DNA of 47,035 nucleotides from an uncultured Eubacteriales bacterium (GTDB taxonomy: Bacteria > Bacillota > Clostridia > Peptostreptococcales > Anaerovoracaceae): positions 1 to 47,035 of the forward strand of contig ONAY01000020.1 in NCBI GenBank assembly GCA_900315895.1, read 5' to 3'. The notes under the pieces are model-generated. The model saw nothing but the letters and a program-made list of their open reading frames with translations. It had not been told where the DNA came from and ran no database searches. Position 1 is the stretch's first letter; every line of letters starts with the position of its first letter. Shown piece by piece: positions 1-47,035 of this stretch. A program made the translations under genes and the position numbers.

Positions 1-140
1 AAATCAAGTTCATGTGTTCTGAAGACATAGTCCGACACATAATTACAGGCCTCGGAATAGGTACGCATGGTATCCATAAGAAGTTCAGTCTCAGAAGGAC
101 TTGGCAGTATTTTCAGTTTTGCGGTAAGAGTCTGTTCCAT
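1..140 (-). CDS. tnpB: TnpB (IS200/IS605 family) 5' fragment
   Basis: Partial gene running off the left edge; the 46 visible codons begin at an ATG at 140. The start MEQTLTAKLKILPSPSETEL, followed by LLMDTMRTYSEACNYVSDYV, matches the N-terminal region of IS605 OrfB/TnpB proteins, RNA-guided nucleases of IS200/IS605-type elements. The rest of the protein (RuvC domain, zinc finger) lies outside the window. No Shine-Dalgarno sequence is seen. A TATAAT lies only 6 bases upstream of the ATG, so the transcript may be nearly leaderless. The assignment rests on recognised N-terminal sequence only. The 3' end of a similar gene sits at the right edge. Confidence 0.8.
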   Translation of the reverse strand, partial: MEQTLTAKLKILPSPSETELLMDTMRTYSEACNYVSDYVFRTHELD

Positions 141-146
141 ATATTG

Positions 147-185
147 ATTATACCACAGAACTGCAGAAAAAGGAACGTATGTTCG
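147..185 (-). promoter_or_regulatory. tnpB promoter with LexA-type box
   Basis: On the minus strand a TATAAT (152..147) precedes the tnpB ATG. About 20 bases further upstream, at 184..173, is the 12-base palindrome GAACATACGTTC. With its 5' flanking C it fits the Gram-positive LexA/DinR consensus CGAACRNRYGTTC. The box overlaps where the -35 element would lie (175..170, TTCCTT, a weak match). A repressor bound there would block RNA polymerase. Promoter and box are seen in the sequence; SOS control is inferred. Confidence 0.6.
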
Positions 186-250
186 CACAAAAACAAATAT
201 AGAACAATCTAAGAAAGAGAAGAAGGGAGAAGAGATGCGGGCCGATAGGG

Positions 251-285
251 ACGCTCATCCCGCCACCTTAAGAGGTGGGGGTTTC
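251..285 (-). mobile_element. IS200/IS605-type end hairpin
   Basis: An imperfect palindrome with stem CCACCT (263-268), loop TAAG and AGGTGG (273-278) is flanked by C- and G-runs. On the minus strand it ends in GGTGGCGGGATGAGCGT. The right-end structure beside tnpB at 46888-46930 ends in AAGTGGTGGGAGCGT, so the two look like related element ends. It lies about 110 bases upstream of the tnpB start. It may be the left end of that element or a remnant of a second copy. The interval 141-358 holds this and the tnpB promoter, and nothing else was recognised. Confidence 0.45.
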
Positions 286-358
286 CGCGTCAAGATTTTT
301 TGATGAAGGCTTTAGAGAAAAAGCTTTAACGATAAACTAAAGTATCACCCATCTGCCA

Positions 359-586
359 TTACGCTTGCCGTTCTCGCGTCGTATTAGGTATTGCCGCTTC
401 ATCCAAAGTGCAGTTTTTGCACTTTGAATTATCTTCTGTTGCACTTTGGGGTTCTGCATAATCTACATGCATATACCTGTTCCTCAACTCATTTTTTGCG
501 CCGAGGATAAGATTTTCCAAGAATGCAATCAGATACCTATCAGTTGCTGTAATGCCTTCGTTGAACTCATTATACCGCAGGATCAT
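359..586 (-). CDS. Small hypothetical protein (75 aa)
   Basis: The ATG at 586 overlaps the TGA of the preceding zinc-ribbon gene by four bases (ATGA), which fits translational coupling. The N-terminal half is helix-like (RYLIAFLENLILGAKNELRN). The C-terminal half has a CKNC pair and is polar. No family was recognised. It sits between an IS end and a normal gene, so it could be a decayed remnant rather than a working protein. The only support is the overlap and an uninterrupted frame. Confidence 0.3.
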   Translation of the reverse strand: MILRYNEFNEGITATDRYLIAFLENLILGAKNELRNRYMHVDYAEPQSATEDNSKCKNCTLDEAAIPNTTRERQA

Positions 587-1212
587 TCCATCAATTCAAT
601 GAAGGGCGCCATAATGGTGGGAGTCGCCAACTCAGTCCCTCCGTCTATCTCAACCGTTCCGGGGTCATTGAGCTCACCCCAAACCATGATCCGGTCTCCC
701 TTTGAGAAGCCTTCTTCACCTTTCTTCGAAACGTAGGCCACCATGACCAGATCGTTGTCAACATCATCGGTAATGTCAACCAGATAACCCGCAAAAGATC
801 TGCCCAATAGGTTCTCCTGGACCACATATTCTATCTCACCCTCGATGACCACCTTTGCGCCTCTAAGGGCTTCCTGCTCACTCATGATCTCTTCATAAGA
901 GTACTCCTGGCAGACGGCCTTGTACTCATCTTCTGATAGATCCGTGGTGTTGAACACATCCATATTCCATACAGACCGGAACACGATGAATCCGATGACC
1001 GCTATGACCAGACCAACGATCAATGCTGAGATCAGACAACCTATCAGGCAGCCCCTCTTCTTCTTGGGCTGCGCTGCGTAAGTCTGGGGCGCATCAGGAT
1101 CGTGACGAACTTCAGAATGTTGGGCACCGGACGCATTGTACAGCTTGGTTCCGCAAAACTCACAGTACCTGCTGCCGTCTTCGATTTTCTCTCCACAGTT
1201 TGGGCAATACAT
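583..1212 (-). CDS. Zinc-ribbon membrane protein with OB-like C-terminal domain
   Basis: 209 residues from the ATG at 1212, which has AAGGAG eight bases upstream; an upstream TTG in frame lacks this support. The N-terminus MYCPNCGEKIEDGSRYCEFC is a classic double-CxxC zinc ribbon. A single hydrophobic segment (GCLIGCLISALIVGLVIAVI) starts at about residue 55. After it comes a domain of about 130 residues with beta-strand character (VVIEGEIEYVVQ, GDRIMVWGEL) that resembles an OB fold. The likely topology is a cytoplasmic ribbon with an external domain. It is the gene after cobO on the same strand. The function is unknown; similar zinc-ribbon/transmembrane proteins are common in Clostridia. Confidence 0.75.
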   Translation of the reverse strand: MYCPNCGEKIEDGSRYCEFCGTKLYNASGAQHSEVRHDPDAPQTYAAQPKKKRGCLIGCLISALIVGLVIAVIGFIVFRSVWNMDVFNTTDLSEDEYKAVCQEYSYEEIMSEQEALRGAKVVIEGEIEYVVQENLLGRSFAGYLVDITDDVDNDLVMVAYVSKKGEEGFSKGDRIMVWGELNDPGTVEIDGGTELATPTIMAPFIELME

Positions 1213-1272
1213 GGTTACGCTCCTTAACAATTAATTCTTAGCTCGATCTGTTTGGCCGGTATTTCCAGGCCT

Positions 1273-1827
1273 TCAGCACTCTATTCCCTTTCTGGAAAGC
1301 ACACCCTCGTTGTAGTAGTGCTTCACTTCCTTCACTTCGCTGACCAGGTCGGCCCGGTCGATTACCGCCTTCGGGGCGCTGCGTCCGGTCATGATAAGTT
1401 CCACGTTCTCAGGCTTAATGTCGATGAGCTCCAGCAGGTCTTCCTCCCGGAGAAGACCCATTGCCACGGGGATAGTGATCTCGTCCAGTATCACCATGTC
1501 ATACTTCCCTCCTGCAAGGATCTCCCTTGCCCGCTGGAGGCCCTTACGGGCCGCGGCCAAGTCGCTGTCATTGGGCGCACGCCCGACGATGCAGCCCTCT
1601 TCAGTCCCAAAAAGCTCCACTGTCACCTCCGGGAAACGTTCTCTGAGAATGTTCACCTCGCCGTAAACCATCTCCTTGATGAACTGGCCGATGTACACCT
1701 TCAGGCCCGCGCCACAGGCGCGCATGGCAAGGCCCAGCGCAGCAGTGGTCTTGCCCTTGCCGTCACCGGTATATACCTGTACGTAGCCCCTGGTAAAGGG
1801 GGAAATGATGTATTTGGGGGTCGTCAT
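1273..1827 (-). CDS. cobO: Cob(I)yrinic acid a,c-diamide adenosyltransferase
   Basis: 184 residues, the usual size for the CobA/CobO/BtuR family. These enzymes transfer the 5'-deoxyadenosyl group of ATP to cob(I)alamin or its precursors, in the cytoplasm. The modified P-loop GDGKGKTT (residues 21-28) follows YVQVYT, as is typical. Further family signatures are YDMVILDEI (Walker-B-like) and IMTGR near the C-terminus. No other cobalamin gene is present and no cobalamin riboswitch was recognised in the 114 bases upstream, so the gene may serve salvage. It probably shares a transcript with the zinc-ribbon gene downstream. Confidence 0.92.
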   Translation of the reverse strand: MTTPKYIISPFTRGYVQVYTGDGKGKTTAALGLAMRACGAGLKVYIGQFIKEMVYGEVNILRERFPEVTVELFGTEEGCIVGRAPNDSDLAAARKGLQRAREILAGGKYDMVILDEITIPVAMGLLREEDLLELIDIKPENVELIMTGRSAPKAVIDRADLVSEVKEVKHYYNEGVLSRKGIEC

Positions 1828-1941
1828 GAATCAGTCCTCCTGACTATCGAAAATGTTGAGGTTAGATCAATATATGAAGGGGCATTTCAGATGAGCTAAA
1901 TCTGTTTATCGGGCTGCCTGCCTTCTTGCCACGGGTTATGT

Positions 1942-2373
1942 TCACTCAAGCGGATGCAGCTCCAGCCACTCCGGCACCTCATCCACACCCTCAGCATGGA
2001 TGAAAAAGGCCTCTTCATACAAAAGGACGTTCTTACCGTTGTCGGGCACCTTGATGAGCCACTGGTCAGGCTCCAGTCCCTCCGCGGTGCAGTAAAACAC
2101 ATAATGATCGTCGTTTATGAAATAGCTCACCACTTCTCCCGCATAGTCGAATACTTCCCTCTCCGTGTCGCCGGCAAGGGTGTACAACTCCTCATTCTCG
2201 AACTTGACGCCGCCTATGATCACATGCGTCATCTCATCATCGAACTGCGTTTCAGCAGCATTGGACACATCCAATGCGGGGTCCTTGACGATGTGCGGTC
2301 CCCGGCAGGCGGTGAGGGAGAGGAGGAGCAATATGAGGGATAGTGCAAAAAATCTTGATATAGTTCTGTTCAT
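1942..2373 (-). CDS. Putative lipoprotein
   Basis: 143 residues from the ATG at 2373, which has AAGGAG five bases upstream. The signal peptide MNRTISRFFALSLILLLLSL runs into a lipobox ending LTAC, so Cys-22 should be lipidated and the protein anchored outside the membrane. The mature part is small, acidic and beta-rich, with no known domain recognised. It starts 31 bases after the HD hydrolase gene and is probably in the same operon. The frame extends further upstream inside the HD gene, but the signal peptide and ribosome binding site fix the start. Confidence 0.75.
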   Translation of the reverse strand: MNRTISRFFALSLILLLLSLTACRGPHIVKDPALDVSNAAETQFDDEMTHVIIGGVKFENEELYTLAGDTEREVFDYAGEVVSYFINDDHYVFYCTAEGLEPDQWLIKVPDNGKNVLLYEEAFFIHAEGVDEVPEWLELHPLE

Positions 2374-2404
2374 TGGAGCTCCTTGTGGGCTGATTTGATG
2401 ATAG

Positions 2405-2833
2405 CTATCCTTCGAGAATCTTGATTGCCTTTTCATACTTGCGCACACGTTCCAGAGCCTTTTCGTCGACCACGTCGAGCCTGGTGATATCGCTGTTGTG
2501 CCTGAGATCCGCCAACTTGACCGCAGAAGCAATTGGATTCTCTTTGATGCGAGCCACATAATCCAGATAAGGGACCGCATCGTCGTGAGTCATGTACGAC
2601 AAAGCCTCGACGATCCGTTCCGGGAATCCCATGTCCCTAAGGTCATCCAGCGTGTAGTCGGTGTCCTCCACCACGTCATGCAGGAGCGCAACCACAACAG
2701 TGTCCTCCGTATTCATCTGTTCGGCCAGGTGAAAAGGATGGTACACATAAGGCATACCGCTCTTGTCCATCTGATCTTTATGTGCCTCAAAAGATAGCTT
2801 GAGGGCTTGTTTGGTTAAGGGTGTGTAAAGCAT
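2405..2833 (-). CDS. HD-domain hydrolase, SpoT/MESH1-like
   Basis: 142 residues. Motifs HPFHLAEQM and LLHDVVEDTDYTLDDL, followed later by KLADLRHNSD, match the metal-binding His/HD/ED pattern of RelA/SpoT-type HD domains. Such stand-alone proteins hydrolyse (p)ppGpp or related nucleotides, but no synthetase domain is present and the substrate is inferred. The ATG lies one base after the TAA of the upstream 372-residue gene and has no Shine-Dalgarno sequence. Translation therefore probably depends on the preceding gene. A TATAAT overlapping that junction is too close to serve this ATG. Confidence 0.82.
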   Translation of the reverse strand: MLYTPLTKQALKLSFEAHKDQMDKSGMPYVYHPFHLAEQMNTEDTVVVALLHDVVEDTDYTLDDLRDMGFPERIVEALSYMTHDDAVPYLDYVARIKENPIASAVKLADLRHNSDITRLDVVDEKALERVRKYEKAIKILEG

Positions 2834-2834
2834 A

Positions 2835-3953
2835 TTATACCAGCTTATCTTTATCTCTTATCAATGAATCAATTGCCTTTTCGAGTTCTCTTATTTCTTT
2901 GCCAAGCCTGTCGTTATTCAACATAACCGGATCATTCCAGTTTTCCACCGTAAGGAATCCATTTATTACCGCGTCTTCTTTGAACTTGATTTCCTTGGAT
3001 TCGAACTTTACAGTTAGGTGTTTATCCTGGTGATCAGTGATAATACCTTCCCCTCTTAGTTTGTGGTGGACTGTTTTTCCGATAAGATTTGGTGTGGGTT
3101 TAATCTGCTTTTGGAGATTCTCTATTTCCTCAGTTTTTTGCTGGATCTCCTTGTCAATTGCTTCTTCCTGCTCTCTTCTCCTGGCTATTCTGATCCTTTC
3201 TTTTGTTGATACTCCTAATGTGGGACACTCTCTGTAGAATGACATATCGTGAGAGCAGTAAATTATGTCAAATGTCAGAAGATGATTATTATCATCAAAT
3301 CCAACGGCTTCCCTGTCTACTCGTTCTTTATTTAGCCTCAGTACCTCTGGATAATCATCTAACGCATTCCTTAATTCATCGCACATTTTATAGTACTTCT
3401 CGAGTGAGAAAATATCACCGGCACCAAAGTCATCGGCAAATTCAACACAATCAGCCCACTCTCTGGCTTGGGTGGCTTTGAAAAGATAGTTGTCTTCCGG
3501 TCTCCAAAGATTCAGGTAGAAAATAACTGCATTTCTTGGCTGATGAGCTTTCCAAGAGCCATTCTGCTTTTCATCAATTCTTTTATTAACAGTTTCCATA
3601 AAAGAACTGACTCGCTCACCTCTATCCTCTAAGTCTCCATTATCATCCTGGAAAAGTTTTCTGAATTCTTCGCGAAGGAACTCTCCCTCACCTTCCACTT
3701 TTGCAAGATTGATAAGCCCTGTTACCGGTTGGACGCTAGCATTGTTCACCAGATTCGTCTTGGCCAATCCCGCCATAGACTTTTGCAGCATGGAAGCAAA
3801 ATCCTTTGCTTCTATGTCCCAGTGACGTTTAAATGAACTGATGACTCGCCATTTATAGCCCTCGTCATGTCCCCCTTCAGCTTCGGGACGATTTAGAAGA
3901 TCAAAATTAGCGACGTATTGTTCAATTATCTTATCGAGGTTCTTTTTGTTCAT
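2835..3953 (-). CDS. McrB N-terminal-like protein with coiled coil and Tudor-like C-terminus
   Basis: 372 residues. The ATG at 3953 has AGGAG nine bases upstream and follows the mcrC remnant by 15 bases. Residues about 1-220 (NFDLLN, DEGYKWRVISSFKRHWDIEA, DFASMLQKSMAGLAKTNLVN, NAVIFYLNLWRPEDNYLFK) resemble the region in front of the AAA+ GTPase in some McrB-type proteins. There is no Walker motif, so the motor domain is absent. Residues about 260-285 are charged and helical (REQEEAIDKEIQQKTEEIEN). A compact beta segment, GKTVHHKLRGEGIITD, follows, like the small Tudor/CarD-like folds that bind protein or nucleic acid. A second helix ends the protein. It is likely an accessory subunit of a McrBC-type restriction system whose other genes are broken. 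The similarity is by eye. Confidence 0.5.
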   Translation of the reverse strand: MNKKNLDKIIEQYVANFDLLNRPEAEGGHDEGYKWRVISSFKRHWDIEAKDFASMLQKSMAGLAKTNLVNNASVQPVTGLINLAKVEGEGEFLREEFRKLFQDDNGDLEDRGERVSSFMETVNKRIDEKQNGSWKAHQPRNAVIFYLNLWRPEDNYLFKATQAREWADCVEFADDFGAGDIFSLEKYYKMCDELRNALDDYPEVLRLNKERVDREAVGFDDNNHLLTFDIIYCSHDMSFYRECPTLGVSTKERIRIARRREQEEAIDKEIQQKTEEIENLQKQIKPTPNLIGKTVHHKLRGEGIITDHQDKHLTVKFESKEIKFKEDAVINGFLTVENWNDPVMLNNDRLGKEIRELEKAIDSLIRDKDKLV

Positions 3954-3968
3954 GTCCTAAAACTCCTA

Positions 3969-4202
3969 TTACTCTAGCTCGCCACTGACTATCGTATCTA
4001 ATTCCTTCGCTATACTGCCAAAGTCTTGGTTCAGATCTAACGTTCTCACCCAAATTGTATTTCCGCCCAGTTTGTACCTATTGTCTGGCTGAATTGGCTC
4101 GTCAGTTCTTGCATACAAAAGCATTCCAGATACATTATTTGGGTTTAACCCTTCTTTTGCCGTTTTGTTTTTTACATATGTGAAAATTTGATATAGATTA
4201 CT
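3969..4202 (-). pseudogene. mcrC: McrC C-terminal remnant
   Basis: A frame of 77 codons ending in TAA at 3971..3969. Its product reads SNLYQIFTYVKNKTAKEGL, then VSGMLLYARTDEPIQPD, then TIWVRTLDLNQDFGSIAKEL. This is the conserved C-terminus of McrC, the endonuclease partner of McrB in modification-dependent restriction. Everything N-terminal to it, including the PD-(D/E)XK core, is missing: upstream the sequence passes into a truncated CRISPR repeat, a spacer and the array. The remnant cannot be functional. It shows that an McrBC operon once stood here and was cut by a deletion or recombination ending in the array. Confidence 0.8.
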
Positions 4203-4209
4203 CTCAAAC
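4199..4209. repeat. Truncated terminal CRISPR repeat at mcrC junction
   Basis: Eleven bases (TACTCTCAAAC, plus strand) are identical to the end of the array repeat. They lie exactly 30 bases, one spacer length, before the first complete repeat at 4240. The remaining 25 bases of this repeat are replaced by mcrC sequence. It is the leader-distal, oldest repeat. Confidence 0.75.
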
Positions 4210-4239
4210 TTTTTCAGCGTGTTTCGGCGGTCTGGCGCA

Positions 4240-6719
4240 GTTTGATCATCCTATGAAATTACACTACTCTCAAACAGTTTGCTAATATTGGTGAAGTTCC
4301 TGTTCGTTTGATCATCCTATGAAATTACACTACTCTCAAACATTTTAGTAGACACAAGAGAAAAGCCGAAAGTTTGATCATCCTATGAAATTACACTACT
4401 CTCAAACTATACATGGGGTGTTCACTTTGGGATGCAGGTTTGATCATACTATGAAATTACACTACTCTCAAACCATCCTCTCTGCGATGCCGACCAGCCC
4501 CAGGTTTGATCATCCTATGAAATTACACTACTCTCAAACATTATGATTATATTCCCTGTGGCACTTGCCGTTTGATCATCCTATGAAATTACACTACTCT
4601 CAAACCAAAGGCTGGCAAGCTCGCTACTCCGTCCAGTTTGATCATCCTATGAAATTACACTACTCTCAAACCGCTTTCCTGTTTTTTCATCATAACCAAT
4701 GGTTTGATCATCCTATGAAATTACACTACTCTCAAACATATACCATTCGGTAGTTGGCTCGGTCTGCGTTTGATCATCCTATGAAATTACACTACTCTCA
4801 AACCCCATCGTGGTGTGCTGCGCTCTTTTCTGGGTTTGATCATCCTATGAAATTACACTACTCTCAAACATTTCTTCCTTATCTTTGTTCCTCTACTTTT
4901 GTTTGATCATCCTATGAAATTACACCACTCTCAAACTCCTGTTTAGGTTCTTCCTGAGCCTGTGCGGTTTGATCATCCTATGAAATTACACTACTCTCAA
5001 ACGCAAGAGTGCCGGAATGCCTACGCGAAGAAGTTTGATCATCCTATGAAATTACACTACTCTCAAACTTCAAAGCTCATGTTGTTTACACTCATTATGT
5101 TTGATCATCCTATGAAATTACACTACCCTCAAACTGTGGGATTCTGCATTCCGAGATGAACACCGTTTGATCATCCTATGAAATTACACTACTCTCAAAC
5201 TGGAGGACCTTGCTAAAATTGATAGCAGATGTTTGATCATCCTATGAAATTACACTACTCTCAAACTCTTGAGAAGGCTGGCGTAAGCGAGAAGCTGTTT
5301 GATCATCCTATGAAATTACACTACTCTCAAACCCCTCTCTTATTATATGATCCATGGGTGGGTGTTTGATCATCCTATGAAATTACACTACTCTCAAACT
5401 TCAATTCATCAACTATGAAAGAATATGAGTTTGATCATCCTATGAAATTACACTACTCTCAAACTGTGGGATTTTGCATGCCCATATGCACACCGTTTGA
5501 GCATCCTATGAAATTACACTACTCTCAAACTCCAGATTCTTGATATATACTCCCATATCAGTTTGATCATCCTATGAAATTACACTACTCTCAAACTGAT
5601 GTGACGAGCAGGTGCTTGGGCAGTCCGTTTGATCATCCTATGAAATTACACTACTCTCAAACCCAACTCCTGCATGATCGGGTACAGGTTCTGTTTGATC
5701 ATCCTATGAAATTACACTACTCTCAAACAATGCTGTCTCTTTTGACAACACTATTACGGTTTGATCATCCTATGAAATTACACTACTCTCAAACATAGCC
5801 TGATAGCCTCTTGAATGTTGACGGGTTTGATCATCCTATGAAATTACACTACTCTCAAACGTCTCGGCATAGAACTTCTCCATGGTTTGAGTTTGATCAT
5901 CCTATGAAATTACACTACTCTCAAACGGCGAAAGCATCGGATTAGAAAGAAATACAGTTTGATCATCCTATGAAATTACACTACTCTCAAACCTACATAT
6001 GCTCGTAATGATGAAACCATAAGTTTGATCATCCTATGAAATTACACTACTCTCAAACAGGTCCGGCTTCACCTATGCCGATAAGGTTGTTTGATCATCC
6101 TATGAAATTACACTACTCTCAAACTCAGCTCTGGGTCGTTTAATATGTCCACGAGTTTGATCATCCTATGAAATTACACTACTCTCAAACCAGGCAAGAT
6201 GCAATGCCACTACAGACTCGGTTTGATCATCCTATGAAATTACACTACTCTCAAACATTTCGATGTCCTTCTTACTACATAGTTGCGTTTGATCATCCTA
6301 TGAAATTACACTACTCTCAAACACTAACTATGATGATACCATCTGGGACGGAGTTTGATCATCCTATGAAATTACACTACTCTCAAACCGATAACATCCA
6401 ATGTGTATATGTATGACTGTTTGATCATCCTATGAAATTACACTACTCTCAAACATGACCAAGCAGTGTCCCAATATTGTTCAGGTTTGATCATCCTATG
6501 AAATTACACTACTCTCAAACAATGTCAATTACATTTAAAGGCTTTGACCAGTTTGATCATCCTATGAAATTACACTACTCTCAAACTGAAGTCCTATGAT
6601 AAAAGTGCCATACAATAGTTTGATCATCCTATGAAATTACACTACTCTCAAACTTACCTACAACGGCGGCATTATAACGGTATGTTTGATCATCCTATGA
6701 AATTACACTACTCTCAAAC
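4240..6719 (-). CRISPR. Type II-A CRISPR array, 38 repeats
   Basis: I count 38 full repeats of 36 bases starting at 4240 and ending at 6719. They are separated by 37 spacers, mostly 30 bases (29-31), and one more spacer (4210-4239) lies beyond the first repeat. In the crRNA direction (minus strand) the repeat begins GTTTGAGAGTAGTG and ends GGATGATCAAAC, the usual type II-A form. Four repeats carry single changes (starting 4438, 4901, 5099, 5495), all in the leader-distal half; the newest 18 are identical. Spacers at 4408, 5135 and 5465 appear to target one gene (see findings). Because 66 is divisible by 3, the array makes false repetitive reading frames. Confidence 0.98.
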
Positions 6720-6782
6720 CTCAAATTTGAAAAATGTACTGCGATACATGGCATCTCATAGGATTTGCTAACCTTTATCACT
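6720..6782 (-). promoter_or_regulatory. CRISPR leader
   Basis: 63 bases between the csn2 stop and the first-transcribed repeat. On the minus strand the leader ends CAAATTTGAG directly against the repeat GTTTGAGAG. ATTTGAG at this junction is the known type II-A leader-anchoring sequence recognised by Cas1-Cas2 during spacer integration. This fixes the array polarity: new spacers enter at 6719 and the oldest lie near 4240. No convincing promoter was seen in the leader; it may lie inside csn2 or the array may be read from the cas operon. Confidence 0.85.
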
Positions 6783-7448
6783 TTATATTACGCACAGATC
6801 AGCGTCAATTATAACTCTTTTGGTTTCCATGATGTACTTTCTTTCCAGGCTTTCTAGAAATAAGGTCCTTAGTCCCTTCATAGATAAAGTCTGTATAAAC
6901 GCTAACATTTCATCATCATTGAAATAACTACGGAAATTTATAAAACAATATAGCTTTTCCCCATCATAGCGATTGATCAACTCCATGTAATCTATTATTG
7001 CTTCCAATGGGGTTTCATAATCCACAGATATCCTTGTCCCAATAGCACGGACTATCGAATCAAATGAGAGTTTAGTGTAATCAAGGAACACACCCTGCTC
7101 CTCCCCTAAACCATCTAGATACTGTTCTATTTGTGCCAGTAATTCCTGTCCTTTGACATAGAACTGCTCACTTATGGCAGTTGATTCCATGTTCGAATAG
7201 ATTCTGTTAAGCAATGCTTTGCTATTGATATCAAAGGGGCATATATCATCAAACAATTCTACATGCTTTCTAAGCGTAACAGGTTTATCATTAATTGATA
7301 ATATTAAACTGCCATTTTCCCCTTCCAGTTGATGTTTAAAATCCTCTACAGTCTCCCTAAAGAGCTTTTGATTTTCAATTACGAATTCAATTGCATCTCC
7401 TTCTTTTATGACCAGGGGTTCACTTAAGAAGCTGTGTAATAATTTCAA
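6783..7448 (-). CDS. csn2: Csn2, type II-A adaptation protein
   Basis: 221 residues, the common short Csn2 size. Csn2 forms a ring that binds DNA ends and joins Cas1-Cas2-Cas9 in spacer acquisition. The start MKLLHSFLSEPLVIKEGDAI and the position between cas2 and the leader support the call. The start codon is TTG overlapping the cas2 TGA (TTGA), so translation is probably coupled. It is the last gene of the cas operon, 63 bases from the array. Confidence 0.93.
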   Translation of the reverse strand: MKLLHSFLSEPLVIKEGDAIEFVIENQKLFRETVEDFKHQLEGENGSLILSINDKPVTLRKHVELFDDICPFDINSKALLNRIYSNMESTAISEQFYVKGQELLAQIEQYLDGLGEEQGVFLDYTKLSFDSIVRAIGTRISVDYETPLEAIIDYMELINRYDGEKLYCFINFRSYFNDDEMLAFIQTLSMKGLRTLFLESLERKYIMETKRVIIDADLCVI

Positions 7449-7765
7449 AGCACTACCATCCTTTCATCCGTGTCCAACACATCACCATGTCTTGTTCCCA
7501 CGATGAAATCAATACCAGCAAATTGTTTCTCTGTTATAGTTAATGCTTGTACCAACCCCTCAGGCGGCTTATTCTTGCGAACTATATCTAAAACCATATC
7601 CTTTGCAGTAGAGTTTAGAACTATTTTCGAATATACAGACTCCTGCATCATGACAAAGCCTGTCTTGATTAGCATCTTTCTGAATTTGCGATACTCCCTT
7701 TTGTCATTCGCAGTATCTGTTGGTAGATCAAAGAAAACTAATACCCTCATAAATCTGTAACTCAT
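7445..7765 (-). CDS. cas2: Cas2, adaptation nuclease-fold subunit
   Basis: 106 residues, normal length. The first strand MRVLVFFDLPTDTANDKREY carries the conserved Asp of the ferredoxin-like fold. Cas2 dimers bridge two Cas1 dimers to integrate spacers. It overlaps cas1 by four bases upstream and csn2 by four downstream. The ATG sits behind GGAGAT inside the end of cas1. Confidence 0.95.
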   Translation of the reverse strand: MSYRFMRVLVFFDLPTDTANDKREYRKFRKMLIKTGFVMMQESVYSKIVLNSTAKDMVLDIVRKNKPPEGLVQALTITEKQFAGIDFIVGTRHGDVLDTDERMVVL

Positions 7766-8631
7766 ATCTCCGCAAATTTAATAATTGAAGGGTCCTCATC
7801 ATTTACAGCATCAAATACACTTTTCACATATATCTTTATGGCATTTAGAAGGGTTTGCCTTGACATGTCTATCAAAATGAGATCATTTAGCATGCTTGCC
7901 AATTCTCTTTTTTGCTCTGTCCCAAACTCAACAATGTTCATTCCAACTACCATCCGATCCACAATGACTCTGAACGGCTCCATCAAATCGCTAGAAAGAT
8001 TATATGGATTAAACACATTGTCATGGAACAAGCCAATTTGGGAGCAATAGCCATTTATCGCAACTTCCCTATTAACTGCTGACAGTATAAGCCCATATCC
8101 ATAGTTTAGAGCAGCATTAATCGGTGAATCTTGCCCACGAGAAAAGTCCATCCCAAATATGGCATTAAAATAAACTTTAGCCGCATGTCCTTCACGATTA
8201 GTACTGTCGCAGAATTCAAGTTCATCTAAATAACCCATCAACATAGTGCACTCTTTGATATGCCCTAAATCATTTAGATGCTTTGCCTGGTTTCTGATTT
8301 TTTCAGCAACAATTCCGGTCCATATCAGCCCCTTTTGTTCAGCAGTCCATCCCATTTGTATCCGTAGCTTTCTGGAGCTATCATGGCTACCATAGTACAG
8401 TTCTAATTCTCCATAGGGACTTCTTTTTTCATCACAGAAGATGATTCTAGTCTTATTCTTTGACAACGCGGACAGGAGAGCACCTGTTATAGATATAGCA
8501 GGGCTCTCCAGCACCAATATGGCAATTTCGTCAAGAAAGACCCGCCTAGTATCCTCTCCACGTACGACCATATATCCCATGTTTAGGTCTAATTTGCATC
8601 TCTGTGATATTATGACAGTGCGCCAGCTCAT
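7762..8631 (-). CDS. cas1: Cas1, CRISPR integrase
   Basis: 289 residues, typical for type II. The expected metal ligands are visible: Glu-147 in NREGHAAK, His-203 in IGLFHDN and Glu-218 in LMEPF. The NYGYGLILSAVNREV helix before the His is also family-typical. The ATG overlaps the cas9 TGA by four bases. It acts with Cas2, Csn2 and Cas9 in acquisition. Confidence 0.97.
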   Translation of the reverse strand: MSWRTVIISQRCKLDLNMGYMVVRGEDTRRVFLDEIAILVLESPAISITGALLSALSKNKTRIIFCDEKRSPYGELELYYGSHDSSRKLRIQMGWTAEQKGLIWTGIVAEKIRNQAKHLNDLGHIKECTMLMGYLDELEFCDSTNREGHAAKVYFNAIFGMDFSRGQDSPINAALNYGYGLILSAVNREVAINGYCSQIGLFHDNVFNPYNLSSDLMEPFRVIVDRMVVGMNIVEFGTEQKRELASMLNDLILIDMSRQTLLNAIKIYVKSVFDAVNDEDPSIIKFAEI

Positions 8632-11600
8632 AACAGTTCTTTAAGATTTATAGATTTACTTTCAAATAAACCGCTTGCAGATTGATCAACAATCCGCACG
8701 TCAGTATAATTCCAATTGCTTAGATTAGCACTTAACCGTAAATCTCCAATTGCTTTTGCTTTATCCTTTAATAATGAGACATCACATGTCCCTGTTCTAT
8801 TGGTTTTGAGGTATGAAATCATCTGGTAAAGAATTGATAATTGTTCCTCCGTTGTAAACGAATTAAACAAATCCATATTCTCCTGTTGAAAAACTATTCT
8901 TGCTCCTGGCATCTTACAATATAGTCCGTTGATTTTGTTCGCAAGTTCACTCAGCAACATAACGTTTTTTTGCCTATCTATACCATCAAATACAACATCT
9001 ATTATATAGTTTTTATTCTCCTTTTTCTTTTCTATGACCCTATCTATACACTTTACATATCTTGCGGCCTCTTTTGAATACTGACATGTCATTAGCGACC
9101 TTGTTAGTATTCTAGCTCCACCAGAATTCTTACCTGCCAAGCATACTCTAAATCCATCCAATGAGAGAACGGTATTAACCTTCAGCACCCTGTCTCCTAG
9201 TGGGAACTGTATATTCGAAGATTTACTGCCAAGCACATTCTGAACGTATTCTAAGGCAAATTCTTTGTCTGTTTTGAATCTATCGGCCACAAGCAGATCC
9301 ACTGGGATAAAGGTTAATTCCCTCTTGTTCTTGAGCTGATGGCTGACGAGGGTAAAGAACGTGGCTGTTGGCTTGTTATATCCTCCATAAACAGCCGTAT
9401 TCTCTCCCTTCTTTAATGGCATCAATCCATCAGATGCTTTAACAGGTTGCATGTCAAAGAAGCCACCCTTTTGGCATGTCTGGTACTTCGTCAAATGGAT
9501 GTGATCATTCGACATCATTTTTTCAACGATGGGGACATGCTTTTCTGGTGCCCAGGTCTTTCCATCTTTTGTCGGTGTCCCAAATATTATCCTATCATTA
9601 AGTGAGTACCTGTCGCTTGAGACATCAAAGAAACGCTTCGTAAATTTAGTATTATACACATTGCCTGCAACGATATTCAGATAAGCGTCTTTTGCATGGT
9701 GCGTATCATTGATTGATCTACACTTTACGAGTTCCAAATCCTTCTTTGCCACGTTATCCAAGTGTAAATTCAGTGCTTTATCTTTGATATCTCCAAAATC
9801 ATGTCTAAACTCAGAAGCTAAAGCAGCTTTGACAAATACGATCTCAGTTGAATCTCCAAACTTGCTTCCAAGCAGTTCTGCTATTGCCTTAGTCGACTGC
9901 CTCGTCTCAACGAGCTGTCGATTGATAAAGCCCATCTTCTCGTCATTACTGAATCCATTCGACCTGGTCAATCTCTTCAATTTCTCATCATTAATCAAGC
10001 CCTTGCTGTTCAGCGATCTCCAATAACCGTCCATCTTGATACGCCACTCTGCTGGCAGCGGATATGTATCACCTTTTTTACCGTTCTCGGTAGAATGAAC
10101 TAGAACCTTATTGTTCGTAAGACTATCATCTTTAACGTATGCTCTGGGCCATATGTGATCTATATCACAGTATTGAGTATTGTTGATACTGCTTAGATCT
10201 ATTGGCTCTCCGCAGTACATGCATTTACCCATTTGAAGATAATACAAATACAGTTTCTGGCTTTGTAGTTTCTTGTCGCTCTCAATACCTAATTTATCCA
10301 ATTCAGCAGACAGTGCTTTCGCATCATCTGTCTTTACCGCCTTGTACAGATCCTTCAGCTGGTTCGTCCTTGAGACAGTTCTCTTGTTTTTCTGTTCTTC
10401 TGTGGCTCCACGCGCCATCTCGATGAATATTTTCTTTGGCGGATGTTTTTCTGCTTTTACGATATCAGATACCACGTCCAATGTGCGGTATATGGGTCTC
10501 TTAACAGCGTTGGAGATCCCCATTTCCTCTAATTTTTCGTTCAGCGATTTCTGGACTGAGAACGCTTCATCCCTTTCTTTTTTAATGATCTCTGCGAACG
10601 TATACCTGTCTTCATCTTTGATGATCTGCATCAGATTGTCGTTCGTATTCCACAAGAAATACATTACAGTACCAATCTCACCGGTCTGCTTGCTTACGCC
10701 CTCAATTCCGTTAAGCAGTTCTGCAGATAATCGTCCAAACTCACTGTATTTGAGCTTTGAAACATATTTGAGATCACCTTCTCCATTGTCGAGAGACTTA
10801 AATTCATTACTTAACCACTTCCTGAATCTATTGGAGTCCTCTGTGTATGTGGACATGGCAATGATCCGCTCTACATCTTCCTGTGTCAGTTTCTTTGATT
10901 CCAGCAGTCTCTGGAAGTCGACCCATGACTTCAGCGAAGCATTTATGTTTATATCAATTCCGCCAACTATGCTGTCATTCACAGAAAAACCACTCACATT
11001 GCACTTTAGATAATTCTTAAGTGCTTTCATGGTGACTTTTTTATTTTTTCTAAACAAATCATTGTAGATGGCCTGTTTAAGTTCTACCGAGATCTTCTTT
11101 CCATCGATGGTGATGTTATTTATCTCGTTCAGAACCGTATACCTGGTGTAGAGAAGTGACCATCTCGGTAAAACGTCCTTTCCGGGCAAATATGAACACG
11201 TGTTGGTCATCCTATCTATGAATGCTTGCTCACTTTTCTCAAAGTCGACCTTCTCCTGGATGTTCCATGGGAGGATCTTTCCTTCTGCCTTCCTTTCAAG
11301 CCATGCGTAATCACTGTGTGAATTAAGCGGTCCAACAAAATATGGAACTCTGAAGTTAAATATTGATAGAAGTTTGTCCTCAACAGTAAGTCCATCCTCA
11401 TCCTTATTGGTCAAGAAAGCATACTGAGATGAGGCTTTGCCTAGCAACCTCTTCAATTCAGCGTAATATAACTGTCTGGGGATAACTCTATTATCCCCGG
11501 TTACTTGTTTAGGCATAAATAACCCCAATTCAATGTCTGAAAGCATACGCTGTACGCACTCTTTGTCATTTGGGGTGAGTTTATCAAGATCTATGTCGTT

Positions 11601-12812
11601 AAGTATTCCCTTTATATTCTTATAGAAGTCCTCTTTACTTGCAGATTTAGGCAGTTTCTTGTTGCCTGATACAGACTTAAAGTTCCCAACATATGCTGAA
11701 TAGCTATTGTCAGTTCCTTCTCTAAATAGGTCATCATATTTGGCATTCACATATGTCTTTATAACATGCTTCAAGTCAACAAGATCTTGTTTATGCTTCT
11801 TATATATGTCGACCTTGGCTTCAGAAATATAGGTCCTTCCATTCTGTAGTTCCTTAAGTACAGCACTGTCGTAGATCCTCTTCATGATAACTATCAGTTC
11901 TGCGTAGTCCCCAAGTGTTGCCAATACAGCCTCGAGGCTCTCTTCATCCATTCTTAAAGAGATCTTCTCCGTGCTTTCCGACAGCTCATCGTCTGCAATG
12001 AATACTTTCTTGACTTGAGTTTCTCCTCCTGCAAAAAGCTTCAAAAGGGACGAAATAGCTATTGGGAATGCTTCAGGATCGTCCTTTGGAGCCTTACCCC
12101 CGAAGATCATTTCCGCAAACTGTTTCTCTTTGTCTGAGATTCTTATTTTCTTGTTCAGAATGTCAGCAAATGCATCTGTTGCGCAACTCCACGGTTGATC
12201 AAGCCCTCTATCGACAAACCAACTCTTAAAGTCATCGTAGAGAGGTCCGATATCTGTAAGAGCTTCAATATTATTACCGTCTATTTCACTCAAGAAATGT
12301 CCTCTATGAGCAACTAGCCATGCACAAGCCAAATAGTAAAGCCTGATATCTTTGGCCTCTCCGGTATTATCCAGATCCATTAGATCCACGATCAGATGAT
12401 GGATCGTGGGATACTTTTTATGAAATTCTTTGTCGCCAAAATCCTCGTCAGAAAAAATGCAGTTGGTTTCGTCAACCAGTGAAGGATCAACCGTTCCTTT
12501 GTCTCCCTTGACTAAAGCACTAGCCTTGATCCTATTGTAGAACGAGGGATCAACCTTTGCGATTTCAGATGCAAATAGTTCCTGGACCAGTTTCACTCTT
12601 TGCTGACGTCTGTCTAATCTTCTTCTGGCAGTTCTAAACGAGCGCCTCTCTGCCGCTTGCTTTCCAGCTTCAAATAAATGTGCACCCCACATGGGCTCTC
12701 CCTTAAACTTAAGAAGCATATAGTCTGTATCCGTTACAGCCCAGCCGACTGAGTCAGTACCGATATCGAGTCCGATATAGTAGTCGTTGTTAATTCTCTC
12801 ATTCTTGCTCAT
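8628..12812 (-). CDS. cas9: Cas9, RNA-guided DNA endonuclease (type II-A)
   Basis: 1394 residues, the long type II-A form. Catalytic sites look intact: RuvC-I YYIGLDIGTDSVGWAV with Asp-16; an Arg-rich bridge helix RRSFRTARRRLDRRQQR; RuvC-II IFIEMARG with Glu-798; an HNH domain with CMYCGEP and DIDHIWPRAY (His-886, then NNKVLV); and RuvC-III THHAKDAYLN with His-1039 and Asp-1042. Cas9 cuts DNA matching the crRNA when bound to the tracrRNA encoded just upstream. The ATG at 12812 has AAGGAGAGG about nine bases upstream. It heads a tightly overlapping cas9-cas1-cas2-csn2 operon. No strong cas9 promoter was found; transcription may enter from the genes upstream, because no minus-strand terminator separates them. 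The PAM cannot be read from the sequence. Confidence 0.98.
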   Translation of the reverse strand: MSKNERINNDYYIGLDIGTDSVGWAVTDTDYMLLKFKGEPMWGAHLFEAGKQAAERRSFRTARRRLDRRQQRVKLVQELFASEIAKVDPSFYNRIKASALVKGDKGTVDPSLVDETNCIFSDEDFGDKEFHKKYPTIHHLIVDLMDLDNTGEAKDIRLYYLACAWLVAHRGHFLSEIDGNNIEALTDIGPLYDDFKSWFVDRGLDQPWSCATDAFADILNKKIRISDKEKQFAEMIFGGKAPKDDPEAFPIAISSLLKLFAGGETQVKKVFIADDELSESTEKISLRMDEESLEAVLATLGDYAELIVIMKRIYDSAVLKELQNGRTYISEAKVDIYKKHKQDLVDLKHVIKTYVNAKYDDLFREGTDNSYSAYVGNFKSVSGNKKLPKSASKEDFYKNIKGILNDIDLDKLTPNDKECVQRMLSDIELGLFMPKQVTGDNRVIPRQLYYAELKRLLGKASSQYAFLTNKDEDGLTVEDKLLSIFNFRVPYFVGPLNSHSDYAWLERKAEGKILPWNIQEKVDFEKSEQAFIDRMTNTCSYLPGKDVLPRWSLLYTRYTVLNEINNITIDGKKISVELKQAIYNDLFRKNKKVTMKALKNYLKCNVSGFSVNDSIVGGIDININASLKSWVDFQRLLESKKLTQEDVERIIAMSTYTEDSNRFRKWLSNEFKSLDNGEGDLKYVSKLKYSEFGRLSAELLNGIEGVSKQTGEIGTVMYFLWNTNDNLMQIIKDEDRYTFAEIIKKERDEAFSVQKSLNEKLEEMGISNAVKRPIYRTLDVVSDIVKAEKHPPKKIFIEMARGATEEQKNKRTVSRTNQLKDLYKAVKTDDAKALSAELDKLGIESDKKLQSQKLYLYYLQMGKCMYCGEPIDLSSINNTQYCDIDHIWPRAYVKDDSLTNNKVLVHSTENGKKGDTYPLPAEWRIKMDGYWRSLNSKGLINDEKLKRLTRSNGFSNDEKMGFINRQLVETRQSTKAIAELLGSKFGDSTEIVFVKAALASEFRHDFGDIKDKALNLHLDNVAKKDLELVKCRSINDTHHAKDAYLNIVAGNVYNTKFTKRFFDVSSDRYSLNDRIIFGTPTKDGKTWAPEKHVPIVEKMMSNDHIHLTKYQTCQKGGFFDMQPVKASDGLMPLKKGENTAVYGGYNKPTATFFTLVSHQLKNKRELTFIPVDLLVADRFKTDKEFALEYVQNVLGSKSSNIQFPLGDRVLKVNTVLSLDGFRVCLAGKNSGGARILTRSLMTCQYSKEAARYVKCIDRVIEKKKENKNYIIDVVFDGIDRQKNVMLLSELANKINGLYCKMPGARIVFQQENMDLFNSFTTEEQLSILYQMISYLKTNRTGTCDVSLLKDKAKAIGDLRLSANLSNWNYTDVRIVDQSASGLFESKSINLKELL

Positions 12813-12813
12813 C

Positions 12814-12842
12814 TTGACAAACCTCTCCTTCTGTGATACATT
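12814..12842 (+). promoter_or_regulatory. tracrRNA promoter
   Basis: TTGACA (12814-12819), a 17-base spacer and TACATT (12837-12842) on the plus strand; transcription should start near 12849. The -35 box lies between the cas9 ribosome binding site and the cas9 ATG on the other strand, so this promoter and cas9 translation initiation share the same bases. Confidence 0.82.
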
Positions 12843-12848
12843 GTCTAT

Positions 12849-12967
12849 GGTAAGTTTTTATCCTATGGACTTACACTGCGAGTTCAAATAAAAATTTATT
12901 CAAATCGTCGGCAATGCCGGCCGCACAGGAGTGCATTGAGCATCTGCGCAAGCAGATGTTTTTCTTT
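12849..12967 (+). ncRNA. tracrRNA
   Basis: The plus-strand sequence at 12854-12889 (GTTTTTATCCTATGGACTTA onward) is an imperfect copy of the reverse complement of the CRISPR repeat, so its RNA is the anti-repeat. Sharing is strongest at ATCCTATG, TTACACT and TTCAAA. After it come a nexus hairpin (CGGCAATGCCG, about 12909-12919), a small stem GCAC-AGGA-GTGC (12923-12934), and a terminator stem CATCTGC-GCAA-GCAGATG followed by TTTTTCTTTT (12941-12967). The gene is divergent from cas9. Exact ends are inferred from promoter and terminator. Confidence 0.88.
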
Positions 12968-13006
12968 TATATTTTGCAGTAGATTTCTCCACTGGCTTTG
13001 ATCACG

Positions 13007-14722
13007 TCAATACTCCGGTAGCAGTTCTTTCAAATACTCCCTCAGTTCATCATTACATGCATAAATGTATGTGCCCTTGATTCCTCTGGTCATAAGTGTC
13101 AGATAAATATTTGTGAGATAATCCCGGAGTTCCTTTGGCTTGAAAGCAACCCCCGCCTTTCCTTGCTGGTCATAATAACTGTCCTTATCAGCATATATTT
13201 CATGAGACATGGGGTCATACTTTATATCTTCCCCTATTATGACACCGCAGTAATTCAGATCGTACCCCTGGACAGTATGGATACATCCAATCTCATTGAT
13301 TGCCGTCTTAGTGCTTATCCAGTTCTCATAGGTCATATTCCAGCGGTATTTTTTGCCCTGTACAACGATGGTATAATCCTGAGTGCGCTTTCTGTCCCAT
13401 GGCCAGGCGTACCCTGCAACGACTCTGCAAAGACCCATCTCTTTTTCTTTGGCCTTTATATGCTCGATCATCAGGTCGCAGTCCTTGTACAAGCGCAGAT
13501 CATAATTGATCACATCCTTACGGGTGGTGCACTTGCCGCTCAAAATATCCTTCAGATATGAGATGTACGAGTTGCCGCCTTGACACCTCCATTGGGTCGA
13601 AAGCCCAGTCTGGACCACAGCGGATGTATAGCGGTTTTCCAGGATATCATAAAACTCTTTAGTAGGAATATCGCAAGGCCTTACCATCTGTAGTTCGTCC
13701 CTGAACAAAATCCTATTGTTGCTGCAAAGCATGATCCAATCCAACTCAGTGCCAGTATACTTGTCTAATCCCAAATTGGCATTGCATTGGTCAAACGTCC
13801 TATAATTGCTGAGATGCCCGTGGTTACGGCACTTTAGACGATGTGATTCATCAACTATAAGAAGATCGTATTTCTTCCCTGTTCTGAGGTAGTTCTTCAC
13901 TACCTCGGCAGGAGTCATCACCATTTCTGGTTTAAGATTCCTAACGCCGCCAAAAACATCCCTTAAAGATATCATCAGTGACTTCTGAGGAATGACAATT
14001 CCTATGTTTTTGATCCCTTCTATCGATGTTGCAGCGCTGACTAATTCAGTATATTCGTCGATTTCTGTCTCTTCATCTTCCGGGATCTTCACTGCCAAAT
14101 CAGCAAAAAGCTTCATGAGATATATTGCAAGAATCGTCTTACCTGTGCCGGCTCCGCCTCTTACCACTATACTTGCACCACCAGGCGAATCCTTGTATTC
14201 GGCAAAGGCTCTAAGTATCTCCTTCTCGGCCTCAACCTGATCTTCACCCAATATCTTATATGGTGAATACTTATATAGTTCACTGTTTTCAATTGAATCG
14301 ATGGAGTTCTTGACTAACCCTTTGCGTCTAAGTTTCTCCCAAATGTCTTTGAACTTTTCCTCGTACTGTTCTTTGCTGTAATAGGCGTGATCTCTGATGC
14401 CGCTATTGCCATTCTGCAAACTGAACTTTCCATCAGAAGACATATACCTGATAAGGTACGATTCCAGATCCAGGATCACCGATTTATTGAATGTCTTGTC
14501 ACTTACGATATGTACATCATCAAGGCTTTGCCTATCCGGGTTTTGAAGGTGTTGTTCAAGACGCCTATATGCATTCAAAGTTTCACCAACGTATGCTTCT
14601 TTAGAGTTATTAAGCACGTAAACGACCGGCCAATTGGTACCAACATCATTTCCTCCATGATGCAGTTCCTTGACCTCCTCTAATGATGCTGCGTTGAATG
14701 CATACTTATCAATGCTAACCAT
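13007..14722 (-). CDS. GIY-YIG nuclease plus DUF2075 helicase-like protein
   Basis: 571 residues. Residues about 32-95 form a GIY-YIG domain: VVYVLNNSKEAYVGET, then Arg-53/54 in AYRRLEQH and Glu-87 in DLESYLIRY, the positions of the catalytic Arg and Glu. Residues about 150-570 are a DUF2075-type P-loop ATPase related to superfamily 1 helicases: Walker A RGGAGTGKT (189-196) and Walker B YDLLIVDESH (DESH 291-294). Later motifs are TGLSTQWRCQGG and IHTVQGYDLNYCGVIIG, and LTMTRGIKGTYIY lies near the end. The ATG lies two bases after the MazG-like gene, so the two form an operon. It probably acts on nucleic acid. Its place beside CRISPR-Cas and other defence genes suggests phage defence, but that is inference. 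Confidence 0.85.
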   Translation of the reverse strand: MVSIDKYAFNAASLEEVKELHHGGNDVGTNWPVVYVLNNSKEAYVGETLNAYRRLEQHLQNPDRQSLDDVHIVSDKTFNKSVILDLESYLIRYMSSDGKFSLQNGNSGIRDHAYYSKEQYEEKFKDIWEKLRRKGLVKNSIDSIENSELYKYSPYKILGEDQVEAEKEILRAFAEYKDSPGGASIVVRGGAGTGKTILAIYLMKLFADLAVKIPEDEETEIDEYTELVSAATSIEGIKNIGIVIPQKSLMISLRDVFGGVRNLKPEMVMTPAEVVKNYLRTGKKYDLLIVDESHRLKCRNHGHLSNYRTFDQCNANLGLDKYTGTELDWIMLCSNNRILFRDELQMVRPCDIPTKEFYDILENRYTSAVVQTGLSTQWRCQGGNSYISYLKDILSGKCTTRKDVINYDLRLYKDCDLMIEHIKAKEKEMGLCRVVAGYAWPWDRKRTQDYTIVVQGKKYRWNMTYENWISTKTAINEIGCIHTVQGYDLNYCGVIIGEDIKYDPMSHEIYADKDSYYDQQGKAGVAFKPKELRDYLTNIYLTLMTRGIKGTYIYACNDELREYLKELLPEY

Positions 14723-14724
14723 AA

Positions 14725-15045
14725 TTACTCTCCCAGCTTATCGTATTTATCGCTACGTCCCTTACATTTTTCGACTGGATACTTTAATTTGGTCTTTTCT
14801 AACTTATCTAGCACGATCGTCTCCGGATCAACGTCAAGTTTATCACAGAGAACCAGACAATAATTCATGACATCTGCCAATTCCTCGCAGACGTGATCAA
14901 AGTCGAACTCGTTGCTCCACTGGAAGCACTCTAAAAGTTCGCCTGCCTCTATTGATATTGACTTGGCCAAATTCTCTGGGCTATGAAACTGATCCCAGTC
15001 CCGCTCTTCGTTGAACTTTCTTATTTCTTCAATTGCTTTTTTCAA
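14725..15045 (-). CDS. MazG-like nucleotide pyrophosphohydrolase
   Basis: 106 residues. The pattern E33-xx-E36 in SIEAGELLECFQW and E55-xx-D58 in HVCEELADVMNY is the metal-binding signature of the all-alpha MazG/dCTPase/RS21-C6 NTP pyrophosphatases, which cleave (d)NTPs to monophosphates. The start is a TTG at 15045 with AAAGGAG seven bases upstream. The gene is followed after two bases by the GIY-YIG/DUF2075 gene. The constant pairing of an NTP-depleting enzyme and a nuclease-helicase would make sense as an anti-phage module; the substrate is unknown. Confidence 0.85.
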   Translation of the reverse strand: MKKAIEEIRKFNEERDWDQFHSPENLAKSISIEAGELLECFQWSNEFDFDHVCEELADVMNYCLVLCDKLDVDPETIVLDKLEKTKLKYPVEKCKGRSDKYDKLGE

Positions 15046-15063
15046 AGGGATGCTCCTTTCACA

Positions 15064-15126
15064 AGAGGCTGTACAAAGCCTCTACTCTTTCAGTTTGATT
15101 TTACCATAATGCGCTGTCGATATCTA
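15064..15126 (-). promoter_or_regulatory. Promoter and 5'-leader hairpin of the MazG-like operon
   Basis: On the minus strand TAGATA (15126..15121), a 17-base spacer and TAAAAT (15103..15098) preceded by TGG form a plausible extended -10 promoter. The transcript would start near 15091. Its 45-base leader contains a 7-bp hairpin, AGAGGCT/AGCCTCT (15064-15083), ending just before the ribosome binding site, which could affect translation. Confidence 0.5.
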
Positions 15127-15184
15127 TCTTATTTATGCCCCTCCACTGTCATTGTACGCCCTTTCCTGTCCCATTTTCCGGACT

Positions 15185-15226
15185 CAAATAAACAGGCGCC
15201 TGGCCATCCCCTAACAGCCAAGCGCC
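15185..15226 (-). terminator. Terminator of the DraG-like gene
   Basis: Stem GGCGCTTGGC (15226..15217) pairs with GCCAGGCGCC (15204..15195) with one mismatch. It is followed on the minus strand by TGTTTATTT. It lies 13 bases after the stop codon. Confidence 0.6.
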
Positions 15227-15238
15227 CTCTCACTCATG

Positions 15239-16084
15239 TTATAGTTTCGTCCCTTCCGGAAGCACTTTCTCCAACCCCTCGATCACCTCGATCATCTCCT
15301 CTGGTATCCGCGCCCTGCACTCGTCTTTGAGCCACTGATCCACGCCGTAGAAGGCTTCCGCCATGCTGCCTGCGATGCAGGTCAGGGTGTCGCAGTCGCC
15401 TCCTAGGGACACTGCGGTCCTGATCACGTCCTCGAAGCTCTCCCCCTCCAGGAAGGCCGTGATGGCCTCAGGCACCGTCTCCTGGCAGGACTCCACGTGG
15501 TGGTAGCCCGGCCTGATCTCGTCGATGGTCCTGGTGAGGTCGTAGCCGAATTCGCGGGTGATATAGTCCCGGATCTGGTTTTTTGCGCTGCCGGTGCGAG
15601 CCATGTAGATGGCGGCTGCCGTGGCCTCCGCGCCCTTCACCCCCTCGGGATGGTCGTGGGTCACCTCCGAAGTCCAGCGGGCCACCCGACGGGTGTCCTC
15701 CAGGCTGTCCATGAGCCAGCCCGCCGCAGCCACCCTCATGGCCGAGCCGTTTCCGAAGCTGCCGTAGGGCTTGGGGTCGTCGGCCCAGAGCCACTGGGTG
15801 AACCTGGCGCCGTAGCCGGCATCCGGGTATTCATGTCCCCAGTCTTGCATGGACCTGACCAGGCTTTCCTTCACCGCCTGCTCTTTGCGCCTGTCGTTTA
15901 TGGCGTCGTGGTCCAGCCATCCGGCCTCCCTGGCCTCTATCAAAGCCTCCGCGACGGCCACCGTCATCACCGTATCATCCGTGAACTCCGACTCCTCGCA
16001 GAAAAGCGGGAAGTCCTTGGTCTTCTCGCCTCTGTCGAACTCGTAGGGACTGCCGATTATATCTCCAAGTATTGCGCCATACAT
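15239..16084 (-). CDS. ADP-ribosylglycohydrolase family protein
   Basis: 281 residues from the ATG at 16084, which has a perfect AGGAGGTGAT upstream. The start MYGAILGDIIGSPYEF, the motif FTDDTVMTVAVAEALI, the mid-protein HDHPEGV-type loop (TSEVTHDHPEG) and SLGGDCDTLTCIAGS near the end are the DraG/ARH metal-binding signatures, with the Asp residues present. Such enzymes remove ADP-ribose from proteins or other acceptors, in the cytoplasm. No ADP-ribosyltransferase is adjacent, so the target is unknown. The coding sequence is more GC-rich than the neighbouring defence genes and looks like core genome. Confidence 0.88.
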   Translation of the reverse strand: MYGAILGDIIGSPYEFDRGEKTKDFPLFCEESEFTDDTVMTVAVAEALIEAREAGWLDHDAINDRRKEQAVKESLVRSMQDWGHEYPDAGYGARFTQWLWADDPKPYGSFGNGSAMRVAAAGWLMDSLEDTRRVARWTSEVTHDHPEGVKGAEATAAAIYMARTGSAKNQIRDYITREFGYDLTRTIDEIRPGYHHVESCQETVPEAITAFLEGESFEDVIRTAVSLGGDCDTLTCIAGSMAEAFYGVDQWLKDECRARIPEEMIEVIEGLEKVLPEGTKL

Positions 16085-16108
16085 AATATCACCTCCTGAT
16101 CTGATCAT

Positions 16109-16117
16109 ATTATACCA
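16109..16117 (-). promoter_or_regulatory. Extended -10 promoter of the DraG-like gene
   Basis: TGGTATAAT on the minus strand (TATAAT at 16114..16109) lies about 25 bases before the ATG. No good -35 is visible, which is usual for extended -10 promoters. Confidence 0.5.
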
Positions 16118-16202
16118 TATCAGATGTCCCGAAAAACGGACTCCTGCAACCCGTCCGGAATTGTTTGCTCTAAAGGGCGGGTTTCGGTATAATGTGTGTA
16201 TC

Positions 16203-16325
16203 TTAGTATACTATATACCCTTCTGACCAGAAGTGCCGGTTTCCGAATTTGTATTTCGGCGTGAACACTATGTGATATTTGCACATCCATTTTGTATGTG
16301 CGAGGCTGTAATTCTTTTGTGCCAT
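16203..16325 (-). pseudogene. tnpA: IS200-type tnpA with internal deletion
   Basis: A 40-codon frame. MAQKNYSLAHTKWMCKYHIV-FTPKY is the N-terminus of IS200/IS605 TnpA (Y1 HUH transposase), while KFGNRHFWSEGYIV is from near its C-terminus. About 80-90 residues that should lie between, including the HUH motif, are missing with the frame kept. The junction is at KYK, where the two flanks could share short homology. The catalytic Tyr region is also lost. It cannot transpose alone but could be mobilised in trans if its ends are intact. Confidence 0.82.
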
Positions 16326-16398
16326 AAACTCTCCTTTCTCGGACACTGCTCGTGCGCGTTGCGCACTCGACCGGCTCATAAGCCGCAACACTTTAAAA

Positions 16399-16418
16399 GA
16401 CGACCCTTACGGGTCGCC
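16399..16418 (-). mobile_element. IS200 left-end hairpin
   Basis: GGCGACCC-GTAA-GGGTCGTC on the minus strand (16418..16399) lies about 75 bases upstream of the tnpA remnant. IS200 elements carry such hairpins at their left end, where they act in TnpA binding and in reducing translation. The other element end was not recognised. Confidence 0.5.
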
Positions 16419-16447
16419 TTTACCCAATGCCACATGGTGTGCTGCCT

Positions 16448-17536
16448 CTATGCCCACTTGTATCGGATTTTTTCGGAACTATATCGATTGTATTCTAATA
16501 ACTTTTCACGTTGGAGCCGCCCTATCACTATATATGGCCGTATATGCTGACTTTCGGCAAATGATCTAATGGCATTCAAACTAAAATCAGTGCTCCTAAT
16601 GAATTCTTCATAGGCTACCGAATCGATCAATCTTGTTTTGGCGAAATCATCAGCTTTGACCTCAATATCAGACTCCCCGTCATAGTCAATGTAATTAATG
16701 TATCTGTTAACATCGCCGTTTGCGATATGTCCAAGTTCATGAAACAGTGAGAACCAGAAGATATCAGCATAGGAGCCTCTGAGCGTCAAAACCATTTGAT
16801 AAGTACCGTCATTCTTTTTTGAAATATAACCCTGAACAGGTGCTCCCCGAAAGTTTCGTACAAGTGAAAAATCTATACCATACTCTCTAAATAATTCTGT
16901 CAGAGACTTTTGGATGGATTCTTCTGAATTACACATTACTGCTTTAGTTTTGATCACAAGCTCATCGATCTTTTCTATATCGAATCTCGTATTAACGCTA
17001 CGTTTCTCCCCGGCAATTTGACAAATTCTGATCCAAGCGCCCATCACATAGGGATTCACTTTGGCTTTTGATGACATTCTAAGAGCACCTTCTGGTGCCA
17101 TCCCTTTGAGATTTGCTATGTTGCTCATCTGAAGCGCTTTTCTAAGTGAGAGAATCGATTCATCCACAGTTTCTCTGAGAGGCATCTTCCCTTTTTCTCT
17201 CAAATACTTAACGATATCCTTCAAATTCCCTCTTGCCACTCGTTCTTCTTCTGTAATGGTATCAAATTCGCTGGCTTCCAGCAGCTCTGCGTCATAGTTT
17301 GCCTGCAGATTTATCCAAAAAGACTTGGATACACCCAAAGCATATTCCAATGCGAATGCAAACTTGGCAGAGATGTCTTTTTTACCTGCTATAACATTAC
17401 AAACATACGCAGGGGTTACGTCAGTCAATGCAGCCAGTTCTGATTGTGTTATATTCCTTTCTAAAAGAATATCTCTTATTGTTTCTCCCGGATGAATAAT
17501 CAGATCACGGGATATACCAGTTCGCTTTGTCGCCAT
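16448..17536 (-). CDS. higA: HigA-type antitoxin with HTH and ImmA/IrrE-like peptidase domain
   Basis: About 362 residues from the ATG at 17536; an in-frame GTG nine bases upstream is less likely because it sits too close to the AAGGAG. Residues about 15-85 (HPGETIRDILLERNITQSEL, VTPAYVCNVIAGKKDIS) form a HigA/VapI-type XRE helix-turn-helix. The second half has FHELGHIANGD, an HExxH zinc-peptidase motif of the ImmA/IrrE (COG2856) group, with a later acidic stretch (DIEVKADDFAKT) supplying the third ligand. It overlaps the toxin gene by 32 bases. It should neutralise the toxin and repress the operon; the peptidase part may control antitoxin or repressor turnover. Confidence 0.82.
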   Translation of the reverse strand: MATKRTGISRDLIIHPGETIRDILLERNITQSELAALTDVTPAYVCNVIAGKKDISAKFAFALEYALGVSKSFWINLQANYDAELLEASEFDTITEEERVARGNLKDIVKYLREKGKMPLRETVDESILSLRKALQMSNIANLKGMAPEGALRMSSKAKVNPYVMGAWIRICQIAGEKRSVNTRFDIEKIDELVIKTKAVMCNSEESIQKSLTELFREYGIDFSLVRNFRGAPVQGYISKKNDGTYQMVLTLRGSYADIFWFSLFHELGHIANGDVNRYINYIDYDGESDIEVKADDFAKTRLIDSVAYEEFIRSTDFSLNAIRSFAESQHIRPYIVIGRLQREKLLEYNRYSSEKIRYKWA

Positions 17537-17852
17537 GATAATCACTCACTCCTTCCACTTCCACTTCTTCACAAATCATCACAGTATCTTGTGCTGCGTT
17601 TAACGCTATTATCAACCGTACATTTGCGGATATATGCAGTGAATATGTAATATCCTTATATCCTGATAATCTCTCCGGCTTTCCCAATCCCAAAGATAAG
17701 AATATCCCAAAATTGTCTGCAGCCGATAGATAATCCATAAGCTTCTTGACCGCACGTACCCATTCAAACGGCAGCTTTTTCTTCATTTTGGAATAGTCGG
17801 TGAAATACTTCTCAACTCTCTTATTCGCGTACGTTATTCTCAAAATGATCAC
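17505..17852 (-). CDS. higB: HigB/RelE-type toxin
   Basis: 115 residues. The pattern RVEKYFTDYSKMKKKLPFEW, then LGKPERLSGYKDITYSLHIS-ANVRLII, matches RelE-superfamily HigB ribosome-dependent mRNA interferases. It is the first gene of the pair, as in higBA operons, and overlaps the antitoxin gene. It is a little longer than typical HigB. The identification comes from fold pattern and partner rather than from catalytic residues. Confidence 0.75.
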   Translation of the reverse strand: MIILRITYANKRVEKYFTDYSKMKKKLPFEWVRAVKKLMDYLSAADNFGIFLSLGLGKPERLSGYKDITYSLHISANVRLIIALNAAQDTVMICEEVEVEGVSDYHGDKANWYIP

Positions 17853-17869
17853 CGCACCTTGCTGTTTAA

Positions 17870-17919
17870 ATTAACCATTTGGTTAATAGTACTATATCAT
17901 CAGGATTCCATCTTGTCAA
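17870..17919 (-). promoter_or_regulatory. higBA promoter and operator
   Basis: On the minus strand TTGACA (17919..17914), a 17-base spacer and TATAGT (17896..17891) make a near-consensus promoter starting near 17884. The start point falls inside the perfect 18-base palindrome ATTAACCA-TT-TGGTTAAT (17870-17887), a likely HigA binding site for autorepression. Confidence 0.78.
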
Positions 17920-18025
17920 TGCTCTCACGTAGATGACCAATGCAAAACTAATATTTCCCCACTCCTATTGTATTCTTTTATGCCTCCATCTTTTCGGAGA
18001 CTCACAAATCAACTCCCACCCCCCA

Positions 18026-18054
18026 TTGCCCCGCCCCGCCTCTTTCTGTATAAT
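18026..18054 (+). promoter_or_regulatory. Promoter of the GNAT-nitroreductase gene
   Basis: TTGCCC (18026-18031), 17 bases, TATAAT (18049-18054) on the plus strand, 38 bases before the ATG. Confidence 0.6.
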
Positions 18055-18092
18055 ATGCTTACCTTAATTGATTTTTTTGTGAGGTTAAAGAT

Positions 18093-19424
18093 ATGGGAGA
18101 ATATACGATTCAGCCCTGCACCATGGAGCACGTTCAAAGGTACGGGGAGATATATGCGGCGGCTTTTTCGGGGGAGCCCTGGAACGACGCCTGGAAGGCG
18201 GCGGACGCTGAGGTCCACGTCAGGGAGATCCTTGAGATGGAGCAGGCCTTCGGGCTGGAGTACGTTGAAGACGGCGAGGTCGTCGGGTTCATCCTGGGCA
18301 GCTCCATGGTTTTTCACTACGGCAGGACTTTCGAGATCAATGACCTGGCGGTGGATCCCGCCTATCAGGGCCGCGGAATCGCCCGGACTCTGCTGGAGGC
18401 GTGCCTCTCTGCCATGCGTGAGCAGGGAATCTGCGGTGTCCACATGATCACTCAGGGCGACGGTTTCCTTCCGGAGTTCTACAAGCGTTACGGCTTCAAG
18501 AAGGAGAATAAGGTGATCCTTATGGGGCTGGACATGGACGAGGAAGGTGATGGCAGTGAGGCCGTGGACAACGCCGACCCCACCGGCGCAAAAGATCCCG
18601 CCCCCGCAGTCAAGGCTCGCATCGACCTGGGCCGTTCCTTCATAACCAAGTTCGCAGATGACGAGTCCATCCCGGAGACTTACATGACCGACCAGGAGCT
18701 AAAGAAGCCCCAGCCCCCGCTGGCCAAGGCTCCCATGACCGGAAACATCATCGACCTGCCCAACGATTTCGGTGAATTGGAGATCCGCACGGATTTCCTG
18801 GGCATAATCAACGACCGCAAAAGCCACCGTGTCTACACGGACCAGCCTCTGACCCTCAGGGAGCTGTCTTACCTGCTCTGGTGCACCCAGGGCGTAAAGG
18901 ACGTGCGTGGCAAGTCCTACGCCACCATCCGCACCGTCCCCTGCGGCGGCGCCCGCCACGAGTTCGAGTGCTACATGGCGATCCGCCGGGTAGAGGGCCT
19001 GGAGCCCGGGCTTTACCACTATCTGCCAATGACTCACCAGATCGAGTTCCTGGGCGAGTCTCCTGACATGGGCGGCTTCATCTCCAAGTCTCTTCAGGAG
19101 CAAAACTGGGCCCTGAAGTCCTCTGTGGTGTTCTACTACAGCTGCGTCTTCTACAGGGCTGAGTGGCGCTACGGTCCCTGGGCTCACCCGGTGATCCTCA
19201 TGGACAGCGGACACATCACGGAGAACCTCTACCTAGCGGCCACTTCCATCGGTCTGGGCGGCTGCGCCATAGCTGCGGTTGACCCTGAGGCCTGCAACCG
19301 TGAGTTCGGTCTGGACGGTGTGGAGGAGACCATCTTCTACGCCATGCCAGTGGGCACTGTGGATCCGGCCGACCGGGAGTCTGAGGACGCGTTCTATGCG
19401 TTCGTGAGAGAGGAAGGGCTGTAA
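18093..19424 (+). CDS. GNAT acetyltransferase fused to nitroreductase-like domain
   Basis: 443 residues. Residues about 1-150 are a GNAT domain: EINDLAVDPAYQGRGIARTL is the acetyl-CoA-binding Q/R-x-x-G-x-A motif, and FYKRYGF is the usual C-terminal signature. Residues about 205-440 are a nitroreductase/SagB-type FMN oxidoreductase: NDRKSHRVYTDQPLTLRELS, LWCTQGV, RTVPCGGARHEFECY, GLYHY, and SIGLGGCAIAAVD near the end. The linker (about 150-180) holds TGAKDPAPA, identical at DNA level to a linker in the response regulator at 35337-35364. The ATG has GAGG about 9 bases upstream. Each half is well known; the substrate of either half and the purpose of the fusion are not. Confidence 0.85.
   Translation: MGEYTIQPCTMEHVQRYGEIYAAAFSGEPWNDAWKAADAEVHVREILEMEQAFGLEYVEDGEVVGFILGSSMVFHYGRTFEINDLAVDPAYQGRGIARTLLEACLSAMREQGICGVHMITQGDGFLPEFYKRYGFKKENKVILMGLDMDEEGDGSEAVDNADPTGAKDPAPAVKARIDLGRSFITKFADDESIPETYMTDQELKKPQPPLAKAPMTGNIIDLPNDFGELEIRTDFLGIINDRKSHRVYTDQPLTLRELSYLLWCTQGVKDVRGKSYATIRTVPCGGARHEFECYMAIRRVEGLEPGLYHYLPMTHQIEFLGESPDMGGFISKSLQEQNWALKSSVVFYYSCVFYRAEWRYGPWAHPVILMDSGHITENLYLAATSIGLGGCAIAAVDPEACNREFGLDGVEETIFYAMPVGTVDPADRESEDAFYAFVREEGL
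18582..18609 (+). repeat. 28-base interspersed repeat, copy 1
   Basis: Identical over 28 bases to the minus strand of 35337-35364. Both copies lie in interdomain linkers of unrelated genes and are read in the same frame as TGAKDPAPA. It begins ACCGGCGCAAAAGATCCC. Confidence 0.85.
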
Positions 19425-19456
19425 AAGCTGAAGATCTGCCAATTATGGAAATTAGT

Positions 19457-19488
19457 AAAAGGGAATGCCTTGAGCATTCCCCCTTTTG
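19457..19488 (+). terminator. Terminator after the GNAT-nitroreductase gene
   Basis: Stem GGGAATGC (19461-19468), loop CTTGA, GCATTCCC, then CCTTTT on the plus strand. A-rich sequence before the stem could also serve the convergent XRE gene. Confidence 0.8.
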
Positions 19489-19534
19489 CGGTTTGATTTA
19501 TAAATCTGCAGGCACGATTCTCACGGAGCCTTCT

Positions 19535-20512
19535 TCAATTGAATATCACAGTCACGAATACAAAGTCGTTGTATCCTTCCAGGATTCCCTCAGGATCCTC
19601 TATTATATCATCCAGGTCTTCATATGAGATGAGCTCCTTCATTTCATGATCAATATCGTACCAATCGTCCGCATATTGCTCTAAATCTACAGCGTCATAG
19701 CCGTAGTCAAGAGCATAGAGCACGGATTTTTTGCCCGAAACGAGTTTTTTCTTTCCCGCAAAAGCATAGTGACACCGCGCGCCTTTGTTTATGTCAAATC
19801 CTTCGATCACATCGCTGAGTTCCAGCTGATACGCCTGGTAACCGCAGACGCCCATACCGGAGACGGTTAGTTTGCCGTCGGAATATGCTATGACCAAAGT
19901 CCCTTTGCCTGATGCCCGCTTTCCGCTCTCGGGATCGTACGGGAACGGGAACTCTGCGGACCCGATAAGCTTGTTTCTCATCCGGCCGCCGTCTTTTTTG
20001 TAGACTGATATCTCGATCTCCTTGTAACTTTTATCGCACGAAAACTCATACAGCTGGACATTCCCCAAGGGCATCACGGCTCTGGATAGCTGGCTGGCAT
20101 TTGATTCAATATCGTAGCTTTTGAGATAGTTTCCGCCAAGATATCCCTCTCTGATAAGGAAAGTCAGCGAAAAAGCCGCAAGCAAAATGACTAGGATTCC
20201 CAAGGCGGCGGCTGTCTTCTGGAATTTTTTGCTCCTCTTGTTTCCTGCTTTTGTGACGCTTATGATGTTTTCTTCGGATCTCTTCTCTACGGTCTCCGGC
20301 TCCAGGTCCTCACCCTGGAGGAATTCATTGAGTGATATCCCCAGGATACCGCAAAGCTCCATATAGATTGATACGTCCGGAAGGCAGACTCCCCGCTCCC
20401 ACTTGGAAACGGATTTGTTGCTCATGCCAAGCTTCTCCGCAAGTTCTGCCTGGGTGAGGCCCAGGGTCTTGCGCTTCTCTGATATGTATCTGCCGATCTT
20501 TACCTGATCCAT
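19535..20512 (-). CDS. XRE-family regulator with transmembrane segment and extracellular domain
   Basis: 325 residues. Residues 1-65 are an XRE helix-turn-helix (IGRYISEKRKTLGLTQAELA, SNKSVSKWERGVCLPDVSIY). After a basic linker, one hydrophobic segment (AAALGILVILLAAFSLTFLI) at about 105-125 is followed by about 200 residues without a recognised family. The domain order puts the DNA-binding part in the cytoplasm and the rest outside, as in other Bacillota membrane-tethered XRE proteins. The start has GGAGA upstream. A candidate promoter, GTGAAA-17-CATAAT, lies near 20540-20568 on the minus strand. The signal and target genes are unknown. Confidence 0.78.
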   Translation of the reverse strand: MDQVKIGRYISEKRKTLGLTQAELAEKLGMSNKSVSKWERGVCLPDVSIYMELCGILGISLNEFLQGEDLEPETVEKRSEENIISVTKAGNKRSKKFQKTAAALGILVILLAAFSLTFLIREGYLGGNYLKSYDIESNASQLSRAVMPLGNVQLYEFSCDKSYKEIEISVYKKDGGRMRNKLIGSAEFPFPYDPESGKRASGKGTLVIAYSDGKLTVSGMGVCGYQAYQLELSDVIEGFDINKGARCHYAFAGKKKLVSGKKSVLYALDYGYDAVDLEQYADDWYDIDHEMKELISYEDLDDIIEDPEGILEGYNDFVFVTVIFN

Positions 20513-20712
20513 CGCCGTTCTCCTTTCCGGTACATCTGTATTATGGCACGATCATAAACTGATTTCACCATTATTTACAGCCCCCGGAGGGAGAATTCTA
20601 CATTTATGCGTAGATCCGTCGCTCCGCTCAGAAGCCTTTATAATAAGCACCTGTGCGCCGTAGTTCGAGGGCGTTTTTTGGGACTTATCATGTGATATTA
20701 TCTATTTGTAAG

Positions 20713-20805
20713 ATGAAAACGACGAAAAAGTCTTATTGGTTGTTCGTTAACATCGTTGCTCCTTTCTGTTTTATGGAGACATCTCCAAAACACCCTTCAA
20801 CTTAA
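20713..20805 (+). CDS. Possible 30-residue peptide
   Basis: A short frame beginning MKTTKKSYWLFVNIVAPFCF. No clear ribosome binding site is present and no family was recognised. The opposite strand has a 6-codon frame behind GGAGCAACG in the same place. It is listed because the 342 bases between the two XRE genes (20513-20854) otherwise hold only a weak promoter and a terminator. It may well be noncoding. Confidence 0.2.
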   Translation: MKTTKKSYWLFVNIVAPFCFMETSPKHPST

Positions 20806-20851
20806 CAAAAAACCCGAGAAGGCAGCCCGACGGCTGCCTTCTCAGTTTTTT
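20806..20851. terminator. Bidirectional terminator
   Basis: A 12-bp perfect stem, GAGAAGGCAGCC (20816-20827) with GGCTGCCTTCTC (20832-20843), has T-runs on both sides (AGTTTTTT on plus, GGGTTTTTTG on minus). It ends the XRE-Uma2 gene. Confidence 0.88.
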
Positions 20852-20854
20852 GCG

Positions 20855-21676
20855 CTATTCTTCTCTGCTCATGGCCTTGACTCGGTCCAGCTTGCCCTTG
20901 ACTCTGGAAAAGTCCACGGCGCACTTCCCTTCGGATATCGCCACCGGCACCACGTCGTCGAAGCTATAGGTCTCCGGCCAGTCATCCCGGCTGAAATCGT
21001 AGGTCCACACTGTGCTTTTCTCGGGGTCCACTATCCAGACTTCCCTGCAGCCTGCGTTGCAGTATTTGTTGAGCTTGATGAACTGGTCCTTCTTCCTGGT
21101 GGTCGGCGAAAGAACCTCCACCACGAACTCCGGCGCTCCGTACACCACGCGCTCACGCAAGATGCTCATGTCGCATATGACGATCACGTCTGGCTCGACC
21201 ATGGTCTTGTTGTCTCTGTCCAACTGCACGTCTATGGGCGAAATGGCCGGGAAGCAATCCAGATCATGCTCCTCCGCGCACTGCATGAGCTGAAAGTACA
21301 CCTCCCCTGCAATGGCCTGGTGCCGGATCGTAGGTGAAGTCATATCATAGATTACCCCGTCTATCAGTTCCACCCGTCTGTCATCCGGAAGTGCATAGTA
21401 GTCATCAACGGTATACTCGCCCTGCCGCTTCACGGAACCATCAAGGGCATAGGCTGCCACGGACTCGCCTACCCGTGTTCCCTGGCGCTGGTCGGCATAT
21501 TCCGCCATGGGATCCAAGGCCCTGAGCAGCGCCAGATAGGTTTCCCTCCTTGGTTCCTTGGTCGTAGAGCCAAAAATCTTTTGCACTGTCCCCAGGGGCA
21601 CCCCCGAGATCTCGGCTATTCTCTGGTTCGTAAAGCCAAGTTCCTTTTTCTTATCTTTTAATCTCTTAATATCCAT
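20855..21676 (-). CDS. XRE helix-turn-helix fused to Uma2 (DUF820) nuclease-like domain
   Basis: 273 residues from the ATG at 21676, which has AGGAGGT six bases upstream. Residues about 1-60 form a helix-turn-helix (ELGFTNQRIAEISGVPLGTV). Residues about 85-270 are a Uma2 domain of the PD-(D/E)XK superfamily: DDYYALPDDRRVELIDGVIY, then PSP-type loop, VEPDVIVICD, APEFVVEVLSPTTRKKDQFI and REVWIVDPEK. The catalytic pattern D...E-V-x-S is present. Uma2 proteins are abundant but poorly understood; a nuclease role is predicted only from the fold. The HTH-Uma2 order suggests sequence-directed binding. It is a single gene with its own terminator. Confidence 0.82.
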   Translation of the reverse strand: MDIKRLKDKKKELGFTNQRIAEISGVPLGTVQKIFGSTTKEPRRETYLALLRALDPMAEYADQRQGTRVGESVAAYALDGSVKRQGEYTVDDYYALPDDRRVELIDGVIYDMTSPTIRHQAIAGEVYFQLMQCAEEHDLDCFPAISPIDVQLDRDNKTMVEPDVIVICDMSILRERVVYGAPEFVVEVLSPTTRKKDQFIKLNKYCNAGCREVWIVDPEKSTVWTYDFSRDDWPETYSFDDVVPVAISEGKCAVDFSRVKGKLDRVKAMSREE

Positions 21677-21801
21677 TTTATTACCTCCTCTTCTCCTGTG
21701 CCTCAATTATACCACAGGCACATCCATTTGTCGATCTGGCGCATCCGTTTTAGGTCCATTTGGGAGGCGGATGGATGCGGGATGGGGCGCTAGTCGCGAA
21801 A

Positions 21802-21973
21802 TACGGCTTGAGAGCAAAAATCATATTCCAAGCCGTACAACCTGGCTACAAAAAACGCATTCCAAGCCGTACAACTGATCGCAAAATACGGCCTGAGAGC
21901 AAAAAACCCTTTCCAAGCCGTACTATTTGGTGGAAAAATCGGCCTGCAGACAAAAATTGCGTTCCAAGCCGTA
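21802..21973. repeat. 51-base imperfect tandem repeats with inverted arms
   Basis: The unit TTCCAAGCCGTAC recurs ending near 21838, 21872, 21923 and 21974 (steps 34, 51, 51). Three units are preceded by a complementary arm (TACGGCTTG at 21802, TACGGCCTG at 21887, TCGGCCTG near 21939), so each can fold into a hairpin with an A-rich loop. The patch lies in the 422-base gap between the Uma2 gene and the binding lipoprotein. Both strands stay open over most of it as 17-residue repeats, but no ribosome binding site supports a gene. Confidence 0.7.
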
Positions 21974-21984
21974 CTATCTTCCCC

Positions 21985-22024
21985 AAAAAACACGCCGGCC
22001 CATGCGCCGCCGGGCGCATGGGCC
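21985..22024 (-). terminator. Terminator of the metal-binding lipoprotein gene
   Basis: A 12-bp perfect stem, GGCCCATGCGCC (21997-22008) with GGCGCATGGGCC (22013-22024), is followed on the minus strand by GGCGTGTTTTTT. Confidence 0.78.
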
Positions 22025-22098
22025 TTCTATTCTAGTACAGTCCTGCTATCCAATCCTCTATCTCGGCGTCTGAAGCGCCGGCAGTGGTCAAAGCCATA

Positions 22099-23088
22099 TT
22101 ATGCCTTCGACTTCAGTGCATCCTTAAGCACTGACAGGTTGCTTTCCATTATGGAAAGATAGGTGGCGCCGTTCTCAACGTCTTTTGCGGTGACCGCCTG
22201 CATGGAGTCTAATGTCAGGATCTCCTGATCCTTTGACTCGGTGCTCTGGATTATGGTCTCTGCGATCCTGTGGTCGGTGCCCTCGATGGTCATCACCGCG
22301 GGGAGTGCCAGTTCGTCCATCTTTTGCGCCAGGAATGTGACCGTGGCAAAGCTGGCCTCGGTCTCTGAAGAGCATCCTACAAAGGCTGCGTAGTATGACA
22401 GTCCATAGTCATCCGCAAGGTAGCGGAAGGGGAAGCGGTCTCCGAAGAGAAGGGTATTGAACTGAGCACCGGAAACGGCTGCCTTGTACTCTTCGTCCAG
22501 CGCCTCCAGCTTCTCTACGAATGTTGCTGTGTTTGCCTGATACTGATCGGCATTTGCGGGATCCATCTCCTGGATGGCAGTTGAGATCGCATTGGTAAGC
22601 AGGGACGCATTCCTAAGGGAAAGCCAGACGTGCTCGTCGTACTCGGGGCCCTCCTCATCGTCCCCTCCTTCCTCCTGCATGCCTTCCACCATTTCTTCCT
22701 CCTTGGCAGCATCTCCCATGAGATCCATCAGGTTGATCACGATCATGTCCTTGTTGGTGGCTTCCTTCAAGGCGTCCTCCACCCACTCATCGGACTCTCC
22801 GCCCACATAGATGAACATATCGCAGGTGGAGATCTTCATGATGTCCGCAGCAGTTGGCTGGAAGCTGTGAAGATCCACTCCGCTGTTGAGAAGCATGGTC
22901 ACTTCCGTTCCTGCGGGATCGTCCCCCAGGACGTTCATGACCCAATCATATATGGGAAAGATAGTTGTTACTATTTTGAACTCGCTGCCCTCTTCACTGG
23001 GCTCGTTCTGCTGGTTGTCAGTGCCGCAGCCCGCCAGGCATCCCAAAACCAGAAAGATAGAGATAACTATCGATAAAATTCTTTTCAT
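22099..23088 (-). CDS. Zinc/manganese-type ABC transporter substrate-binding lipoprotein
   Basis: 329 residues of the ZnuA/TroA (cluster 9) family. Signal peptide MKRILSIVISIFLVLG and lipobox LAGC place it on the outer face of the membrane. Metal-ligand motifs are DLHSFQPT and DEHVWLS, with further conserved parts GDRFPFRYLADDYGL and IEGTDHRIAETI. The loop before the second His is acidic (EEEMVEGMQEEGGDDEEGPE) instead of the His-rich loop of many ZnuA proteins. GGAGG lies nine bases upstream of the ATG, which overlaps the hydrolase TGA by four bases. No permease or ATPase gene is next to it, and no Zur box was recognised. Confidence 0.85.
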   Translation of the reverse strand: MKRILSIVISIFLVLGCLAGCGTDNQQNEPSEEGSEFKIVTTIFPIYDWVMNVLGDDPAGTEVTMLLNSGVDLHSFQPTAADIMKISTCDMFIYVGGESDEWVEDALKEATNKDMIVINLMDLMGDAAKEEEMVEGMQEEGGDDEEGPEYDEHVWLSLRNASLLTNAISTAIQEMDPANADQYQANTATFVEKLEALDEEYKAAVSGAQFNTLLFGDRFPFRYLADDYGLSYYAAFVGCSSETEASFATVTFLAQKMDELALPAVMTIEGTDHRIAETIIQSTESKDQEILTLDSMQAVTAKDVENGATYLSIMESNLSVLKDALKSKA

Positions 23089-23903
23089 ATACTTAAACCT
23101 CCGATTGTTTTCGTGAGCAAAAAATCCCGCACCACTTCCTGGTACTCTCTGGTCTCGTAGGCTGCGTGGCCCAGGTCTTCGAAGATGATGGCTTCCGTCT
23201 TAAGCCCCTTGGCCAGCTCCACTGAAGCCTCCGGTGACATTATTATATCTTTCCCTCCGGCCAGCACCAGCGCGGGGCACTTGATCTCACTTAACCTGTC
23301 GTGGGTGTTGCAGGTCAGGCAGGACTGGGCCAAGGCTGCGAATTCCTTTGGCGGGTGGGTCTTGAGGCCCTCGGTGGGAAGCTCTCCCGGCGGCGCCGGT
23401 TCAGGCTCCTTTCCCGGCGGGTAAAGCATGGACATGAACTTGTCCACGAGGCCTGCCATATCCCCTGAAAGAGCGATCTCAGACCACTCCTCCACGTTCT
23501 TTTTGAGCACCGGATTGGGAGTGGACGTGGTGACGTTCAGCACCAGCTTCTCTACCATTTCCGGGTGGTTCAGGGTCAGGTACTGGGCGATCATTCCTCC
23601 CTGGGAGTTTCCGATGACCGGCACCCTCTCGAGGCCCAAAGCCCTGGCTCCGTCGTAGACGTCCTCCGCCAGCATCTCGCAGGTTATCACCTCTGGAAGG
23701 GGCTCCCTTCTGTCTATCACATATATTCTGAAATCATCCACGTAGGTCTTGTACCTTCTGATCAAAGCCTTCACCGTGCCTCTCAGCCTGGTGACGTTCA
23801 GCCCCCTGATCAAAAGAAGGGGCCTGTCGCCTTTGCCGAAGATCGCATAGTCCATCGTGTGGTCGCCTACGGTGATGACGCCCTCTTTTACGTTATATGG
23901 CAT
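23085..23903 (-). CDS. Alpha/beta hydrolase
   Basis: 272 residues from the ATG at 23903 with GGGAGG five bases upstream. The nucleophile elbow is GNSQGG (VIGNSQGGMIAQYLTLNHPE), the acid is in LAGGKDIIMSP and the His in EDLGHAAYE, giving a full catalytic triad. The cap contains a Pro-rich insertion (PPGKEPEPAPPGELP). The substrate cannot be told. It is the first gene of a two-gene operon with the metal-binding lipoprotein, with four-base overlap. Confidence 0.85.
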   Translation of the reverse strand: MPYNVKEGVITVGDHTMDYAIFGKGDRPLLLIRGLNVTRLRGTVKALIRRYKTYVDDFRIYVIDRREPLPEVITCEMLAEDVYDGARALGLERVPVIGNSQGGMIAQYLTLNHPEMVEKLVLNVTTSTPNPVLKKNVEEWSEIALSGDMAGLVDKFMSMLYPPGKEPEPAPPGELPTEGLKTHPPKEFAALAQSCLTCNTHDRLSEIKCPALVLAGGKDIIMSPEASVELAKGLKTEAIIFEDLGHAAYETREYQEVVRDFLLTKTIGGLSI

Positions 23904-23987
23904 AAAATCCTCCCTGCGGCGCAAAACATCCGCTCCGCATAATACATACAAATTGTAACATAGTTTTTTGCGCTATACCAGTAAGAT

Positions 23988-24032
23988 AAAAACCGCCGTA
24001 ACGCCCTTAAATGGGCGTTACAGCGGTTTTTT
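23988..24032. terminator. Bidirectional terminator
   Basis: Stem AAAACCGC-CGTAACGCCC with GGGCGTTACAGCGGTTTT and loop TTAAAT, with T-rich flanks on both strands. It lies after the stop codon of the giant surface gene (minus strand). Confidence 0.85.
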
Positions 24033-24068
24033 AGTTCATGTCATCTGGTTGCCTTTTAAGTAGGTTTT

Positions 24069-27000
24069 TTACTCAAACAGCACGATCTCAGCTTCGGGAT
24101 CTGCCATGATGGTCCTGACGTTATTGTCGGTGACCAGTGTGGGTCCGCCGAATGTGACGCTCTTGGTGGCGCCGGACTCCTGTACCCACTTGGCAACGTT
24201 TGCGATCATGTCATCTCTGTCCATGGCAAGCAGTACGGGTGCTCCGATGACGGATGCAACTGCTCCGCCGCTCAGTCCGTCCGGGAAGTTCTGGCCGTAT
24301 ACCAGAACTGCTGTCTCGCACTCGCCCGGGAAGAACTCGTGGGCTACCATGTAGGATGTCTCGTAACGGTTGTCGCCTTCGAAACGCTTGATGCCGCCGT
24401 CAGCAACGAAGTTCTTGAGGTCAGTCTCAACAGTTGCATTCACAGCGCTTGTTCCGCCGACGATCCATGCCTTCTTGGGCTGGGCTTCTCTCAGGTAATC
24501 CTGCTGGTCAGCAGTGAGCTTAGCGCCTGCAAGAAGGATGGGCTTGCCTACGGAGCTGGTGGAAAGTGCATCAGCGAATTTTGTAGCGGATGCTACCAGT
24601 ACTTCGCTTGCATCTCCGCCGAGAGCATTTCCTTCTTCAAGGATCAGGATGTTGGTCTCGAACCTGTTGGCTCCGCCGAGACGCTTCACGTCGAATGACG
24701 CATTTTTCAGCTGCTGTTCAAATGCCTCTGAGACTACGCTGGTTCCGCCAAGGAGGTAGACCTTTCCTGCGGGCTTAACATTATGTCCGATATATTCCAG
24801 TACAGCTCCTTCGTACATCGGGTGTACCAGAAGGATGGGTGCTTCAGCGACTGCAGCCAGATAGCTTCCGCTCAGTGCGTCTGCGAAGTCTCCGCCGTAT
24901 GCTACCACAACGGTATCGAACTGGTCGATTCCTTTGACTGTCTTCATGTAGTTGGCAGCCTGGAATGCTGTGTCGTAACGGCTGGAGCCCATGACTCTCA
25001 GATGCGGGATCGTGGGTTCTGCGGGCTTCTCTGTGTTAGTGATGGTTCCGCCGTCCACTGCGAAGGTGGCGTCCTCAGCACCGTAGCTTACTTCGTATCC
25101 GGGCCATGTCTCAGTCTCAGTTACGGTGTAATTGATCTCGACAGGCGCGCCGTTGACCAACTTATACTTGGGAAGTCTTACGAATACTGCAGTCCAGGGC
25201 TCATGCTCCTGACCACCCTGCATGATCGGATTGCCGTCTTCCTGTCCTGTAAGAGTTACGGCGAATCCGGTGTCCTCTCCGTCAGCATAGAGTGTGAACT
25301 TGACCGCTGCTCCCTCAGGTGCTGTGGTGGTTCCGTCAGCGTTGACCCATGCCTTGGATACGGTGACGCTTGTGATCTCCTGAGTATTGGTGATCGCTTC
25401 GCCATTCAGTGCGTAGTTCTGACCGTTGGGATAGCTTGTGGTGAATCCCGGAACACTGCCGATCTCTCTTACTGAGTAGACGATCTCGTTGCCGTTTGAA
25501 TCGAATTTGTCAAGTCCGGCGAAGGTTGCTTCCCAAGGAGCTGTCTCTGAAAGTTCAGGATTGCTATTTGTGGAATCTTTTACTCCATCGAGGCTGATGG
25601 TATATCCGGTATCAATGCCGTTAGCGTTGAGTCCGAATGTTACGGTCACACCCTGCGGGGCTTCCATATCCACAGTATCCCAAATCTTTGAAACGGTGAT
25701 GTCTACTGTGGGTTCTTCAACCTTGCAGACCACGTCTGCCCTGTTCCTGATACGGATTCTCGGGAAGGGTCCCTCGGGTGCGTTGAAGGTGTTATCGTAG
25801 GAGGAGATACCTGTTACGGTGATCTCAGCGCCAACTTCGCAGTTCTTAACTTCATTCTGGGTAGTGATGTATCCGTCGATGAATACTCTTGCAATGTCGC
25901 CCTTGCTGTCCTCGACCATGATGGTCTGGATCAGGCCGTTGACCACTTCGAAGCTCTGAACTGTACCCTTAACTGTTACCAGTGAACCAAGCACGGACAG
26001 GTTGTTGATCATCTCTGCACTGACCTCTGTAGGTGTGATCTCGCCGGATCCGATGACCGCGATGGACTCTACCTGAAGTTCAGGTTCTTCCTGATAGAAG
26101 TCTGTGTATCCTTCGATGTGGACCTTGTCACCGATCTTGTATTCTCCGGAAACGGGGAAGCAGCAGATGCCGCCGGTAGCGTCCTGAACGTAGATGCAGT
26201 CGAAGAATGCTGTATCCTTGTCATAGCCGGAAGCGTTGGATGTTACGATACCCTCGATGGCGTATTCGTAACCGGCTTCGGTCTGGGAGTTGACTACGTC
26301 GATGTCGGTTACCGGAAGGTCGCCCTCGTTCTCACGTACGGAGAATGTTACGTCCTTGGAGTAGGTGACTTCCTTGTCGCCTACTGTGAATACTGCTGTT
26401 ACCGTAACGGTCATTCTCTTGGCAACGGTGGGTGTGTACTCGAAGGGTACTGTGATCTCGTCGCCTGCAGCGATTGGGTGTCCGTCGGTGTCTGTCCCGA
26501 TAACTGTGCTTCCGTCCACTGTGTAGGTAAGTGACTTAACGTTTACAGCGTCTTCTTCGTTATTGAAGAGTGTGGTGTTAATGGTCATGGGCTGGTTCAC
26601 CAGCGGCTGATCTTCTGCAACTTTCACTTCCTTGATTCCAACTGCTACATCAAGTCCTGTCCAGATAGGTGCGGTAACTGCGATGTCGCCGTCTTCCTGA
26701 GTGACTCTTACGAAGTAGTAGCCGTATTCAGGTGTGAGTTCTGCTGTGAACAGGCCTTCTGCCAGTTCTTCTGCACTGTCCCAGGTCTTAGCCACGACTC
26801 CGCCGTTAGCTACGAGCTCGACCTTAGCGGTTCCGTCATAGTTGTTGGGATCGTAAACTGTGATAACTGTTTTCAGTGTCTCAGGGGTGTTTTCCTCTGT
26901 GAAGATGGTGCCCATGGGCTCATCATTCATTGTGTAGCTGATCTGAAGGTTCTTGTCCTCAGTAGCATAGACTCTCAGGTCGCGGATAGCATTGTAGATG

Positions 27001-30000
27001 CCTTCCTCTGAGAAGTCATTTGTAAGGATAACGTCTCTTGCGTCGTTGGCATTACCCCAGCGACCCTTGTGGTTATCCTGGTTGTTGGTGGGAGCCAGGT
27101 GCCATCCCTGATCCAGAGCCAGTGTGTACTGCTCATAGCTGGGATAGTATCCGCCTGCTCCGATCTGGCCTTCGCCGTTTCCTACCTCTACCAGGAACAT
27201 GTGGGCGTCAGTCTCCTCATTCCAGTATGAGAAGTCTGTGAAGTTGCCGAATGTTGTTCCCGGGTGGTTGAACTGGCTGAGAGACTCACCCTTGTTGATG
27301 GTCTCATAGTACAGTTTCATACCGGCGTCGTTGGTCTTGTTGTTCAGAAGCGCATTGTTTCTGGAAACCAGACCGTCTGAATCGTAGGTATTGATGTGGC
27401 CGGGGCCGCCGGACCATGTCATTTCGAATCCGCCGATAGCGATCACGTCGGACTGCTTATCGTTGAATGCTGCGATGGTCTCCTTGTAGGTGTTCCAGTC
27501 AGCCAAGCTTCCTGCTGTCATGAGGCTCTTGTCGTTAAGAGCGTCTGCCGGGTTGGCTGCGTTGGGAGCGTCGAAGTAGTTGGAGTGGTCTGTGAAGGCC
27601 ACGAACTGAACGTTGGCGCTCTCAGGAAGTGATCCGATGTAGTCCAGAGCTGTCTCCAGTGTACCGGAACCGTCGGAGTATGTGGTGTGTGAGTGGAGCT
27701 GTCCGAAGTACAGCTGGTAGTCGGAGATTCCTACTGTGAAGTTCCAGGACTTCTCTGCGGATACTCCGTCTTTTCTTGTAACGGTCATCAGTACGTTTAC
27801 ACGGCCGTCTTCCATGTCTTCAGTCGGTGTGTAGCTTAAGATGCCGTTCTCGTATACGATGTCTGTGATGACTTCATCGTTAAGCTTAAGTGTGAAGGTC
27901 GGCTCCTCGCCTACGTTACCTACTCTTGCGGAGACCACAGGTCTCTTGTCATCCCTTGTCTGGGAGTTGGGAGCAGGTGTGAGATCCTCGAAGAAGGGCT
28001 CATCAACGATGGCCACTGTCTTGGATCCTTCGTATTCGATGCCGTAGCTGTTTACTACGTTTACGTTGAGCTCAAAAGATTCAAGTCCTTCTTCAACGTC
28101 GATCTCAGAAGCAGGAATCGTGAATGTGTAGTTCTTGCCGTCGGAAGATACCTCGTAGTCTGTGATAGTTCCGGTCTTTGATCCTGCTGTGAAGGTGATC
28201 TCGATATCGGTGATCTCATCTGCAAGGTCATCCAGAGTGATGGTCACAGGGAAGTCTTGCTCGATGTATCTGGAGTCTTCGCAGTCGAAGATCACGCTGG
28301 GATCCTGGACAACGCCTTCGTGGATATCAGTATCATCTGTTACCTTGTAGAAGTCGAAGTAGAAGATGCTTGTGTCTTCTGCGTTTGCCTTGTATGTCCA
28401 GCCTGAGAATACACTTGAATAGTATTCGATGCAGACCGGGGATCCCTTGTAGTTAGCTGTTTTGTTGAATACTACGTATCCGTCGCTGTCAGAAGGCTTG
28501 GACAGATACCACTTGGCGGTTCCCGGAATGCTTCCGTCTTCGTTGGCTTCTACGAAGAGAAGTTCTTCTTCATCGTTTGAAGCAAGATACTTGCCGCCCA
28601 CCTCGAAGGTGTAGTAGCGTCCGGTGGTTCCAACTGTGAATACATAGGCTCCGTTTCCGGGATTAGCCTTATCGCCAACGATGGTAGTCGGGATAGCATC
28701 CATTGAATAGTTGGCTTCCTTGAAGAGTCCTACGGAAGCTTTTGCAGCATCGCTGTACATTACGTACTGCTCGCCTGCTGTAAGGATTCCGTCCCATTCA
28801 CCGTCATCATACTCGGCTACTGCGTCTGCAGGATCTACCAGGTAGAACTGAAGAGCGTAGTCTGTGCTGGTGATCTGGTCTGGATACGGAGCATATCCGG
28901 AGAATACCTCTCCGCCGTTACGGATAAATGCCTCAATGTAGACATCACGGCCGCTTATCTTAAGAGTGCTGCTCTTGATATACCAGGTATGGTTCTGAGA
29001 GTTGAAGGGGCTAAGTACCCATTCATTGACGGTTTGCTCATCGTAATTTGTGTTGACTGTTAATTCTGCGTATGTCTTGCCGTTGACTACGCTGGGCCAT
29101 ACAGAGATACTGTCGCCTTCCTTATCATTGGAGTAGAAGGAGTATGTTCCGTTGTCGTTTACTTTGACTTTCCAAACTAAGTCTGATGTGAAGTCCTTGA
29201 CCTTGCCGTCTTCAACGATGGCGGGGTTGGCCTTAAGGTACCAGTCTCCATTGGCCTTTGAACTGATAGCTGTCTTGTGAGTCGGGCTGTAGATGGCAAC
29301 TGTTGCGCCGTCTGTCAGCTGGCTCAGGCTTGTTACCAGATCTCCCTCAACTGCCGGGCCTGAAGGTGTTTCAGGCTCTGCGCCCTTCTTATAGAAGGTG
29401 ATGCCGAATGCGCCCTTTTCGGGAGCATTGGAGGCATATACGGTAAATCCGTTGAAATACTCGAGATGGAAGTTTCCATAGTTGTTCGACCATCCGTTCA
29501 GATACATGTAATAGTTGAAATCTTCAGAATCAGGTCCTGTCAGCTTCCAATTAGTGTATGTACCGTCGGTCACTACAAGGTTGTTGTAGGTTCCGCTTAC
29601 AACTCCGCCCAGGGTATTGGTGCCCTGTGTGAATGTGTATGTGCCGTCCTCATTCTTGGTCACTGTCCAAACAACGTTGGTGTTGTCTGTGGTGATCACA
29701 CCGTCTTTAGGTGTAAGTGCAATGCCCTGAACCTTGTGGCTCACGATAGTATTGCCAACCGCCATGCCGCTTCCTGCGTTGTAGAGGATGACTTCGTCGC
29801 CTGTGTTAAGTGTGCTTGTGAGGCCGAAGGTGTCGCCTGTGGGTTCAACCGGTTCTGTGCTCTTCTTTACGAGATAGAACTGAAGACCGTAGTCTGTCTC
29901 GTTGAGTCTGTCCTCGGTTGAATAGCCACAGAATACAGGCTTAGTTGTTCCGCTGATATTCTTGTTATATGCTTCGATATAGCAGTGTCCGTAGCTAGTT

Positions 30001-32234
30001 GTAAGAGTGCTGCTGTACACATAATATGTGTTGGCCTCTGCATTGCAGTCCCTGATATTCCATCCGGATGCTGCCCCGGAGACTGAAGCATTGCTTGTAA
30101 GCTCAACAAAATTACCACTGAGCCATGCAGAAACTTTCTTGTCGCCCTGAGAGAAGGTATAGACTCCATCCTCAACGCTAACATCCCATATAAGATTTGC
30201 CGCAGGATCTACTACCTTGTCATCCTCTATGGTAACAGCTGCACTGTCGAGATACCAATCAGCATTGATTACATCTGATGTCATCGCAACGGAGTGACCC
30301 GGATTGTAGATGACAACGCTAGCGCCGTCTTCAAGATCCGCAAGATCTGTTACCAGCCCTTCCTTCTCACCCTTCACCTTAAGTTCTGTGGCCAGGGTGT
30401 TTTTGAGCTGCTTGGTTCCGTTGAAAACACTTAAAGCACATGTGATGTCGACTGTGTCGCCAACTTTAACATCCCATGCTCCATCAGTCTTGCCGACAAC
30501 GCCCTTGTAAAGCTGGATGGTATTGTCGTCAGCATCCTTGAATGTGATGTTGGGGTTGGAATATGCTCCGTTGTTGTCAAAGACCTCTGTTACGGTGAGA
30601 CCCTTCAGACTCACATAGGTGCAAATGTCTGCATCAGTGAGAGTGCCGATTGTCCTTTCTGTTGCAGTGAGGGTCATGCCCTCGGACATCTCATATGTCG
30701 CGCCGGACAGTTCGGGAAGGCCCTTATAGGTAGCTCTTTTACCTGTTCCGATAAGTGTGTCTCCAAGAGAGATGCCTGTGGGAGCAGTGTCGAAGAACAG
30801 GTCGATTCCGCCGGTCTCGTCCTGGATGTAGATGTTCTTGCCATCTACCAGAGTAACTACACCTTTAACGGTGAATTGAGTGTTCGCAGCTCCGGCCAGT
30901 GCTTCTGCGATGGTGTCGTACTCGACTGCAGGTGTGTCTTCCTTGAACTCACCTGTAACCGTGGTGTTCTCGGTGATCTTTACTGTTACGACTCCGTTTG
31001 TATCAGCGGGATTGATGGCTGCGCCGTTTACGAAAAGCTTATCAGCAACATATCCCTCATCGGGAGTCATTGTGATGGTGATTTCTTCGTTGTATGCAAT
31101 GTTCTCTGTCTTGGAAGCCGTGATGGTTCCGTGTTCAGCCTGCTGAACGGTGACAGTGAAGGGTCCCTGAGGAGGATCTACCGGTGTGCCGTTGTCGCCG
31201 TAGAACTCGAACTTGTAGGCAGCATTGTTATCCTTCACACCGAATGTTGTGAATCCGCTGTAGTACTCAAGAGCCTGCTGGCTGCCATTGTATACAGCCG
31301 CATTGTTTATGATGTACCAAGTGCCGTCTGTCTGCTTCTCCAGAGTCCACTTGGTGTAATCGCTCTCTGTGTCAGTAAAGGAAAGCCCTTTTCCTGTAGC
31401 AGGACAGGTGAGGTACTTTTCATCCGTAGTAACGAATGTGAAGAGTCCGTTCTCTTCCCTGACATCCAGCTGTACCATGGAATTCAGGAGTCCCAGTTCA
31501 TCATTGTCATTGAATGTGGTGGGCATTCCCAGGAGTATGGCTCCGCTGGCAGTTCTTGAAAGAGTGGTGCCGGAATCCGGATGATGGATGACTACGATGG
31601 CTCCATCGACAATGTCATCTTCAATCAGAGGCCAGTAAGCAACGGGCTGTTCTGCCTCTCCACCAGACTCAAGTTCCCAGAACTTAAGTGTCTGGCCTGA
31701 AATATTACCAGTGGTGTTGGTGTAGCAGCGCCAGTCCTGGTTGTTATACACACCCAGATAACGCACTGCATTATTTGAGTCTGTTGCAGCAAGATAATTA
31801 TTTGAGACGGACCAATCAGCTCCAACAGACGGTTTGGTATTTACTCTGACACCGTTATTGGTAGCAGTTACAAACAGATACAGCCCGGCATCGTTTGAAA
31901 TGTTGTACTTGCCGTTGGCCTCTGTTATGGTCCATCCGTAATCGGATGCTTCACCCGGTGTGGTCAGCTTGCCGTCAGCTACCGTACCTGCCATGGCAGT
32001 GGGACCACTGCTATTGGCTTTAGCTGTTGGAAGCACCCAGGTGGTTGTTCCCTTTGTCATCGTGATCGCAATGGGCTTGTCCGATGCGGCTGCTGCAGCG
32101 ATGTCGGTGACCTCAGTCCAGGTCGATCCGTCGGCTGCGTATGCCTCAGTCGTCCATGCCATGGGCGATGACATAGTAAATATCATCCCTATACATAAAA
32201 GTATAGAAATGACTCGCCATAAAGATTTTTTCAT
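24069..32234 (-). CDS. Giant wall-bound surface protein with PHP metallohydrolase domain
   Basis: About 2721 residues from the ATG at 32234 (GGAGGA about 7 bases upstream). A signal peptide ends AYA-AD near residue 34. Next come repeated beta-rich modules of about 165 residues (about 36-360 and 625-1300; recurring LEDGASVVIYNPG / WYLDS / YGLQFYLV), split by a divergent InlB-type repeat (360-435) and an OB-like module (435-625, NIYIQDETGGIDLF). Two Ig-like segments follow. The PHP/CehA-type domain is about 1505-1775, with metal ligands in QLHSHTTYSDG, FTDHSN and NNQDNHKG. A second OB module (1975-2175), two Cna-B-like domains (2175-2410) and three CW_binding_2 repeats (MGSSRYDTA, LGGANRFETN, FEGDNRYETS) end the protein. 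Likely a secreted phosphoesterase held non-covalently in the wall; the substrate is unknown. Confidence 0.88.
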   Translation of the reverse strand: MKKSLWRVISILLCIGMIFTMSSPMAWTTEAYAADGSTWTEVTDIAAAAASDKPIAITMTKGTTTWVLPTAKANSSGPTAMAGTVADGKLTTPGEASDYGWTITEANGKYNISNDAGLYLFVTATNNGVRVNTKPSVGADWSVSNNYLAATDSNNAVRYLGVYNNQDWRCYTNTTGNISGQTLKFWELESGGEAEQPVAYWPLIEDDIVDGAIVVIHHPDSGTTLSRTASGAILLGMPTTFNDNDELGLLNSMVQLDVREENGLFTFVTTDEKYLTCPATGKGLSFTDTESDYTKWTLEKQTDGTWYIINNAAVYNGSQQALEYYSGFTTFGVKDNNAAYKFEFYGDNGTPVDPPQGPFTVTVQQAEHGTITASKTENIAYNEEITITMTPDEGYVADKLFVNGAAINPADTNGVVTVKITENTTVTGEFKEDTPAVEYDTIAEALAGAANTQFTVKGVVTLVDGKNIYIQDETGGIDLFFDTAPTGISLGDTLIGTGKRATYKGLPELSGATYEMSEGMTLTATERTIGTLTDADICTYVSLKGLTVTEVFDNNGAYSNPNITFKDADDNTIQLYKGVVGKTDGAWDVKVGDTVDITCALSVFNGTKQLKNTLATELKVKGEKEGLVTDLADLEDGASVVIYNPGHSVAMTSDVINADWYLDSAAVTIEDDKVVDPAANLIWDVSVEDGVYTFSQGDKKVSAWLSGNFVELTSNASVSGAASGWNIRDCNAEANTYYVYSSTLTTSYGHCYIEAYNKNISGTTKPVFCGYSTEDRLNETDYGLQFYLVKKSTEPVEPTGDTFGLTSTLNTGDEVILYNAGSGMAVGNTIVSHKVQGIALTPKDGVITTDNTNVVWTVTKNEDGTYTFTQGTNTLGGVVSGTYNNLVVTDGTYTNWKLTGPDSEDFNYYMYLNGWSNNYGNFHLEYFNGFTVYASNAPEKGAFGITFYKKGAEPETPSGPAVEGDLVTSLSQLTDGATVAIYSPTHKTAISSKANGDWYLKANPAIVEDGKVKDFTSDLVWKVKVNDNGTYSFYSNDKEGDSISVWPSVVNGKTYAELTVNTNYDEQTVNEWVLSPFNSQNHTWYIKSSTLKISGRDVYIEAFIRNGGEVFSGYAPYPDQITSTDYALQFYLVDPADAVAEYDDGEWDGILTAGEQYVMYSDAAKASVGLFKEANYSMDAIPTTIVGDKANPGNGAYVFTVGTTGRYYTFEVGGKYLASNDEEELLFVEANEDGSIPGTAKWYLSKPSDSDGYVVFNKTANYKGSPVCIEYYSSVFSGWTYKANAEDTSIFYFDFYKVTDDTDIHEGVVQDPSVIFDCEDSRYIEQDFPVTITLDDLADEITDIEITFTAGSKTGTITDYEVSSDGKNYTFTIPASEIDVEEGLESFELNVNVVNSYGIEYEGSKTVAIVDEPFFEDLTPAPNSQTRDDKRPVVSARVGNVGEEPTFTLKLNDEVITDIVYENGILSYTPTEDMEDGRVNVLMTVTRKDGVSAEKSWNFTVGISDYQLYFGQLHSHTTYSDGSGTLETALDYIGSLPESANVQFVAFTDHSNYFDAPNAANPADALNDKSLMTAGSLADWNTYKETIAAFNDKQSDVIAIGGFEMTWSGGPGHINTYDSDGLVSRNNALLNNKTNDAGMKLYYETINKGESLSQFNHPGTTFGNFTDFSYWNEETDAHMFLVEVGNGEGQIGAGGYYPSYEQYTLALDQGWHLAPTNNQDNHKGRWGNANDARDVILTNDFSEEGIYNAIRDLRVYATEDKNLQISYTMNDEPMGTIFTEENTPETLKTVITVYDPNNYDGTAKVELVANGGVVAKTWDSAEELAEGLFTAELTPEYGYYFVRVTQEDGDIAVTAPIWTGLDVAVGIKEVKVAEDQPLVNQPMTINTTLFNNEEDAVNVKSLTYTVDGSTVIGTDTDGHPIAAGDEITVPFEYTPTVAKRMTVTVTAVFTVGDKEVTYSKDVTFSVRENEGDLPVTDIDVVNSQTEAGYEYAIEGIVTSNASGYDKDTAFFDCIYVQDATGGICCFPVSGEYKIGDKVHIEGYTDFYQEEPELQVESIAVIGSGEITPTEVSAEMINNLSVLGSLVTVKGTVQSFEVVNGLIQTIMVEDSKGDIARVFIDGYITTQNEVKNCEVGAEITVTGISSYDNTFNAPEGPFPRIRIRNRADVVCKVEEPTVDITVSKIWDTVDMEAPQGVTVTFGLNANGIDTGYTISLDGVKDSTNSNPELSETAPWEATFAGLDKFDSNGNEIVYSVREIGSVPGFTTSYPNGQNYALNGEAITNTQEITSVTVSKAWVNADGTTTAPEGAAVKFTLYADGEDTGFAVTLTGQEDGNPIMQGGQEHEPWTAVFVRLPKYKLVNGAPVEINYTVTETETWPGYEVSYGAEDATFAVDGGTITNTEKPAEPTIPHLRVMGSSRYDTAFQAANYMKTVKGIDQFDTVVVAYGGDFADALSGSYLAAVAEAPILLVHPMYEGAVLEYIGHNVKPAGKVYLLGGTSVVSEAFEQQLKNASFDVKRLGGANRFETNILILEEGNALGGDASEVLVASATKFADALSTSSVGKPILLAGAKLTADQQDYLREAQPKKAWIVGGTSAVNATVETDLKNFVADGGIKRFEGDNRYETSYMVAHEFFPGECETAVLVYGQNFPDGLSGGAVASVIGAPVLLAMDRDDMIANVAKWVQESGATKSVTFGGPTLVTDNNVRTIMADPEAEIVLFE

Positions 32235-32278
32235 TACATACTCCTCCACTTAAGTTGGCTACCCCTTTATGTCCTACA

Positions 32279-32287
32279 ATTATACCA
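32279..32287 (-). promoter_or_regulatory. Promoter of the surface-protein gene
   Basis: Extended -10 TGGTATAAT (TATAAT at 32284..32279) lies 44 bases before the ATG on the minus strand. No strong -35 was seen. Confidence 0.6.
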
Positions 32288-32404
32288 AAAACTACTTTTC
32301 AGCGATACAAGAAATTTTCTTTTTTGCCCGATTCTTGCGTTATTTTTTTGCTGAATAATTTGACTTTTTTATCCTCACCATTTCGACGGCTTTGGTCCAA
32401 TCCC

Positions 32405-32433
32405 TTGACAAAAAAATGTATACTTGTTATTTT
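32405..32433 (+). promoter_or_regulatory. Promoter of the YibE/F gene
   Basis: TTGACA (32405-32410), 17 bases, TATTTT (32428-32433). Transcription should start near 32440, which excludes an upstream TTG start at 32424 and supports the GTG at 32460. Confidence 0.65.
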
Positions 32434-32459
32434 TTGTTTTAGAAGAAAAGAGGTACATC

Positions 32460-33632
32460 GTGAAGAAACCTAAAACCATAGAAAAACCTAAATTCGAGAA
32501 GACAACTGTCATCGTCCTGATCATCGCAGCGGTGATCTTCGCAGCCATGTTCTGGACGGTCCGCAGTCCTCAGGAGCAAGGCACTGAAGCCGACGAATTC
32601 GTGGAATACGAAAAAGGCACCGTAGTGTCCGTCCTGAGCGACAACACTCAGCAGGACCCGTCCTCCGACGGCGCTTACCGCGGCGAGCAGATGCTCACCG
32701 TCAAGGTGGAGAGCGGCAGGTACCAGGGCGAAGAGCTTTTGGTCTACAACTATGTGGGGCCGCTCTACGGCGTGCCGGTCAGTGAGGGCGACAGCGTCAC
32801 CATGGCCATCTCCACTCACTCAAACGGCGATCACAACGCCACTGTCTACGAGTACAACCGCATTCCGCAGGTCATGATCATTCTGGTGGTATTTTTTGCG
32901 GTTACCATCCTGGTGGGCGGCCGCACCGGTCTCAAGTCTCTGATCGGCCTGGTCTTCACCGTGATCTGCCTATTCCTGATACTGATCCCCATGCTCCTCA
33001 AGGGAGCTCCCACAATACTGACCACCTTCCTGATGTGCGCCTACATTTCCTTCGTAAGCTTTACGATACTTGGCGGAATTCACCGCAAAACCTTGAGCGC
33101 CTTCCTGGGCACTCTGGCCGGCACCGCGGTGGCCATGATCTTCGGGCTCCTGGCTCAGGCGCTCACCAAGGTCAACGGTCTCAGGATCTCCGACGTGGAG
33201 CCCTTGCTTCAGCTTAGGCAGTCGGGCACCGACATCGGGCTCAAAGGCCTCCTGGTGGCGGGCATAATCATAAGCGCGCTGGGCGCAGTCATGGACGTGG
33301 CCATGAGCATCTCCTCATCTCTTGAGGAGGTCCACGCCGCCAACCCGTCTCTTGGCGTCAAAGATCTCTTCAGGTCCGGCATGAACATCGGCCGCGACAT
33401 GGTTGGCACCATGACCAACACGCTGATCCTGGCCTTCCTGGGAAGCGGCTTCACCCTGATAATCTATCTGTACTCTCTGGGGCTCAGCTTCTATCAGCTG
33501 TTCCCCTCGGCCTACGTTTCCATAGAGGTCATAAGCGGCATCGCATCCAGCATAGGAATGATCCTGGCCATACCTCTGACCACCCTGATCTCCTCCTATC
33601 TGCTGGCCGGCGCAAAACATACTGGCCGCTAG
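32460..33632 (+). CDS. YibE/F-family multispan membrane protein
   Basis: About 390 residues from the GTG at 32460 (AAGAGG six bases upstream). One N-terminal membrane segment (VIVLIIAAVIFAAMFW) is followed by an external beta-rich stretch (EKGTVVSVLSDN, GEELLVYNYVGPLYGVPVSE). Then come about seven more membrane helices (VMIILVVFFAVTILVGG, SLIGLVFTVICLFLILIPML, GLLVAGIIISALGAVMDVAM, and others). The motif GALGAVMDVAMSISSSLEE matches the YibE/F (PF07907) family, whose function is unknown; transport has been suggested. It is a single gene with its own promoter and terminator. Confidence 0.85.
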   Translation: MKKPKTIEKPKFEKTTVIVLIIAAVIFAAMFWTVRSPQEQGTEADEFVEYEKGTVVSVLSDNTQQDPSSDGAYRGEQMLTVKVESGRYQGEELLVYNYVGPLYGVPVSEGDSVTMAISTHSNGDHNATVYEYNRIPQVMIILVVFFAVTILVGGRTGLKSLIGLVFTVICLFLILIPMLLKGAPTILTTFLMCAYISFVSFTILGGIHRKTLSAFLGTLAGTAVAMIFGLLAQALTKVNGLRISDVEPLLQLRQSGTDIGLKGLLVAGIIISALGAVMDVAMSISSSLEEVHAANPSLGVKDLFRSGMNIGRDMVGTMTNTLILAFLGSGFTLIIYLYSLGLSFYQLFPSAYVSIEVISGIASSIGMILAIPLTTLISSYLLAGAKHTGR

Positions 33633-33662
33633 GTGTTATTTGAGTTCCAACCCTGAAGAAAC

Positions 33663-33699
33663 GAGCCTCGGGCATCTGCCCGAGGCTCTTCGTCTTCTT
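33663..33699. terminator. Terminator between YibE/F and histidine kinase genes
   Basis: A 12-bp perfect stem, GAGCCTCGGGCA (33663-33674) with TGCCCGAGGCTC (33677-33688), is followed by TTCGTCTTCTT on plus and GTTTCTTC on minus. It probably serves both convergent genes. Confidence 0.78.
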
Positions 33700-33702
33700 A
33701 AT

Positions 33703-35001
33703 CTATTTATCGAATACTATCTTTATTCTGGTGCCTATGTCTTTTCTGGAAAGCACCACGAAACGACCTTTGTGTTTGTCCACTATCCACTTGGCTATGG
33801 AAAGCCCCAGCCCTGTGCCCTGCACCGCTCTGGTGTCGTCGGCACGGTAGAACCTCTCGAACATGTGCTTCACGTCCACTTCCGCCATGCCCATGCCGCT
33901 GTCCTGTACCTGGATGTAGGGCTTCTGCGCTCCTCCCTCTTCATCCTGGTATCCTACTGAGAGTACGATCTCGTCCCCCGGGGCTGTGTATTTTGCGGCG
34001 TTGTCCACCAGTATCCTCATGGCCTGCTTGATCATGGATGGATCGGCGGACATCCTGACGTTCTCATCCACGGCCACGTATCTGTATACGTGGTTCTCGT
34101 CGATCATCAGGGACTCCTCATAGATCTCGCGGATCACATCGTTCAGGCACACGTCCTTGAATTCCATGGTGTTCCGGCCCGCGTCGCCCCTGGCCAGGAA
34201 CAAAAGCTGCTCCACCAGGTGGTTCATGTGGTCGGACTCGCTTTTTATGGCTGCGATGGACTCATCCAGAATGGCCTCGTCCTCTTTGCCCCAGCGGTCC
34301 AGCATGTTGGCGTAGCCCTGGATCACAGAGATGGGTGTCCTCAGCTCGTGGGATGCATCGTTTACGAACCTGGCCTGCTGCAGGTAGGCGTTGTGCATCC
34401 TCTTCAGCATGTTGTTCATGGCGGCCTCGATGCCCTGGAGGTCCGAGTCCCCCAGTGAAAGTTCCGTGGTCTCCTCCGGCGAGATATGCTCGATGGCGTT
34501 TTCGATGGTGTGGAACTTCGCATCGTCAAATGACAATTTGGTGAGCTCGTCGGCCCTCAGCGCGATCTCGTTTATGGGACTCAGGGTCTCCTTGATCCTC
34601 CGATGCTCGAAATAATATGAGAGCAAAACACCCAAGACCTGCAGTACCGCCACTGCCGCCACTATGGTCACCAGCACCACAAAGGCAGGATACACGTACT
34701 GATGGAGGATCACCTGATCCCCTGATGTGACCTCATAGAACAGGCCTTTCAGGCCTCCCTCCGAGGACAGCCTCCAGCTCGTGCCCGGTCCGATCAGCTC
34801 CTTCCAGCCTTGGACCAGACTGTCCCCGCCGATGGCCGTCAGGGCGGAGCCCACCATCCATCCGAATACCAGCCCAAGGAAAAGCAGTATGTCAGCGCCC
34901 AAAAAAATGCCAAGTTTCTTACGGACCAGCTGTCCGTGAAGTTCCCTGGCTATGGACGACATCTTTTTTGTCGGTTTTAATTCTTTATTGTCCTTGCTCA
35001 T
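33703..35001 (-). CDS. Sensor histidine kinase
   Basis: About 432 residues if started at the ATG at 35001; an in-frame TTG at 35022, directly after the regulator stop, is possible. Two membrane helices (IFLGADILLFLGLVFGWMVG and FVVLVTIVAAVAVLQVLGVL) bound an external loop of about 70 residues. A HAMP-like region is followed by the HisKA dimerisation helix DASHELRTPISVIQGYANML with phospho-acceptor His-218. The HATPase domain has N-box KQAMRILVDNAAKYT, G1 VQDSGMGM and G2 GTGLGLSIAK. It forms a two-component pair with the gene just upstream. The signal is unknown. Confidence 0.92.
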   Translation of the reverse strand: MSKDNKELKPTKKMSSIARELHGQLVRKKLGIFLGADILLFLGLVFGWMVGSALTAIGGDSLVQGWKELIGPGTSWRLSSEGGLKGLFYEVTSGDQVILHQYVYPAFVVLVTIVAAVAVLQVLGVLLSYYFEHRRIKETLSPINEIALRADELTKLSFDDAKFHTIENAIEHISPEETTELSLGDSDLQGIEAAMNNMLKRMHNAYLQQARFVNDASHELRTPISVIQGYANMLDRWGKEDEAILDESIAAIKSESDHMNHLVEQLLFLARGDAGRNTMEFKDVCLNDVIREIYEESLMIDENHVYRYVAVDENVRMSADPSMIKQAMRILVDNAAKYTAPGDEIVLSVGYQDEEGGAQKPYIQVQDSGMGMAEVDVKHMFERFYRADDTRAVQGTGLGLSIAKWIVDKHKGRFVVLSRKDIGTRIKIVFDK

Positions 35002-35022
35002 CAGCTTCCCATCAGCTTCCAA

Positions 35023-35760
35023 TCAGTTGGATTTTATGACGTAGCCCACTCCCCTTACGGTCTGGATCATGTGCACGTCGAAAACTTCATCTATCTTGGA
35101 CCTCAGGTACCTGACGTAAACGTCGATGACGTTGGTCTCCCCAAGGTACTCGTATCCGCAGACCTTCTCCAGGAGGGTGTCTCTGGAGAGAACTATGTCC
35201 ATGTTCTCCAGAAGGATCCTGAGCATCTCGAACTCACGGTTGGTCAGGTCGATGGAGTGCCCTCCGTAGGTCACACTGTGCCTCGGGATGTTCAACTCCA
35301 GGTCCTTCCAGCGGAGCACCCCTTCTTCATGGGATTCTGCGGGGGCGGGATCTTTTGCGCCGGTTGCACCGGACGGACCGGCGGTCACCTGGCCGTGGCC
35401 ATAGCGCTTGAGGGCTACCCTGATCCGGGCCAGAAGTTCCTCGATGGCGAAGGGCTTCGTTATGTAGTCCACCGCCCCGGCGTCCAGGCCGGAGACTTTG
35501 TCCATCACAGCGTCCCTCGCCGTAAGGAGGATCACCGGAGTGTCCTTGGACTTCTGGAGCCTCCTCAGGACCTCCATGCCGCTGAGCTCGGGAAGCATGA
35601 TATCCAGAAGTATCAGGTCATAATCCTTCTCAAGGGCCATGTCCAGGGCGGATCTGCCGTCGGCGGCTTTGTCCACCCGGTAACCCTCGTGGAGGAGCTC
35701 AAGTTCCACGAACCGGGCCAGCTTCTCCTCATCTTCAACTATCAGAATACATGCTTCCAT
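35023..35760 (-). CDS. OmpR/PhoB-family response regulator
   Basis: 245 residues. Receiver domain about 1-115 with acidic pocket EDEE, phospho-acceptor Asp-53 (LILLDIMLPELSG), TARD and KPF. The linker (about 125-150) is longer than usual and contains TGAKDPAPA, encoded by the 28-base repeat shared with the GNAT-nitroreductase gene. The C-terminal winged helix (LTNREFEMLRILLENMDIVL, DVYVRYLRSKID, TVRGVGYVI) binds DNA. It precedes and partners the histidine kinase. Confidence 0.95.
   Translation of the reverse strand: MEACILIVEDEEKLARFVELELLHEGYRVDKAADGRSALDMALEKDYDLILLDIMLPELSGMEVLRRLQKSKDTPVILLTARDAVMDKVSGLDAGAVDYITKPFAIEELLARIRVALKRYGHGQVTAGPSGATGAKDPAPAESHEEGVLRWKDLELNIPRHSVTYGGHSIDLTNREFEMLRILLENMDIVLSRDTLLEKVCGYEYLGETNVIDVYVRYLRSKIDEVFDVHMIQTVRGVGYVIKSN
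35337..35364 (-). repeat. 28-base interspersed repeat, copy 2
   Basis: Identical over 28 bases to 18582-18609 and also in an interdomain linker in the TGAKDPAPA frame. Flanking bases differ on both sides of the two copies, so the identity has sharp ends. Confidence 0.85.
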
Positions 35761-35793
35761 GTCCTTACCTCTTACTGCTAAAATTCTTCCTGC

Positions 35794-36360
35794 CTACTTG
35801 TTGGCCTCTTCAGCGGAGGCTCCCTCTTCAGCAGCTTTTGATGTGAAGCTTTCCTTCACGTCCCCGGCTATGTCCGATGCCTGGTTCAGGATCTTGTTGA
35901 CTGCCTTTGAGTCATTCCTGCCCTCGATGGAATATCTGAAGCCGAAGAACAGGGAGATCACGATGGCGATCCAGACGATGTGCCATGTGAACAGGATGAT
36001 TATGGCGGTCACCCACAGGGGAAGGTTGATCAAAAGATTGCCGTTTCTGGATATCTTAAGGGAATTGTCCACCAGATACCTGCCCACTCTTCTGAAGAAG
36101 TCCCCGATGCCCTTGAAGGCTGCGCCCTTTTCGGTCTTGCTGCTGTCCTTCACTGCCTGGGACACGTCCTTGTACTCGGACTTTTCCTCAGGGCCGGAAA
36201 CGTATTCCTGTTTCTCGGGGCCCTTGACCTTGCCGCGGTTCTCCAGGATTATCATGGCGTCCAGCATGTCGCCGTTGGCTTCATCCAGAGCTTCCTTGGC
36301 ATCCTTGTATGATACGTTGGCTTTTTCTACCAGTCTCTCTACTTTTTCGAAATTATCCAT
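35794..36360 (-). CDS. UBA-like / DUF4342 membrane protein
   Basis: 188 residues. Residues 1-45 (VERLVEKANVSYKDAKEALD, GDMLDAMIILENRGKV) form a UBA/TS-N-like three-helix domain. Residues about 85-150 match DUF4342: LKISRNGNLLINLPLWVTAI followed by two hydrophobic stretches (WVTAIIILFTWHIVWIAIVI) and FFGFRYSIEG. The tail is acidic and helical. Function unknown. It lies upstream of the response regulator on the same strand, 33 bases apart, and may be in its operon. The ATG has AGAGGTAGGA upstream. The 139 bases before it hold an unassigned hairpin (GACCGGC/GCCGGTC, about 36401-36423). Confidence 0.8.
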   Translation of the reverse strand: MDNFEKVERLVEKANVSYKDAKEALDEANGDMLDAMIILENRGKVKGPEKQEYVSGPEEKSEYKDVSQAVKDSSKTEKGAAFKGIGDFFRRVGRYLVDNSLKISRNGNLLINLPLWVTAIIILFTWHIVWIAIVISLFFGFRYSIEGRNDSKAVNKILNQASDIAGDVKESFTSKAAEEGASAEEANK

Positions 36361-36499
36361 GATCCTACCTCTTTCTTAAAGATCTATATTTATTAATACC
36401 CGACCGGCCTTGCCCCTGCCGGTCATTTCCTTTTGACGATTATGATTCTAGTCTTAATAAATGAATAAATCTTTTAAGAAAGATTAAAAACAGATTAAA

Positions 36500-36871
36500 T
36501 CATTCTTTTGTTATCTTCTTGATGGACTCCATGCGGATCAGCTTGGTCTTGCTGCCCTTGGGTCCGTCCACTTCCACCGCCATCCAGTCTCTGTCGGCAT
36601 CCAGGATGATATTGCACCCGTACTTCGAATTGCCGTACATCACTATGTCCACATCTTCGTGATCTTCCTTCAGTTCGATCTTGACCTTCTGACCGATGCA
36701 GTCCTGCGCGATCCTGAAGAGGGACTCTCTGTTCTCATGGAAGGCGGTTCCCTCCATCTTTGAGAGGGCAGATTCCAGGACCTCTATCCTTCTCTTCAGT
36801 GGCCCCATGCTGCAATATGCCATGAGCCCGAATATGCCCAGTACGAATCCGAGTACTCCCATAGTGTCCAT
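36500..36871 (-). CDS. Small membrane-anchored protein paralogous to the XRE C-terminal domain
   Basis: 123 residues. One N-terminal membrane helix (MGVLGFVLGIFGLMAYCSMG) precedes a short coiled segment (RRIEVLESALSKME). A beta-rich domain of about 65 residues follows (GQKVKIELKEDHEDVDIVMY, ADRDWMAVEVDGPKGSKTKL). The same pattern occurs at the end of the adjacent XRE protein: GKRVKLNFFEDESDIDLYNK, GNWMRISFESKKGSAEKL. The genes are one base apart, so they are co-translated. The shared domain may let the two proteins interact or sense the same thing; no known family was recognised. Confidence 0.75.
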   Translation of the reverse strand: MDTMGVLGFVLGIFGLMAYCSMGPLKRRIEVLESALSKMEGTAFHENRESLFRIAQDCIGQKVKIELKEDHEDVDIVMYGNSKYGCNIILDADRDWMAVEVDGPKGSKTKLIRMESIKKITKE

Positions 36872-36872
36872 G

Positions 36873-37316
36873 TCAGCCCTCCTTCACTTCTTCAAAAGAG
36901 AGCACCGATGACACGGGGATCAGCTTCTCGGCGGAACCTTTTTTGCTCTCAAAGGAGATCCTCATCCAGTTTCCTTCGAAGTCCTCGATCACGCACTCCT
37001 TGTTGTACAGATCTATGTCGCTCTCGTCTTCAAAGAAATTCAGTTTGACTCTCTTGCCCTTGAGGGCGCCCAGGACCCTGCTGACTCCCTTCTGGGTGTT
37101 GTCCTTCTCGTCGGTCACGTCGTCTCTGAGCAGGTAATCGCAGCTGACCTCCAGGATCTCTGCAATGTCCGAGATCTTGTCGATGTCCGGCATTACCGTC
37201 CCGGCCTCCCAGCGGCTTACGGTCTGTCTGGTAACGTTAAGTTTTTCTGCAAATTCTATCTGTGTGAGCCCGATGTCTTTTCTCTTGCGGGCTATCTTGT
37301 TTCCAAGGTCGTTCAT
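36873..37316 (-). CDS. XRE-family transcriptional regulator
   Basis: 147 residues from the ATG at 37316 (AGGAGG eight bases upstream; an in-frame GTG lies nine bases earlier). Residues about 1-65 are an XRE helix-turn-helix (RKDIGLTQIEFAEKLNVTRQ, TVSRWEAGTVMPDIDKISDI). The C-terminal half is a small beta-rich domain homologous to that of the next gene. It heads a two-gene operon and probably represses itself. A possible promoter, TTGATA-18-TAAGAT, lies upstream on the minus strand. Confidence 0.85.
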   Translation of the reverse strand: MNDLGNKIARKRKDIGLTQIEFAEKLNVTRQTVSRWEAGTVMPDIDKISDIAEILEVSCDYLLRDDVTDEKDNTQKGVSRVLGALKGKRVKLNFFEDESDIDLYNKECVIEDFEGNWMRISFESKKGSAEKLIPVSSVLSFEEVKEG

Positions 37317-37388
37317 TACGGCCACCTCCTTTTTACAGCCTTATCTTATGCTCCGATCTTTGGCCGTATCAAGAAATTCTCCCGTGCA

Positions 37389-37413
37389 AAATGTAACACG
37401 GCAGTTTACATTT
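37389..37413. promoter_or_regulatory. Inverted repeat upstream of the XRE gene
   Basis: AAATGTAA-N9-TTACATTT, a perfect 8-base inverted repeat, lies about 11 bases upstream of the -35 of the XRE gene. It could bind a dimeric regulator; which one is unknown. Confidence 0.5.
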
Positions 37414-37438
37414 GCCATTTCTCTCAGCGCAAAACACC

Positions 37439-38095
37439 CTAGTGCAGTTCTTTTTCCTTATCTATGAACGATCCCAGGATCCTGCCCACCTCATCCAGGT
37501 CGCTGTGATGCTTGTAGGGCACGTTGGATGTGGATATCCTTATCATCTTATCGTCCTTTAAGAACTTCACCACCACTTCTCCTCCGCAGAGCGCATCCGC
37601 CCTCTTACCATCATAACTTGCGAGCCTAGCCTTCTTTATGTGCTTCATGACTGCATCGTACGCATCAGATGATGTTTCGAATCCCACATGGCGCTCACCC
37701 TGCTCACCCGGATTCATTACGTAGCGGTGGATCTGATACTGCCCGGTCTTCTCGTCCAGATACAGAACCGTCTCATCGTGTCCGTCGCCCACCGCTGTTG
37801 CCAGGGTCTTGCGGCAATAGTCTACTATCATCTTGAGTCCGCTGTCGTCGGGTCCCTTGGGGAAATCGGGCTGGGGCTGAGGCTCAGGCTGGGGTCCGCC
37901 ATCCGAAGTCATCAGTCCACGGAACAGTCCCAGTGCCGGTCCTTCCACCTTGACCGGTCCAGGAGGAACGTCAGCGGTGCTCCCCTCTCCGGCGACGGCA
38001 GCGTCCTTAAGCGGCGATCCGCACTCCGGACAGAACTTGGGGCCCTTCTCCAGCTTATACCCGCAGCAGGGGCAGACTATGATAACTTTATCCAT
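37439..38095 (-). CDS. Zinc-ribbon protein of unknown function
   Basis: 218 residues. The N-terminus has two CxxC knuckles (VCPCCGYKLEKGPKFCPECG). A Pro/Gly/Gln-rich linker (about 40-85, PEPQPQPD) leads to a domain of about 130 residues that is alpha/beta in character (MIVDYCRKTLATAVGDGHDE, YLDEKTGQYQIHRYVMNPGE). No membrane segment is seen. The start has GGGAGG upstream. It follows the truncated deoxyribosyltransferase gene by 13 bases. No family recognised. Confidence 0.7.
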   Translation of the reverse strand: MDKVIIVCPCCGYKLEKGPKFCPECGSPLKDAAVAGEGSTADVPPGPVKVEGPALGLFRGLMTSDGGPQPEPQPQPDFPKGPDDSGLKMIVDYCRKTLATAVGDGHDETVLYLDEKTGQYQIHRYVMNPGEQGERHVGFETSSDAYDAVMKHIKKARLASYDGKRADALCGGEVVVKFLKDDKMIRISTSNVPYKHHSDLDEVGRILGSFIDKEKELH

Positions 38096-38108
38096 TTCGC
38101 ACCTCCCG

Positions 38109-38282
38109 TCATCTGTTGTTTCTGAAGAACTCCCTGAGTTCCTCCTCGTTGTGGAGCACCACTCCCCCCGCCCTCTGGGGCAGGAAGGTCTCGTGGCCGC
38201 AGGCTCTCAAAATATCGTCCACCTTTTCGTTGAATGCTCTCTCTCCTTCGTTGAAGAGGGGTGCTGCGATGTATATCTTCAT
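38109..38282 (-). CDS. Truncated nucleoside 2-deoxyribosyltransferase-like protein (57 aa)
   Basis: The ATG at 38282 has GGAGG five bases upstream. The product starts MKIYIAAPLFNEGERAFNEK, continues DDILRACGHETFLPQR, and ends at a TGA after FFRNN. The opening strand and APLFN-E-FN pattern is the N-terminal third of nucleoside 2-deoxyribosyltransferases, which are usually about 140-160 residues. The parts carrying the nucleophilic Glu and the DSGT loop are absent. It is either a decayed gene or a small derived protein. The intact start signals argue that it is still translated. Confidence 0.6.
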   Translation of the reverse strand: MKIYIAAPLFNEGERAFNEKVDDILRACGHETFLPQRAGGVVLHNEEELREFFRNNR

Positions 38283-38299
38283 TGTTTCCTCCCGTATAT

Positions 38300-38327
38300 C
38301 AAAACACCCGCATGCAGGGCATACGGG
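38300..38327 (-). terminator. Terminator after the Lar-like gene
   Basis: CCCGTATGC-CCT-GCATGCGGG on the minus strand (38327..38307, one G-T pair) followed by TGTTTTG. Confidence 0.6.
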
Positions 38328-38340
38328 CGCAGTTTACACG

Positions 38341-38565
38341 TCAATCACCGGGCTTGGGGTTCTTTACCTTGCCCAGATTCCAAAGCATGGCCGCCTTCTC
38401 TGCAGCCTTTTCTCTATCTTCAGGTCTCTTGTACTCGCTGTACCCGCTTACGGCTCCGCAGTCGGCGCAGACCACGTACCAGATCCAGCCGTGCTCTTCC
38501 TCAAGCACCCCCGGTCCTCCGCAATATGGGCAGTCAAGCAGATCTATGTCCTTGTAAATATCCAA
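38341..38565 (-). CDS. Lar-like zinc-ribbon protein
   Basis: 74 residues. LLDCPYCGGPGVLEEEHG and VVCADCGAVSG give two zinc knuckles, and EKAAEKAAMLWNLGK gives the terminal helix with W-N. This matches the layout of Lar-family restriction-alleviation proteins and their phage relatives (CPFCGG...CxxCGA...A-x-x-WN). Lar relieves type I restriction in E. coli, but many chromosomal homologues are uncharacterised, so the function is not certain. Confidence 0.6.
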   Translation of the reverse strand: MDIYKDIDLLDCPYCGGPGVLEEEHGWIWYVVCADCGAVSGYSEYKRPEDREKAAEKAAMLWNLGKVKNPKPGD

Positions 38566-38629
38566 ATGTCTTTCCTCCTAAAGTTCCTCTGTTGATTCTA
38601 TCACACACTGCTCTCAGTTTCAATTGGTG

Positions 38630-39502
38630 TCACCTTGAGTCTTTTGCTTCAGTGACCTGGGCAAAGATCACAGCAGCGGTAATGATCACTGCACCGATGG
38701 CCTCTCTGAAATATGGGATCTCATTGAGAAGCACCATGGAGAAAAGGATGGAATACACTGTCTCCATGGAGGTGCAGACCCCGGCGAACTGGGCGGATAC
38801 GTCCTTCAGACAGCTGATGTATACGGTGTGGGCCACCGCTGTGGTCACAACTCCGAATATGATGAGAAGGCCGATGTCCCTCATGGTGGGCTGGGCCCCT
38901 GAGGTCAGGGCGAAGGGCGCCAGGATCACCATGGCAGTCAGCTGCTCGTAGAATGATATCTGGGTGCCGTTCAGCCTGTTTCTGAGCCCTTTGTTCACGA
39001 TGGAGAGAAGCGCGTAGGCTATGGGTGAGATCATTCCCACCAAGATCCCACGGACTATGTGATTGTCCATGGAAAGCTCTGGCACGGTGATCAGCACGCC
39101 GATGATTATGACTACCGCGATCACCACGTTCCTGGCCTTTAGCTTGGTATGGAAGATCAGCGGCTCCAGGAAGGTGACGAACAGCGGAAATGTGGAGAAG
39201 GTTATGACTCCAATGCCCACTGTGGAGATCTGGATGGCCTTAAAAACCGAGACCCAGTTGGCGGTGGTAAAGATCCCTCCAAGAAGAAGGAGCCCGATGT
39301 CCCGCCTGTCGCTCACCTTGAAGGGCATCTTGGTGATCAGCATGAAAAGCCCCAGGGCCAGGGATGAGAACAACACCCTGTAGAAGGTGAGGCTCATGGA
39401 GGGCAGGTCTATCCACTTGCCAAAGAGCCCGGCGAAGCTGAAAAGCACTATGGAAGCATTAAGAAGTATTATGGATCTGGTTTTGTCCGGTTCCAGGTTC
39501 AT
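38630..39502 (-). CDS. EamA/DMT-family transporter
   Basis: 290 residues with about ten hydrophobic helices arranged as two EamA repeats. The first starts ILLNASIVLFSFAGLFGKWI and the second AYALLSIVNKGLRNRLNGTQ. Such drug/metabolite transporters export amino acids, nucleobases or similar small molecules; the substrate cannot be told. It is a single gene between the Lar-like gene and the NhaC-type terminator. Confidence 0.88.
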   Translation of the reverse strand: MNLEPDKTRSIILLNASIVLFSFAGLFGKWIDLPSMSLTFYRVLFSSLALGLFMLITKMPFKVSDRRDIGLLLLGGIFTTANWVSVFKAIQISTVGIGVITFSTFPLFVTFLEPLIFHTKLKARNVVIAVVIIIGVLITVPELSMDNHIVRGILVGMISPIAYALLSIVNKGLRNRLNGTQISFYEQLTAMVILAPFALTSGAQPTMRDIGLLIIFGVVTTAVAHTVYISCLKDVSAQFAGVCTSMETVYSILFSMVLLNEIPYFREAIGAVIITAAVIFAQVTEAKDSR

Positions 39503-39577
39503 AGGATCACCTTGAGCTATATCTTTTACCTAAGCGCAAAAAACTACCGATGCCCCATTATATCACAATCCCGACGC

Positions 39578-39625
39578 AAAAAACAGGCACTTTGGATGAC
39601 TTATTAAGGTAATTCAAAGCGCCTG
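39578..39625 (-). terminator. Terminator of the NhaC-type gene
   Basis: CAGGCGCTTTG (39625..39615) pairs with CAAAGTGCCTG (39594..39584) with one mismatch. It has a long loop and TTTTTT on the minus strand (39583..39578). Confidence 0.6.
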
Positions 39626-39687
39626 TTCATCTATTCAGTTTTTGTCAGCTGCGGCCTGCACAAGGCCGCCCTAAAATGTTCCTACGA

Positions 39688-41115
39688 TCAGCACATTATG
39701 AACCCGGCCACAAGGAACAGGATCACTCCTATTGCAAAGGGATAGGCCAGTATGATGGGAAGGGATGTTCTGAAGTAGTCACTTGGTGTGCACTGGGTAG
39801 CGGCGCTTGTAAGGATTACTGTGTCTGAATACAGGCAGATGTGTCCTCCGAAGGCTACTGCCGATACCACTACGCCGGACATCAGGAAGGGATTAAGTCC
39901 TAAGCTGCCGGATACGGATCCCACTATGGGGAAGGCTATGGCCGCAAGGCCCCAGAATGATCCTGAAGCCAGGGACAACAGTCCGACGCCTACGAAAATC
40001 AGAGCCGGCAGAAGCTTGGACGGTACTGCCGCTGAGCAGATGGCCGTAACGAATTCGTTGACTCCAAGGGCAGCGTTAAGGTCGATGAGCATGTATCCCA
40101 CAATGATTATGACCAGAACTCCGAACATGTCGGTGAGACCCTTCATGGCGGAGTCAATATACTCCTTAAGGGACATGAGCCTCTGGGGAAGATAGAGCAC
40201 CAGAGTGCAGACCAGAGCGATCACAAGAGCCACCACCATGTCGTCTGCAAGTATGGTCATGACCACTACGATGAGGATCGGAATAATGAAATTGAGAGCT
40301 CTGTGAGGTTTGTTCTTGAGTCTCTCTTCGTCCTCAAGGCCTTCCACTACAGCCTTCTTGGAATCCTCTGACAATACCTCTCCCGTTTCGATAGCTCTTC
40401 TTTCAGCAGCCTTCATATTCTTGAACATGGGAAGGATGCCGCAGGCGACCAGCGGTACGATGATGACCGCGATAATTGCGTAAAACATGAAGGGAATGGC
40501 GTGGCAATATGCCGAGAATGCCGACAGCCCGTTGGTGAGCTCAGCCTTCTCCATCAAGCCGGACATGAAGGCTCCCCAAGATGAAATGGGAACGATGGCG
40601 CACACCGTAACTCCCGTGGAATTGATGATGAAGGATGACATCTCTCTTGAGACCTTGTACTCGTCAGAGAGAGGTCTTGTGGCTGCTCCCACAGCCAGGC
40701 AGTTGAGATAGTCGTCGATAAAGATGATGATACCGAGGATCCACGTTCCGATGAGTGTTTTGTTCCTGGAATTCAGAAGCTTCTTGGCGATCTTGGTAAA
40801 GCCCAGCACGCCACCTGAATCAGTCATTACCTGGATCAGGGCTCCGAATAGTCCGCAGACCAAAAGCACCCACATCGTTCCATCGTCACAGGCCGTGGCA
40901 TAAAACTCATCCAGAAACAGTCCCACTGTGACCAGGGGATTGAATTTGGCGACCATGAGGCAAGCCAGGATGACGCCGGCCAACAGCGCCGAGAAAGTGG
41001 TTTTGCGCCATACTGCTATGACTAGTATGACGATGATGGGAAGAAGACAGAATATGCCGTAATTAAGCTCAACGCCTTCCAGCCATTCTTCCATTGTCAT
41101 AAACAAACTGTCCAT
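39688..41115 (-). CDS. NhaC-type Na+/H+ antiporter family protein
   Basis: 475 residues with about twelve membrane helices. The motif FIDDYLNCLAVGAATRPLSD is characteristic of NhaC-like transporters, and TDSGGVLGF and STGVTVCAIVPISSWGAFMS also fit. Members exchange Na+ with protons or carry amino acids and organic acids. The ATG has AAAGGAG five bases upstream. It is the third gene after pepV and a MerR regulator on the same strand, so it may take up the peptides or amino acids that PepV handles (inference). Confidence 0.85.
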   Translation of the reverse strand: MDSLFMTMEEWLEGVELNYGIFCLLPIIVILVIAVWRKTTFSALLAGVILACLMVAKFNPLVTVGLFLDEFYATACDDGTMWVLLVCGLFGALIQVMTDSGGVLGFTKIAKKLLNSRNKTLIGTWILGIIIFIDDYLNCLAVGAATRPLSDEYKVSREMSSFIINSTGVTVCAIVPISSWGAFMSGLMEKAELTNGLSAFSAYCHAIPFMFYAIIAVIIVPLVACGILPMFKNMKAAERRAIETGEVLSEDSKKAVVEGLEDEERLKNKPHRALNFIIPILIVVVMTILADDMVVALVIALVCTLVLYLPQRLMSLKEYIDSAMKGLTDMFGVLVIIIVGYMLIDLNAALGVNEFVTAICSAAVPSKLLPALIFVGVGLLSLASGSFWGLAAIAFPIVGSVSGSLGLNPFLMSGVVVSAVAFGGHICLYSDTVILTSAATQCTPSDYFRTSLPIILAYPFAIGVILFLVAGFIMC

Positions 41116-41154
41116 TTCGTCTCCTTTCTTTAGATGATATTGATGAATAAAAAA

Positions 41155-41961
41155 TTATATGCTCATATATTTTTCGGGATGTTTCAGGGACGCATAGATG
41201 GCGCAGACCCATCGTCTCTCGCCCTCCACATAATAGTTGGTACGTTCGATACCGTAGATCTTGCCGGTGAGCTCGATCCCCTTATCCCTTGCGTACTCTA
41301 TTACCGGCCTCACCAGTTCTTCCGGTTCTCTTGACATGTATTCGTAGGTGATCAGGCAGTATTCCTCCGGCTCTGTTATGACGTCCTTTGAACTGTTGTT
41401 CAAGGTGTTGCTCTCAGTACTCTTGAGGCTGATATACCTGCGCAAAGTAAGGGGCTCCTCGTTGAGATCCACCAAAAAAGATACGCTCACTCCTCCCCAG
41501 TCTTCCTTCTCAATGTTCATCTCTTCTTTAAGATATGTCACAAGATGATCCTCATCGCTGAAGTAGTTTCTCACTCTCATGCACTTTGGCTTTATCCCGA
41601 TGCTGAAGGTCCCAAGCTTCGTAAGCTCCTCTCTGTAGTGCCTTTTCCACTGTTGTAGCTCCTCAAGGGCAAGAGTGTATTCCTTGATCTTCTCCAGAAG
41701 GTCCCGCTCGCTCTCTTCTATCACGTCCCCTATATCCTCTACGGGAATGCCTCCGAAGATCTTTTTGATAGTGCTGATGGACAGTCCCATATACCTGTAA
41801 AATATGATGTCAGATATTTTGAGCACGTCCTCTGAGGAGAATTCTCTGTAATTGTTCTCTGCGTTTTTTGCGGGGCTTATGAGACCTTCGCGTACGTAAT
41901 ACCTTATGGTGTCCGGGTTCAGGTCCAGAAATGCCGCAACTTCGTTTAGATTGAATGACAT
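41155..41961 (-). CDS. MerR-family regulator with effector domain
   Basis: 268 residues. The N-terminal winged helix (LNEVAAFLDLNPDTIRYYVR, EGLISPAKN, NYREFSSEDVLKISDIIFYR) and a coiled dimerisation helix (SERDLLEKIKEYTLALEELQ) are MerR-type. The C-terminal half of about 150 residues resembles the GyrI-like effector domains that bind small hydrophobic ligands. The ribosome binding site is weak (AGGGA). It lies between pepV and the NhaC-type gene and is the obvious candidate to control them. Confidence 0.85.
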   Translation of the reverse strand: MSFNLNEVAAFLDLNPDTIRYYVREGLISPAKNAENNYREFSSEDVLKISDIIFYRYMGLSISTIKKIFGGIPVEDIGDVIEESERDLLEKIKEYTLALEELQQWKRHYREELTKLGTFSIGIKPKCMRVRNYFSDEDHLVTYLKEEMNIEKEDWGGVSVSFLVDLNEEPLTLRRYISLKSTESNTLNNSSKDVITEPEEYCLITYEYMSREPEELVRPVIEYARDKGIELTGKIYGIERTNYYVEGERRWVCAIYASLKHPEKYMSI

Positions 41962-41983
41962 GATTTTTCCCTGTATCTCTAAA

Positions 41984-43318
41984 TTATTTGAAACTCTTTT
42001 CTGTCAAGGCTATCTGCATTATGGACTCGCCGAATATCTTGGTGGACTTAAGGAGGCTGTCCAGATCCATGAATTCGTTGGGTTCGTGGCAGGTGTCCTC
42101 CTCTCCCGGGAACAGGGGCGCCCATGACACCACGTTAGGCATAGCCTTGGCGTATGAGCCTCCGTAGGCCAGTGTGAATTCGTTCTCAAGTCCTGTGACG
42201 TCTTCATAGGCATCTGCGAATACCTTGAGGAAGGGTCTCTCCTTTGAGACGAAGACTGCAGGAAGGAAGGATGCCTTAAGAGTCTTTCCTCCGAGAGGCT
42301 CGGCCCAGTCTTCAAAATGCTTGATAATGTTCTCAGGATCCTCTCCGTAGGGGAATCTGACATTGATATTCAGGATCGCTCTGCCATCCTCCGCCTTGAA
42401 TATGGTAGGTGAAAAGGCGTTCCTGTGGACGAATTCGCCCATATAGTATTCGTCATCCGAGTACAGTCCCACCTTGCTTCCGAAGGGATCTGACAGATCC
42501 TCCGTCACAGCATTCAGCAGGTCTTGCAGCTTGCTGGGAGCGAGATCCGTGTGATCCAGGATCTCTTTAAGTCTGAAGATGGCGTTATCCCCTCTCTCAG
42601 GCTGGCAGGAATGGACGGACTTGCCCATGGCCCAGACTGCTTCGCCGTTGGAGAGGACTGCGCGGGCCTTGCCGGGGACCACGTTGTTTGCGATCCCGAT
42701 GTCAAGTTTCTTAAGATATACGCCCTCTGGTTCCTTGTCGTCTCTTACGTCGAATTCAAGGCACTGATCCACTGTGCCCTTCTCGATATTACAGATGGGA
42801 TATTCTCCATCTGGGGTGTACCCATAGTCGGGAAGAGGATACTCTTTCACGAACTGATCCATGTCCACCCATTCAACTTCTTCCTGGGTGCCCATTATGA
42901 GCTGGACTTTCTTTTGGAGGGGGAGGCCCAGATCTTTCACTGCTCTCATGGCATAGATGTTGGAGATGATCATACCCTTATCATCAAGGGTCCCTCTTCC
43001 GTAGATCCTGTTATCCTTTATTACAGTTTCGAAAGGATCTGAATCCCAGTCTTCCTTATCCCCCGGGGGCACCACATCCACGTGGGTCAGTATGCCCAGG
43101 GTCTCCTTGCCTTCTCCCATTTCAATGATCCCAACCTGATCATTGAGCACGCTGTAAGCCTTAAATCCGTAGCCTTCCGCCAGGTCCAGCACGAACCGAA
43201 GAGCTCTGACCACATTGTCATGATCTGATGATACGCTGGGGATGGCCACAAAATCCTTAAGATCTTTCAGCATTTCCTCGAAATGATCATCGATATATTT
43301 TTCTATCTGCGCATTCAT
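41984..43318 (-). CDS. pepV: Sapep/PepV-type Mn2+-dependent dipeptidase (M20 family)
   Basis: 444 residues. M20 metal ligands are visible in LTHVDVVPPGDKEDW, GRGTLDDKGM, GTQEEVEW (catalytic Glu) and the C-terminal CHEPNEFMDLDSLL. These proteins cut dipeptides with an unblocked N-terminus in the cytoplasm. AGGAGG lies a few bases before the ATG. It is the first gene of the cluster with MerR and the NhaC-type transporter. Confidence 0.92.
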   Translation of the reverse strand: MNAQIEKYIDDHFEEMLKDLKDFVAIPSVSSDHDNVVRALRFVLDLAEGYGFKAYSVLNDQVGIIEMGEGKETLGILTHVDVVPPGDKEDWDSDPFETVIKDNRIYGRGTLDDKGMIISNIYAMRAVKDLGLPLQKKVQLIMGTQEEVEWVDMDQFVKEYPLPDYGYTPDGEYPICNIEKGTVDQCLEFDVRDDKEPEGVYLKKLDIGIANNVVPGKARAVLSNGEAVWAMGKSVHSCQPERGDNAIFRLKEILDHTDLAPSKLQDLLNAVTEDLSDPFGSKVGLYSDDEYYMGEFVHRNAFSPTIFKAEDGRAILNINVRFPYGEDPENIIKHFEDWAEPLGGKTLKASFLPAVFVSKERPFLKVFADAYEDVTGLENEFTLAYGGSYAKAMPNVVSWAPLFPGEEDTCHEPNEFMDLDSLLKSTKIFGESIMQIALTEKSFK

Positions 43319-43490
43319 ATCATTTCCTCCTCTCTACCGTACTTTAGCACACTAATAAGATAAACCTATGTGCTGGTCACAAGTCAAGCCTTTGAACGTT
43401 TTTTGATGCCACAAAAAACTATTTTGCACATGCTCTTCACTCATAAACCCATATCCGTTAAAATATATTTGGATATTTTTTAAAAACCTC

Positions 43491-43521
43491 TTGACCTTCC
43501 ACCTTGTGGAAGGCTTACAGT
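43491..43521 (+). promoter_or_regulatory. MerR-type promoter with 19-base spacer
   Basis: TTGACC (43491-43496) and TACAGT (43516-43521) are separated by 19 bases. Between them lies the perfect palindrome CCTTCCAC-CTT-GTGGAAGG (43495-43513). This over-long spacer with a central dyad is the hallmark of promoters activated by MerR proteins through DNA untwisting. The gene downstream is itself a MerR protein, so autoregulation is likely. Confidence 0.85.
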
Positions 43522-43562
43522 CTAATCGAAGGGAGCCGAAAGCCCTCTTTCGGAGGAGTTCA

Positions 43563-44204
43563 ATGAAGATCAATCAAGTCGAAGAGCTGGTGGGCATCAC
43601 CAAGAAAAACATCCGCTTCTATGAGGATCAGGGCCTGATCAAACCGGAGCGGGATCCCGAGAACCGTTACAGAGAGTACTCCATGGGAGACGTGGAGAAG
43701 CTTCTCAGGATCAAGCTTCTCAGGCAGCTGGATGTGCCCTGCGAGACCATAAGGAAGGTCACAAACGGGGAGCTCAGCCTGGATTCATGCATGGCAGGCC
43801 ACATGGATGTCCTCAGCAAGAAGCAGACTGATCTGGAACACGCCAAGGAGATCTGCGGCAGGCTTAAGGATGAAGTAAACAATCTTACAGACCTTAACGC
43901 CTCCGGCTACCTGGAAGAGATGGAAAGGCTGAAGAAAGGAGGAGCACACTTCATGAATATCCAGAAGTACGATGTGAAGAAGACCAGGACAGGCGCCATC
44001 ATCGCCGCCATAGTCTTCATAGCCATCATGATCGGCCTGGTAGCGGCTGTGATCTGGGGACAGATCATGGAACCCATGCCCATCGGCCTGTTCATATTTA
44101 TTGAGGCCATACCCTTGGCCGTGATCATAGGTGTGATAATTGCGCTGGTACAGCGAATCAATGAATTAAAAGGAGGAGAATACGATGAAGCTCGTAAGTA
44201 TTGA
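43563..44204 (+). CDS. MerR-family regulator fused to two transmembrane helices
   Basis: 213 residues from the ATG at 43563 (GGAGGAG upstream); an in-frame TTG within the promoter is excluded. The N-terminal MerR domain (KINQVEELVGITKKNIRFYE, DQGLIKPERDPENRYREYS) and linker helix are followed, in place of a ligand domain, by two hydrophobic helices (GAIIAAIVFIAIMIGLVAAV and IGLFIFIEAIPLAVIIGVII). The DNA-binding part would be tethered to the membrane. It overlaps the YbjQ gene by 20 bases. Confidence 0.88.
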   Translation: MKINQVEELVGITKKNIRFYEDQGLIKPERDPENRYREYSMGDVEKLLRIKLLRQLDVPCETIRKVTNGELSLDSCMAGHMDVLSKKQTDLEHAKEICGRLKDEVNNLTDLNASGYLEEMERLKKGGAHFMNIQKYDVKKTRTGAIIAAIVFIAIMIGLVAAVIWGQIMEPMPIGLFIFIEAIPLAVIIGVIIALVQRINELKGGEYDEARKY

Positions 44205-44499
44205 TAGGATCCCAGGACACGAGGTTGAATACCTGGGACTGGTAAAGGGAACCGTAGTACATTCAAAGAACGTAGGAAGAGATTTCATGGCAGGCATGAA
44301 GACCCTGGTGGGAGGAGAGATCGTAGGATATACGGAGATGCTCACGGAAGCCAGACAGATCGCCACCAAGCGTATGGTGGACGAAGCTGAGGAGCTTGGG
44401 GCAGATGCCATCATCGGAGTGAGATTCGGCTCCTCCATGGTAATGCAGGGAGCAGCAGAGATCCTGGCCTATGGCACAGCCGTGAAGATCATAGACTGA
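44185..44499 (+). CDS. YbjQ/DUF74 family protein
   Basis: 104 residues, the usual size. The sequence LGLVKGTVVHSKNVGRDFMA, EMLTEARQIATKRMVDEAEE, LGADAIIGVRFGSSMV is the YbjQ (UPF0145) signature. Members form pentamers and are often called heavy-metal-binding, but the role is not established. AGGAGGAG lies just upstream inside the end of the MerR gene. It is co-expressed with the membrane MerR regulator. Confidence 0.92.
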   Translation: MKLVSIDRIPGHEVEYLGLVKGTVVHSKNVGRDFMAGMKTLVGGEIVGYTEMLTEARQIATKRMVDEAEELGADAIIGVRFGSSMVMQGAAEILAYGTAVKIID

Positions 44500-44532
44500 T
44501 CAAAAGTTAATATGCTGCTAAAATGCACCTGG

Positions 44533-44569
44533 CCGGCCTCCTGCGCATTGCGCGGGGCGCCGGTTTTTT
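44533..44569 (+). terminator. Terminator of the MerR-YbjQ operon
   Basis: CCGGC...GCCGG outer stem with an inner CCTGCGC-ATT-GCGCGGG stem, followed by TTTTTT (44564-44569). Confidence 0.75.
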
Positions 44570-44571
44570 GA

Positions 44572-44577
44572 TATAAT
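44572..44577 (+). promoter_or_regulatory. -10 box of the cation/proton antiporter gene
   Basis: TATAAT immediately follows the T-run of the preceding terminator. The -35 would fall inside the terminator stem and is poor. Confidence 0.4.
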
Positions 44578-44598
44578 CGGGGATGTAAGGAGAAACTC

Positions 44599-46884
44599 AT
44601 GCACATACCTGCACTGATCACAGACCTTGCCATAATAATGCTTACGGCAGGGATCATAGCAATAGTATTCAAGAAGATCAAACAGCCGCTGGTACTGGGT
44701 TACATACTGGCGGGGTTTTTGATATCCCCATTCTTTCCCTGGTTTTCCACCATATCTGATCAGGCGAGCATCTCCACCTGGTCTGAGATAGGGATCATCT
44801 TCATAATGTTCCATCTGGGGCTGGAGTTCGACCTGCACAAGATGGCAAGCACCGGCTCCACTGCCATCATCACCTGCCTGGCAGAGGTAATCGGCATGAC
44901 CCTTCTGGGGTACCTGGCAGGCAGCGCCCTGGGATTCAGCGACATGGACTCAGTGGTCCTGGGCGGCATGCTGGCCATGAGCTCCACCATGGTGATCCTT
45001 AAGGTCTACGACGAGATGGGCATCAAGGGCAAGTTCACCGAGAACGTCATCGGCACCCTGGTCATAGAGGACATCGTGGGCATCTTCTTCATGGTCATCC
45101 TATCCACCATATCTGTTTCAAGGAACGTTTCAGGAGCAGCGGTGGCGGGACAGCTGGGCCTCATGATCCTCTACCTTGTGATCTGGCTGATCCTGGGTAT
45201 ATTCTTCCTTCCCACCTTCCTGGATAAGACAGTCAAATACATGAATGACGAGATGCTCATAGTCACCTCTCTCGGCATCCTCTTCGGCATGGTGATCATA
45301 GCCGATAAACTGGGCTTCAGTACGGCTCTTGGAGCCTTCCTTGCGGGATCCCTTCTGGCCGGCACCGTCCATGTGGAGCGTATCGAGCACCTTACGAGAG
45401 GCATCAAGGACATGTTCGGAGCCATCTTCTTCATCTCAGTGGGAATGATGGTGGATCCCTCCATGATCACCAAGTACTGGCTGCCCATAATCGTCATCTT
45501 CCTGGTGACCGTCATGGGACAGCCCATCTTCGGCACCCTTGGCATGCTTCTTTCGGGGCAGACCCTGGAGAATTCTGTGAAGGGCGGTTTCTCCTTTGCA
45601 CAGATCGGAGAATTCTCCTTCATCATCGCATCCCTGGGCGTTAGCCTGGGAGTGCTGGACTCCTTCCTCTACCCCATCGCTGTAGCAGTTTCCGTGGCCA
45701 CCATCCTGACCACGCCCATATATATAAAGAATGCCCCACGCATCTATTCCTTCCTTGACAGGAAGCTTCCCGAGGGCATCAAGAACAAGCTGAACCGCAT
45801 GACCTCCGACAACATCGACGAGGCGGAGCGCGACTCCGACTGGGAGAACTATCTCAAAAACTATTTCTTAAGGCTTCTGATCTTCGGTGGGATCATGGCC
45901 GTGGTCACTCTGGTTGGAGTGAAGCGACTCTACCCCTTTCTTCTGGATCTTGCGGGAGATGTGGCCGCCAAGGGCATCACCTGCCTCATTATCTACGGGG
46001 TCATAGCTGTTTTCTTAAGGCCCCTCATAGACCCCAGGAGCACATCCTTTACCACCCTGTGGCTCAAAAGATCCGTTTTCAGGCTTCCTCTGGTATTCCT
46101 TTCAGCAGTGAAGCTCGCCCTAGTGGCACTCCTCATCATGATACCCCTGAGGACCCTTTTCGGAGCCCACCCTCTGGTCTTCGTACTGGTGATCGCCGCA
46201 GCCATACCCCTCTTCATCAAGACGGATTTCATCTCCACCTGGTATCTGGACCTGGAGACCGCTTTCCTTCGTAATTACAACGAGAAGCTCATCAAGAATG
46301 AAGAGGCCAGAGGCCGCAGCAACGAGGAGTGGCTGGACAAAAAACTCCGCATCATGAGCTTCATCGCAGAATCCCGCATGGGCATCGTGGGCAAGACCCT
46401 GAAGGACACCGACTGGGGCAGCCACTACAATGTCTACGCCGTGAAGATCAGACGCGGAAGCGACAAGCGTAAGCAGATTCTGGTCCCCGAGCCCGACACC
46501 GTCATCACCGAGGGCAGCAAAATATACATGGTGGGGGAAGATCAGGATCTTAAGAATTTCGTCATGTTAAACGACATCGATCAGCCCAAGCCCTTCAGGA
46601 CCCTCCACGAGTTCATGGAGACGGGCTATGAAGATACGGCTAACGCCCTGGCTGTGAGCCCCATTAGGATCAGAGGCGACGAACCCTTCTGCGGCAAGCC
46701 CATCCGTCAGAGCAACATCAAGGAACGCTTCAGGGTCACCGTCCTGGGCCTTCAGACCGGGGGTCTTCCCATTCTCATGCCTGACCCCAACATGCTTCTT
46801 AAGAAGGACGACATCCTCTGGATCATGGGTTCCAACAAGAACGTGGGCGCCCTGATCTCAGATTACGTTGACGAAGCAGATTGA
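44599..46884 (+). CDS. KefB-type monovalent cation:proton antiporter (CPA2) with two RCK_C domains
   Basis: 761 residues. About twelve membrane helices at 1-390 carry the CPA2 pattern (FKKIKQPLVLGYILAGFLIS, IGIIFIMFHLGLEFDL, GALGGMLAMSS-type helix, GAIFFISVGMMVDP). A second, unusual membrane region lies at about 425-545 (LLIFGGIMAVVTLVGVKRLY, LALVALLIMIPLRTLF, PLVFVLVIAAAIPLFI). Two TrkA-C-type regulatory domains follow: about 595-655 (GKTLKDTDWGSHYNVYAVKI) and about 690-755 (GKPIRQSNIKERFRVTVLGL). There is no Rossmann RCK_N domain. The cargo is probably K+ or Na+ against protons. GTAAGGAGAAACTC before the ATG supports the start. Confidence 0.9.
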   Translation: MHIPALITDLAIIMLTAGIIAIVFKKIKQPLVLGYILAGFLISPFFPWFSTISDQASISTWSEIGIIFIMFHLGLEFDLHKMASTGSTAIITCLAEVIGMTLLGYLAGSALGFSDMDSVVLGGMLAMSSTMVILKVYDEMGIKGKFTENVIGTLVIEDIVGIFFMVILSTISVSRNVSGAAVAGQLGLMILYLVIWLILGIFFLPTFLDKTVKYMNDEMLIVTSLGILFGMVIIADKLGFSTALGAFLAGSLLAGTVHVERIEHLTRGIKDMFGAIFFISVGMMVDPSMITKYWLPIIVIFLVTVMGQPIFGTLGMLLSGQTLENSVKGGFSFAQIGEFSFIIASLGVSLGVLDSFLYPIAVAVSVATILTTPIYIKNAPRIYSFLDRKLPEGIKNKLNRMTSDNIDEAERDSDWENYLKNYFLRLLIFGGIMAVVTLVGVKRLYPFLLDLAGDVAAKGITCLIIYGVIAVFLRPLIDPRSTSFTTLWLKRSVFRLPLVFLSAVKLALVALLIMIPLRTLFGAHPLVFVLVIAAAIPLFIKTDFISTWYLDLETAFLRNYNEKLIKNEEARGRSNEEWLDKKLRIMSFIAESRMGIVGKTLKDTDWGSHYNVYAVKIRRGSDKRKQILVPEPDTVITEGSKIYMVGEDQDLKNFVMLNDIDQPKPFRTLHEFMETGYEDTANALAVSPIRIRGDEPFCGKPIRQSNIKERFRVTVLGLQTGGLPILMPDPNMLLKKDDILWIMGSNKNVGALISDYVDEAD

Positions 46885-46887
46885 ACG

Positions 46888-46957
46888 CTCCCACCACTTA
46901 ATTCACTTCCGCGAATTTGAAGTGGGGGATTCCTGATTCACAGAGATCTGCGTGCCC
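46888..46957 (-). mobile_element. IS200/IS605 right end, probable omega-RNA 3' region
   Basis: Downstream of the tnpB stop on the minus strand are nested stems: CACTTC/GAAGTG around AAATTCGCG, and CCCCCACTT with AAGTGGTGGG. They end in GGGAGCG. In TnpB elements this region carries the 3' part of the guide-bearing omega-RNA and the right end, so the 'guide' would be the adjoining host sequence near 46887 toward the antiporter stop codon. Confidence 0.55.
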
Positions 46958-47035
46958 CTAAGGGCTCCGTCTCACATTCTCTCCACAGGCTTTAATTCCC
47001 GTGCGACCCACGGTACTTTTCAGGATCCCGGCTTC
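46958..47035 (-). CDS. tnpB: TnpB (IS200/IS605 family) 3' fragment
   Basis: The last 25 codons of a gene entering from the right edge, ending GRTGIKACGENVRRSP and TAG (46960..46958). A TnpB tail of this form, with a T/K-ACG-E-x-VRP-type motif after the zinc-finger region, is usual. Beyond the TAG the frame stays open for 19 more codons into the end structure. Its relation to the tnpB 5' fragment at position 1 suggests two copies of one element type. Confidence 0.7.
   Translation of the reverse strand, partial: EAGILKSTVGRTGIKACGENVRRSP

Follow-up and report, generated by a model that had tools for sequence, protein, structure and literature searches.

Genomic organization of the CRISPR-Cas locus

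The window, i.e. the whole stretch of 47,035 nt that was analysed, contains a CRISPR array, four cas genes and a candidate tracrRNA. The features of the locus are listed below.

4187..4239, minus strand (left limit approximate): interval holding a degenerate terminal repeat, which ends CTCTCAAAC at 4209
4210-4239, minus strand: extra spacer-like stretch of 30 nt past the degenerate terminal repeat
4240..6719, minus strand: CRISPR array; 38 repeats (36 bp each), 37 spacers
6720..6782, minus strand: region from csn2 to the first repeat, presumed from its position only to be the leader side
6783..7448, minus strand: csn2 (PF09711, E 4.9e-22, 79 bits versus a cut-off of 23.7)
7445..7765, minus strand: cas2 (PF09827)
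7762..8631, minus strand: cas1 (PF01867)
8628..12812, minus strand: cas9, 1394 aa, with REC, HNH, RuvC, bridge helix and PAM-interacting domains
12855..12975, plus strand: tracrRNA candidate, with the anti-repeat from 12860 and a terminator-like hairpin and T run towards the 3' end

The cas9, cas1, cas2 and csn2 genes adjoin one another on the minus strand and all score above their Pfam cut-offs. Since the csn2 signature is present beside cas9, cas1 and cas2, the locus is, judged by its gene content, a type II-A CRISPR-Cas system, i.e. a known kind of system. The crRNA direction of the array is the minus strand, which fits the minus-strand cas genes and the plus-strand tracrRNA candidate. The predicted duplex of this candidate with the repeat (-32.6 kcal/mol) equals the lowest value among 328 tiles of 45 nt covering positions 12001-14500 on both strands, the tiles at the candidate's own place included. 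Spacers are 30 nt long in 33 cases, 31 nt in three and 29 nt in one. Based on II-A architecture, we presume that the leader is on the csn2 side and that the old end of the array is at the degenerate repeat (4187..4239). Within the leader, ATCTCATAGGAT at 6753-6764 looks like part of a repeat. Elsewhere in the window, the list of open reading frames includes one of 2726 residues at 24069-32249.

Three spacers with related peptides

Three spacers of the array encode overlapping peptides.

4408..4437, plus strand: spacer; the plus strand encodes YTWGVHFGMQ and corresponds to the endolysin sense (see below)
5135..5164, minus strand: spacer; the crRNA direction encodes GVHLGMQNPT
5465..5494, minus strand: spacer; the crRNA direction encodes GVHMGMQNPT, in the same register as 5135

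The spacers at 5135-5164 and 5465-5494 are identical at 25 of 30 positions with offset 0, and spacer 4408, on the opposite strand, is related to spacer 5135 (17/21 identical). These relationships had been reported in the initial annotation together with the three peptides; they were recovered at the same coordinates, and the recomputed translations are correct. Four of the five base changes between 5135 and 5465 had been described as silent or located in the L/M codon. This characterization stands, but the count is all five, namely three silent changes (V, G and Q codons) and two in the single L/M codon. Third codon positions account for four of the five.

With a pair score of matches minus two per mismatch, 5135/5465 reaches 15 and 4408/5135 reaches 9, compared to 7 for the best pair among 30 shuffled spacer sets, which were compared on one strand only. 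When all spacer pairs are considered on both strands, these are the only two pairs to exceed the shuffles; 4408 and 5465 (15/21, score 3) stay inside the shuffle range. When the same five changes between 5135 and 5465 were relocated at random, 3.1% of 3000 trials had a best open frame as good as the observed one, so that the codon argument alone is modest and the match to a target decides. Spacer 4408 is the nearest of the three to the presumed old end. With the csn2 side taken as leader and the degenerate repeat as old end, 4408 would be the oldest acquisition, followed by 5135 and then 5465.

Probable target of the three spacers

A degenerate WGVHxGMQ pattern matched a single contig in IMG/VR, the tailed-phage contig L005, with the peptide YNWGVHFGMQN. 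The match is located in the frame of an M15-family endolysin whose gene adjoins a holin, and the flanking Y and N match too. The initial annotation had predicted one protein gene behind all three spacers and proposed to search viral and plasmid proteins for a peptide of the YTWGVH[FLM]GMQNPT type; the endolysin supports the prediction. It matches spacer 4408 at the peptide level with a score of 58, compared to at most 40 for 74 shuffled spacers, and 23 of the 30 bases of 4408 are identical to L005. Since the plus strand carries the endolysin sense, the crRNA of spacer 4408 is antisense to the endolysin gene. Spacers 5135 and 5465 each score 38 against the L005 peptide, which is below the best shuffle of 40 (next shuffle: 34), and are assigned to the endolysin by their overlap with 4408 together with the L005 comparison. 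They probably derive from the same endolysin gene in unsampled phage relatives.

The L005 endolysin passes the M15_3 profile (38.3 bits, curated cut-off 23.2), and its AlphaFold model has an M15 zinc-peptidase fold. H70, D77 and H117 are invariant across nine aligned proteins, while the H of FVHWD varies. By analogy with M15 enzymes, whose zinc ligands are H, D and a third H, we take H70 and D77 (H-x6-D spacing) to be putative zinc ligands. The family profile, the H-x6-D spacing, the fold and the holin neighbour are shared with M15 phage endolysins (Ply500, LysB4, T5 endolysin; Peptidase_M15_3). Identity is at most 24% to the 50 solved structures among the matches listed, and the segment GEAGLYxWGxHxG lies outside the best Pfam M15_3 stretch (27-81). 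This segment is common to the close homologues of the L005 endolysin at 12 loci, which are close relatives retrieved by the motif search itself and include the near-identical copies L012/L013 and L017/L018. It is absent from the more distant M15 proteins of genome loci L032-L044 and L085-L110 and of the microvirus L020. As read from the aligned loci, GEAGLYxWGxHxG shows that the protein is constrained at the spacer site within this phage group, of which only 11 endolysin loci were found in IMG/VR. The target of the three spacers is most likely an M15 endolysin, the predicted cell-wall-cutting enzyme of the phage lysis cassette.

Searches for exact protospacers covered phages, plasmids and bacterial genomes. 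A degenerate GVHxGMQNP pattern had no match in IMG/VR and, with a YTWG prefix, none in GTDB species contigs; among 197 family genomes it matched the window only. The looser pattern WG[VIM]HxGxQNP yielded no protospacer of 5135 or 5465 in IMG/VR. A blastn search in phages with a 39-base query gave chance-level matches (31 records, best E 0.6), and blastn of the whole array returned two phage records at E 3 and one plasmid at E 8, which gives no indication that a plasmid is targeted. When the endolysin alignment was run as a profile against GTDB contigs, none of 86 stretches could be confirmed as a relative. Whole-genome profile searches found M15 relatives in 10/296 family and 44/393 order genomes, and the genome of the window itself has none; the GEAGLYxWGxH motif is present in none of the family or order M15 loci examined. 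Among 201 distinct spacers from related arrays, none carries the endolysin motif (best score 30, shuffled best 35).

Four of the 38 repeats are substituted (4438-4473, 4901-4936, 5099-5134 and 5495-5530). Three of them (4438-4473, 5099-5134 and 5495-5530) lie immediately next to the three endolysin spacers, for which a post hoc hypergeometric test gives 0.009.

Other spacers and 3' flanks of their matches

Two further spacers have close matches.

5531..5560, minus strand: spacer; 27/30 to L005 (3 mismatches) and 25/30 to L014, where a small gene (MGVYIKN...) begins
6191..6220, minus strand: spacer; 28/30 to the terminase large subunit gene in the same-genus genome G019

Spacer 5531 adjoins 5465 on its newer side, and both contigs matched by it, L005 and L014, also carry the endolysin. 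The terminase locus of G019 matched by 6191 is presumably a prophage. The 3' flanks are CCAGCC for 6191 and GATGCC and GAAGCC for 5531. For 4408, the flank in its 12 homologous loci is N-A-R-N-C-C, a pattern that results from the Gly-Leu codons these motif-selected loci have in common. CC at flank positions 5-6, a candidate PAM element, is thus found for 4408, 5531 and 6191. At the sense register of 5135/5465, CC at these positions occurs in 0/12 homologous loci, and in 12/12 the 3' flank is without a motif common to the other candidate protospacers. A match of spacer 6455 to L079 with 6 mismatches was treated as chance, and peptide scores of 33-38 for spacers 4672, 4870, 5663, 5729, 6059, 6125 and 6521 are inside the shuffle range.

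Spacer pairs in related arrays

Csn2 was found in 17 of 345 family genomes (16 above the cut-off) and in 24 of 388 order genomes, from which the arrays were taken. Regions in which no array of at least two spacers was detected were dropped, namely L112, L115, L124, L125 and L126 from the 20 regions of the first set and L178, L180, L184 and L185 from the 10 regions of the second. This gives 21 genomes including the window, 19 of them with a Csn2 match; G010 and G028 were included by similar array only.

Diverged same-strand pairs occur in 5 of the first 15 genomes (251 spacers, 3,435 within-genome pairs), namely the window, G015, G076, G082 and G165. There are ten such pairs, every one at offset 0. 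The same 15 genomes also contain three identical pairs, confined to two genomes, and two shifted antisense pairs, i.e. 4408/5135 in the window and one in G076 (16/20, near chance). Within the arrays of the 6 further genomes (96 spacers), only exact duplicates and one weak antisense match are found. Comparisons across genomes gave two weak shifted pairs and none in register among 27,940 pairs of the first set, and none in register among 27,525 pairs of the second. Blocks of several repeat-spacer units are duplicated in L179 (G427; 9425-10217) and L176 (G484; 7793-8123).

The cluster in G165 (L118) comprises four spacer variants at 9705, 9969, 10233 and 10299 that are 2-5 changes apart and correspond to nonapeptide repeats of the NTGDWSAAT type encoded by phage genes (phrog_4433 for L131). 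The pattern TGDWSAATNT matched 45 IMG/VR stretches, many of them several times, and the ORFs of the 8 examined show repeat runs. Because tandem repeats inside the target provide many near-identical protospacers in one gene, this cluster is accounted for, which leaves diverged same-register pairs in 4 of the 21 genomes.

In the random-relocation test of the reading frame, an equally good frame arose in 19.5% of trials for G015 and 8.4% for G076, neither significant alone, and in none of 3000 for G082. Searches did not find the targets of the G015, G076 and G082 clusters, and a microvirus scaffold protein considered for the G082 cluster peptide was rejected (score 24, inside the shuffles). Two spacers of G082 (L122), 10022 and 10087, match the major capsid protein of a Microviridae record at the peptide level (both 35; best of 34 shuffles 28), with weak nucleotide matches by blastn (E 4). 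This suggests ssDNA microviruses as putative CRISPR targets in this bacterial family.

Origin of the same-register spacers

We consider it probable (roughly 85%) that the II-A locus acquired spacers at least three times from one 40-base endolysin stretch of related tailed phages, once in antisense (4408) and twice in sense and in the same register, by PAM-anchored capture at a protein-constrained site. Related phages of one group would infect the host lineage repeatedly, and adaptation would take spacers at PAM sites. Constrained codons (GEAGLYxWGxHxG) would keep the site alike and thus recognisable among phage relatives while synonymous changes build up. As PAM-anchored capture would make repeated acquisitions fall on the same register, the PAM presumably has a role in the register shared by 5135 and 5465.

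Duplication of a repeat-spacer unit within the array, followed by drift of the copy, would also place all diverged same-strand pairs at offset 0, and duplications do occur in related arrays, as exact duplicates (3 pairs in 2/15 genomes) and as block duplications (2/6 further genomes). Drift after duplication is implausible, however, given 4 substitutions in the 1368 bases of the 38 repeats (copies with at most 3 mismatches, the degenerate terminal repeat left out) versus 5 in 30 between 5135 and 5465. Same-strand pairs show no change at all or 5-7 changes, the exception being the G165 cluster (2-5) explained by target repeats, and the changes tend to preserve one reading frame (combined P over four genomes about 1.3e-4 with G082 entered as 1 in 3000; 0.019 without G082). 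Nor can duplication produce the shifted antisense spacer 4408, and we regard this origin of 5135/5465 as extremely unlikely. The G165 cluster, with its tandem repeat TGDWSAATNT, behaves as expected if spacers come from several motif copies in one phage genome. For 5135/5465, an origin from two such copies (paralogues or internal repeats) is very improbable, since GEAGLYxWGxH has one match in each of 10 contigs and occurs once in the endolysin.

In a primed or guide-directed renewal, an older mismatched crRNA would have led Cas9 to a related phage, with the new spacer taken at or near the site. We rate this as unlikely. Priming from a partially matching spacer has been proposed for type II-A in Streptococcus mutans, where 61 of 111 spacers lay no more than 2.5 kb away from the partial match; these are spread over kilobases, and the available part of the report makes no mention of a same register (PMC8265633). 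The occurrence of diverged same-register pairs within arrays, and of none across genomes, would agree with priming, but the absence between genomes may only reflect hosts meeting different phages. Likewise, 5135 and 5465 agree in all nine PAM-side bases (they differ at 10, 16, 19, 21 and 25 from that end), but changes fall within these nine positions in G015 (2, 6, 9), G076 (6, 9) and G082 (5), so that seed conservation is not general. Self-updating spacers, for which a mismatched crRNA would guide Cas9 and that very protospacer would be passed to Cas1-Cas2-Csn2, appear improbable in this II-A lineage; such exact-register renewal, if true, would explain why diverged same-register pairs are found within arrays of 4 of the 21 genomes, the fifth being accounted for by target repeats, and not between genomes. 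The simplest reading is PAM-site sampling combined with recurrent related phages and constrained codons.

Comparison with known systems

In this natural array, three spacers would record one protein-constrained site with a likely target named, and diverged spacers in identical register are seen again in other II-A arrays of the group. It can therefore be tested if II-A arrays renew a mismatched memory at one and the same protospacer or merely resample acquisition hotspots. Within titles and the beginnings of abstracts, no description of same-register synonymous spacer pairs was found in the literature. For Oenococcus, the available part of one report describes spacers that differ from related phages at one to four positions (PMC9867325).

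The locus has the gene content and order, the 36-bp repeat, the 30-nt spacers and the tracrRNA candidate near cas9 of type II-A CRISPR-Cas systems. No difference in the machinery was seen; what sets this array apart is that 3 of its 37 spacers converge on one site. With primed adaptation in S. mutans P42S, as presented in the available part of that report, it shares the combination, in one array, of an older spacer of partial match with later ones that derive from a related phage (PMC8265633). In contrast to P42S, the new spacer lies here in the identical register, and the present case is known from sequence alone.
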